From Cryobacterium sp. (GTDB lineage Bacteria > Actinomycetota > Actinomycetes > Actinomycetales > Microbacteriaceae): a stretch of DNA of 38,670 nucleotides. The position numbers and the translations under genes are program-made. The stretch is from NCBI GenBank assembly GCA_014376815.1, contig JACMQV010000290.1, forward strand, positions 1 to 38,670. The letters run 5' to 3'. This document shows positions 1 to 38,670 of the stretch, piece after piece (position 1 is the stretch's first letter; every line of letters starts with the position of its first letter). Below the pieces are notes generated by a model. It made no database searches, was not told the DNA's origin, and saw only the letters and a list, made by a program, of their open reading frames with translations.

Positions 1-2
1 AC

Positions 3-374
3 ACTGTGCTTTCTGCAGGAGGAAGCGGCGTCTCTCAACTCGCTGTTGTTGCAGTCGGCGATGCTTTGAAAGCTGAGATCGACACTGCTGGTATGTATTC
101 CGAGCGGAATTACAGATCCATTGGGACTTCGGTCTTCGACTCTGTTCAGGTTCAATCCGTGAACGACGACGGTCGAGGTTTTGCAACTGTCATCGCGTAC
201 CTCTGCTCTGACGTCACTGCGGTAGATGTGGTGGACCAGGCCGGTGCAACGATCGTTCCGAAAGATCGAAGCGCTAGATTCCCACTTAAGATCACCTTTA
301 AGAATCTTCGAGCAGATTCCGGTCAATTGCTAGTTGCATCGAGTGAGATATGGGCAGGAAAAGACTTCTGCTAG
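3..374 (+). CDS. C-terminal part of a secreted/lipoprotein-like protein of unknown function (5' end outside window)
   Basis: The frame is open from the first complete codon of the window and has no upstream stop, so the gene almost certainly starts before base 1; the GTG at 6 is probably internal. The visible 120 or so residues form a mostly beta-type domain with the segment AYLCSDVTAVDVVDQAG, then IVPKDR and a final WAGKDFC. This resembles the C-terminal domain of small secreted actinobacterial proteins of unknown function in which a Cys near the AVDVVD strand and a C-terminal Cys may pair (inference). G+C is clearly lower than in the downstream genes. The last 25 bases overlap the next gene, so the two are probably translated together. 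No function is assigned. Confidence 0.6.
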   Translation, partial: TVLSAGGSGVSQLAVVAVGDALKAEIDTAGMYSERNYRSIGTSVFDSVQVQSVNDDGRGFATVIAYLCSDVTAVDVVDQAGATIVPKDRSARFPLKITFKNLRADSGQLLVASSEIWAGKDFC

Positions 375-1222
375 GTGCGCGCCTCGGGCTGGCGCTCCTG
401 CTGGCCGTCGCGTGTTCCATTGGCATCGATGATCAGGCCAGTGCGGCGAGCGGGCAGTGCTCCCAAGGCGAACTCCGAGCCGGACTTTGCTCGGTGCCTG
501 ATGTGTCGGGAGCCATCAACAACGGCGGGGTCGACCTCTCTGCCGGATACGCGACGGGAGGCGGCGGGGGAGAGCAATCCGACAGCGGGAGCGGTGCGGG
601 TGACGCTTCAGGATCCGGCGGCGGAGGCGCCGGGCCTGGCGGGCAGGCGGGGGCCGCACCGACCTCTCCCTCCGTGGTCGTCGTGCGGGACGGTTTCACT
701 GTCGTTTGCGATCCCGGGGCGCCCTGCGATCCGACCCTCGTCGTTCGGTTCAGCGACCTGGTCAACTTCAAGCCGGCAGAACCCGTCCAGAGCATGGAAC
801 CGCGCGGGTGGAGCCTGATCGGGCTTCCGGCGAACTTCATCGCCGCGGCATCCGTGCACAGCCGGTCGGGGCTGCTGCTTGGTTTCCCGGCCGACGTCCG
901 GTTCACGCCGGTCGGCTATCGCTGGAACTACGGTGACGGCTCGACGTTGGATTCGTCTTCGGCCGGGGCGACCTGGGCGGCCCTGGGCCAGCCGGAATTC
1001 TCCGACACGCCCACCGGTCACGAATTCCGGAAACCCGGCAGTTACTCCGTGAGCCTGGCGGTTGTGTACTCCGCCGAGTACCGGTTCGCTGGCCGTGCCT
1101 GGCGCGGGGTGCAGGGCACGCTCTCGATTCCGGGAGGCCCGGTCAGCGTGGTAGTCGGTCAGGCCGGTACCGTGCTCGTCGATCGCGAATGCAGCCGGAA
1201 GAACCCCGGTCCCGGCTGCTGA
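350..1222 (+). CDS. Secreted protein with Gly-rich linker and PKD-like domain, function unknown
   Basis: 290 residues. The N terminus is a signal sequence: MGRKRLLLGAR, a hydrophobic core, then LLAVAC (an imperfect lipobox around residue 24) and a possible Sec cleavage after ASA near residue 33. Residues about 66-105 are a Gly/Ser/Ala-rich low-complexity linker. A VVCDPGAPCDP segment with two close Cys follows. The C-terminal third has WNYGDGS followed by TGHEFRKPGSYSVSL, the spacing of a PKD-like beta-sandwich (W-x-Y-G-D-G ... H-x-F-x-x-P-G-x-Y-x-V), and the chain ends in a Cys-containing tail (ECSRKNPGPGC). The start overlaps the preceding gene by 25 bases, which suggests an operon. It is probably an exported envelope protein; the ligand and role are unknown. 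Confidence 0.75.
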   Translation: MGRKRLLLGARLGLALLLAVACSIGIDDQASAASGQCSQGELRAGLCSVPDVSGAINNGGVDLSAGYATGGGGGEQSDSGSGAGDASGSGGGGAGPGGQAGAAPTSPSVVVVRDGFTVVCDPGAPCDPTLVVRFSDLVNFKPAEPVQSMEPRGWSLIGLPANFIAAASVHSRSGLLLGFPADVRFTPVGYRWNYGDGSTLDSSSAGATWAALGQPEFSDTPTGHEFRKPGSYSVSLAVVYSAEYRFAGRAWRGVQGTLSIPGGPVSVVVGQAGTVLVDRECSRKNPGPGC

Positions 1223-1247
1223 GGGCGTGCAGCGCCCCGAACCTGAG

Positions 1248-1253
1248 TAGAGT
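1248..1253 (+). promoter_or_regulatory. Possible -10 hexamer (TAGAGT) for the HtrA-like gene
   Basis: TAGAGT matches the TAnnnT form seen before many genes here. It would give a 5' leader of about 83 nt before the ATG at 1343. A small GC hairpin (arms 1223-1227 and 1233-1237, no T run) lies just upstream and could mark the end of the previous transcript. No convincing -35 is seen. Confidence 0.3.
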
Positions 1254-1342
1254 CACGGCGTCATCATTGAACGCTCCCAGCCTCCACATGCCTTTCGTTC
1301 AGGTTCGGGCGCGAAGCTGGCATCGCTTGGAAGGAGCACACA

Positions 1343-3004
1343 ATGACCGACAACACCCAGGAACCCGGCAAGACGCCCGATCACCCCGAAGACTCAGTTC
1401 CGTTCGAAGTCAATTCCGTCGGCGAAACCACGCCATCGGCGCAGGACGGCTCCGCGGCTCCGGCTGCCGGCGAAGAACCCGCCGCCGACCCCTCTCTTCC
1501 GGGCCGGGCCGCCGACGATCAGCCGACCGACGTGATTCAGCCCGAATCGGCGCCTGCCGCCGCCACAGCCCAGCCGGCCGGACCAGAGCAGGCAGCGACC
1601 CCGGCTGCGCCTCAGGCCGCCCCCGCCGAGACTGCCGCCCAACCCACCCTCGCTTACGCCACCGACGCGTTCGGCCGCCCGGTACCGGCCGGCGTCGGTT
1701 CCACTCCGAATTACGCGCCGAACGGGGCGCCGCAGTCCTACGCCCACGAAAACGGTTACCCGAACCAGCAGGCCGGCGGAGCTCCGCGCACCGACCAGCC
1801 CCGAAGCAAGGGAAGCATCGCCCTGATCGCGGCCCTGGCCATCGGCGCACTCCTCGGCGGCGCATCCGGTGCCGGTGTCACCGCCTTCGTGCTCACCAAC
1901 CAGAGCAGCGGCGTGCCGGCCGACCAGGCCTCGGGTCCGCAGAGCGTCGTGGTCAACAACACCGACAGCGTCAACCAGATCACCGCGGTGGCGGCCAAGG
2001 CGTCACCCAGCGTCGTCACCATCGACGCGTCCAGCGGCAACTCCGGAGGAACCGGTTCCGGTGTCGTGCTGACCGAAGACGGGTACGTGCTCACGAACAC
2101 GCACGTCGTCACCCTCGACGGCGCCGCCGCCGACGCGACCCTGCAGGTCACCGGCAACGACGGCAAGCTCTATGCCGCCACCATCGTTGGCACCGACCCG
2201 ATTTCAGACCTCGCCGTGGTGAAGCTCACCGATGCGAAGGGCCTCACGCCCATCGATTGGGCCGACTCAAGCAAGCTCAACGTCGGTGACACGACCATCG
2301 CCATCGGGGCCCCGCTCGGTCTGTCCGGCACCGTGACCGACGGCATCGTCAGCGCGCTCAACCGCAGCATCTCGATCGCCTCGTCGGCCGCGCCGAAGTC
2401 CCAGGACAACACCGCCCCCGACGACCAGCAGAGCCCCTTCTTCTTCGACCTGCCCGATAAGAACGGCAGCCAGGAGCAGGCGCCCACGACCAGCGGCAGC
2501 ATCTCGTTGTCGGTCATCCAGACGGATGCCGCCATCAACCCCGGCAACTCCGGCGGCGCCCTGCTCAACGCCAAGGGCGAGCTCATCGGCATCAACGTGG
2601 CCATCGCCAACGCCGGCGGATCGTCCTCGTCCGCGGCGGGCAACATCGGGGTCGGGTTCTCGATCCCGTCCAACCTGGCCAAGCGCGTCTCCGAGGAACT
2701 GATCAAGAACGGCGCGGCCACGCACGGTCTGCTCGGTGCGAGCGTCACCAGCGCAGCCGGAAGCGGCAAGAGCAACACCGTCGGCGCCCTGATCAGCGAG
2801 GTGTCGTCCGGCGGGGCGGCGCAGAAGGCCGGCCTGGCGAAGGGTGACGTCGTCACCAACTTCAACGGTGTGCCCATCACCGACGCGAACGACCTCACCG
2901 CCCAGGTGCGGGCGCTGGCGGCCGGCGACGAGGCCGAACTGACGTACGTACGTGACGGCAAGGCTGTCACGGTCACCGTCACGTTGGGCGCGCTCACCAG
3001 CTAG
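1343..3004 (+). CDS. Membrane-anchored HtrA/DegP-like serine protease (S1C) with PDZ domain
   Basis: 553 residues, ATG preceded by AAGGAG at 1331-1336 with 6-nt spacing. Residues 1 to about 155 are a Pro/Ala/Gln-rich, presumably cytoplasmic, disordered region. A single transmembrane helix follows at about 158-185. The trypsin-like domain has the triad His254 (LTNTHVV), Asp289 (DPISDLAVVKL) and Ser403 (NPGNSGGALLN). Between Asp and Ser there is a longer than usual polar insert rich in Gln, Asp and Pro (about 350-390). A C-terminal PDZ domain (about 468-550) contains GLAKGDVVTNFNGVPI. The layout matches actinobacterial PepD/HtrA-type proteases that act on misfolded or envelope proteins outside the membrane. 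All catalytic residues are present. Which paralogue it is cannot be told from sequence alone. Confidence 0.93.
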   Translation: MTDNTQEPGKTPDHPEDSVPFEVNSVGETTPSAQDGSAAPAAGEEPAADPSLPGRAADDQPTDVIQPESAPAAATAQPAGPEQAATPAAPQAAPAETAAQPTLAYATDAFGRPVPAGVGSTPNYAPNGAPQSYAHENGYPNQQAGGAPRTDQPRSKGSIALIAALAIGALLGGASGAGVTAFVLTNQSSGVPADQASGPQSVVVNNTDSVNQITAVAAKASPSVVTIDASSGNSGGTGSGVVLTEDGYVLTNTHVVTLDGAAADATLQVTGNDGKLYAATIVGTDPISDLAVVKLTDAKGLTPIDWADSSKLNVGDTTIAIGAPLGLSGTVTDGIVSALNRSISIASSAAPKSQDNTAPDDQQSPFFFDLPDKNGSQEQAPTTSGSISLSVIQTDAAINPGNSGGALLNAKGELIGINVAIANAGGSSSSAAGNIGVGFSIPSNLAKRVSEELIKNGAATHGLLGASVTSAAGSGKSNTVGALISEVSSGGAAQKAGLAKGDVVTNFNGVPITDANDLTAQVRALAAGDEAELTYVRDGKAVTVTVTLGALTS

Positions 3005-3030
3005 CCCCACCCCGCTCCTTCCCGAGAATG

Positions 3031-3074
3031 AAGAGCTGCACCGCCGGTCCCGCGCCGGCGGCGCAGCTCTTTCT
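3031..3074 (+). terminator. Rho-independent terminator after the HtrA-like gene
   Basis: A long hairpin starts 26 bases after the stop codon. Outer arms aagagctgc (3031-3039) and gcagctctt (3063-3071) pair perfectly; ccgccgg pairs with ccggcgg inside, leaving a very small loop. A T-rich stretch (ttcttgtt) follows. Confidence 0.85.
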
Positions 3075-3172
3075 TGTTGGCCCGGTGAACGGTGCCGGGG
3101 CGCACCGGCAGCGCCCGACGGGAGCCTGCCGAGCGGGAACTGGCCCGATGCTGGGCGGAAAGGCGCGGCTGG

Positions 3173-3178
3173 TAGGCT
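3173..3178 (+). promoter_or_regulatory. -10 hexamer TAGGCT of the glycosyltransferase operon
   Basis: TAGGCT lies 27 nt before the ATG at 3206. Transcription would start near 3185, giving a leader of about 20 nt that holds the purine-rich AGAAGAATGG ribosome-binding stretch. The same hexamer precedes pncB, murI, prfB and ftsE in this window. No clear -35 element is seen. Confidence 0.55.
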
Positions 3179-3205
3179 CTATCATCCGTCCAGAAGAATG
3201 GAAAT

Positions 3206-4267
3206 ATGATCAGCCAGGATTCCTCTGTCGGAGGCACATCCCTGCTCGGGGTTTCCTACGTGATGCCGGTGCTGAACGATGTGACTCACGTTCGGGCCGC
3301 CGTGACCAGCCTCCTCCGCCAGGATTACACGGGACCGTTCGAGGTGACCGTGGCCCTCGGCCCGAGCATCGACGGCACGACCGAACTGGTCGAGGAAATG
3401 GTTGCCATCGATCCGCGGATCCGGATCGTGGCAAATGAGATCGGGTCGACCCCGGCCGGCCTCAACATCGCCATCCGAGCCTCGAGCCATCCCGTCGTCA
3501 TCCGTGTGGATGCCCACTCCGTCCTGCCTTCGGACTACGCGCGGATCGCCGTTGAGGCGCTCGAACGAACCGGCGCCGACAATGTCGGCGGCGTCATGGA
3601 CGCCCAGGGCGAGAGCCCGTTCCAGAAGGCCGTCGCACGGGCCTACGGCACGAGAATCGGGCTCGGCGGAACACCGCTCCACGTCGGTGGCCCCGATGGA
3701 CCCGCCGAAACCGTCTACCTGGGCTGCTTCCGACGGGAGAGCATCGTGCGCGTCGGCCTGTTCGACGAGGGCATCAAACGCGGGCAGGACTGGGAGCTCA
3801 ACCGGCGGCTGCGGGAGCAGGGCGGCACGGTCTGGTTCACGCCCCGGCTCCGTGTGGTCTACCGCCCGCGTCCGAGCCTGTCGCGGCTGGCCCGGCAGAT
3901 GCTGTCCACCGGACTGTGGCGCGGGGAACTCGCCCGGCGGTATCCGGAGTCCAACGGAATCCGCTACTTCGCCCCGCCCGTGATGGTCCTGGGCGTCGTG
4001 CTCGGGGTCCTCGCCGGTCTGCTCGGCCTGGCCCAGCTCCGGGTCGGGGCGACGCCGTGGCTGCTCCTCGGATTCCTCGTGCCCGCTGCCTATCTGCTCA
4101 TCGTCGCCCTGGCCACCGTCGTCGTGACCCGGCCGGACGGGTTTCGTGCCGCCCTGTGGTTTCTCGTAGTCTTGCCGTGCATTCACTTCTGCTGGGGCAT
4201 CGGCTTCCTGCTCGGGTATTTGAAGCTCACCACCAACATCACGGCCCACACCGGGAGGAAACTATGA
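3206..4267 (+). CDS. Family 2 glycosyltransferase with C-terminal membrane segments
   Basis: 353 residues. The N-terminal GT-A fold begins with VSYVMPVLNDVTHVRAAVTSL, has the metal-binding DxD-type motif as D102-A-H, and the acceptor-site motif QDWELNRRL (Q194-D195-W196-E197). About three hydrophobic helices occupy roughly residues 255-345 (VMVLGVVLGVLAG, LLLGFLVPAAYLL, LWFLVVLPCIHFCWG), as in ExoA-like transferases that add sugars to lipid-linked intermediates at the inner face of the membrane (family knowledge). The stop overlaps the start of the next gene in an ATGA. It is the first gene of a three-gene operon with a CDP-alcohol phosphotransferase and a second glycosyltransferase, which suggests surface glycan assembly. 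Donor and acceptor are unknown. Confidence 0.88.
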   Translation: MISQDSSVGGTSLLGVSYVMPVLNDVTHVRAAVTSLLRQDYTGPFEVTVALGPSIDGTTELVEEMVAIDPRIRIVANEIGSTPAGLNIAIRASSHPVVIRVDAHSVLPSDYARIAVEALERTGADNVGGVMDAQGESPFQKAVARAYGTRIGLGGTPLHVGGPDGPAETVYLGCFRRESIVRVGLFDEGIKRGQDWELNRRLREQGGTVWFTPRLRVVYRPRPSLSRLARQMLSTGLWRGELARRYPESNGIRYFAPPVMVLGVVLGVLAGLLGLAQLRVGATPWLLLGFLVPAAYLLIVALATVVVTRPDGFRAALWFLVVLPCIHFCWGIGFLLGYLKLTTNITAHTGRKL

Positions 4268-5076
4268 CGGCAGGGACGCCCGCGGCGACTCGACCCTCCT
4301 CGATCGCGGAGCTCCGTTCGGTGGCGCAGCCGCCCGAGGTGCGGTTGCGTGCGAATGCGGAGCACTGGACGGCATCGCTCTACCTGCGCGACATCTCCCC
4401 GTATCTGACCTGGATGCTCCTGAAGACCCGCATCTCGGCGAACGGTGTGACCGGGCTGATGATCCTGGTCGGCTGGTCCACCGCGGCAGCACTGCTCATC
4501 CCCGGCATCTGGGGGGCCCTGCTGGCGCTCCTGCTCGGACAGCTGCAGATGCTCGTCGACTGCTCCGACGGGGAAGTCGCCCGCTGGCGCCGGCAGTCCT
4601 CACCGGCCGGGGTGTTCCTCGACAAGGTCGGGCACTACACGACCGAGGCGCTCATCCCCATCGCCCTGGGCATCCGGGCCGCGTTCTACCCGTTCGAGGC
4701 CCCCGCCGACTTCCTGTGGACGACGCTCGCACTTCTTCTCGCGTTGATCATCGTGCTGAACAAGGCGCTCAACGACATGGTGCACGTGGCCCGCGCGAAC
4801 GCGGGACTCACCAAGCTCGCCGACCGGAAGCACGAGCAGACCCCTACCTCGAGCCCGATCGCCAAGGCCCGCAGGCTGGCCCGGTTCCTGCCGTTCCACC
4901 GTCTCTACCACTCGGTCGAGCTCACCATCCTGATCTTCGCCGCAGCGGTCATCGGCACCCTTGTCGGCGAGCCCCTGGTGGACCGCGTTCTGCTGGTCGT
5001 TCTCGTCCCGCTGGCCTTCCTCTCGCTGGTGGGCCATTTCGTGGCCATCATGGCGTCCAAGCGTGTCCGTTCCTAG
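4264..5076 (+). CDS. CDP-alcohol phosphotransferase family membrane protein
   Basis: 270 residues, ATG in a 4-base ATGA overlap with the upstream glycosyltransferase. The family motif D-x2-D-G-x2-A-R-x8-G-x3-D-x3-D is present as D99, D102-G103, A106-R107, G116, D120, but the fourth Asp is His124 (DKVGHY). Several hydrophobic helices (ALLALLLGQLQML, LLLALIIVLNKAL, ILIFAAAVIGTLV, LVVLVPLAFLSLV) agree with the six-helix fold. The family transfers a phospho-alcohol from or to a CDP-linked partner with release of CMP. The glycosyltransferase and TagF-like neighbours, rather than phospholipid genes, suggest that it makes a polyol-phosphate linkage in a surface polymer (inference). The substitution at the proposed catalytic-base position could mean an altered mechanism or a subfamily feature. 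Confidence 0.88.
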   Translation: MTAGTPAATRPSSIAELRSVAQPPEVRLRANAEHWTASLYLRDISPYLTWMLLKTRISANGVTGLMILVGWSTAAALLIPGIWGALLALLLGQLQMLVDCSDGEVARWRRQSSPAGVFLDKVGHYTTEALIPIALGIRAAFYPFEAPADFLWTTLALLLALIIVLNKALNDMVHVARANAGLTKLADRKHEQTPTSSPIAKARRLARFLPFHRLYHSVELTILIFAAAVIGTLVGEPLVDRVLLVVLVPLAFLSLVGHFVAIMASKRVRS

Positions 5077-5962
5077 CGGCTGGCCCGTCGGCTCCGCCCT
5101 GCCGACGGTTGGCGTGGTCGTGCTCACCCAGGGCACCCGGCCGAGGGACCTCGAGCGCGGCATCCGCAGCCTCCTCGTGCAGCAGGATGTGCGCCTGGAC
5201 ATCGTGTGCGTCGGCAACGGCTGGGAGCCGACCGGGCTGCCGTCCGGGGTCAAGGCCCTGGGGCTGCCGACGAACCTCGGCATTCCGGCCGGGCGCAACC
5301 GCGGGGTCTCCCAGGTCGAAGGGGAATACCTCTTCTTCCTCGACGACGATGCGAGCATCCCCGATCCGCGGTTCCTGATCGACGCGATCACGGTGTTGAG
5401 GGCAGACCCCACCATCGGCCTGCTGCAGCCACGAGTCGTCGATCCCGCCGGGATCGCGTCGCCGAGACGGTGGGTCCCGCGCATCCGCAAGGGTGAGGCC
5501 ACCGAGTCGAGCAACGTCTTCTCGGTCTGGGAGGGTGCTCTGCTCCTGCCCCGGGCCGTCTTCGACGCCACCGGGGGGTGGGGGGAGCCGTACTTCTACG
5601 CGCACGAGGGCATTGAGCTGGCCTGGCGGGTCTGGGACCTGGGATTGCGCGCCTGGTACGCCGGCGATCTCGAGGCGAACCATCCGGTGATCCAACCCAC
5701 CCGGCACGCCGACTACTACCGCCTGAATGCGCGCAACCGAGTGTGGCTCGCGCGTCGCAACCTCCCGGCGCTCCTGGTTCCCGTGTACGCCGGCTCCTGG
5801 CTGCTGATCCAGGTGGTGCGCTGGGCCCGCAATCCCGCCGCTCTCCGAGCCTGGCTGGGTGGATTCCGCGAAGGCTGGGCCACATCACCGGGCGAGCGGC
5901 GCCCCCTCCGCGCGCGCACGGTATGGCGGATGACGCTGGCCGGGCGTCCACCCGTCGTCTAA
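5063..5962 (+). CDS. Family 2 glycosyltransferase
   Basis: About 299 residues from the GTG at 5063, which overlaps the previous gene by 14 bases; this start was chosen because the GT-A fold begins a few residues later (PTVGVVVLTQGTRP). The frame stays open further upstream, so an earlier start cannot be excluded. Donor-site acidic residues are D94-D95-D96 (FFLDDDASIPD). Later motifs include WEGALLLPRAVFDATGGW and EGIELAWRVWDLGL, typical of rhamnosyltransferase-like GT2 enzymes. One hydrophobic stretch near the C terminus (LLVPVYAGSWLLIQVV) may associate with the membrane. It is the third gene of the operon and probably extends the same glycan as its neighbours; the sugar is unknown. Confidence 0.85.
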   Translation: MSVPSGWPVGSALPTVGVVVLTQGTRPRDLERGIRSLLVQQDVRLDIVCVGNGWEPTGLPSGVKALGLPTNLGIPAGRNRGVSQVEGEYLFFLDDDASIPDPRFLIDAITVLRADPTIGLLQPRVVDPAGIASPRRWVPRIRKGEATESSNVFSVWEGALLLPRAVFDATGGWGEPYFYAHEGIELAWRVWDLGLRAWYAGDLEANHPVIQPTRHADYYRLNARNRVWLARRNLPALLVPVYAGSWLLIQVVRWARNPAALRAWLGGFREGWATSPGERRPLRARTVWRMTLAGRPPVV

Positions 5963-6024
5963 CGATCCGTCAGCCACTGGTCCCGTTTGGGGGCCAGGCG
6001 GCATCGCGGAACCGGCATCATCGG

Positions 6025-6030
6025 TACTCT
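6025..6030 (+). promoter_or_regulatory. -10 hexamer TACTCT for leaderless TagF-like gene
   Basis: TACTCT ends 6 nt before the GTG at 6037, which would place the transcription start on the start codon. No ribosome-binding site is seen upstream of the GTG, which supports a leaderless transcript. Confidence 0.6.
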
Positions 6031-6036
6031 TGACGT

Positions 6037-7338
6037 GTGGGTATTCAACGAGACGTCAGCCTTGGCTTCAAGCTGGTCAAGGACGTCACGGCGTCGCGCA
6101 GGGCACAGCGGGTGCTGAACGGCCGCCTGGCCACGCGGGAGCCGTTGACACCGAAAAACTTCAAGATCGCCGTCTACTTCGCCGACGGCGCGGTCAACCT
6201 CTACCAGATGCGCCAGTGGTACAAGCCACTCGCGACGCTCGCGGAGACCTGGCCGGTGCTGGTGCTCAGCCGCAGCGGAGCGGGAGCCCTGCCCCTGATC
6301 GATGAATCCCCGGTCCCGGTTGCGTATGTGAGGCGTGTCGCAGATCTCGAGCGGGTGTGGGCCGAGCAGGACATCCGGATCGTGTTCTACGTCAATCAGA
6401 ACCCTCGCAACTTCCAGATGATGCGGTACGGACGCTGCTGGCACGTTTTCATCAACCACGGTGAGAGCGACAAAATGTACATGGTGACCAACCAGATCAA
6501 GGCCTACGACTACGCCTTCGTCGCCGGGGATGCCGCCCTCGCCCGCCTCGACAAAGTGCTGTGGGACTACGACTTCGACAAACGTGCCATCACGATCGGT
6601 CGCCCGCAGGCCGACCACTACCCCGGATCCGTTGCCCGCGTCCCCGATGAGCGCCAGGTCGTGTTGTATGCACCGACCTGGGAGGGTGACCGGCCGTCCG
6701 CAGCGTACGGCTCCATCGCCACGCACGGCGTGGACCTCGTCACGGCCCTGCTCGCGTCGGGACGCCACAGGGTCATCTACCGTCCGCACCCACGCAGCGG
6801 TGTCGTGGACGGTGCCTACGGGGCAGCCAACAGGAAGATCATCGCCGCCATCGCGGCGGCGAACGTGCGGGACGCGAAAGCCGGGCACGTTTACGACGCC
6901 AGCCCCGAACTGGGCTGGCAGTTGTCGGTGGCGGATGTCGCGATCGTCGACATCTCCGCCATGGTCTACGATCGGCTGGCCACTGGCAAGGCCCTGATGG
7001 TGACCCGCCCGGCGGACCCGAGCGCGGAGATCGATTCGAGCGGCTACCTCTCAGACTGCGAGTGGCTGTTCTCTGACCAGGCCGGGAACGTCGTCGAGGT
7101 GCTGGACGAGCTCACCGACGACGGTGCGGCGGAATCCAGGCTCGCGGTCTGGGTGGAGCGCTACTTCGGCGACACCAGGCCCGGGGTTGCCACGGAGCGG
7201 TTCCACGCCGCCGTGGCGCACTTGATGGCCGAGTGGGATCGTTTCGCCACGGCGAATCCTCTCACCGCACACATCGAGGGTTCGGCCGTTCGGGACGCTC
7301 CGGCCGTGGACGACGCCCCGGACGTCGAGATCCTCTAG
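6037..7338 (+). CDS. TagF-like CDP-glycerol/polyol glycerophosphotransferase family protein
   Basis: 433 residues, GTG start, probably leaderless. The C-terminal two thirds read as the glycerophosphotransferase (Glyphos_transf) GT-B-like domain: FINHGESDKMYM with H141, VVLYAPTWEGD, VIYRPHPRS with H251-P252, and ADVAIVDISAMVYDRLATGKALMV, the counterpart of the DVLITDYSS motif. The two conserved His residues match those needed in TagF enzymes. Such enzymes move polyol phosphate from a CDP donor to a growing wall polymer at the membrane. With the CDP-alcohol phosphotransferase just upstream and a TagGH-like exporter downstream, a role in a teichoic-acid-like polymer is the best inference. The stop TAG shares the palindrome CTAG with the stop of the converging EcsC gene. 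Confidence 0.85.
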   Translation: MGIQRDVSLGFKLVKDVTASRRAQRVLNGRLATREPLTPKNFKIAVYFADGAVNLYQMRQWYKPLATLAETWPVLVLSRSGAGALPLIDESPVPVAYVRRVADLERVWAEQDIRIVFYVNQNPRNFQMMRYGRCWHVFINHGESDKMYMVTNQIKAYDYAFVAGDAALARLDKVLWDYDFDKRAITIGRPQADHYPGSVARVPDERQVVLYAPTWEGDRPSAAYGSIATHGVDLVTALLASGRHRVIYRPHPRSGVVDGAYGAANRKIIAAIAAANVRDAKAGHVYDASPELGWQLSVADVAIVDISAMVYDRLATGKALMVTRPADPSAEIDSSGYLSDCEWLFSDQAGNVVEVLDELTDDGAAESRLAVWVERYFGDTRPGVATERFHAAVAHLMAEWDRFATANPLTAHIEGSAVRDAPAVDDAPDVEIL

Positions 7339-8237
7339 TCCGGTACGGTCGCTCCGGCTCCGAGGCCATCCGGAGCCGCGTTATCGCGCGAACGGCGCCG
7401 AGCCGACGGGATACGCCCGGACAGCCCGGCCAGGGTCTTACGGTTGAATGCCACGATCCGGCGTGCGGGGGCGCCCTCCCGCACGGTGAGGTCCGGCACC
7501 TTCGGGTCCAGGTCAGGGCTGAAGCCGGCCGGCGGCTGGCCGAACGCCAGCCGTGACGAGTGCACCACGCGCTTACCGAGGATGTTGTTCCCGGCACCGC
7601 CTATGATCGCGCCGACGCCGAACGGGAGGGCCTTTCCGATGAAACTGGCCCCGCCCTTGGCCGCGAACTGACGGAGGAAGCTGCTCTTCAGCTTGTCGGT
7701 CAGCGGCCCCATGATGGCTCGGGGAAGGCTGGTGGTGACGAGTTCGCCCCAGTAGACGCTGCGTGCGGCCCCGTTGCCCGTGGCCTGCCCGGCCAGCTGG
7801 CGCACGAGGTCCGACCCTTCGCGTCCGAGCATCATCGTCATCACCAGGGCGCGGGCGCGTTCCGGGTCGGCGACGGCGATGCCGTGCACCTCGCTCACTG
7901 ACTGGGTGAACAGGGCCGTCGCCTCGAGGAATCCGGCCGTCTCCACGCCGGACAGGGCCAGAGTGACCCCGGTGGTGACGCCCGGGATGACCGCTGTCGC
8001 ACCGACGGCGGCGCCGCCGGTGGTCACGGCGGCGACGTAGCGCCGTTCGAGGATCACGATGATCTCGACCGGGCTCGCGTTGGGGGACCGTCGTCGGATG
8101 GCACGGATGTGCGCCAGCACGGCAGGGCGATGGATCGCCATCACGCGGTCGAAGCCCGCGATGACTCCGGACGGCAACTGCCCGCCCTGGGGCATCCCGC
8201 CCGTTGTGGACACCATTGGTCGTGGCTTTCTGGCCAT
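7335..8237 (-). CDS. EcsC family protein
   Basis: 300 residues, ATG at 8237 preceded on its strand by AAGGAGGG at good spacing. The EcsC-like pattern is seen from about residue 70: AAVTTGGAAVGATAVIPG, a Gly/Ala-rich hydrophobic stretch, AVADPERARALVMTMMLGREG, and ALPFGVGAIIGGAGNN near residue 205. The hydrophobic Gly-rich segments suggest membrane association. The family name comes from a gene next to the B. subtilis Ecs ABC transporter; its biochemical function is unknown. It is convergent with the TagF-like gene and divergent from a small XRE regulator, so it probably forms its own unit inserted in the polymer region. Confidence 0.82.
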   Translation of the reverse strand: MARKPRPMVSTTGGMPQGGQLPSGVIAGFDRVMAIHRPAVLAHIRAIRRRSPNASPVEIIVILERRYVAAVTTGGAAVGATAVIPGVTTGVTLALSGVETAGFLEATALFTQSVSEVHGIAVADPERARALVMTMMLGREGSDLVRQLAGQATGNGAARSVYWGELVTTSLPRAIMGPLTDKLKSSFLRQFAAKGGASFIGKALPFGVGAIIGGAGNNILGKRVVHSSRLAFGQPPAGFSPDLDPKVPDLTVREGAPARRIVAFNRKTLAGLSGRIPSARRRSRDNAAPDGLGAGATVPD

Positions 8238-8313
8238 CAGCGCACCCTCCTTCGGTCTCCCGATGAGTTTACGTGGCTCACCAGGGCGACTGGTGGGAAT
8301 CGCTGTGCGAGCC

Positions 8314-8319
8314 TATACA
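8314..8319 (+). promoter_or_regulatory. Possible -10 (TATACA) for leaderless XRE regulator
   Basis: TATACA ends 6 nt before the ATG at 8326. A GGGAGG sequence directly abuts the ATG and is too close to act as a normal ribosome-binding site, which favours a leaderless transcript beginning at the ATG. Confidence 0.4.
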
Positions 8320-8325
8320 GGGAGG

Positions 8326-8634
8326 ATGTCTGACCCTAAATCCGAAGCGTCGCGCATCCTGGGACTGCGGTTGCGCCGCCGCCGCCGCCAATTGGCCCTC
8401 AACCAGGAGGCCGTGGCGCACCTGGCGGGGATCAACGTGTCCAATTACGCGCGCATCGACCGGGGTCACGGGAACCCCACGTTTCACACGCTGATCCGGC
8501 TTGCGACGGTGCTCGGCCTGGAGCCGGGCGAGTTGATGAGCGGGTTCAGTGCCGAACAGTTGCCGCCGACTCGCGACAGTCTCATGTCGTCGTCGGCCGG
8601 CCTGAGGTTGACGGCCCAGGTCAGGCCGACTTGA
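8326..8634 (+). CDS. Small XRE-family helix-turn-helix transcriptional regulator
   Basis: 102 residues. A single HTH_3-type domain spans about residues 10-66: LGLRLRRRRRQLALNQEAVAHLAGI with recognition helix NVSNYARIDRGHGNPTFHTL, then LIRLATVLGLEPGEL. A run of five Arg precedes the second helix. The roughly 36 C-terminal residues have no recognisable domain. The ATG at 8326 is preferred over upstream in-frame starts because the conserved domain begins a few residues later and a -10-like hexamer ends 6 nt before it. Its end overlaps the convergent ABC ATPase gene by 14 bases. The divergent EcsC gene is a possible target (inference). Confidence 0.85.
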   Translation: MSDPKSEASRILGLRLRRRRRQLALNQEAVAHLAGINVSNYARIDRGHGNPTFHTLIRLATVLGLEPGELMSGFSAEQLPPTRDSLMSSSAGLRLTAQVRPT

Positions 8635-9367
8635 TGCCGTACTGGGTGTTGTAGAGCGCCAGGACCTCGTTGATGGGCGCATCCAGGACGAGTTCGCCCT
8701 TGTCCAGGTACAGGCCCCTCGTGCAGAACCGGCGCAGGTCGCGTTCGTTGTGCGAGACGAAGAAGAGCGTCCGTCCGCCGGCGAGGAGCTCCTCGATGCG
8801 CCGGTAACACTTTTCCCGGAAGGCCTTGTCGCCCACGGCCAGCACCTCGTCGACGAGGAGGATCGGCTCCTCGAGGCGGGAAATGACGGCGAAGGCGATG
8901 CGAACCTTCATCCCGCTGGACAGGTGCTTGTAGGGGGTGTCGACAAAGTCGGCGATCTCGGCGAATTCGATGATCTCGTCGAAGCGCTCGTTGATCTGCT
9001 TCTTCGTCATGCCGTGCAGGCCGGCCGTGAGGTACACGTTGTCACGCACGCTGAGGTCGTCCACGAACCCGCCGGTGATCTCGATCAGCGGGGCGACGCC
9101 CTCCGTGACGTGCACCGTGCCCTCGTCGGGCAGCACCACGCCGGTGACGAGTTTCAGGAGGGTGGACTTGCCCTGGCCGTTGCGGCCGACCACGCCGATC
9201 GCTTCGCCGCGCTGCACGGAGAAGGACACATTCCGGAGCGCCCAGAACTCGCCGGGCCGGATGCGCCGCTTGCTGCCCGCGAACATGTCCTTGAACGTTC
9301 GGCGGCCGCGCCGATTACGTCGAAAACGGATGCCGACACCTGTCAGGGTGATCACCGGTGCCGCCAC
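8621..9367 (-). CDS. TagH/Wzt-like ABC transporter ATP-binding protein for surface polysaccharide export
   Basis: 248 residues, GTG start that shares one base with the stop of the upstream permease gene (TAGTG), so the pair is translationally coupled. Walker A is GRNGQGKST at residues 61-69, the signature is LSSGMKVR, Walker B is ILLVDEVLAVGD and the switch His is in SHNERDL. The VLAVGD extension of Walker B and the basic N terminus (RFRRNRRGRR) are typical of the TagH/Wzt class that drives export of teichoic acids and O-antigen-like glycans. It lacks the C-terminal carbohydrate-binding domain of some Wzt proteins, as the chain ends soon after the D-loop region. It works with the adjoining permease. 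Confidence 0.92.
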   Translation of the reverse strand: MAAPVITLTGVGIRFRRNRRGRRTFKDMFAGSKRRIRPGEFWALRNVSFSVQRGEAIGVVGRNGQGKSTLLKLVTGVVLPDEGTVHVTEGVAPLIEITGGFVDDLSVRDNVYLTAGLHGMTKKQINERFDEIIEFAEIADFVDTPYKHLSSGMKVRIAFAVISRLEEPILLVDEVLAVGDKAFREKCYRRIEELLAGGRTLFFVSHNERDLRRFCTRGLYLDKGELVLDAPINEVLALYNTQYGIKSA

Positions 9368-10167
9368 TAGATCTCCTTCAAAACGGCGCGCTCCGTGCGC
9401 GTGAAGACGACCAGGCCGACCGCGAGCAGCGCCAGCGACATAGCGGCGCTGACCCCGACGACGGCCCAGTTGAGCTGGCCGGGGAAGAAGGCGGCACGGT
9501 ACAGGCTGAAGATGCCGCTCAGCGGGTTGAACGCTGCCCAGAACTGAAGTTGCTGGGGGAGGTCGGTGGTGCCGTAGATGATCGGGGAGGCGTAGAAGAG
9601 GAATCGCAGCACGAGTTTGACTGCCCGCTCCAGATCACGGAAGAAGACCACCAGGGGAGCAACGATGAGGCCCACCCCGACGGTGAGCAATGCCTGGATC
9701 ACGATGGCGAGCGGGAAGAAGACGGCGTCGGCGCTCATGGGCGCGCCGGAGAAGGCCGCGAAGAGCACGAGCACCGGAATGGAGGCCAGGAATTCGATCC
9801 CCTTGGAGAGCACCAACCGGTTGACCCAGATCGTGCGGGGAATCCGCGTCGATCGGATCAGCTTCGCCTCCCGCAGGAACGCACGGGTGCAGTCGGAGAT
9901 CGTGCCGTTGAACCACATCCAGGGCAGCAGCGCGGCCAGGAGGAACACGATGTACGGTTCGTTGCCCACGCCGCGCTGGAACACCTGGGTGAAGACGAAC
10001 CAGTAGATGCCCGCCATCACGAGAGGGTCGAGAATCGACCAGAAGTAGCCGAGCAGCGATGTTGAGTACCGCACGCGCAGGTCCCGCTGAGTGAGCAACC
10101 AGAGGGAATGACGATACCGAGCGAATGATGTGCGCTGCTCAGGGCGCACTTCCGCGTAACTACTCAC
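9367..10167 (-). CDS. TagG/Wzm-like ABC-2 permease for surface polysaccharide export
   Basis: 266 residues, GTG start. The N terminus RYRHSLWLLTQRDLRVRYSTSLLGYFWSILDPLV is the hallmark of ABC-2 polysaccharide permeases. About six hydrophobic helices follow (LVMAGIYWFVFTQV, FLLAALLPWMWFNG, ASIPVLVLFAAFSG, VIQALLTVGVGLIV, LRFLFYASPIIYGT, SLALLAVGLVVFT), with FNPLSGIFSLYR between the last two. With the downstream ATPase it forms a full transporter that would flip a lipid-linked glycan or teichoic-acid-like polymer across the membrane. No ribosome-binding site is seen; TACGAT ends 7 nt before the start, so transcription probably begins at or next to the GTG. Confidence 0.92.
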   Translation of the reverse strand: MSSYAEVRPEQRTSFARYRHSLWLLTQRDLRVRYSTSLLGYFWSILDPLVMAGIYWFVFTQVFQRGVGNEPYIVFLLAALLPWMWFNGTISDCTRAFLREAKLIRSTRIPRTIWVNRLVLSKGIEFLASIPVLVLFAAFSGAPMSADAVFFPLAIVIQALLTVGVGLIVAPLVVFFRDLERAVKLVLRFLFYASPIIYGTTDLPQQLQFWAAFNPLSGIFSLYRAAFFPGQLNWAVVGVSAAMSLALLAVGLVVFTRTERAVLKEI

Positions 10168-10174
10168 GCGCTCT

Positions 10175-10180
10175 ATCGTA
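10175..10180 (-). promoter_or_regulatory. -10 hexamer TACGAT for leaderless TagG-like gene
   Basis: On the minus strand TACGAT lies 7 nt before the GTG at 10167. It directly abuts a 9-bp palindrome (10181-10199) that would occupy the spacer between -35 and -10. Confidence 0.5.
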
Positions 10181-10199
10181 GGGCCGCGCGGCGCGGCCC
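10181..10199. repeat. GC-rich perfect palindrome between nucleotidyltransferase gene and tagG-like promoter
   Basis: gggccgcgc (10181-10189) and gcgcggccc (10191-10199) are exact inverted repeats around one base. It sits 15 bases after the end of the minus-strand nucleotidyltransferase gene and touches the -10 of the tagG-like gene. It could be an attenuating hairpin without a T run, or an operator. Confidence 0.5.
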
Positions 10200-10213
10200 C
10201 AGGCTGTCAACGC

Positions 10214-10906
10214 CTAGACGAACAGGTTGGCCCGCTCGAGGTCTTCGGCGAAGTCGACCTCGACGGCGTAGAAGTCGGAGATGTCGAGCGGTTCGACCAG
10301 CAGGTTGTTCTTCTCGATGGCGAGTTCGATGCCGCGTTCGAAGTAGTCCTGGTCATCGACCTTGGTCAGGTGGTGGAGCAGGACGGCCTTGTAGGCGCTG
10401 GAGATGTAGTTGATGCCGACCGCTTCGCCGAGCCCGCCCTTGACGGTCTTCGACAGCTCCTTGATGAAGCCCTCCGCGCCGGTCGTGTACTTGACCTCTT
10501 CGTCGGACACCTTCGAGGTGTTGACGGTCACGAACGACTGGTCACGAGCCACCATGGCAGCGGCGCGGTCGAGAATGGCGGGGTCGAAGACCACATCGCC
10601 GTTCATCCAGAGCACTCCGCCGGTGGTCGAGGCCTGCAGGGCGCGCATCAGGCTCTTCGACGTGTTGGTCTGGTCGTATTCCTCGTTGTAGACGAAGGAT
10701 GCCTGAGGGAAGGCCTCGATGATGTGCTCGAGCTTGTAGCCGACGACGATGGTGACCTTGGCCTTCTTGCCGAAGGCGTGCGCGATGTTGTCGAACTGCT
10801 GCCGCATGATCGTTCGACCGTCGTTGAGTTCGGTGAGGGGCTTCGGGAGCGAACGGCCGAGTCTGCTGCCCATGCCTGCTGCCAGAATGACTACCTGAGT
10901 GGTCAC
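10214..10906 (-). CDS. NTP-transferase family protein, likely cytidylyltransferase (LicC/IPCT-like)
   Basis: 230 residues from the GTG at 10906, chosen because AAGGAGA lies just upstream on its strand and the fold begins at once (TTQVVILAAGMGSRLG). The nucleotide-binding motif is G11-M-G-S-R15 with the PKPL loop (P21-K22-P23). NEEYDQTNTSKSL and WMNGDVVFDP (metal-binding Asp) resemble LicC choline-phosphate and IPCT inositol-phosphate cytidylyltransferases more than sugar-phosphate uridylyltransferases. This class makes the CDP-alcohol used by CDP-alcohol phosphotransferases, one of which is encoded at 4264-5076. It lies upstream of the TagGH pair on the same strand, separated by a palindrome and a promoter. 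The substrate is not shown by the sequence. Confidence 0.82.
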   Translation of the reverse strand: MTTQVVILAAGMGSRLGRSLPKPLTELNDGRTIMRQQFDNIAHAFGKKAKVTIVVGYKLEHIIEAFPQASFVYNEEYDQTNTSKSLMRALQASTTGGVLWMNGDVVFDPAILDRAAAMVARDQSFVTVNTSKVSDEEVKYTTGAEGFIKELSKTVKGGLGEAVGINYISSAYKAVLLHHLTKVDDQDYFERGIELAIEKNNLLVEPLDISDFYAVEVDFAEDLERANLFV

Positions 10907-10972
10907 GATTGTCTCCTTAAAAAAGTTCAGGGGACCGAGACAACACTCGAAGTTGGACTGAGTTTGTCTGCG

Positions 10973-10990
10973 GTTCACCCATAAGTTCAC
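10973..10990 (+). promoter_or_regulatory. GTTCAC direct repeat upstream of nucleotidyltransferase gene
   Basis: GTTCAC occurs at 10973-10978 and again at 10985-10990, a 12-nt period, in a relatively A+T-rich leader of about 100 nt before the minus-strand gene. It resembles the GTTCACC units of actinobacterial PHO boxes, but these usually repeat every 11 nt. A TACTCT hexamer on the minus strand (11023-11018) could be the -10. Confidence 0.25.
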
Positions 10991-11152
10991 GTATAGACAC
11001 ACCGTTATGCCATCCTCAGAGTACCTTAAGGGCCATATCCGGGGGAAGAGCGGTCTCCGAACGTGTTTCTTTCGTGACCCGGTTCGGTGTCAAGTCGTCC
11101 CGAAATGTGACTTTGCCTGACCCCCAAACCTGCGGTGTCAGACGGTCCTTGG

Positions 11153-11158
11153 TAGGTT
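11153..11158 (+). promoter_or_regulatory. -10 hexamer TAGGTT for leaderless ABC ATPase gene
   Basis: TAGGTT ends 6 nt before the GTG at 11165, so the transcript probably begins at the start codon. No ribosome-binding site is visible. Confidence 0.55.
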
Positions 11159-11164
11159 AGCGAG

Positions 11165-12766
11165 GTGACTGACGTGCCCCCCGAATCCGAGCCCGACGAG
11201 CCGAGGACTGCAGCACCGAGGCAGGTTTCCGCGGAACCCCAGGCCGCGGCCACGACGCCTGCGCGTAAATCACCGGTACGAAAATCCCCGGTCCGGGTGC
11301 CCCCCGCCCGCACTCCGGGTACCCCCCGTCCGTCGGCGGCGCGGCCGTCCACCGCGCGGGCTGCCTCGGCCGATCCCGCAGCCGCCGCCGCCCTGCCGAA
11401 GAAGCGGCCGGCGAGGCCGGCGAGGGCCACCGAAAAACGGGCTCCCGCACCCGATTCCGCGGTTGCCGTACCCGGCTCTGCCACGCCGGCGGCCGCGCCG
11501 AGTTCGCCGACCAGCCGCACGACCGCGGCGAAGGCAACCGCCGCCCGCACCGCGGCTGCGAAGTCGGAGTCCGCCGTGAAGTCGGGAGTGGCGCGGGCCA
11601 GCGCCGCGAAAGCCACGGCTACCAAGACCACCGCGGCGAAAGCCAGTGCGGCCAGGGCTGCCGCCGTTCGCGCGGCTGCGCTCCAGGTGTCGGCAGACCG
11701 GCTGGTTCCGGAGCCCGCCGGCAGCGGCGAGGGATCGCCCGCCACGGTGACACCGGCATCCGTTGTCGACGGGGTGCCGTTTGTGGCGGAGGTGCCGCTC
11801 GCACCGGACGTGCCTGCTGTGCCGGTTGCCGCGGAGGTTCCCCTGGTCGCGGTGGCCCCCGTTGTGCTCGAACCCGTGGTCGCTGAACCCGTGGTCGCTG
11901 AAACCGTGGTCGCTGAACCCGTTGTCGCGGAGCCGATTCGTACCGCGCCCAACCGCAGCCCCCGGAAGTCCACGGTCGCACCCGTCGTGCCCCCAGACCC
12001 GACGGCGCCGGTCGTCCTGGCCGTGAACGGGCTGCAGAAGAGCTTCGGCCACACCGTCGCGGTGTCGGGCATCGACCTGGAGGTGCGCGCCGGATCGTTC
12101 TACGGGATCGTCGGTCCCAACGGCGCCGGCAAGACCACGACGCTGTCCATGATCACCGGCCTGCTGCGCCCGGATGCCGGTTCCGTGACGGTCAACGGGA
12201 TCGATGTCTGGGGGAGCCCGATCGCCGCCAAGCGACTCATCGGCGTCCTTCCCGACCGGTTGCGGCTCTTCGACCGGCTGACCGGCGCCCAGCTCCTCTA
12301 CTACTCCGGGGTGCTGCGCGGGCTCGATGCCGTGACCGTGCGCAAACGTTCGGCCGACCTTGCGATCGCTTTCGGGCTGGAAGAGGCGCTCAACCGGCTC
12401 GTCGCCGACTACTCGGCCGGCATGACGAAGAAGATCGCCCTGGCCTGCGCCATGATCCACTCGCCACGATTGCTGGTCCTCGATGAGCCCTTCGAGTCCG
12501 TCGACCCGGTCTCGGCCGTCAACGTCACCGAGATCCTGCAGAAGTACGTGGCCAGTGGTGGCACGGTCGTTCTCTCCAGTCACGGTATGGACATGATCCA
12601 GCGGGTCTGCGACCACGTGGCCATCATCGTCCAGGGTGCCGTCCTGGCCTCCGGCACGGTTGACGAGGTGCGCGGCGAGTCGACGCTCGAGGACCGGTTC
12701 ATCGAGCTGGCCGGCGGACGCAAAGAGACGGAGGGTATGGAGTGGTTGCACAGTTTCTCGGACTGA
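11165..12766 (+). CDS. ABC transporter ATP-binding protein with long Lys/Ala-rich and repeat-containing N-terminal tail
   Basis: 533 residues. The ATPase core occupies only about residues 283-533: Walker A GPNGAGKTT at 317-325, signature YSAGMTKK, Walker B LLVLDEPFESVD and switch His in SSHGMDM. This is the ordinary drug/ABC-2-type ATPase size. Residues 1-280 are low complexity. A Pro/Ser/Lys-rich part comes first, then a Lys/Ala-rich part at about 118-178 with repeated AAKA/ATKT units like the tail of histone H1 or mycobacterial HupB, then Val/Pro-rich VVAEP repeats. The GTG at 11165 is 6 nt after TAGGTT, which supports the long form. An internal start nearer the core cannot be excluded. It overlaps the permease gene by 25 bases and is surely its partner. 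Confidence 0.85.
   Translation: MTDVPPESEPDEPRTAAPRQVSAEPQAAATTPARKSPVRKSPVRVPPARTPGTPRPSAARPSTARAASADPAAAAALPKKRPARPARATEKRAPAPDSAVAVPGSATPAAAPSSPTSRTTAAKATAARTAAAKSESAVKSGVARASAAKATATKTTAAKASAARAAAVRAAALQVSADRLVPEPAGSGEGSPATVTPASVVDGVPFVAEVPLAPDVPAVPVAAEVPLVAVAPVVLEPVVAEPVVAETVVAEPVVAEPIRTAPNRSPRKSTVAPVVPPDPTAPVVLAVNGLQKSFGHTVAVSGIDLEVRAGSFYGIVGPNGAGKTTTLSMITGLLRPDAGSVTVNGIDVWGSPIAAKRLIGVLPDRLRLFDRLTGAQLLYYSGVLRGLDAVTVRKRSADLAIAFGLEEALNRLVADYSAGMTKKIALACAMIHSPRLLVLDEPFESVDPVSAVNVTEILQKYVASGGTVVLSSHGMDMIQRVCDHVAIIVQGAVLASGTVDEVRGESTLEDRFIELAGGRKETEGMEWLHSFSD
11864..11938 (+). repeat. Five imperfect 15-bp tandem repeats inside the ABC ATPase gene
   Basis: The unit gtcgctgaacccgtg occurs five times in a row with few changes (starts 11864, 11879, 11894, 11909, 11924). 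It keeps the reading frame and encodes V-V-A-E-P type pentapeptides. Copy number could vary between strains. Confidence 0.85.
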
Positions 12767-14316
12767 GGGTCCGCCTGCTCGCCAACCTCTTCCGGCGCAG
12801 CCCCTGGCAGGTCGTGGGAATCGCGATCGGCCTCCTGTACGGCCTCCTCGTGGCGGTCGGGCTCCTGGTGTTGCTGGTGGGACTTCGATTCACCGGTGAC
12901 GTCGAGGCCATCCGTGACGGCATGGTCGTCGGCGGAGCCTTCGTGGTGCTCGGGTTCCTGCTGGTTCCGCTCGTGTTCGGCATCGACGACGCCATGGACC
13001 CGCGCAAGTTCGCCACCATGGGCATCCCTCAGCGGCAGCTGTCGCTCGGACTGGCGGCCTCCTCACTGATCGGGGTCCCCGCGTTCGTGCTGGCCCTGGT
13101 GCTGCTCGGCACCGTTGTCACATGGTCGCGGGGCATCCTCGAGACGCTGCTGGCCGTGGTGTCAGCCGTCGTGCTGCTGGCCACGTGCATGCTGGCGTCA
13201 CGGGTCAGCACGTCACTTGCTGCGTTCCTGCTGGCGACCCGCCGGTCGCGCGAGTTCACCGGAATCATCGGTGTACTGCTGCTGGTCATGATCGCGCCCG
13301 TCGTGCTCCTGGCCGTCAATTTCGACTGGGGACAGTACGGCCTCGACCTGATCGGCGGGTTGTCGGCGATTCTCGGCTGGACGCCGCTGGGTGCGGCCTG
13401 GGCCGTCCCCGGAGACGCAGCGACCGGTGCCTGGGGCGCGGCCTTGCTGAAACTCCTCGTGGCAGCGGCGACGGTGTACGTGCTGTGGCAGGCGTGGCAG
13501 GTCCTCGTCGCCCGGATGCTGGTCACGCCCGGTCGGGAGGCCCCGGTTCGCCAGTACGGCGGTTTGGGCTGGTTCGACCGCCTGCCGCACACCCCGATCG
13601 GCGCCATCGCCGCTCGCAGCATCACCTACTGGCGCCGGGACTCGAGGTACTGGATGTCGCTGATCATGATTCCGGTCATCCCCGTGCTCGTCATCATTCC
13701 GTTGAACTTCGCCGGGGTCCCCCTGACCGACCTCGCCCTTCTCCCCGTGCCGCTGATGAGCGTCTTCCTGGGCTGGACGCTGCACAACGACGTCGCTTTC
13801 GACCACACGGCCGTCTGGCTGCACGTGGCCTCCGGCACCCGTGGCTTCGCCGACCGGCTCGGCCGCCTGGTTCCCGCACTGATTGTGGGCGTCCCGCTGA
13901 TCGGCATCGGGTCGGCGATCAGTGTCTCGTTCTACGGAGACTGGACCGCGTTGCCGTCGGTGCTGGGCGTGAGCACCTGCATCCTGCTGACCGGGCTCGG
14001 CTTCTCGAGCTACTCCTCGGCCAGGTTCCCGTACCCGGCGACGAAGCCGGGCGACAGCCCGTTCTCCCAGCCACAGGCATCCGATACGCCGGCCGCCATG
14101 ATCCAGTCCCTGACCTTCGCCGGGTCGATCGCCCTGTCACTGCCGGCCATCGCCTCTGGTCTGCTGGGCGTCTTCGTTGACCCGATCTGGCACCTGCCCG
14201 CCCTGCTGCTGGGCGTGGGCGTCGGACTCCTCACCCTGACCGGCGGAGTCTGGGCGGGCTCACGTGCCTTCGAACGGCGCGGGCCGGAGATACTCGCCTC
14301 GGCCATGCGCGCCTGA
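12742..14316 (+). CDS. Multi-pass membrane protein, ABC exporter permease subunit
   Basis: 524 residues, GTG start within the end of the ATPase gene and preceded by ACGGAGGGT. Roughly ten to twelve hydrophobic helices are spread over the whole length, for example VVGIAIGLLYGLLVAVGLLVL near residue 25, VLGFLLVPLVFGI, LLLVMIAPVVLLA, MIPVIPVLVIIPL and LLGVGVGLLTLTGGVWAG. There is no soluble catalytic domain. The 25-base overlap with the ATPase gene and the membrane topology identify it as the transport partner. It lacks the short six-helix layout of classical ABC-2 permeases, so it is a larger, poorly characterised type common in actinobacteria. The substrate is unknown. Confidence 0.8.
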   Translation: MVAQFLGLRVRLLANLFRRSPWQVVGIAIGLLYGLLVAVGLLVLLVGLRFTGDVEAIRDGMVVGGAFVVLGFLLVPLVFGIDDAMDPRKFATMGIPQRQLSLGLAASSLIGVPAFVLALVLLGTVVTWSRGILETLLAVVSAVVLLATCMLASRVSTSLAAFLLATRRSREFTGIIGVLLLVMIAPVVLLAVNFDWGQYGLDLIGGLSAILGWTPLGAAWAVPGDAATGAWGAALLKLLVAAATVYVLWQAWQVLVARMLVTPGREAPVRQYGGLGWFDRLPHTPIGAIAARSITYWRRDSRYWMSLIMIPVIPVLVIIPLNFAGVPLTDLALLPVPLMSVFLGWTLHNDVAFDHTAVWLHVASGTRGFADRLGRLVPALIVGVPLIGIGSAISVSFYGDWTALPSVLGVSTCILLTGLGFSSYSSARFPYPATKPGDSPFSQPQASDTPAAMIQSLTFAGSIALSLPAIASGLLGVFVDPIWHLPALLLGVGVGLLTLTGGVWAGSRAFERRGPEILASAMRA

Positions 14317-14349
14317 CCGGCCCGCCTGCCGTTTCGAGGCTGGGTTGCC

Positions 14350-14355
14350 TAGAAT
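14350..14355 (+). promoter_or_regulatory. -10 hexamer TAGAAT for leaderless DUF3039 gene
   Basis: TAGAAT ends 7 nt before the ATG at 14363. The leader has no ribosome-binding site, so this start is best explained as leaderless. Confidence 0.55.
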
Positions 14356-14362
14356 GTTGGGT

Positions 14363-14650
14363 ATGACTGAAGACTTCCGTGCGAGCATCGCAGAACCCGG
14401 CAACCCCGGCGGCGGCACATCGACTCTGGACCGTGAACTCGAAGAACTCCTGAACCGGGAGCAAATCGAGCCGGGCGATCACGAACGGTTCTCGCACTAC
14501 GTGCCCAAGGACAAGATTCTCGAGTCCGCCATCTCCGGCAAGCCGGTCAAGGCTCTCTGTGGCAAGAAGTGGCTGCCGGGCCGCGACCCGGAGAAGTTTC
14601 CGGTCTGCCCGACCTGCAAGGCCATCTACGAGAAGATGAAGGCTTCCTGA
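14363..14650 (+). CDS. DUF3039 family protein, small putative zinc-binding protein
   Basis: 95 residues. The start at 14363 is favoured over the upstream in-frame start at 14264 by the TAGAAT hexamer 7 nt before it; the upstream extension also lies in the end of the permease gene. Residues 1-25 are flexible and Gly/Pro-rich. The conserved part is ERFSHYVPKDKILES, SGKPVKALCGKKWLPGRDP and FPVCPTCKAIYE. H45, C66, C82 and C85 are placed as in a one-zinc ribbon (inference). The family is conserved in actinobacteria and has no known function. The gene stands alone, convergent with pncB. Confidence 0.87.
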   Translation: MTEDFRASIAEPGNPGGGTSTLDRELEELLNREQIEPGDHERFSHYVPKDKILESAISGKPVKALCGKKWLPGRDPEKFPVCPTCKAIYEKMKAS

Positions 14651-14680
14651 CCGTTGTGTAGCGGTGCGTGTGCCTGATGC

Positions 14681-16003
14681 CTAGCGGTACAGGGTAGGCA
14701 GGACGGGGTCTCCGCGCCCCAGCCGGAAGGCTTCCATCGGCAGTTCCTGCATGATGGATGCGTGGTGTGCGCGGGCGCGGCGCGTTCCCGCTGCCCCGAG
14801 GTAGCGTTCGTCGAACACTCCGTCGGTCACCAGCGGCACGAGCAGAACGCGGTCCCGTCCCTCCGGCTCGGCGGGAGGGGCGACGTCCGCCGGATCCTCG
14901 CCGATCAGGACGACCTCGGCCCGGGCGATCCCCGCCGCGTCGAGCCGCCGCACGGAGCCTTTGCGTCCGCCGACCGAGAGCTTCGCTGGAGAGGTCTTGG
15001 CCACCGAAACCCAGTCACCGGCGTCGTCCCGGTGCGCCACCAGCTTGTAGACCATGCCGGCCGCGGGGAACCCGGAGCCGGTCACGACCGAGGTGCCCAC
15101 GCCGAACGCGTCGACGGGCGATGCGGACAGCGCCGCGATGGAGAACTCGTCGAGGTCGCTGGTGACCGTGATGTGGGTGTTTACGGCGCCGAGCGAGTCC
15201 AGTTGGGCGCGGGCGCTCGCGGCCACGGTCGGCAGATCCCCGGAATCGATGCGGATGGACCCGAGTGCGGGCCCGGCCACGTCGACGGCCAGCTGGATGC
15301 CCTTCTCGAGGTCGAAGGTGTCCACGAGCAGGGTCGTCGCCGGGCCGAAGGCGGCCACCTGGGCGCGGAAGGCATCTTCCTCGCTGTCGTGGAGCAGGGT
15401 GAAGGAATGGGCGGCCGTGCCCATCGTGGGCACGCCCCAGGTGCGACCGGCCTCCAGGTTGCTGGTCGAGGTGAACCCGGCGATGTAGGCGGCGCGGGCG
15501 GCGGCGACGGCGGAGTACTCGCCCGTGCGCCGCGAGCCCATTTCGGCCAGGGGCCGGCCCAGGCTCACCGACACCATCCTCGCGGCCGCGCCCGCCACGG
15601 AACTGTCGTAGTTGAGCACGCTGAGGATGAGGGTCTCGAGGATCACGCACTCCGCGAAGCTGCCGTCGACGGTGACCAAGGGTGAGCCGGGGAAATACGC
15701 CTCGCCCTCCTGGTAGCCCCAGATGTTGCCGCGGAACGCGTAGTTCGCGAGCCAGTCGAGGGTGGGCTCGCGGACGATCTTGTTGTCCCGCAGCCAGGTG
15801 AGCTCGGCATCCTCGAACCGGAACGAACGGATGAGCTCGAGTAACCGGCCGGTGCCGGCCACGATGCCGTATCGACGACCCGAGGGCAGTCGGCGCGCAA
15901 AGGCCTCGAACTGGCACTCCCGGTCGGCGGTGCCGCTCTGGATCGCGGCGTCCACCATCGTGAGCTCGTAACGGTCGGTGCGGAACGCTGAAGATTCGGT
16001 CAC
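14681..16003 (-). CDS. pncB: Nicotinate phosphoribosyltransferase
   Basis: 440 residues, GTG start 6 nt after TAGGCT on the minus strand, so probably leaderless. Family landmarks are TDRYELTMVDAAIQSG at the N terminus, ARRLPSGRRYGIVAGTGRLLE, FRGNIWGYQEGEAYFPGSPL, SRRTGEYSAVAAARAAYIAGF, GTAAHSFTLLH with the His that is phosphorylated in this family, DTFDLEKGI, and IRIDSGDLPTVA of the phosphoribosyl-binding barrel. The enzyme makes nicotinate mononucleotide from nicotinate and PRPP, using ATP, in the NAD salvage pathway in the cytoplasm. It is full length for the family and monocistronic here. Confidence 0.95.
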   Translation of the reverse strand: MTESSAFRTDRYELTMVDAAIQSGTADRECQFEAFARRLPSGRRYGIVAGTGRLLELIRSFRFEDAELTWLRDNKIVREPTLDWLANYAFRGNIWGYQEGEAYFPGSPLVTVDGSFAECVILETLILSVLNYDSSVAGAAARMVSVSLGRPLAEMGSRRTGEYSAVAAARAAYIAGFTSTSNLEAGRTWGVPTMGTAAHSFTLLHDSEEDAFRAQVAAFGPATTLLVDTFDLEKGIQLAVDVAGPALGSIRIDSGDLPTVAASARAQLDSLGAVNTHITVTSDLDEFSIAALSASPVDAFGVGTSVVTGSGFPAAGMVYKLVAHRDDAGDWVSVAKTSPAKLSVGGRKGSVRRLDAAGIARAEVVLIGEDPADVAPPAEPEGRDRVLLVPLVTDGVFDERYLGAAGTRRARAHHASIMQELPMEAFRLGRGDPVLPTLYR

Positions 16004-16009
16004 TCCGAA

Positions 16010-16015
16010 AGCCTA
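16010..16015 (-). promoter_or_regulatory. -10 hexamer TAGGCT for leaderless pncB
   Basis: Reads TAGGCT on the minus strand and ends 6 nt before the GTG at 16003. Confidence 0.6.
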
Positions 16016-16052
16016 GCCCCCGGCCCGGACGTGGCCTCGTCGACCGTTCGGC

Positions 16053-17285
16053 CTACAGCGCCCCGAACGCGACGATGCAGTTCTGCCCGCCGAAGCCGAA
16101 CGCATTGGCCAGCGCGAACTTCACCGGCTTCTCCCGGGCCACCAGCGGCACGTAGTCGAGCGTGCAGTCCGGGTCGGGGGTGGTGTAGTTGATCGTGGGC
16201 GGTATGATCCCGGTGCGGATCGACAGGGCGCAGAGCAGCCCGGAGAGCGCCCCGGCGGCGCCGATCAGGTGGCCGGTCATCGACTTGGGCGCGGTGACGG
16301 CGATGCCGTCGGCGCTGTGGCCGAGGGCCTGGCGGATGGCCGTTGTCTCGGCTCGGTCGTTCGCCTGGGTCGACGTGCCGTGCGCGCAGATGACGTCGAT
16401 GTCGCTGGGGTTCAGCCGCGACTTCGTGAGGGCCCGCGTCATGGCGAGGCTGGCGAACCTGCCGGTGGGCTCGGGGGCGACGATGCTGTGGCCGTCGCTG
16501 GTCAGGGCGCCGCCCAGCACCTCCGCGTAGATCTGTGCGCCGCGGGCGCGGGCGTGGGAGAGGAGCTCCATCACGAAGATGACGGCTCCCTCGCCGAACA
16601 CGAGGCCGTTGCGGTCGGCGTCGAAGGGCCGGGAAGCCTCGGCCGGGGAATCATTGTTCGTGGACGCCGCGTGCATGGCGTTCAGGCCGGCGAACATCAC
16701 GGGCGTGATGGCCGCCTCGACGCCGCCGGCGATGACGACGTCCGCGTCACCCATGACGAGCATGGTGCGCGCCTCGAGGAGGGCGTACGCCCCGCTGGCG
16801 CAGGCGAGGGCGCTTGCATTGACCGGGCCGTGGACGCCGAGGTCGATGGCGACCTCGCAGGCGGCCATGTTGAGGAGGGCGGACGGCACGAAGCGCGGCG
16901 GAATCCGGCGCGATCCGCCGGAGTTGACGAGCTCGGTGGCTTCCTGGATCTCCGCGAACCCGGATACGGCGCTGTTCACGACCACGGCCGTGTCGATTCC
17001 CTCCATGGAGGGGCCGAAGCCGGCATCCATGACCGCTTCCCGGGCAGCGGCGATGGCAAGCTGGGAGGCACGCGAGGCGCGCTTGACCTGCTTGATGGTC
17101 ATCTTGTCGGCCGGAATGAAGTTCTTGACCTCGCCGGCGAACTGCGTCGGCAGGCCGTCCGGGTCGAAGTGGCTGATCCGCGCCACGCCGCTGCGCCCGT
17201 TGGTGAGGCCCGACCAGGTGTCGCGCCAATTGTTTCCCAGCGGCGTCAAGGCGCCCAGCCCGGTGATTACAACTCGATCATTCAC
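16053..17285 (-). CDS. fabF: Beta-ketoacyl-[acyl-carrier-protein] synthase II (KAS II/FabF type)
   Basis: 410 residues from the GTG at 17285, which has GAGGAG at a spacing of 9 nt. An ATG at 17294 directly abuts the same GAGGAG and is less likely; the frame is open back to 17429, so a 48-residue longer form is formally possible. The thiolase fold begins NDRVVITGLGALTPLGNNW. The active-site Cys is C162 in ALACASGAYALLEA, and the two His are in CAHGTSTQANDRAE and KSMTGHLIGAAG, giving the Cys-His-His triad plus the conserved Lys. It condenses malonyl-ACP with acyl-ACP in fatty acid elongation. It stands alone here, without fabD, fabH or acpP, so it may be a second KAS. Confidence 0.9.
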   Translation of the reverse strand: MNDRVVITGLGALTPLGNNWRDTWSGLTNGRSGVARISHFDPDGLPTQFAGEVKNFIPADKMTIKQVKRASRASQLAIAAAREAVMDAGFGPSMEGIDTAVVVNSAVSGFAEIQEATELVNSGGSRRIPPRFVPSALLNMAACEVAIDLGVHGPVNASALACASGAYALLEARTMLVMGDADVVIAGGVEAAITPVMFAGLNAMHAASTNNDSPAEASRPFDADRNGLVFGEGAVIFVMELLSHARARGAQIYAEVLGGALTSDGHSIVAPEPTGRFASLAMTRALTKSRLNPSDIDVICAHGTSTQANDRAETTAIRQALGHSADGIAVTAPKSMTGHLIGAAGALSGLLCALSIRTGIIPPTINYTTPDPDCTLDYVPLVAREKPVKFALANAFGFGGQNCIVAFGAL

Positions 17286-17499
17286 GGTGATCATCTCCTC
17301 AAACGACGAATGTGACGTCATTCTTGCGCGGATCTCGTCGGTTGGCGGCACCCGTAATCCGAGTGTAGTTATGGCCATATTCCCCTCTCGGTACGTGCTG
17401 GCGTGCGGGCATCGAGTCTGGGAATACACCCTTAAAGCCTCAGTTGTTCGCTTCCGGGGCCGGCGGCGGCGCTCACGGGCGAGCGTCAGGGAATCCGGG

Positions 17500-17505
17500 T
17501 AGGCT
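17500..17505 (+). promoter_or_regulatory. -10 hexamer TAGGCT for murI operon
   Basis: TAGGCT ends 8 nt before the GTG at 17514, placing the transcription start within about two bases of the start codon. Confidence 0.6.
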
Positions 17506-17513
17506 CAGCTGTC

Positions 17514-18377
17514 GTGACGGATGCACCGATAGGAATCTTCGATTCCGGAGTGGGCGGCCTGACCGTCGCCCGGGCGATCAAGGATCAGCTGCCCAACGAA
17601 TCGATCCTCTATATCGGCGACACGGAGCACTCACCGTACGGCCCCAAGAAGATCGCGGATGTGCGCGGCTTCGCCCTGAAGGTGCTCGACGACCTGGTCG
17701 CGCAAGACGTGAAGATGCTGGTGATCGCCTGCAACACCGCGTCGGCAGCCATGCTGCGGGACGCCCGGGAGCGCTACAGCGTTCCCGTGGTGGAGGTCAT
17801 CCAGCCGGCGGTGCGGAGCGCCGTTCGGGCCACCCGCAACAACCGCGTCGGCGTGATCGGCACGCTCGGCACAGTCAACTCCCGCGCGTACGACGACGCC
17901 TTCGCGGCGGCCACGAGCATCCGGCTGTTCACCCAGGCCTGCCCCCGATTCGTCGAATTCGTCGAGGCGGGCGTGACCACCGGTGATGAACTCCTCGCCG
18001 TCGCGGAGGAATACCTGGCTCCGTTGCGGGCCGCGGAGGTCGACACCCTCGTGCTCGGCTGCACCCACTACCCGTTCCTGCGCGGCGCCATTTCGTACGT
18101 GATGGGAGACGCGGTCACCCTCGTTTCCAGCGACACCGAAACGGCCAATGACGTGTACCGCCTGCTCGTCAGCCAGGGCCTGGCGCGCACCGAGGCCGCG
18201 CCGCCCAGTTATCGCTACGAAGCCACCGGCGATAGCGCCGAGGATTTCCTGCACCTGGCCCACCGCTTGATCGGTCCGGAAATCTCCAGGGTCGACCTGG
18301 TTGAGACCGGGTCGTTCAGCCTGAGCGAACTTGCCGAGTTCGCCGCATCACACCCCACCACCAAGGAGATCTCGTGA
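17514..18377 (+). CDS. murI: Glutamate racemase
   Basis: 287 residues, GTG start. Motifs are [17 protein letters not shown] with the substrate-binding Asp and Ser, [20 protein letters not shown] with catalytic C73, and [11 protein letters not shown] with catalytic C183 and the adjacent H185. The enzyme interconverts L- and D-glutamate to supply D-Glu for peptidoglycan in the cytoplasm. Length and both Cys acid/base residues are normal. The stop overlaps the start of rph in GTGA, and rdgB follows, the common actinobacterial order murI-rph-rdgB. Confidence 0.96.
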
Positions 18378-19108
18378 GCGATATTGTGCGCGTAGACGGA
18401 CGAACCACTGACCAGCTGCGCCCCGTCACGATCGAGCGAGGCTGGAGCGACCAGGCCGAGGGATCCGCCCTGATCTCGTTCGGGCGCACGAAGGTTCTCT
18501 GCACGGCCTCGTTCACCAACGGCGTTCCGCGCTGGATGGCCGGCAAGGGCAAGGGCTGGGTCACGGCGGAGTACTCCATGCTGCCGCGTTCCACCGATTC
18601 CCGGATGGACCGCGAGTCGGTCAAGGGCCGCATCGGCGGTCGCACCCATGAGATCAGCCGCCTGGTCGGTCGCAGCCTGCGCGCTGTCGTCGACATGAAA
18701 GCACTCGGCGAGAACACCATCGTTCTGGACTGCGACGTGCTGCAGGCCGACGGCGGCACCCGCACGGCGGCCATCACCGGCGCCTACGTCGCCCTCGCCG
18801 ACGCGCTCGAGTGGGGCCGGGAGAAGAAGTTCCTGAGCCAGAAGGCCCAGCCGCTGATCGACAGCGTGTCAGCCATCTCCGTCGGCATCGTGGGCGGCGT
18901 GCCCATGCTCGACCTCGCCTACGTCGAGGACTCCAAGGCCGAAACCGACATGAACGTTGTCGTCACCGGTCGCGGCCTCTTCGTCGAGGTTCAGGGAACG
19001 GCCGAGGGCGCGCCCTTCGACCGTCTTGAGCTGAACTCGCTGCTCGACCTGGCCCTGGCCGGAACGGTGTCCCTGACCGAGTTCCAGAAGACGGCGCTGG
19101 GGCGTTAG
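18374..19108 (+). CDS. rph: Ribonuclease PH
   Basis: 244 residues, GTG start in a 4-base overlap with murI. Conserved elements are [52 protein letters not shown], the [20 protein letters not shown] phosphate- and RNA-binding helix, and [25 protein letters not shown]. The enzyme is a phosphorolytic 3' exonuclease that trims tRNA precursors, as part of a hexameric ring. This fits a genome in which tRNA genes such as the tRNA-Leu in this window lack an encoded CCA. Full length. Confidence 0.96.
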
Positions 19109-19111
19109 GCC

Positions 19112-19702
19112 GTGCAGGTCGTTCTCGCCACCCACAACCCGCACAAGGTCGAGGAGCTGCGTCGCATCCTCGCCCCGAAGCTCCCCGCACTCGAGGTTCT
19201 CGCCTATGACGGCCCGGAGCCCGTCGAGGACGGCGCCACCTTCGCCGAGAATGCTCTGATCAAGGCCCGTGCCGCAGCCGCTCACACCGGGTTGCCGGCC
19301 ATCGCCGACGACTCGGGGATCTGCGTGGACGTGCTCGGTGGGTCGCCCGGGATCTTCTCGGCGCGGTGGGCCGGTCCGGCGAAGGACCCGGACGAGAACC
19401 TAGCTCTGCTGCTCTGGCAGCTGGGCGACATGGCGGCCGGGCACCGCAGCGCCCCCCTCACCTGCGGGGCCGCCCTCGCGCTGCCCGACGGCACGGAGTG
19501 GCACGTGACCGGGGAATGGCCGGGGCAGATCCTGACCGCGCCCAGCGGGTCCGGCGGCTTCGGCTACGACCCGATCTTCCTGCCCGACGGCTATGCGATC
19601 TCCGCCGCCGAGCTGACACCCAACGTGAAGAACGAGCACAGTCACCGGGCTCGTGCGTTCGACAAGCTGATCCCGGTCCTGCAGACCCTGCTCGAGGTGT
19701 GA
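19112..19702 (+). CDS. rdgB: RdgB/HAM1 family non-canonical purine NTP pyrophosphatase (XTP/dITP diphosphatase)
   Basis: 196 residues, GTG start 3 bases after rph. The nucleotide-binding start VVLATHNPHKVEELRRIL, EDGATFAENALIKARAAA, the catalytic ADDSGICVDVLGGSPGIFSARWAG, GSGGFGYDPIFLPDG and the final SHRARAFDKL are all present. It hydrolyses XTP, dITP and ITP to monophosphates and keeps deaminated purines out of DNA and RNA. It is the last gene of the murI-rph-rdgB operon. Confidence 0.95.
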   Translation: MQVVLATHNPHKVEELRRILAPKLPALEVLAYDGPEPVEDGATFAENALIKARAAAAHTGLPAIADDSGICVDVLGGSPGIFSARWAGPAKDPDENLALLLWQLGDMAAGHRSAPLTCGAALALPDGTEWHVTGEWPGQILTAPSGSGGFGYDPIFLPDGYAISAAELTPNVKNEHSHRARAFDKLIPVLQTLLEV

Positions 19703-19791
19703 CCGATCGGCGGCAGAACCGCTGGTCGCCTGCTGAGAACGGCATTCATTCCCAACTAGGCGCTCAACTGGCGGCCCGGCGTCGCTCGCCC

Positions 19792-19797
19792 TACCGT
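19792..19797 (+). promoter_or_regulatory. -10 hexamer TACCGT for leaderless CDF transporter gene
   Basis: TACCGT ends 6 nt before the ATG at 19804; no ribosome-binding site is seen before the ATG. Confidence 0.45.
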
Positions 19798-19803
19798 GGA
19801 CGC

Positions 19804-20712
19804 ATGGGACACGATCACGCGCATACCTCGCAGACGAACCGCGCGCGGCTGTCGCTGGCGATCGGCATCGTCGCGACCGTGCTCGTGGTCGAGCTCATCG
19901 GCGCCTGGCTGACCGGGTCGCTGGCACTGCTGGCGGATGCCGGGCACATGTTCTCCGACCTCGCCGGCCTGGTCATCGCGCTGGCGGCGACCGTCGTCGC
20001 GGCCCGGCCGGCCACCGACCGGCAGACCTTCGGCTATCAGCGGGCCGAGGTGTTCGGCGCCCTCCTGAACGGGCTGATCCTGGTGGGCGTGGCGATATCC
20101 GTCTCGGTGGGTGCCCTCACCCGGCTCATCGCGGGCGGGGGCGAGGTGCGCGCGGCGCCCATGCTGGTCGTGGCCGCCGTCGGCCTCGTGGCCAACCTTG
20201 CGGCGCTGCTGCTGCTGCGGCCCGCAGCGGGGTCGTCGATCAACATGCGCGGCGCCTATCTCGAGGTGCTCGGCGACACGCTCGGTTCGGTGGCCGTCAT
20301 CGTGGCGGCCGCGGTCATCCTGTTCACGGGGTTCGTGCAAGCCGACGCTATCGCCTCGCTGCTCATCGCCGGAATGATCGCGCCGCGGGCATTCGTGCTG
20401 TTGCGGGACGTCGTGCGTGTGTTCAGCGAATCCGTCCCGGTCGACACCGATGTCGCCGAGATCCGCCGGCACCTGCTCGAGACACCCGGCGTGGTCGCGG
20501 TGCACGACGTGCACGTCTGGGCGATCACGTCCGGCGCCCACGTCTTCAGCGCCCACGTCGTCGTCGCATCCAATGTGCTGAGCGGGGGAGGCTCCGGGGC
20601 GCTGCTGGACGCGCTGTCGGCGTGCCTGGCGGACCATTTCGACGTGGACCATTCCACGTTCCAGCTCGAGCCGGCCGAGCACGCCGAGCACGAGGACAAC
20701 CCGCACCTCTGA
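19804..20712 (+). CDS. Cation diffusion facilitator (CDF) family divalent metal exporter
   Basis: 302 residues, starting MGHDHAHTSQ with a short His-rich N terminus. Six helices form the membrane part. The transport site in helix 2 reads ADAGHMFSDLAGL (His-x3-Asp), and in helix 5 YLEVLGDTLGSVAV, where the usual His of HxxxD is Glu (Glu-x3-Asp). The C-terminal cytoplasmic domain (about 215-290) contains VAVHDVHVWAITSGAHVFSAHVV, and the tail is again His/Glu-rich. CDF proteins exchange Zn, Co, Cd or Mn for protons. The Glu in site A may shift metal preference (inference). The ATG is supported by a -10-like hexamer 6 nt upstream. It stands between rdgB and a convergent dedA. Confidence 0.92.
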   Translation: MGHDHAHTSQTNRARLSLAIGIVATVLVVELIGAWLTGSLALLADAGHMFSDLAGLVIALAATVVAARPATDRQTFGYQRAEVFGALLNGLILVGVAISVSVGALTRLIAGGGEVRAAPMLVVAAVGLVANLAALLLLRPAAGSSINMRGAYLEVLGDTLGSVAVIVAAAVILFTGFVQADAIASLLIAGMIAPRAFVLLRDVVRVFSESVPVDTDVAEIRRHLLETPGVVAVHDVHVWAITSGAHVFSAHVVVASNVLSGGGSGALLDALSACLADHFDVDHSTFQLEPAEHAEHEDNPHL

Positions 20713-20736
20713 CCAGGACAGGCGCCGCGGCCGGGG

Positions 20737-21504
20737 TCAGCTGTCGTGCGTGTGCTCGTCGTTCTTGTGGTTGTGATTGTGGTCGTCGAAGACGTCGGAG
20801 TCGAGGACCAGGGTTCCCGTGTCGGTGACGAGCCCGGTGCGCGCGGCGCGCCGGGCCTTCAGTACCGACTGCAGGTAGTGGTAGACGGTGGGGATGAGCG
20901 TGATGAAGACCGCTCCCAGCAGAATCAGGTCGATGTAGTTCTGCACGAACGTCGCCACGGGCGGGATGTAGCCCAGGAAGAAGCCGAAGTAGGTGAGGCC
21001 GGCGCCCCAGAGGAGAGCCCCGATCAGGTTGTAGAGCGAGTACTTGCGGTAGTCCATGTGGCCCACGCCCGCGGCAACCGGCGCGAAGGTGCGCACGATG
21101 GGCACGAAACGTGCCACGATCACGGCGACGCCGCCGAAGCGCACGAAGAACGCGTTCGTGCGCTCGACGTTCTTGACGCTGAACAGGCCCGATTCCTTGC
21201 GTTCGAACACCCTCGGTCCGAATCTGTGCCCGATCAGGTAGCCGACTTCGCCGCCGAGGAAGGCCGAGAACCCGATCGCCAGGGCCACCCACCAGATGTC
21301 CATCCGGATCGCGCCGGCGAAGGTCAGGAGGCCGGTGATGACCAACAGGGTGTCGCCCGGGAGCAGGAAGCCGACCAGGAGCCCTGTCTCGGCGAAAACG
21401 ATCGCACACACGCCCAGCAGCGCCCACGGGCCGAAGCCGTTGATGAGCACCTCCGGGTCGAGCCAGGGGACGACGGCCGCATTGGCCAGAACAGTGTGAA
21501 TCAC
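20737..21504 (-). CDS. DedA family membrane protein with His/Asp-rich C-terminal tail
   Basis: 255 residues, GTG start with AGGAG 8 nt upstream on its strand. DedA features are FAETGLLVGFLLPGDTLL near residue 40, GGEVGYLIGHRFGPRVF, FFVRFGGVAVIVARFVPIVRTFAPVAAG with the conserved R-F-x-P-x-x-R, and GALLWGAGLTYFGFFLGY. The last 20 residues (DDHNHNHKNDEHTHDS region) are rich in His, Asn and Asp and could bind metal. Some DedA proteins flip phospholipids or undecaprenyl phosphate across the membrane; the substrate here is unknown. A second DedA gene lies just upstream on the same strand, about 100 bases away. Convergent with the CDF gene. Confidence 0.92.
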   Translation of the reverse strand: MIHTVLANAAVVPWLDPEVLINGFGPWALLGVCAIVFAETGLLVGFLLPGDTLLVITGLLTFAGAIRMDIWWVALAIGFSAFLGGEVGYLIGHRFGPRVFERKESGLFSVKNVERTNAFFVRFGGVAVIVARFVPIVRTFAPVAAGVGHMDYRKYSLYNLIGALLWGAGLTYFGFFLGYIPPVATFVQNYIDLILLGAVFITLIPTVYHYLQSVLKARRAARTGLVTDTGTLVLDSDVFDDHNHNHKNDEHTHDS

Positions 21505-21604
21505 GAAAGAACTCCTGTTGGCGTCGGTCAGATCGGCCGGGCGGCGGGATCACGGGATGCTGTGCTACAGGCTAGCCCGTATTTTCGATAGAACGCCGTG
21601 GACG

Positions 21605-22291
21605 CTACGACGCCGCCGGATCGCCTGGCAGTCCGTCTACCTCGGCACCGGCCGCATCCAGCCGGGTCTGGGCGCGGTCCGCGAACCAGGTGCGCAGTCC
21701 GAACACGATCGAGGCCGCAATGAAGACGCCGGCGATCACGTAGGCGGCGCTCTTGACACCGGGGATGGCCGCCGCGTAGTAGCCGGTCAGGGTGAGTCCG
21801 ACACCCCAGGCCAGGGCCCCCACGAGGTTGCTGCTGAGGAACTTGTAGTAGTTCATCCGGCCGACGCCGGCGATCACCGGCACGAAGACCCGCGCCCAGG
21901 GCATGAACCGGGCGACGACCACCGACCACCAGCCGAACTTGCGGTAGAAGGACTCCGTCTTGACGATGGCCGCGCGGGTGCGCCGCCCACCGTGCCGGTC
22001 CAGGTAAGAGCGTCCGAAGTGGCGCCCCAGCAGGAAGCCGACCTGGTCGCCGAGGAAGGCGGCCACCCCGGTGCCCAGGGCCAGCACCGCGATGCTCAGG
22101 TTCGGCGTCGACGCCGCCACCAGGCCCGACCCGAACAGGAGCGAGTCACCCGTGATGAAAGGGATGAACACCCCCAGGAAGACCGCCGTGCCGGCGAATA
22201 CCAGCGCCCAGACGAGTAGGTAGAAGACCACGACGCCGGTGTTCGCCAGCAGGTCGTTCAATTGGCCGTCCAGGGCCGACATCTGAGTCAT
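21605..22291 (-). CDS. DedA family membrane protein, start codon one base after tRNA-Leu
   Basis: 228 residues from the ATG at 22291, or 225 from the ATG at 22282. DedA landmarks are VFLGVFIPFITGDSLLFGSG, DQVGFLLGRHFGRSYLDRHGG, SFYRKFGWWSVVVARFMPWARVFVPVIAG with R-F-M-P-W-A-R, and GALAWGVGLTLTGYYAA. Five or so hydrophobic segments are visible. The tRNA-Leu discriminator base is at 22293 on the same strand, so only one base separates the mature tRNA from the first ATG. The only upstream sequence that could hold a ribosome-binding site is the tRNA itself. Processing of a joint transcript would leave an almost leaderless mRNA (inference). It probably has a lipid or undecaprenyl-phosphate transport role. 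Confidence 0.9.
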   Translation of the reverse strand: MTQMSALDGQLNDLLANTGVVVFYLLVWALVFAGTAVFLGVFIPFITGDSLLFGSGLVAASTPNLSIAVLALGTGVAAFLGDQVGFLLGRHFGRSYLDRHGGRRTRAAIVKTESFYRKFGWWSVVVARFMPWARVFVPVIAGVGRMNYYKFLSSNLVGALAWGVGLTLTGYYAAAIPGVKSAAYVIAGVFIAASIVFGLRTWFADRAQTRLDAAGAEVDGLPGDPAAS

Positions 22292-22292
22292 G

Positions 22293-22374
22293 TGCGGGAG
22301 AGGGGACTTGAACCCCCACGCTCGAAAGCACAGGAACCTAAATCCTGCGTGTCTGCCAATTTCACCACTCCCGC
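22293..22374 (-). tRNA. tRNA-Leu, anticodon UAG
   Basis: On the minus strand an 82-nt cloverleaf can be drawn. The acceptor stem GCGGGAG pairs with CTCCCGC, the discriminator is A, and no CCA is encoded. The anticodon stem CAGGA/TCCTG encloses loop TTTAGGT with anticodon TAG (22340-22338). A 13-nt extra arm (TGCTTTCGAGCGT) marks a class II tRNA, and the T loop is TTCAAGT. It reads CUA and, by wobble, other CUN leucine codons. Confidence 0.95.
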
Positions 22375-22387
22375 GAAGTGCGGTTCC

Positions 22388-22393
22388 AGTGTA
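22388..22393 (-). promoter_or_regulatory. -10 hexamer TACACT for tRNA-Leu (and probably dedA)
   Basis: TACACT on the minus strand lies 13 nt before the first tRNA base, giving a short 5' leader for RNase P to remove. No separate promoter can fit between the tRNA and the dedA start, so dedA either shares this promoter or has one inside the tRNA gene. Confidence 0.5.
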
Positions 22394-22445
22394 CTTCGTG
22401 CGCTCGACCTGCCAGTGAGTGCTCGGGCATCCGCACCGCACCGGT

Positions 22446-23375
22446 TCAAGGGGCGGACGCTGCTCCGAGCAGAGAGCGCGTGAAGGCGGCCGTCCGGGTC
22501 CGGAGCGCGGAGACGACCGCGGCAACGGCCGGCTGGTGCAGGGAATCCTGCCTGAGCACCATCCAGTACTGCAGCCGTTCCTGGAACTGCTCGGGCAGCA
22601 GGCGCACCAGGTCCGCATGCCGGTCTCCCATGAAGCAGGGCAGGAAGCCGATCCCGGCTCCGGCCCGGGTCGCCTCGACGTGCACGAAGACATTCGTGGA
22701 ACTCAGCGAGGCCCGCATGGACGGCACGAGGCGGCGCGGCGCATCCAGGTCGTCGACCAGCAGCATCGAATCGACGAAGTAGACGAGCGGATGAGTCGTG
22801 AGCTCGGCGACGGTCGTCGGGGTGCCCTTCTCGGCGAGGTAGCCCCGCGAGGCGTACATGCCCAGCAGGTAGTACCCCAGCCGGAACGCCTCGGCCCGGT
22901 GCGCCTGGGGCTCGCCCACCACGACCTCGATGTCCAGGCCCGAGCGGTGCTGGAGGGCCCGGCGGGTCACAGTGACGATCTCCACCCGCAGCGCCGGGTG
23001 GGTTCGCTGCAGCGCGGCGATGGCCGGGGCGGCGATGTACGCGCTGAAGCCATCCGTTGCCGACATCCGAACCACGCCGGAGAGCTGGTGCGGCTGCCCG
23101 GCGGGGCCGTTCAGGATCGCGACCGCGGACTCGACGTTCTCGGCCGCGTTGAAGGCCCGCCGGCCCAGCTCGGTGAGATCCCACCCGCCGACCGTGCGGG
23201 AGAGCACCCGGCCGTCCAGGGCCTTCTCCAGGGCGGCGATCCGGCGGGACACGGTGGTGTGGTTCAGGCCCAGGCTCTCCGCCGCCGTGGTGAACCGACC
23301 GGTCCGGGCGACAGCGAGGAGGACCAGCAGGTCGTCCGGGTTGGGCAGGGAGGAGGGGGCCGGCAGGAAGCTCAT
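22446..23375 (-). CDS. LysR-family transcriptional regulator
   Basis: 309 residues from the ATG at 23375; a GTG further upstream would add 13 residues. The winged HTH covers about residues 12-72: PDDLLVLLAVARTGRFTTAAESLGLNHTTVSRRIAALEKAL, followed by the linker helix and a periplasmic-binding-like effector domain (about 90-290; VRMSATDGFSAYIAAPAIAAL, GAGIGFLPCFMGDR). It is divergent from an MHS transporter and 3-hydroxybutyrate dehydrogenase across 147 bases, the classic layout for a LysR protein that controls its neighbours. CATACT ends 7 nt before the ATG, so this mRNA too may be nearly leaderless. The effector is unknown, perhaps the transported acid. Confidence 0.92.
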   Translation of the reverse strand: MSFLPAPSSLPNPDDLLVLLAVARTGRFTTAAESLGLNHTTVSRRIAALEKALDGRVLSRTVGGWDLTELGRRAFNAAENVESAVAILNGPAGQPHQLSGVVRMSATDGFSAYIAAPAIAALQRTHPALRVEIVTVTRRALQHRSGLDIEVVVGEPQAHRAEAFRLGYYLLGMYASRGYLAEKGTPTTVAELTTHPLVYFVDSMLLVDDLDAPRRLVPSMRASLSSTNVFVHVEATRAGAGIGFLPCFMGDRHADLVRLLPEQFQERLQYWMVLRQDSLHQPAVAAVVSALRTRTAAFTRSLLGAASAP

Positions 23376-23522
23376 ATCTGCAAGTATGCACATAGCGTGT
23401 GTAGAAGTGGTCATTGATGCAGACGTGACCGGCGGGAATACTCAGGGGAGCCGTTCCGGGTAGAACACGACCCGTCCGCAATCCACCACGAAGTGTCAGC
23501 GACGACACCGAAGGAGTCAGAC
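23376..23522. promoter_or_regulatory. Divergent control region between LysR regulator and MHS transporter
   Basis: 147 bases between two start codons on opposite strands. It must hold both promoters and probably the LysR operator. The dyad TGCA-N4-TGCA (in ctgcaagtatgcac, around 23379-23391) overlaps the putative lysR -10, where autorepression would act. I cannot single out a convincing T-N11-A box by eye. Confidence 0.4.
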
Positions 23523-24914
23523 ATGAGCGTCAATCAGCGCGTCGAAGCCGGATCACCCGGACGCAGCGCCAGCGAAGAGACATCCGGCCTGAGGAAGATC
23601 GTGGCTGCGTCCATGGTGGGCACGGTGGTCGAGTGGTACGAGTTCTTCCTCTACGCCACGGCAGCCAGCCTCGTCTTCGGCAAGTTCTTCTTCCCGAACG
23701 CCGGCAGCGAGCTGGACGGCATCATCGCCGCGTTCCTGACCTACGCGGTCGGCTTCATCGCCCGCCCGCTGGGCGGCATCGTCTTCGGCCAGATCGGCGA
23801 CCGGCTGGGCCGCAAGCACACCCTGCAGGTCACCATCGTGCTGGTCGGCGTGGCCACCTTCCTGATGGGCTGCCTGCCGGGTTACAACGCCATCGGCTAC
23901 TGGGCACCGGCCCTGCTTGTGCTCCTGCGCTTCGTCCAGGGCTTCGCCGTCGGCGGCGAATGGGGCGGCGCCGTGCTGCTGGTCGCCGAGCACAGTCCCG
24001 ACAGGTCCCGTGGTTTCTGGTCGAGCTGGCCCCAGGCGGCCGTCCCGGTCGGCAACCTGCTGGCCACGCTGGTCCTGCTGACCATGTCCTGGATCCTGCC
24101 GGCCGAGCAGTTCCTGAGCTGGGGGTGGCGGGTCGCGTTCTGGCTCTCCGCGGTGATCGTGGTCATCGGTTACTACATCCGCACCCACGTCAGCGAAGCG
24201 CCGATCTTCATGGAGGCCCGGGCCCAGGTCGAGGCAGAGAAAGCGGTCAGCTACGGCGTCAGGGAGGTCGTGCGCAAGTACCCGAAGGGCATCCTCGGCG
24301 CCATGGGGCTCCGGTTCGCCGAGAACATCCTCTACTACACAATCGTCAGCTTCTCCATCGTCTACCTGGTCACCGTGCACCAGTACGACACCAGCAAGCT
24401 GCTGCTCGCCCTGTTGATCGCCCACGTCGTGCACTTCCTGGTGATCCCTCAGGTGGGACGGATGTCCGACCGCTTCGGTCGCAAGCCCGTCTACCTGGCC
24501 GGAGCCATCCTCGGTTCCACCTGGGCCTTCTTCGCCTTCCCGATGTTCGACACCCAGAACCCGGTGATCATCGTCGTGGCCATCACCATCGGACTGTGCT
24601 TCCACGCCCTGATGTACGCGGGCCAGCCGGCCATCATGTCCGAGATGTTCCCGACCCGGATGCGCTACTCCGGGGTGTCCCTCGGCTACCAGGTCACGTC
24701 GATCCTGGCCGGCTCGATGGCGCCGATCATCGCCACTTACCTGCTCAAGGAATACCAGTCCTGGGTGCCCGTGGCGTTCTACCTCGTGATCGCCTGCGCC
24801 ATCACGGTCGTCGCCGTGGTCACGCTGAAGGAGACCAAGGGGATCTCGCTGCGCGAGGTCGACGCCGTCGACGCCCGGAAGCACGGCCTGGAGCCGGCCG
24901 CGACCGGCTCGTGA
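23523..24914 (+). CDS. MFS transporter, metabolite:H+ symporter (MHS) family
   Basis: 463 residues, ATG with AAGGAG 8 nt upstream. The N terminus IVAASMVGTVVEWYEFFLYATAASLVFGKFFFP is diagnostic of the MHS (ProP/KgtP/ShiA-like) group. The MFS loop motif is GDRLGRKHTL near residue 95, and RFVQGFAVGGEWGGAVLLVAEHS follows. A second GRKPVYLAGA motif marks the other half, and SEMFPTRMRYSGVSLGYQ is in the C-terminal half. Twelve helices are expected. The family imports organic acids, betaines or dicarboxylates with protons. The dehydrogenase 54 bases downstream makes 3-hydroxybutyrate or a related hydroxy acid the likely substrate (inference). Confidence 0.93.
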   Translation: MSVNQRVEAGSPGRSASEETSGLRKIVAASMVGTVVEWYEFFLYATAASLVFGKFFFPNAGSELDGIIAAFLTYAVGFIARPLGGIVFGQIGDRLGRKHTLQVTIVLVGVATFLMGCLPGYNAIGYWAPALLVLLRFVQGFAVGGEWGGAVLLVAEHSPDRSRGFWSSWPQAAVPVGNLLATLVLLTMSWILPAEQFLSWGWRVAFWLSAVIVVIGYYIRTHVSEAPIFMEARAQVEAEKAVSYGVREVVRKYPKGILGAMGLRFAENILYYTIVSFSIVYLVTVHQYDTSKLLLALLIAHVVHFLVIPQVGRMSDRFGRKPVYLAGAILGSTWAFFAFPMFDTQNPVIIVVAITIGLCFHALMYAGQPAIMSEMFPTRMRYSGVSLGYQVTSILAGSMAPIIATYLLKEYQSWVPVAFYLVIACAITVVAVVTLKETKGISLREVDAVDARKHGLEPAATGS

Positions 24915-24968
24915 CGCGCCGCGCGCCGACACCGCACCCCGCAGGAAAGCCATCCAGAGGACAACGCA

Positions 24969-25775
24969 ATGACTGATGCATTCGAGGCCGCTCCCATCTC
25001 CGGGTGGGAGCGGCCTCGGCCGCTCGCCGGCCGGACCGCCCTGGTCACCGGGGGAGCCAGCGGGATCGGCGCCGCCGTGGTCCGCTCCCTCGCGGTCAGG
25101 GGAGCCCGGGTCGTGGTCGCCGACATCGACCGGGCCGCCGCGGGGGCGCTCGCCGCGGAGGTCGGCGGGTCCAGCTGGGCCGTCGACCTGTCCGAGACCC
25201 ACGCACTGACCGACACCGTGCTGGCGGAGGCGCTCGCCGGGGTGGACATCCTGGTCAACAACGCCGGGATCCAGCGGATCAACCCGATCCAGGACTTCGC
25301 CCCGGCCGACTTCCGGCTCATCCTCGCCCTGATGCTGGAGGCCCCGTTCCTCCTGGTCCGGGCAGCCCTGCCGCACATGTACGCGTCCGGGTTCGGGCGG
25401 ATCATCAACGTCACCTCGGTGCACGGGATCCGCGCCTCGCCGTTCAAGAGCGCCTACGTGGCGGCCAAGCACGGCCTCGAAGGGCTCTCGAAGGTCACCG
25501 GCCTCGAGGGAGGGGAGCACGGCGTCACCAGCAACTGCGTCAGCCCCGGCTATGTGCGCACGCCCCTGGTGGAGAAGCAGATCAGAGACCAGGCGGCCGT
25601 GCACGGCATCCCGGAGGCGGAGGTGCTGAGCAGGATCATGCTGACCGAAAGCGCCATCAAGCGCCTGGTCGAACCGGCGGAGGTCGCCTCGCTGGTCTCC
25701 TGGCTGGCATCGCCGGAGGCCGCCATGGTCACCGGTGCCAGCTACACGATGGACGGCGGCTGGTCGGCCCGCTGA
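24969..25775 (+). CDS. 3-hydroxybutyrate dehydrogenase (SDR family)
   Basis: 268 residues. The NAD-binding TGGASGIG lies at residues 27-34 and VDILVNNAG at about 93-101. The catalytic residues are S150 (NVTSVHG), Y163 and K167 (SAYVAAKHG). The sequence SNCVSPGYVRTPLVEKQI, SAIKRLVEPAEVASLVSWL and VTGASYTMDGGW closely follows D-3-hydroxybutyrate dehydrogenases rather than generic SDRs. The reaction is NAD-linked oxidation of 3-hydroxybutyrate to acetoacetate in the cytoplasm, feeding acetyl-CoA. A purine-rich AGAGGACAA lies before the ATG. It is in a likely operon with the MHS transporter under the divergent LysR regulator. Confidence 0.87.
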   Translation: MTDAFEAAPISGWERPRPLAGRTALVTGGASGIGAAVVRSLAVRGARVVVADIDRAAAGALAAEVGGSSWAVDLSETHALTDTVLAEALAGVDILVNNAGIQRINPIQDFAPADFRLILALMLEAPFLLVRAALPHMYASGFGRIINVTSVHGIRASPFKSAYVAAKHGLEGLSKVTGLEGGEHGVTSNCVSPGYVRTPLVEKQIRDQAAVHGIPEAEVLSRIMLTESAIKRLVEPAEVASLVSWLASPEAAMVTGASYTMDGGWSAR

Positions 25776-25851
25776 GCCGGACCGGCCCTGCCCGGTGTCG
25801 GGCCGCAATCCGGGGCGCCGCTCCGTGGCGCTGCAATCCGGGGCATTCCCC

Positions 25852-25949
25852 TGTGGCTAACTCAGGAGATGCGGGTCCGGTTGCGGCAGGCCGCCGCGTG
25901 ATTCCAGCTGCGGCCGCCCGGGCGCCCGCCGTTTCCTGAGTTAGCCACA
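25852..25949. repeat. 98-bp element bounded by a perfect 16-bp inverted repeat
   Basis: tgtggctaactcagga (25852-25867) and its exact reverse complement tcctgagttagccaca (25934-25949) enclose 66 bp of very G+C-rich sequence that itself contains small palindromes such as gcggc/gccgc. It occupies the middle of the 290-base intergenic region between the dehydrogenase and the tad operon. No T run follows, no direct target duplication is obvious, and no protein is encoded. Confidence 0.85.
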
Positions 25950-26065
25950 TTTCGGTCCGGGCACGGGGCTTGCGAGTGAGGCCGCCCGGGGCGCGATGGG
26001 CGTGCGGGGGGACGGGCTGTGGATAAGTCCGACGGCGGCTGCCGGAGGTGGGCGATCATGCAGGA

Positions 26066-27298
26066 ATGAGCGAAGCCGTGCGCATCATCACCGAGCAGGT
26101 TCGCTCCCGGGTGCGCCGCGACGGCGTGGACCTGGCCTCCGACAACCGGCTCACCGAGCAATACGTGCGGGACGAGCTGCAGCGCTACAGCGAGCGGGCC
26201 CTCGGCAACTCCCTCCCGCTGATCAGCGATGAGCGCCAGGCGGCGCGCGAGGTGGTGGCCTCCCTGACCGGGTTCGGGGCACTGCAGCCGTTCCTCGACG
26301 ACCCGGGCATCGAGGAGATCTGGATCAACGCCCCCACGCGGGTGTTCGTGGCCCGCGACGGCGTGCCGGAGCTGACCACGATGGTGCTGACCGAGACGGA
26401 GGTGCGGGACCTGGTCGAACGGATGCTGCAGGCATCCGGCCGGCGCGTCGACCTCAGCTCCCCGTTCGTCGACGCCTCTCTGCCCGACGGCTCGCGGCTG
26501 CACGTCGTGATCCCGGACATCACTCGGCAGCACTGGGCCGTCAATATTCGCAAGTTCACCCGGCGCATCCGGGACCTGCAGCAGCTCGTCGGTCTCGGGT
26601 CGCTGACCCAGCAGTCCGCGGAGTTCCTGCGGATGTGCGTGCTGGCGGGCCAGAACATCCTGGTCTCCGGCGCCACCCAGACCGGCAAGACGACCATGCT
26701 CAATGCCTTGCTCTCCGCCACCCGCACCAACGAGCGGATCGTGACCGTGGAGGAGACCTTTGAACTCGACCTCGCCGCGCGGGACGTCGTGGCCATGCAG
26801 TGCCGCCAGCCCAGTCTGGAGGGCAGCGGGGAGATCACCCTGCGACGCCTGATCAAGGAATCATTGCGGATGCGGCCCGACCGGCTGATCGTCGGCGAGG
26901 TGCGCGAAGCGGAGAGCCTCGACCTGCTCATCGCCCTCAACAGCGGGCTGCCCGGGATGTGCTCGATCCACGCCAACAGTGCCAGAGACGCCCTCGGCAA
27001 GCTGTCCACCCTGCCGCTGCTGGCCGGCCGCAACATCGACTCGTCCTTCGTGCTGCCGACCGTGGCCGGCTGCATCGACATCGTCGTGCACTGCGCGATC
27101 GACCGGCATGGCCGCCGCCGGGTGACCGAGATCCTCGCACCGAGCGGCGGGCTGACCGGTGCCGTGATCGAGGCCAGCCCGATCTTCCTGATGCGTGAGG
27201 GCTCCCTGGAGCCCACCGGTGGCCATCCCACCAAACTGGCCAAGTTCCGCGCGGCCGGGCTGGACCCGGCCATCGTGCTGCGCGCGGGGGCAGCATGA
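26066..27298 (+). CDS. tadA: TadA/CpaF-type secretion ATPase of a Tad (Flp) pilus
   Basis: 410 residues from the ATG at 26066; a GTG at 26048 would add six. The N-terminal domain runs to about 170 and includes GFGALQPFLDDPGIEEIWIN. The ATPase domain has Walker A GATQTGKTT at 202-210, where Gln replaces the usual Gly or Ser. It also has VEETFELDL (Asp box region), a His-box-like MCSIHANSARDAL, and Walker B-type RLIVGEVREAE. It is a hexameric cytoplasmic motor that drives extrusion of small pilins. The stop overlaps tadB in ATGA. No tadZ (cpaE) gene precedes it. Confidence 0.92.
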   Translation: MSEAVRIITEQVRSRVRRDGVDLASDNRLTEQYVRDELQRYSERALGNSLPLISDERQAAREVVASLTGFGALQPFLDDPGIEEIWINAPTRVFVARDGVPELTTMVLTETEVRDLVERMLQASGRRVDLSSPFVDASLPDGSRLHVVIPDITRQHWAVNIRKFTRRIRDLQQLVGLGSLTQQSAEFLRMCVLAGQNILVSGATQTGKTTMLNALLSATRTNERIVTVEETFELDLAARDVVAMQCRQPSLEGSGEITLRRLIKESLRMRPDRLIVGEVREAESLDLLIALNSGLPGMCSIHANSARDALGKLSTLPLLAGRNIDSSFVLPTVAGCIDIVVHCAIDRHGRRRVTEILAPSGGLTGAVIEASPIFLMREGSLEPTGGHPTKLAKFRAAGLDPAIVLRAGAA

Positions 27299-28155
27299 TC
27301 CTGGTGATCGGAGGCCTGCTCGGCGCCGGGCTCCTCCTGGTGGCGGCACCGTTCCTGTGGCCTCGGGCCGAACCTGCCGCGGGGCGCGGCCCGTCGAGGG
27401 GCCGGCTGCGGGGCATCCTCGCCCAGGGGGGCCTCGGCACGCTCCCACCGGCGGCCTTCGTCGCACTGTCCGTGGTGCTGGCGCTGGCCACGGCGGCCCT
27501 GGTGCAGGCGATTCTCGGCATCGCGGCGCTGGCGGTGGTTGCGGGCCTCTCCGGGCTGGCGCTGCCCCTGGTGACGGTGTCCCGGCGGGCGCGCGCCCGC
27601 CGGCGTGCGAACCGGGCCGTGTGGCCCGATGTCGTCGACCACCTCGTCTCGGCTGTGCGTTCGGGGCTGGCGCTGCCCGACAGCGTGGGCAGCCTGGCGG
27701 GGGCCGGCCCGATGTCGACTCGCACGTCGTTCGCCGAGTTCGCGCGGGAGTACCGGGTGAGCGGCAATTTCTCCCTGGCGGTGGACCAGCTCAAGGCGTC
27801 GCTGGCCGACCCGGTGGCCGACCGCATCCTCGAGACCCTGCGCATGGCGAGGGAAGTCGGCGGTTCCGATCTCACGGTCGTGCTGCGCAGCCTCGCCGCC
27901 TGGCTGCGTCAGGACGCTGCCATCCGGTCGGAAATCGAGGCCCGGCAGTCCTGGATCGTCAGCGCGGCGAGGCTCGGCGTGGCCGCGCCCTGGATCATCC
28001 TGCTGCTCCTGGCCTCGCGGCCGGAGGCGGCGATCGCCTACAACACCGCGTCCGGCGTGGTGGTGATCGTCGGCGGCCTCGTGGTCTCCGTCGTGGCCTA
28101 CCAGGTGATGGTCGCCCTGGGGCGGCTGCCGGAGGAACGCCGGTGGTTCCGGTGA
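27295..28155 (+). CDS. tadB: TadB-like inner-membrane platform protein (T2SSF domain)
   Basis: 286 residues, ATGA overlap with tadA. Hydrophobic helices lie near residues 1-20 and about 45-90 (ALSVVLALATAALVQAILG, IAALAVVAGLSGLALPLV). A T2SSF cytoplasmic helical domain follows (WPDVVDHLVSAVRSGLALPDSVGSLA, FAEFAREYRVSGNFSLAVDQL), and two C-terminal helices (APWIILLLLAS, VVVIVGGLVVSVVAY). It anchors the TadA motor to the membrane together with TadC. It overlaps the next gene in GTGA. Confidence 0.9.
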   Translation: MILVIGGLLGAGLLLVAAPFLWPRAEPAAGRGPSRGRLRGILAQGGLGTLPPAAFVALSVVLALATAALVQAILGIAALAVVAGLSGLALPLVTVSRRARARRRANRAVWPDVVDHLVSAVRSGLALPDSVGSLAGAGPMSTRTSFAEFAREYRVSGNFSLAVDQLKASLADPVADRILETLRMAREVGGSDLTVVLRSLAAWLRQDAAIRSEIEARQSWIVSAARLGVAAPWIILLLLASRPEAAIAYNTASGVVVIVGGLVVSVVAYQVMVALGRLPEERRWFR

Positions 28156-29090
28156 GCGCGCCGCTGGCCTGGGCTCTCTTCTGCGGCACCGCTCTGGGCG
28201 TCGGCCTGTGGTCGCTGGCGAGCCTGGTGCCCCGGCTCAGCCGACCGCGACTGGTGCAGCGGCTGGCTCCGTATATCCTCGACGTGTCGGCCGAGGCACG
28301 GGCGTTCGTCGGACGCACCACGGTGCACCCGATCCCCGTGCTCGGCACCCTGTTCGCACCGACCTTCGGCGGGCTGAAACGCGCATTCGCGGCCGTTCTC
28401 GGCGGCACGGACACGATTGAGCGGCGTCTGCGGCAGTCGGGATCGAGCCGCTCGGCGGATGCGTTCCGTTCCGAGCAGGTCGTCTGGTCGCTGATCGCCC
28501 TGGCGGCTGGGGCGGGCGCGGTCACCGCGGTGCCGAACCTCCGCACGCTGCCGGTGCTCGTCCAGGTCGGCCTCCCGGCCCTGGCGGGCGCATGCGGCGC
28601 CCTCGCCAGGGACTGGGCGCTGAAGCGGTCGGCCACGGCCCGACTGGCCCGGATGCAGAGCGAGTTTCCCACGGTGCTGGAATTCATGACGCTGTCGCTC
28701 TCGGCCGGCGAGGGGATCCTGGACGCCCTGGGCCGGGTATCCCGCACGAGTGCCGGCGAACTGTCGCGCGAACTGGCCGGGGTCGTGGCCGACGTGCACG
28801 CGGGCGTGCCGCTGTCGACCGCGCTGCAGGCCCTCGCGCGACGGATTGCACTGCCGTCGGTGACGCGCCTCGTCGACCAGGTCGTCGGGGCGCTGGAGCG
28901 CGGCACTCCGCTGGCGGACGTGTTGCGCGCCCAGGCCCAGGACGCGAGGGACGAAGCCAGGCGGGGGCTGATCGAGGTGGCCGGCAAGAAAGAGGTCGCC
29001 ATGCTCGTTCCGCTGGTATTCCTGATTCTGCCCATGACGATCCTCTTCGCGATCTTCCCCGGACTGTTCATCCTGCAGAGCGGGTTCTGA
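28152..29090 (+). CDS. tadC: TadC-like inner-membrane platform protein (T2SSF domain)
   Basis: 312 residues from the GTG that overlaps the tadB stop by 4 bases; the frame is open far upstream inside tadB but that part is out-of-frame shadow. Helices occur at the N terminus (LAWALFCGTALGVGLWSLA), in the middle (LIALAAGAGAVTAV, VGLPALAGACGAL) and at the C terminus (AMLVPLVFLILPMTILFAIFPGLFIL). Between them lies the T2SSF domain: MQSEFPTVLEFMTLSLSAGEGILDAL and ELAGVVADVHAGVPLSTALQAL. It probably pairs with TadB in the Tad secretion platform. Confidence 0.9.
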   Translation: MSAPLAWALFCGTALGVGLWSLASLVPRLSRPRLVQRLAPYILDVSAEARAFVGRTTVHPIPVLGTLFAPTFGGLKRAFAAVLGGTDTIERRLRQSGSSRSADAFRSEQVVWSLIALAAGAGAVTAVPNLRTLPVLVQVGLPALAGACGALARDWALKRSATARLARMQSEFPTVLEFMTLSLSAGEGILDALGRVSRTSAGELSRELAGVVADVHAGVPLSTALQALARRIALPSVTRLVDQVVGALERGTPLADVLRAQAQDARDEARRGLIEVAGKKEVAMLVPLVFLILPMTILFAIFPGLFILQSGF

Positions 29091-29152
29091 CCGTGCCCAC
29101 CACCGGCGCTGTGCCCATCAGACATCTGCCCCATTAGAGAAGGAGAGCAATC

Positions 29153-29329
29153 ATGAGCACACTGAGACGGCGTTTCCCGGCCCGATGGACCGACGAGCGA
29201 GGCGACGTGCCGGGCTGGGTGCTGATCACCTTGATGACGGCAGGCCTGGTCATGATCATCTGGGCCCTGGCCGGCCCCGCCCTCAGCGGGGTATTCCAAC
29301 AGGCCATCGACAGGGTCAGCGGAATGTAG
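29153..29329 (+). CDS. Flp-like small pilin candidate without the usual Glu+5
   Basis: 58 residues, ATG preceded by AAGGAGAG. The protein has a basic start (MSTLRRRFPARW), then TDERGDVPGWVLITLMTAGL, a hydrophobic helix to about residue 43 (VMIIWALAGPALSG) and a short tail ending RVSGM. Size, the ERG junction before the helix, and its place right after tadC and before the TadE genes point to the Flp pilin slot. If cut after Gly, however, position +5 is Trp rather than the Glu of type IVb prepilins, whereas both neighbouring TadE-like proteins keep Glu. It may be an atypical pilin, a pseudopilin or a membrane helper. Confidence 0.8.
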   Translation: MSTLRRRFPARWTDERGDVPGWVLITLMTAGLVMIIWALAGPALSGVFQQAIDRVSGM

Positions 29330-29333
29330 GCCC

Positions 29334-29747
29334 GTGATGACCGGGAAGTGGCGACGACGGATGGGCGCGCTCGCCGCCGAGAGCGGGTCGGCGGTCGCCG
29401 AGTTCGTGATGGTCGGGGCGCTGCTCACGGGGCTGACGCTCGCCGTGATGCAGCTGGGGCTGGCCCTTCATGTGCGCAACACCGTGCTGGATGCGGCGGC
29501 GGAGGGGGCCCGGTTCGCCGCGCTCGCGGACAGCGGCCTGTCCGACGGCGCCGCCCGCACTCGGGACCTGATAACCACGGCGATCGGCGCGTCCTACGCG
29601 ACCGACGTGCAGGCCGGGTACGGGGACTACGAGGGCTTCCCGAGCATCGAGGTGCGCGTCACGGCGCCTCTGCCGCTGATCGCGCTGTTCGGGCCGGGCC
29701 GCGGGCTGGAGGTGGTGGGGCATGCTGCTGCCGAGGACCTGCGCTAG
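29334..29747 (+). CDS. TadE-like pseudopilin
   Basis: 137 residues from the GTG at 29334; the next codon is ATG and may be the real start. The prepilin-like junction is ESG followed by SAVAEFVMVGALLTGLTLAV, with Glu at +5 and Phe at +6 after the Gly. The helix runs to MQLGLALH, followed by VRNTVLDAAAEGARFAALAD, the TadE family signature. The remaining C-terminal part is a small beta-rich domain (GFPSIEVRVTAPLPLIALF). TadE proteins are minor pilus components processed by the prepilin peptidase. The gene starts 4 bases after the Flp-like gene and overlaps the next TadE-like gene by 26 bases. Confidence 0.85.
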   Translation: MMTGKWRRRMGALAAESGSAVAEFVMVGALLTGLTLAVMQLGLALHVRNTVLDAAAEGARFAALADSGLSDGAARTRDLITTAIGASYATDVQAGYGDYEGFPSIEVRVTAPLPLIALFGPGRGLEVVGHAAAEDLR

Positions 29748-30258
29748 GCCCGAACCCACCGATCCGATGCGCGCTGGCCCGAACCGCCACCCACACCGCC
29801 ACCTACACCGCCACCGGCGCCCCTCGGGCTCGGAGCGGGGCTCGGCCTCGCTCGAATTCATCACGGCGGGCCTGATCCTGCTGGTGCCGCTGGTCTACCT
29901 TGTCCTGGCGATGGCGGCGCTGCAGGGCGGCGCGCTCGCGGTGGAGGGCGCCGCGCGCCAGGCCGCCCGGGTCTACGTGCAGGCTCCCGACGAGGTCACG
30001 GCGACCGCCCGGGCCGAGCGGGCGGTGCAGTTCGGGCTGGCCGACTACGGCATCGACGCCGCGGGCGCCGAGATGACAGTCGACTGCCAGGCCGGCGCGA
30101 ACGGATGCCTGACCCGCCGCAGCACGGTCACGGTGACGGTGCGCATCCGGGTGCCCCTGCCGCTGGTGCCGCAGGTGTTGAGCCTGCGGAACGGGTCCAG
30201 CGTGCCGCTCGAGGCCGTGGCGACGCAGACGGTGTCCCGGTTCTGGCGGGCCGGATGA
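29722..30258 (+). CDS. Second TadE-like pseudopilin with His/Arg-rich N terminus
   Basis: 178 residues from the ATG at 29722, preferred over the ATG at 29767 because GGAGGTGG lies at good distance. Before the helix there is an unusual His/Arg stretch (HPHRHLHRHRR, about residues 23-33). The processing site is ERG followed by SASLEFITAGLILLVPLVYL, again with Glu at +5 and Phe at +6. After the helix come ALAVEGAARQAARVYVQAPDE (TadE-like) and a domain with two Cys (VDCQAGANGCL) that could form a disulfide outside the cell. Its stop overlaps the next gene in ATGA. Confidence 0.83.
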   Translation: MLLPRTCARPEPTDPMRAGPNRHPHRHLHRHRRPSGSERGSASLEFITAGLILLVPLVYLVLAMAALQGGALAVEGAARQAARVYVQAPDEVTATARAERAVQFGLADYGIDAAGAEMTVDCQAGANGCLTRRSTVTVTVRIRVPLPLVPQVLSLRNGSSVPLEAVATQTVSRFWRAG

Positions 30259-30743
30259 GCGGCTGGGGCCCGGGCCGCAGACCGGGGCGTCGGGCGTTGG
30301 AGCGGCCCGGCGCCGAGGAGGGGTCGATCCTGCTGTTGACGATCTTCTACGCTTTCCTGGCCCTGGTGCTGATCCTCGTCACCGTGGCGGCGACGTCGCT
30401 GTACCTCGAGCGCAAACGGCTGCTGACCCTCGCCGACGGCGCCGCCCTGGCCGGCGCGGAGGCCTTCGACCTCAGCGCGGTGGGCGTCACGACCGACGGC
30501 TCGGGCCCGATGCTGCGCCCCGCCCTGCTGTCTGCCGACGTGCACGCAGCCGCCGCGGAGTATTTGGCCACCGCCCCGCACGGCAGCATCGCGGGCCTGG
30601 AGCTGACAGGGGCGGGATCTCCCGACGGGCGGAGCGCCACGGTGTCGCTCAGCGCCTACTGGCGGCCCCCCGTGCTCGCCGTCGTGCTGCCCGCCGGCGT
30701 GCCGCTGGAGGTCACGGCGGTGGCGCGGTCGGTGTTCCGGTAG
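30255..30743 (+). CDS. TadG-like pilus assembly protein
   Basis: 162 residues, ATGA overlap with the previous gene. The N-terminal part EEGSILLLTIFYAFLALVLILVTVAATSLYLERKRLLTLADGAALAGAEAF is the Tad (TadG N-terminal) pattern: an acidic-Gly junction, a long hydrophobic helix, then an Ala-rich amphipathic helix starting L-x-x-x-A-D-G-A-A-L-A-G-A. The rest is a short beta-rich domain without the von Willebrand domain of larger TadG proteins. It probably sits in the membrane as a pseudopilin-like assembly factor and closes the operon. Confidence 0.82.
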   Translation: MSGWGPGRRPGRRALERPGAEEGSILLLTIFYAFLALVLILVTVAATSLYLERKRLLTLADGAALAGAEAFDLSAVGVTTDGSGPMLRPALLSADVHAAAAEYLATAPHGSIAGLELTGAGSPDGRSATVSLSAYWRPPVLAVVLPAGVPLEVTAVARSVFR

Positions 30744-30747
30744 CGGC

Positions 30748-30814
30748 TGACAGCGCAGCGCCGACAGCTCAGCGGCGACAGCTCAGCGGCGACACCAGCG
30801 GCGACACCATCGGC
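30748..30814 (+). repeat. Degenerate tandem repeats, 12 to 15-bp units
   Basis: After the tad operon stop, units of the type gacagctcagcggc (30763-30776 and 30777-30790), gacaccagcggc (30791-30802) and gacaccatcggc (30803-30814) follow one another, with a weaker copy at 30748-30762. Non-coding, just upstream of the EamA promoter. Confidence 0.75.
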
Positions 30815-30829
30815 GCGCGGCCGAACCGG

Positions 30830-30835
30830 TACTCT
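30830..30835 (+). promoter_or_regulatory. -10 hexamer TACTCT for EamA gene
   Basis: TACTCT would start transcription near 30842, giving a leader of about 31 nt that contains the GGGAGGAG ribosome-binding site before the GTG at 30873. Confidence 0.45.
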
Positions 30836-30872
30836 CGAAAAGCGCGCCTGCCCGGGCGCCGGGAGGAGCACC

Positions 30873-31757
30873 GTGACCGCCAAACGCGACCGCCTGACCG
30901 GCGCGGGCGCCCAGGTCGTGACCGAGGTCAGCATCAACTTCGGCTCGTCACTGGCCGGCCTCGCCATCCCGATCGTCGGTTCACCCGTCGTGGTCGCCGT
31001 GCGGCAGCTCGTGATGGCCGCCACGGTGCTGCCGTTCTACCGGCCGAAACTGGCCGGACTCAGCTGGCGGCGCCTCTGGCCGGCCCTGGCCCTCGGTGTC
31101 GTGCTCGCGGTGATGAACCTGACCTTCTACGAGGCCGTCGACCTGCTCGGGCTCGGCATCGCCGCCACGATCGAATTCCTGGGACCCTTCGCCCTGGCCC
31201 TGGCCTCCTCTCGGCGCCCGCTCGACTTCGTCTACGCCACCGCGGCCGCGGGCGGGGTGTTCCTGCTGACCTGGTCCGACGGGGCGCTGAACGTGCTCGG
31301 CGTGCTCTACGCGTTGACCGCGGCGGCGGCGTGGGCGGCGTACATCCTCCTGACCCGACGCGTCGCCACCGCGTTCCCGGGCCTGGAAGGCATCTCCGTG
31401 GCCAGCGTGGTCAGCCTGGCCCTGCTGGTGCCGTTCGCGCTGATCACGGTGGACTGGTCCACGCTGAACTGGGGCGTGCTCGGCCTGCTCCTGGCGATCG
31501 GGGTGCTCTCGTCGGCCTTCCCGTACACACTGGACACCTTCATCCTGCGCCGGATCACCCCCCGGCTCTACGCGATCATCACCAGTTTCGGCCCGGTGAT
31601 CGCGGCATTGTTCGGTGCGCTCGTGCTGGGGGAGACGTTCCTGGTACAGCAGCAGATCGCCATCGTCGTGGTGTGCGTCGCGGCCGGGGCGGCCATCGCG
31701 AGCCAGCGCGAGATACCCAAGTCCGAACTCGAGATCGTCGCGGGCGCGATTCCCTGA
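30873..31757 (+). CDS. EamA family (DMT superfamily) transporter
   Basis: 294 residues, GTG start with GGGAGGAG 5 nt upstream. Ten hydrophobic helices in two EamA halves are visible. The first half contains EVSINFGSSLAGLAIPIVG, VVVAVRQLVMAATVLPFY and LGIAATIEFLGPFALALASSRRP. The second contains ALTAAAAWAAYILLTRRVA, VLSSAFPYTLDTFILRRI and TSFGPVIAALFGALVLGETF. The pattern resembles RhtA-like amino acid or metabolite exporters. Substrate unknown. It appears monocistronic, followed by an inverted-repeat element and convergent with the pentapeptide-repeat gene. Confidence 0.9.
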   Translation: MTAKRDRLTGAGAQVVTEVSINFGSSLAGLAIPIVGSPVVVAVRQLVMAATVLPFYRPKLAGLSWRRLWPALALGVVLAVMNLTFYEAVDLLGLGIAATIEFLGPFALALASSRRPLDFVYATAAAGGVFLLTWSDGALNVLGVLYALTAAAAWAAYILLTRRVATAFPGLEGISVASVVSLALLVPFALITVDWSTLNWGVLGLLLAIGVLSSAFPYTLDTFILRRITPRLYAIITSFGPVIAALFGALVLGETFLVQQQIAIVVVCVAAGAAIASQREIPKSELEIVAGAIP

Positions 31758-31804
31758 TCTGGGGCGCGTGGGCATCCGTCGCCGGAGAGCGCCCTGCCCA
31801 GGGT

Positions 31805-31893
31805 CGAACCAATTCGACGGAGATCTCGGTGGAGAACGCCTGTTTCGGAGGTTTGAGGGACGATTTCGGCAAAATCTCCGTCGAATTCGTTCG
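31805..31893. repeat. 89-bp element bounded by 20-bp inverted repeats (19/20 match)
   Basis: cgaaccaattcgacggagat (31805-31824) pairs with the reverse complement of 31874-31893 at 19 of 20 positions, the inner 14 being perfect. The 49-bp interior is less G+C-rich than the genes around it. It lies in the 179-base gap between two convergent genes and encodes no protein. It could be a two-way terminator, a small non-autonomous element or a structured RNA. Confidence 0.85.
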
Positions 31894-31936
31894 GACGGAG
31901 TTGTCCGCGAACCCTCGATGGTCAGGAAACGACCGG

Positions 31937-32596
31937 CTACTCGACGTTGAGGCCGAGGTGCGCGGCGAGGATCGGCGCCAGCAGGCTCAGCTGCGCGTCG
32001 TCGATGGTGGCGCCGCGGAGGCCCTCGAGGCCGTGGATGGCGCTGAAGTCGCTCGAACGCAGGTCGACGTCCTTGAGGGTGGCGCGGGTCACGTCGAGGG
32101 TGCCGATGCGGCAGTCGCGCAGCCCCAGGCGCGCCACGGTGGCGCCGCCCAGGTCGAGCTCCTCGATGATGCAGTTCGAGAGCAGCACGTCCGTGAGCGT
32201 CGCGCCGCGCAGGTTCACGAAGTCGAGCTTGGACCCGTCGATGTGAACCGAGCGCAGCGTGGCCTCGTAGAGCTCGACCGATCCGAGACGGGAGTGCTCG
32301 ACCGAGACGTCCCGCCAGCTCGACCGGGGCGCGCTGAAGACAGCCGCGTGCAGCTCGCCGGCCACGCAGTCGGCGACGGATGCCCCGCGCAGCTGTGTGT
32401 CGCTGAGGGAGATTCCGCGAAGCTCGCACTCCTGGAAGCCGATGCCCGTCAGGTCCCGGCCGGACAGGTCGCAGTCGGTGAATCGCTCGGCGTCCCGGCT
32501 GTCACCGGCGCGGAGGTCGCTTCCGTCCGCGTCGGTCAGCTCGGGCAGAGCAATGCGGTCGAGCCGCGGGCCCCGGGTCTTCGCGCCGCGGGCCAC
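31937..32596 (-). CDS. Pentapeptide-repeat protein
   Basis: 219 residues, GTG start one base after the stop of the reductase gene upstream on the same strand. From about residue 42 on, the sequence follows the A(D/N)LxX rhythm of a right-handed quadrilateral beta helix: CDLSGRDLTGIGFQECELRG, DTQLRGASVADCVAGELHAA, ATLRSVHIDGSKLDFVNLRG, DLGGATVARLGLRDC, ATLKDVDLRSSDFSAIHGL. The C-terminal helix (IDDAQLSLLAPILAAHLGL) is the kind that caps or dimerises such helices. Some members mimic DNA and protect gyrase from quinolones, but most have no known role, and none is shown here. Confidence 0.9.
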   Translation of the reverse strand: MARGAKTRGPRLDRIALPELTDADGSDLRAGDSRDAERFTDCDLSGRDLTGIGFQECELRGISLSDTQLRGASVADCVAGELHAAVFSAPRSSWRDVSVEHSRLGSVELYEATLRSVHIDGSKLDFVNLRGATLTDVLLSNCIIEELDLGGATVARLGLRDCRIGTLDVTRATLKDVDLRSSDFSAIHGLEGLRGATIDDAQLSLLAPILAAHLGLNVE

Positions 32597-32597
32597 G

Positions 32598-33074
32598 TCA
32601 GTCGACGGGAGAAGCGGCGGGTGCGGCGGGTGCGGGCTCGGGTACCGGTTCCAGCACGAACACCGGGATGACCCGGTCGGTCTTCTTCTCGTAGTCGGCG
32701 TAGTCGGGGAAAGCGGCCACGGCCCGTTCCCACCATTCGGCGCGCTCGGCGCCGGTGACCTCGCGGGCGAGCATGTCCTGCCGGATCGGGCCGTCCTGCA
32801 GCTCGACGAGCGGGTGGGCCACCACGTTGCCGTACCAGATGGGGTTCTTCGGGCTGCCGCCGAGGGAGGCGATGGCGGCGTAGGCGCCCTCGTGCTCCAC
32901 GCGCATCAGCGGGGTCTTGCGCAGCTTGCCCGACTTCGCCCCGAGGGTGGTCAGCACGATGACGGGCATCCCGCGGAGGGTGGTGCCCTCCGTGCCGCCG
33001 GAGCCCTCGTACAGGTCGACCTGGTCGCGCACCCACTGCTGGGTGCCGGGCTCGTATTCTCCGATGAGGGGCAT
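32598..33074 (-). CDS. Nitroreductase/deazaflavin (F420)-dependent oxidoreductase family protein (Ddn-like)
   Basis: 158 residues. Family features are [59 protein letters not shown], the split-barrel signature of Ddn-type F420H2-dependent quinone and nitro reductases, with the G-x-K-S-G-x-x-R-x-x-P-L motif near residue 50. The C-terminal tail is Pro/Ala-rich. It is presumably cytoplasmic or membrane-associated and uses F420H2. The pentapeptide-repeat gene follows after one base, so the two are co-transcribed. Confidence 0.88.
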
Positions 33075-33138
33075 ACGACCATTAAACGCTCTCGGTCGGA
33101 CGACTATTCCCCGGGGTCAGCCAAGGCGCGAGGAGGCG

Positions 33139-34410
33139 TCAGGGCCGCGGCCGTGGCCGGCGAGGCGCATAGCGGGGGATGTAGCGGCCCAGGATCACGG
33201 CGCCGACCAGGCCGAACACGCCCATCACGCCGCTGGCGATCGAGATGGTGGCGACCGCGGTCAGGCCGGCCACGGCCAGGGGAGCGACCGCGCCGCCGAG
33301 GTCGGCGGTGAAGCGCCATGCGCCCAGGAACGGGGCCGGGCTGGTGTTCTTCGGGGCCAGGTCGGCGCCGAGGGTCATCAGGAGCCCGCTGCCGATGCCG
33401 TTGGCGAGGGACAGGAGCATGGCCACGGCGATGAACCACTCCACGTTGCCGGGCAGGTCGTGCGTGAACGCCAGGATGAGGTGCCCGGCACCCAGGCCGA
33501 TCATCGAGGGGATGGCGGTCCACAGGCGGCCGAAACGGTCCATGACCTGGCCGCTGGCGTAGAAGAGGGCGAAATCGACCGCGCCGGCGATGCCGATGAT
33601 CAGGGCGATGTCGGGCACGCTGATGCCGATGCTGACCGCCCAGAGCGGGAGGATCACGGTGCGGGAGGCGCGCATCGCCCCGACCAGGCCGGCGCCGGTG
33701 CCGAGGCGCACCAGCACCGCCCGGTAGCCCCAGATGGTGCGGAACAGCCCCTGGGATTCCTCGGCCGCGAGCTCTCGGCCGGCCGGCACGATGGAGCCGT
33801 CGGGCGCCTTCGCCAGTTCGGGGCCGCCGAAGGTGCGCTCGGGATCGGGCAGCAGGAGGAGCATGGCGGCCGCGCCGAGGCAGCAGACCACGAACACCCA
33901 GAACACCGACTCGGTGCTGCCGGTGAGGCTGAGCACGGCGGCGGCGATGAACGGTCCGATGAACCACCCGGCGCGAAAGATGCCGCCGAGGGTCGACAGG
34001 GCCCGGGCGCGGAAGGCCAGTGGCACGTAGCTGGTCATGAACGCGTGCCGGGCCAGCGCGAACACGGCGGTGGCCAGGCCGATCAGGAAGATGCCGATGC
34101 CCAGCACGAGCGGGTCGGGGGCGACGATGCAGATCAGCACGGCGATGATCGCGAGCAGGGACGCCCAGATCATGGCGTTCCGCTCGCCGATGCGGGCGAC
34201 CACCCAGCCGCTGGGAATGTCCCCGGCCAGTTCGCCCACCATGATCATGGCGGCGATGAACCCGGCGATCGCGAGGGTGGCACCCAGATCCTTGGCCACG
34301 ATCGGGATCAGCGGGATGATCGCGCCCTCGCCGATCGAGAACAGGAGGGTCGGCAGGAACGCGGCGAGTGCGACGGAGCGCATCTGGAAGGGGCGCTCGG
34401 CGTTACTCAT
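33139..34410 (-). CDS. MFS transporter
   Basis: 423 residues, ATG at 34410. Twelve hydrophobic segments are visible, with the MFS loop in the first half as [18 protein letters not shown] and the second-half equivalent [49 protein letters not shown] is typical of drug-efflux-like MFS members. Substrate unknown. TAGCAT on the minus strand ends 9 nt before the start. It is divergent from prfB across 63 bases. Confidence 0.88.
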
Positions 34411-34419
34411 GGCTCCTCG

Positions 34420-34425
34420 ATGCTA
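34420..34425 (-). promoter_or_regulatory. Possible -10 (TAGCAT) for MFS transporter gene
   Basis: TAGCAT on the minus strand ends 9 nt before the ATG at 34410. GAGGAG lies only 2 nt before the ATG, unusually close for a ribosome-binding site. Confidence 0.4.
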
Positions 34426-34457
34426 CTTCAGCCCCGCGCTACACGATCCCGGCCCGG

Positions 34458-34463
34458 TAGGCT
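34458..34463 (+). promoter_or_regulatory. -10 hexamer TAGGCT for prfB
   Basis: TAGGCT ends 10 nt before the ATG at 34474, so the leader would be only a few bases long. Confidence 0.55.
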
Positions 34464-34473
34464 GGGGCCCGAC

Positions 34474-35583
34474 ATGATTGAGCTGGACTTTTCGGAGCAG
34501 ATCGCCGCACTGCGGGCCACGTTTGACGACATCCGGTCGGTGATCGATATCGATCGACTCCGCACCGATATCGCCGACCTGAATGAGCAGGCCGGTGCGC
34601 CCGACCTCTGGGACGACTCCGAGCACGCGCAGAAGGTGACCAGTGAACTGAGTCACCGCCAGTCCGAGCTGGCTCGCATCGTGAGCATCGAGTCGAGGCT
34701 GGACGACCTCGAGGTGCTGGTGGAACTCGCCAACGCGGAGGGCGACCAGGAATCGGCCGACGAGGCCACCGCGGAACTCGCGAGCATCACGAAGGTGCTC
34801 GGCGACCTCGAGGTGCACACGCTGCTCAACGGCGAATTCGATGTGCGCCCGGCGGTCATCACCATCCGTTCCGGCGCCGGCGGCGTCGACGCGGCCGACT
34901 TCGCCGAGATGCTGCTGCGCATGTACCTGCGCTGGGCCGAGCAGCACAACTACCCCGTGCAGGTGCTCGACGTGGGCTACGCCGAAGAGGCCGGCATCAA
35001 GAGCGCGACCATCCAGGTGGATGCGCCCTACGCCTTCGGCACGCTGAGCGTCGAGGCCGGGACTCACCGCCTCGTGCGGATGAGCCCGTTCAACTCGGCC
35101 GGAAAGCGCCAGACCTCTTTCGCCGCGGTGGAGGTGGTCCCGCTGATCGAGCAGACCGAATCGATCGAGGTGCCGGAGAACGACATCCGGGTCGACGTCT
35201 TCCGCTCCAGCGGCCCCGGCGGCCAATCGGTGAACACCACAGACTTCGCCGTGCGCATCACCCACCTGCCCACGGGCACGGTGGTGAGCTGCCAGAACGA
35301 GAAGAGCCAGATCCAGAACCGGGCCGCCGCCATGCGCGTGCTCCAGTCCCGCCTGCTCCTGCTGCAGCGCGAGCAGGAGGCCGCCACGAAGAAGGAACTC
35401 GCCGGCGTCATCACCGCGAGCTGGGGCGACCAGATGCGCAGCTACGTGCTTGCGCCGTACCAAATGGTGAAGGACCTGCGCACCAACTACGAGGTCAACA
35501 ACCCCAGCCAGGTCTTCGACGGCGACCTCGACGGCTTCATCGCCGCCGGGATCCGCTGGCGCAAACAGGCCCCGCAGGACTAG
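34474..35583 (+). CDS. prfB: Peptide chain release factor 2
   Basis: 369 residues, start ATG chosen because [19 protein letters not shown] is the family N terminus and TAGGCT lies just upstream. The RF2 stop-codon recognition tripeptide is S204-P205-F206, and the peptidyl-transferase GGQ is at 249-251 in [17 protein letters not shown]2 releases the chain at UGA and UAA. The frame is uninterrupted, so the programmed +1 frameshift known from E. coli prfB is absent here. It is followed by ftsE, ftsX and smpB, a conserved actinobacterial order, but with its own promoter. Confidence 0.97.
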
Positions 35584-35655
35584 CAAACGGCATTCCCCTG
35601 CCGCACCCTGTGGCGCAATGGGCATGTCGCTGTAGGAAATCTCAGGATGGCTGCA

Positions 35656-35661
35656 TAGGCT
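35656..35661 (+). promoter_or_regulatory. -10 hexamer TAGGCT for ftsEX
   Basis: TAGGCT ends 9 nt before the ATG at 35671; no ribosome-binding site is obvious. Confidence 0.55.
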
Positions 35662-35670
35662 CAAGGGGCC

Positions 35671-36837
35671 ATGATCCGTTTTGACACCATCACCAAGCAA
35701 TATCCGGGAACGAACCGACCTGCTCTGGACGCCATCAGTGTCGAGATTCTGCGCGGTGAGTTCGTCTTCCTTGTCGGCGCGTCCGGGTCGGGCAAGTCAA
35801 CCTGCCTGCGCCTCGTGCTGAAAGAAGACAAACCCACCAGCGGCAGCATCCACGTGCTCGGACAGGACCTCCGGTCGATCTCCAACCGCAAGGTGCCCTA
35901 CTTCCGCCGCAACCTCGGAGTCGTCTTCCAGGACTTCCGGCTGCTGCCCAACAAGAGCGTCTTCGACAACGTCGCTTTCAGCCTGCAGGTCGTCGGCAAG
36001 TCGCGCGGCTACATCCAGGAAGCCGTGCCCGACACCCTGGAGATGGTCGGCCTGGCCGAGAAGGCCCAGCGCCTGCCGCACGAACTCTCCGGCGGTGAGC
36101 AGCAGCGGGTGGCGATTGCACGGGCCATCGTGAACAAGCCGCAGGTGCTGCTCGCCGACGAGCCCACCGGAAACCTCGACCCCACCACCAGCGCCGGCAT
36201 CATGGCGCTGCTGGAACGCATCAACGCCGGCGGCACCACGGTGGTCATGGCCACGCACGAGGCCGGAATCGTCGACCAGATGCAGCGCCGCGTGATCGAG
36301 TTGTCCGGCGGCAAGATCGTGCGCGACGAGCGTCAGGGCGGCTACGCCACTGCCGCCATCCCCACCGTCACGGCGGGCACCGGCCGCCGGTCAGCGCCCG
36401 CGGCATCCGTCTTCGCACCCACGGCCGCGTCGCCGCTCACGCACCCCGCTGCTGCCGGGCCGGCCGATGGACCGCCCGTGGAGCCGGTCCTGGAGCCCGT
36501 CACAGCGCCCGCCGCCCCGCCGCCTCGTTTCTTCGCACCCGTCCCGATTCCACTCATCGCTGCCAGGGAAGCCGCCCGCCAGGCCGGTGTTGCCGCCGCT
36601 GACACGGGCATGCCCAGCACGCAGGCGCACCCGGTGCACGACCCCGATTCCGGGGACGACGCCGCAGATGGCGCTGACACGGCCGCGGCCGAGGCTTCCA
36701 GCATGGCCCGACCCGCCCTCCCGATCACCCAGCACGACGTGCCGGAGCAGCTGACCCTGGCCGAGAAGCTCGGGCTGCGCGCTCCGGGCGAGAAACCGGA
36801 CCAGACCGGCGAACAGAATGTAGGGCCCACCCGATGA
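35671..36837 (+). CDS. ftsE: Cell division ATP-binding protein FtsE with long C-terminal extension
   Basis: 388 residues, against about 220-230 for most FtsE. The ATPase is complete: Walker [10 protein letters not shown] at 36-44, Q-loop [19 protein letters not shown], signature [14 protein letters not shown], Walker [13 protein letters not shown] and switch His in MATHEAG. From about residue 219 on there is an Ala/Pro-rich tail with acidic stretches ([18 protein letters not shown]). It ends in a better-ordered segment, [18 protein letters not shown], which could be a docking motif (inference). With FtsX it forms the ABC-type complex that activates peptidoglycan hydrolases at the division site. 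The stop overlaps ftsX in ATGA. Confidence 0.95.
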
Positions 36838-37748
36838 GACTCGGACTCGTGCTCTCCGAAGCCGCCAACGGGCTGCGCCGCAACGCCTCCATGGTGGTGT
36901 CCGTCGTGCTTGTGACGTTCATCTCGCTCACCTTCGTCGGCGTCGCCGTTCTGATGCAGATGCAGATCGGCCAGATGAAGAACTTCTGGTACGACCGCGC
37001 GCAGGTCGGCATCTACATGTGCACCGCGATCTCGCCCGGTGAAACCTGCACCGCCGGTGAGGCCACGCAGGAACAGATCGACACGGTCAAAAACCAGCTC
37101 GAATCGCCCACCCTGGCCCCGTTCATCGGCAAGTACTACTTCGAGACCCACGATCAGGCCTTTGAGAACTTCAAGAAGCAGTTCGCCGGCAACCCGGTGG
37201 CCGACTACGTCACCCCGGACCAGCTGAACCAGACGTTCTGGGTGAACCTGAAGGACCCGTCGCAATCCGACGTTCTCGTGGAGAGCCTCTCCGGCGTGTC
37301 CGGGGTCGAGAACGTGGCCGACCAGCGCAAGTACCTCGATCAGATCTTCGCCGTGCTGAACGTGGCCAGTTACACCGCGATCGGGATTGCCTCGCTGATG
37401 CTGGTGGCGGCGGCCTTGCTGATCGCGACCACCATTCGCCTCTCGGCGTTCTCCCGACGGCGTGAGCTGGGCATCATGAGGCTGGTCGGGGCATCCAACC
37501 GGTTCATTCAAACGCCGTTCATCCTGGAAGGCGTGTTCGCGGCACTCCTCGGCTCCCTGCTGGCGGGAGGCGCCGTGATGGCAATCGTGCTCTGGTTCGT
37601 GCAGGGCTATCTCGGCGACCGGCTGACCAGTTTCTCGCTGGTGGGCGTCGACGACGCCCTGGTGGTGGTACCGATCCTGCTGGTCGTCGGGGCCGTGCTG
37701 GCGGCGTTCTCGGCGAACTTCGCCATTACGCGCTATCTGAAGGTCTGA
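36834..37748 (+). CDS. ftsX: Cell division permease-like protein FtsX
   Basis: 304 residues, ATGA overlap with ftsE. The start [35 protein letters not shown] is typical of actinobacterial FtsX, with the first helix at about 20-42. A large extracellular loop (about 45-175) follows and holds C63 and C72 ([11 protein letters not shown]), which could form a disulfide. Three helices complete the FtsX fold ([55 protein letters not shown]), with [18 protein letters not shown] between the second and third. The loop is where partner hydrolases bind in this family. Confidence 0.95.
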
Positions 37749-37777
37749 CCCGCCGCCGGCATCCGTGCAGCCCGCGC

Positions 37778-37792
37778 TAGACTGATGGGCTG
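37778..37792 (+). promoter_or_regulatory. smpB promoter element TAGACT-NAN-GGGCTG
   Basis: TAGACTGATGGGCTG. TAGACT is a good -10 and would give a leader of about 48 nt. The same pattern recurs before ssrA at 38336-38350 with 13 of 15 bases identical. Confidence 0.5.
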
Positions 37793-37837
37793 GTCGGCAT
37801 CGCGTCGAGCACACACACCGAGTCGAGGAGCAAGTCC

Positions 37838-38314
37838 GTGCCCAGGGAAATAGGCGAGAAGGTCGTCTCGACCAATCGCAAGGCACGCCACGACTATCTC
37901 ATCGAGGAGACCTACGAGGCCGGCATGGTGCTGACCGGCACGGAGGTCAAGTCGCTCCGGGCCGGCCGTGCGTCCCTGGTCGACGGGTACGCCTTCATCG
38001 AGGGCGGCGAGATGTGGCTCGATGCCGTGCACATCCAGGAGTACGTCGCGGGCACGTGGACGAATCACCCTCCTCGGCGCAAACGCAAACTCCTGATGCA
38101 CAAGCAGGAGATCATCAAGATCAGTCACAAGACCAAAGAGGGCGGCTACACGCTCGTCCCGCTGCGGATCTACTTCAGCAACGGCAAGGCCAAGGTCGAA
38201 ATCGCCGTCGCCAAGGGCAAGAAGGAATACGACAAGCGCCAGACACTGCGGGAACGCCAGGACAAGCGGGAGTCCGACCGGGCCATCTCGGCGCGGAAGA
38301 ACCTGGGCGACTAG
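37838..38314 (+). CDS. smpB: SsrA-binding protein SmpB
   Basis: 158 residues, GTG start with GAGGAG 7 nt upstream. Family motifs are STNRKARHDYLIEETYEAGMVLTGTEVKSLRAGRASL at the start of the OB fold, WTNHPPRRKRKLLMHKQEI, and the basic tail KGKKEYDKRQTLRERQDKRESDRA, which inserts into the mRNA channel. SmpB binds tmRNA and brings it to stalled ribosomes for trans-translation. Its partner ssrA starts 134 bases downstream. Confidence 0.97.
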   Translation: MPREIGEKVVSTNRKARHDYLIEETYEAGMVLTGTEVKSLRAGRASLVDGYAFIEGGEMWLDAVHIQEYVAGTWTNHPPRRKRKLLMHKQEIIKISHKTKEGGYTLVPLRIYFSNGKAKVEIAVAKGKKEYDKRQTLRERQDKRESDRAISARKNLGD

Positions 38315-38335
38315 CCTCTCAGCCTGGAAGTGTTG

Positions 38336-38350
38336 TAGACTAAGGGGCTG
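38336..38350 (+). promoter_or_regulatory. ssrA promoter candidate TAGACT-NAN-GGGCTG
   Basis: TAGACTAAGGGGCTG, near-identical to the element before smpB. Transcription from here would give a 5' leader of about 100 nt before the mature tmRNA end at 38449, to be removed by RNase P. TTGACA at 38384-38389 has no good -10 partner. Confidence 0.4.
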
Positions 38351-38448
38351 TACGAAAAGGTCCCTTGATCGGTTCGTGCAGGTTTGACAAATCAACAGCG
38401 TGTGACAGGAACCCACTTGATTGCCGAACACAGGCAACGAGTGCGTAC

Positions 38449-38670
38449 GGGGATGATCGGTTTCGACATTGCCTGCGCAATTATGAGAAGCGGGTCGAGG
38501 ATGCAGGGTTATCTCGTAAACGATCTCTACAAAACAATAAGTGCCAAATCAAACCGCACTGACTTCGCCCTCGCTGCCTAAGCGAGCGCACTAAGAAGTC
38601 CGCCAGGCCGGGAATGCTCTCTACCCGGACCCTGACGTCATTTAGAGAGATTGCTCCTACTCTGAGCCGC
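38449..38670 (+). ncRNA. ssrA: tmRNA (transfer-messenger RNA), 3' end outside window
   Basis: The RNA starts GGGGATGATCGGTTTCGACA, the standard 5' half of the tRNA-like domain in one-piece tmRNAs. The tag frame begins with the resume codon GCC at 38543 and runs 12 codons to TAA at 38579-38581, encoding AKSNRTDFALAA, whose end ALAA is the protease recognition signal. The pseudoknot region continues to the window edge, and the 3' acceptor half lies beyond it. It works with the SmpB encoded just upstream to rescue stalled ribosomes and mark their products for degradation. Confidence 0.96.

What the first reader, a model, noticed from the sequence alone, without database searches (positions are those of the whole stretch)
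21605..22374. A DedA gene begins one base after a tRNA-Leu gene on the same strand
The tRNA-Leu(UAG) discriminator base is at 22293 and the first in-frame ATG of the DedA gene is at 22291-22289 (a second ATG is at 22282). There is no room for a separate leader or ribosome-binding site. A joint transcript cut at the tRNA 3' end would release an almost leaderless dedA mRNA, tying membrane-protein expression to tRNA maturation; alternatively the tRNA gene contains an internal promoter. No CCA is encoded, so 3' processing must cut exactly here. The arrangement is seen directly; the regulatory reading is inference.
Basis: partly seen in the sequence, partly recalled or inferred. Interest (0 to 1): 0.72.

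Follow-up and report, generated by a model that had tools for sequence, protein, structure and literature searches.

The report
tRNA directly abutting a DedA gene
In a group of cold-living bacteria a membrane-protein gene starts right where a transfer RNA ends, so cutting the transfer RNA free probably also creates the protein's message with no leader, an arrangement that resembles what happens in animal mitochondria.

Summary
In detail: tRNA-Leu(UAG) ends at 22293, one C follows (22292), and a DedA (VTT-domain) frame starts at 22291. It is conserved: 29 of 57 genus genomes (Cryobacterium, by named relatives) have the exact junction, 23 with an intact frame and 6 with a relic. Four loci of other lineages start with ATG or GTG at the same place. 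Codon 1 is ATG in 23 of 24 distinct Cryobacterium sequences, the window's second ATG in 3 of 24. Loci with a short leader have Shine-Dalgarno-like pairing in 10 of 11; the 26 abutting named loci have none. The promoter-like element lies upstream of the tRNA. Most likely one transcript is made, and the tRNA 3' cut frees a leaderless dedA mRNA. One correction: the C after the discriminator is templated in 44 of 44 tRNA genes here, and CCA-encoding tRNAs of two other actinobacteria are often cut after that C, so the mRNA may begin exactly at AUG. Co-transcription is nearly forced by the anatomy; the cut and leaderless translation are inferred; regulation through tRNA maturation is speculation. 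Most family members lack the linkage.

The parts
22388..22393 (-). -10-like element TACACT (TANNNT), 13 nt upstream of the tRNA; likely promoter of tRNA and dedA1
   Evidence: TANNNT 9-13 nt upstream of the tRNA in 28 of 28 distinct loci (27 abutting and L023)
22293..22374 (-). tRNA-Leu(UAG), discriminator A at 22293
   Evidence: ARAGORN, Rfam RF00005
22292..22292 (-). templated C74, the only base between discriminator and start codon
   Evidence: C74 in 44 of 44 own tRNAs; 90 of 90 tRNAs placed by Rfam coordinates in five genomes
21605..22291 (-). dedA1, 228 aa, VTT_dom (DedA) membrane protein; start ATG 22291-22289
   Evidence: Pfam; first codon conserved, second ATG not
20737..21504 (-). 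dedA2, 255 aa, second DedA protein with its own Shine-Dalgarno-like sequence; tandem with dedA1
   Evidence: Pfam; -6.9 kcal/mol; tandem in 24 of 24 genus genomes with dedA1
18374..19108 (+). RNase PH gene (3' exonuclease of tRNA trimming), a neighbour, not part of the unit
   Evidence: TIGR01966 360 bits; within about 2.6 kb of dedA1 in 6 of 7 genomes

Best explanation
RNA polymerase starts just upstream of tRNA-Leu(UAG) and runs on into dedA1 (and possibly dedA2). RNase P trims the tRNA 5' end; an endonuclease cuts at the tRNA 3' end, most likely right after the templated C74 (22292). This frees the tRNA, to be finished by CCA addition, and a dedA mRNA whose 5' end is the start codon, translated leaderlessly. 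Shown: anatomy, conservation of codon 1 at this exact place, lack of a ribosome-binding site, a -10-like element upstream of the tRNA. Inferred: joint transcript, cut position, enzymes, leaderless translation.
For: Junction A73-C74-ATG in 29 of 57 genus genomes, 23 with intact frame. Same place, ATG or GTG, in four loci outside the Cryobacterium set (L278, L285, L294, L296), where an in-frame stop inside the tRNA excludes an upstream start. The abutting state needs 4 changes on a quick DedA tree, at least 3 forced by starred branches. Codon 1 ATG in 23 of 24, codon 4 ATG in 3 of 24. Anti-SD energy 0.0 in 26 of 26 abutting named loci; -4.7 or lower in 10 of 11 short-leader loci. TANNNT upstream of the tRNA in 28 of 28. 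First 40 nt less structured than the gene interior (-6.4 against -10.6 kcal/mol, means of 26 loci). C74 templated in 44 of 44 and 90 of 90 tRNAs. CCA-encoding tRNAs often cut between the Cs in P. acnes and S. coelicolor (PMC3848588, PMC4681348). [quoted passage not shown]).
Against: No RNA data for any Cryobacterium. The same papers report tRNAs cut a few nt downstream of the 3' end (CCA-encoding ones in P. acnes, CCA-less ones in S. coelicolor), which here would fall in the start codon. RNase PH is present in 7 of 7 genomes tested, so destructive exonucleolytic trimming is possible. dedA1 is dispensable: no ortholog at E below 1e-100 in 13 of 37 genus genomes, a relic in 6 of 57. In the family sample 65 of 97 loci read have no upstream tRNA-Leu(UAG). 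The window's own 5' end is not notably unstructured (-10.0 against -12.5). L023 has CTG at this place and ATG 3 nt later. The LysR gene of the window lacks a Shine-Dalgarno-like site too.
Confidence: 0.68

Rival explanations
1. tRNA 3' maturation destroys the dedA mRNA (exonucleolytic trimming or a cut inside the start codon); dedA is expressed, weakly, only from uncut transcripts.
For: RNase PH in 7 of 7 genomes tested; no RNase Z match over cut-off in 11 of 11 family genomes; P. acnes and S. coelicolor show some cuts a few nt downstream of tRNAs.
Against: Exact conservation of an ATG/GTG right after C74 would have no reason; a start codon abutting a folded tRNA without a ribosome-binding site is a poor site on an uncut chimera (inference).
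Confidence: 0.15
2. A promoter inside the tRNA gene drives a separate dedA mRNA.
For: One TANNNT (TAGGTT) inside the tRNA.
Against: That element covers the anticodon and would leave a leader of nearly 40 nt without a Shine-Dalgarno sequence; no other TANNNT was found from 70 nt upstream of the tRNA to 60 nt into dedA1 except the one before the tRNA.
Confidence: 0.08
3. Neutral compaction: loss of an intervening gene or leader happened to join start codon and tRNA; dedA is translated inefficiently and nothing else is going on.
For: Heme oxygenase lies between tRNA and dedA1 in 4 of 4 insert-class loci tested, of 12; dedA1 is a relic in 6 genomes.
Against: The same one-base spacing in lineages that the tree separates, kept within Cryobacterium down to 76% protein identity; no named locus has its first start after the discriminator between +3 and +25.
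Confidence: 0.09

Closest known systems
tRNA punctuation of mitochondrial transcripts (Ojala et al. 1981, seen only as a reference in PMC5203842; mechanism recalled)
   Same: tRNA next to a start codon; cutting the tRNA out makes an mRNA with the start codon at or near its 5' end
   Different: Bacterial chromosome, one tRNA and one operon; cut position and enzymes probably differ
Leaderless mRNAs of actinobacteria (PMC4633059, PMC3848588; passages)
   Same: Start codon ATG or GTG, no leader, no Shine-Dalgarno sequence, same phylum
   Different: Those described start at a transcription start site; here the 5' end would be made by RNA processing
tRNA-mRNA joint transcripts of bacteria (mentioned in PMC10673834; details recalled)
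   Same: A tRNA and a protein gene on one transcript separated by tRNA processing
   Different: Those I recall have a leader between tRNA and gene; here no base but C74
MazF-made leaderless mRNAs of E. coli (as described in PMC3848588)
   Same: Leaderless mRNA produced by an endonuclease
   Different: A stress toxin cuts a group of mRNAs; here it would be tRNA maturation of one transcript

Membership tests
DedA / VTT-domain family | VTT domain above the curated cut-off | tested here: met
   PF09335 58.4 bits, cut-off 33.9
UptA undecaprenyl phosphate transporters | Equivalog score over cut-off | tested here: not met
   54.4 bits against 300 and 33.5 against 250
Leaderless mRNA | No Shine-Dalgarno pairing and an ATG/GTG start | tested here: met
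   0.0 kcal/mol and ATG or GTG in 26 of 26 abutting named loci and in the window
Leaderless mRNA | Mapped RNA 5' end at the start codon | not testable with these tools
   No RNA data held for the genus
tRNA punctuation | tRNA directly abuts the start codon on the same strand | tested here: met
tRNA punctuation | tRNA excision creates the mRNA 5' end | not testable with these tools
   Needs 5'-end mapping
Canonical RNase Z processing of CCA-less tRNAs | RNase Z gene present | tested here: inconclusive
   TIGR02651: 0 of 11 family genomes over cut-off, hits of 27.8-29.5 bits in 3. The cut-off is strict for the class: 0 of 148 over it, though 40 have near full-length matches of about 245-293 bits; none of those 40 is of the window's family, whose 7 sampled members have at best E 3.7e-11

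The most novel reading that the evidence does not exclude
Actinobacteria use a tRNA 3' endonuclease that cuts after a templated C74; several Microbacteriaceae lineages have independently placed a start codon exactly at that cut, so that every finished tRNA-Leu yields one absolutely leaderless dedA mRNA: bacterial tRNA punctuation, which couples a membrane protein to production of a tRNA found once in this genome.
Probability: 0.45. Interest if true: 0.8.

Novelty: new variant of a known kind. Interest (0 to 1): 0.62.

Why it matters
If true, it is a natural bacterial case of a leaderless mRNA made by tRNA excision, a logic otherwise associated with mitochondria. It makes two questions testable at one locus: which enzyme cuts actinobacterial tRNAs after C74, and whether processed (5'-monophosphate) leaderless mRNAs are translated as well as primary ones. 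It also tells annotators not to reject a start codon because it touches a tRNA.

Tried and rejected
Upstream or in-tRNA start for dedA: rejected. In 7 of 13 abutting unnamed loci no ATG/GTG/TTG lies between the upstream in-frame stop and the abutting ATG, though a CTG inside the tRNA is in frame; in four loci of other lineages an in-frame stop lies inside the tRNA. In the other 6 of 13, the window included, an in-frame start exists upstream of the tRNA.

Second ATG (22282) as the true start: rejected, ATG in 3 of 24.

A link between loss of RNase Z and templated C74: not supported; G580 has a near full-length RNase Z match and templates C74 in 37 of 37 tRNAs scanned.

Another abutting case in G580 (L183, tRNA-Gly, ATG at +3): rejected, the frame opens with what reads by eye as a terminator repeat.

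A solved relative of DedA: none by sequence (the one hit, E 0.033, is a glucose-6-phosphate isomerase).

Literature: ten searches. In their listings (titles and starts of abstracts; one search listed 20 of 115) I saw no report of a bacterial leaderless mRNA made by tRNA excision, of the tRNA-dedA junction, or of a C74 rule. I opened five papers only, four in passages and one also by one whole section; most subscription papers are not held.

Full report
What is there. On the minus strand a tRNA-Leu(UAG) gene runs 22374..22293; C follows at 22292 and the DedA frame opens with ATG at 22291. The protein has 228 residues and a VTT (DedA) domain; UptA-specific models stay far below cut-off. A second DedA gene (20737-21504) follows with its own Shine-Dalgarno-like sequence; the tandem is present in 24 of 24 genus genomes with a dedA1 ortholog. 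The named near relatives are Cryobacterium.

Conservation in the genus. Of 60 genomes searched (own included; 37 of the genus), 24 have a dedA1 ortholog at E below 1e-100, all of the genus; 13 of 37 genus genomes do not. Of the 24, 13 have ATG immediately after A73-C74, 1 (L023) has CTG there with ATG three bases on, 9 have about 790 nt between tRNA and dedA1, 1 has a 72-nt gap to the projected start. An exact pattern search in 57 genus genomes finds the junction in 29. I had already read 14 of these, all intact; the other 15 were fetched: 9 have the intact frame, and 6 (L313-L318) keep tRNA, C and ATG but only a relic of dedA1, with dedA2 downstream.

Conservation in the family. 99 of 398 genomes have a dedA1 relative at E 1e-60 or better. 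I read 97 of the 99 loci (G071 and G242 not fetched). Of the 97, 32 have a same-strand tRNA-Leu(UAG) upstream within the DNA held (about 1.5 kb in most): 9 abutting or nearly so by projected start, 14 with a short gap, 9 with more than 130 nt; 65 have none upstream, 2 of them with the tRNA downstream of dedA1 and 1 with little upstream DNA. The arrangement is thus a minority state of the family.

Named set. Of 80 named loci, 49 have a same-strand tRNA-Leu(UAG) upstream in the DNA held and 31 do not, some of these because the contig ends. Of the 49, 26 have ATG or GTG exactly after C74 (22 Cryobacterium with ATG; L278 ATG; L285, L294, L296 GTG), 11 have a short leader (first in-frame start after the discriminator at +26 to +117), 12 have an insert. 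Four of the 12 inserts were tested and all four encode heme oxygenase. No named locus has its first start after the discriminator between +3 and +25. A quick DedA tree, built without the first eight residues, needs 4 changes for the abutting state, at least 3 forced by starred branches; 24 of 78 inner branches are open. So the exact spacing either arose more than once or was lost several times. The unnamed and named sets overlap in organisms and must not be added.

Which start. Among 24 distinct Cryobacterium sequences codon 1 is ATG in 23 and CTG in 1; codon 4, the window's second ATG, is ATG in 3; codons 2-4 vary freely, while codons 5, 7 and 8 encode the same residue in all. In 7 of 13 unnamed abutting loci no ATG, GTG or TTG precedes the abutting ATG before an in-frame stop; in the other 6, the window included, a start upstream of the tRNA is in frame. 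In the four loci of other lineages a stop lies inside the tRNA. Start and leader go together: predicted pairing with the 16S tail (recalled sequence) is 0.0 kcal/mol in 26 of 26 abutting loci, -4.7 or lower in 10 of 11 short-leader loci, and +1.7 to -8.8 at the first start of the 12 insert loci; as controls, dedA2 scores -6.9 and the window's LysR gene -1.3. The first 40 nt of the abutting genes are less structured than their interior (-6.4 against -10.6), short-leader genes somewhat (-7.1 against -9.8), insert genes not (-11.5 against -11.4); the window itself is weak on this measure (-10.0 against -12.5).

Promoter. A -10-like TANNNT lies 9-13 nt upstream of the tRNA in 28 of 28 distinct loci, 27 abutting and L023; no chance expectation was computed. 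Inside the window's tRNA the only TANNNT overlaps the anticodon, and none is placed to start a leaderless RNA at 22291. With no base for a terminator between tRNA and gene, a polymerase that makes the tRNA 3' end has to enter dedA1. This is inference from anatomy, but hard to avoid.

How far it is from known things. The anatomy resembles mitochondrial tRNA punctuation; PMC5203842 (passages) says mitochondrial start codons lie at or very near the mRNA 5' end. Leaderless mRNAs are common in actinobacteria, and tRNA-mRNA transcripts are known in bacteria. The combination did not appear in the listings of ten searches of the held library. I file it as a new variant of a known kind.

What remains unproven. 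No RNA evidence exists here. The joint transcript is near certain by anatomy, the exact cut and leaderless translation probable, regulation of DedA by tRNA maturation only possible. dedA1 is dispensable in the genus, so any coupling is not essential.

Noticed in passing
own genome, 44 tRNA genes; G580, G118, G525, G526: C74 is templated in every tRNA gene checked (44 of 44 own by ARAGORN; 90 of 90 in five genomes by Rfam coordinates) while positions 75 and 76 vary; suggests a class-wide tRNA 3' processing rule.
   Followed up: partly
L207:1667-2176 (G525, another family of the class): A cyclophilin gene starts with ATG after only CGTT behind the discriminator of tRNA-Ala(UGC); a second candidate for a tRNA-made near-leaderless mRNA.
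   Followed up: partly
L138, L167, L154 (own genome): Other tRNAs followed closely on the same strand by protein genes: tRNA-Lys and a Na+/H+ exchanger (start at +18), tRNA-Tyr and an inositol monophosphatase (about 31 nt), tRNA-Gln and a nucleotidyltransferase with hexapeptide repeats (about 71 nt).
   Followed up: partly
window 17514-19108 +: Glutamate racemase and RNase PH genes lie near the tRNA-dedA unit; RNase PH is within about 2.6 kb of dedA1 in 6 of 7 genomes.
   Followed up: partly
L313-L318: Six genus genomes keep the tRNA-C-ATG junction but dedA1 is a decayed relic, while dedA2 is still present downstream.
   Followed up: yes
L245, L282, L295, L299: In relatives a heme oxygenase gene sits between tRNA-Leu(UAG) and dedA1.
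   Followed up: partly
L260, L264: Two Cryobacterium (C. melibiosiphilum, C. frigoriphilum) have CCA after the discriminator of this tRNA and a leader with strong Shine-Dalgarno-like pairing (-11.7 and -8.9), the opposite of the abutting type.
   Followed up: no
L263, L040, L041: In three loci the tRNA-Leu(UAG) lies downstream of dedA1 on the same strand instead of upstream.
   Followed up: no
L311: A record titled Bifidobacterium breve (MAG) carries a DedA that groups with freshwater-type actinobacterial MAGs; perhaps mislabelled or contaminated.
   Followed up: no
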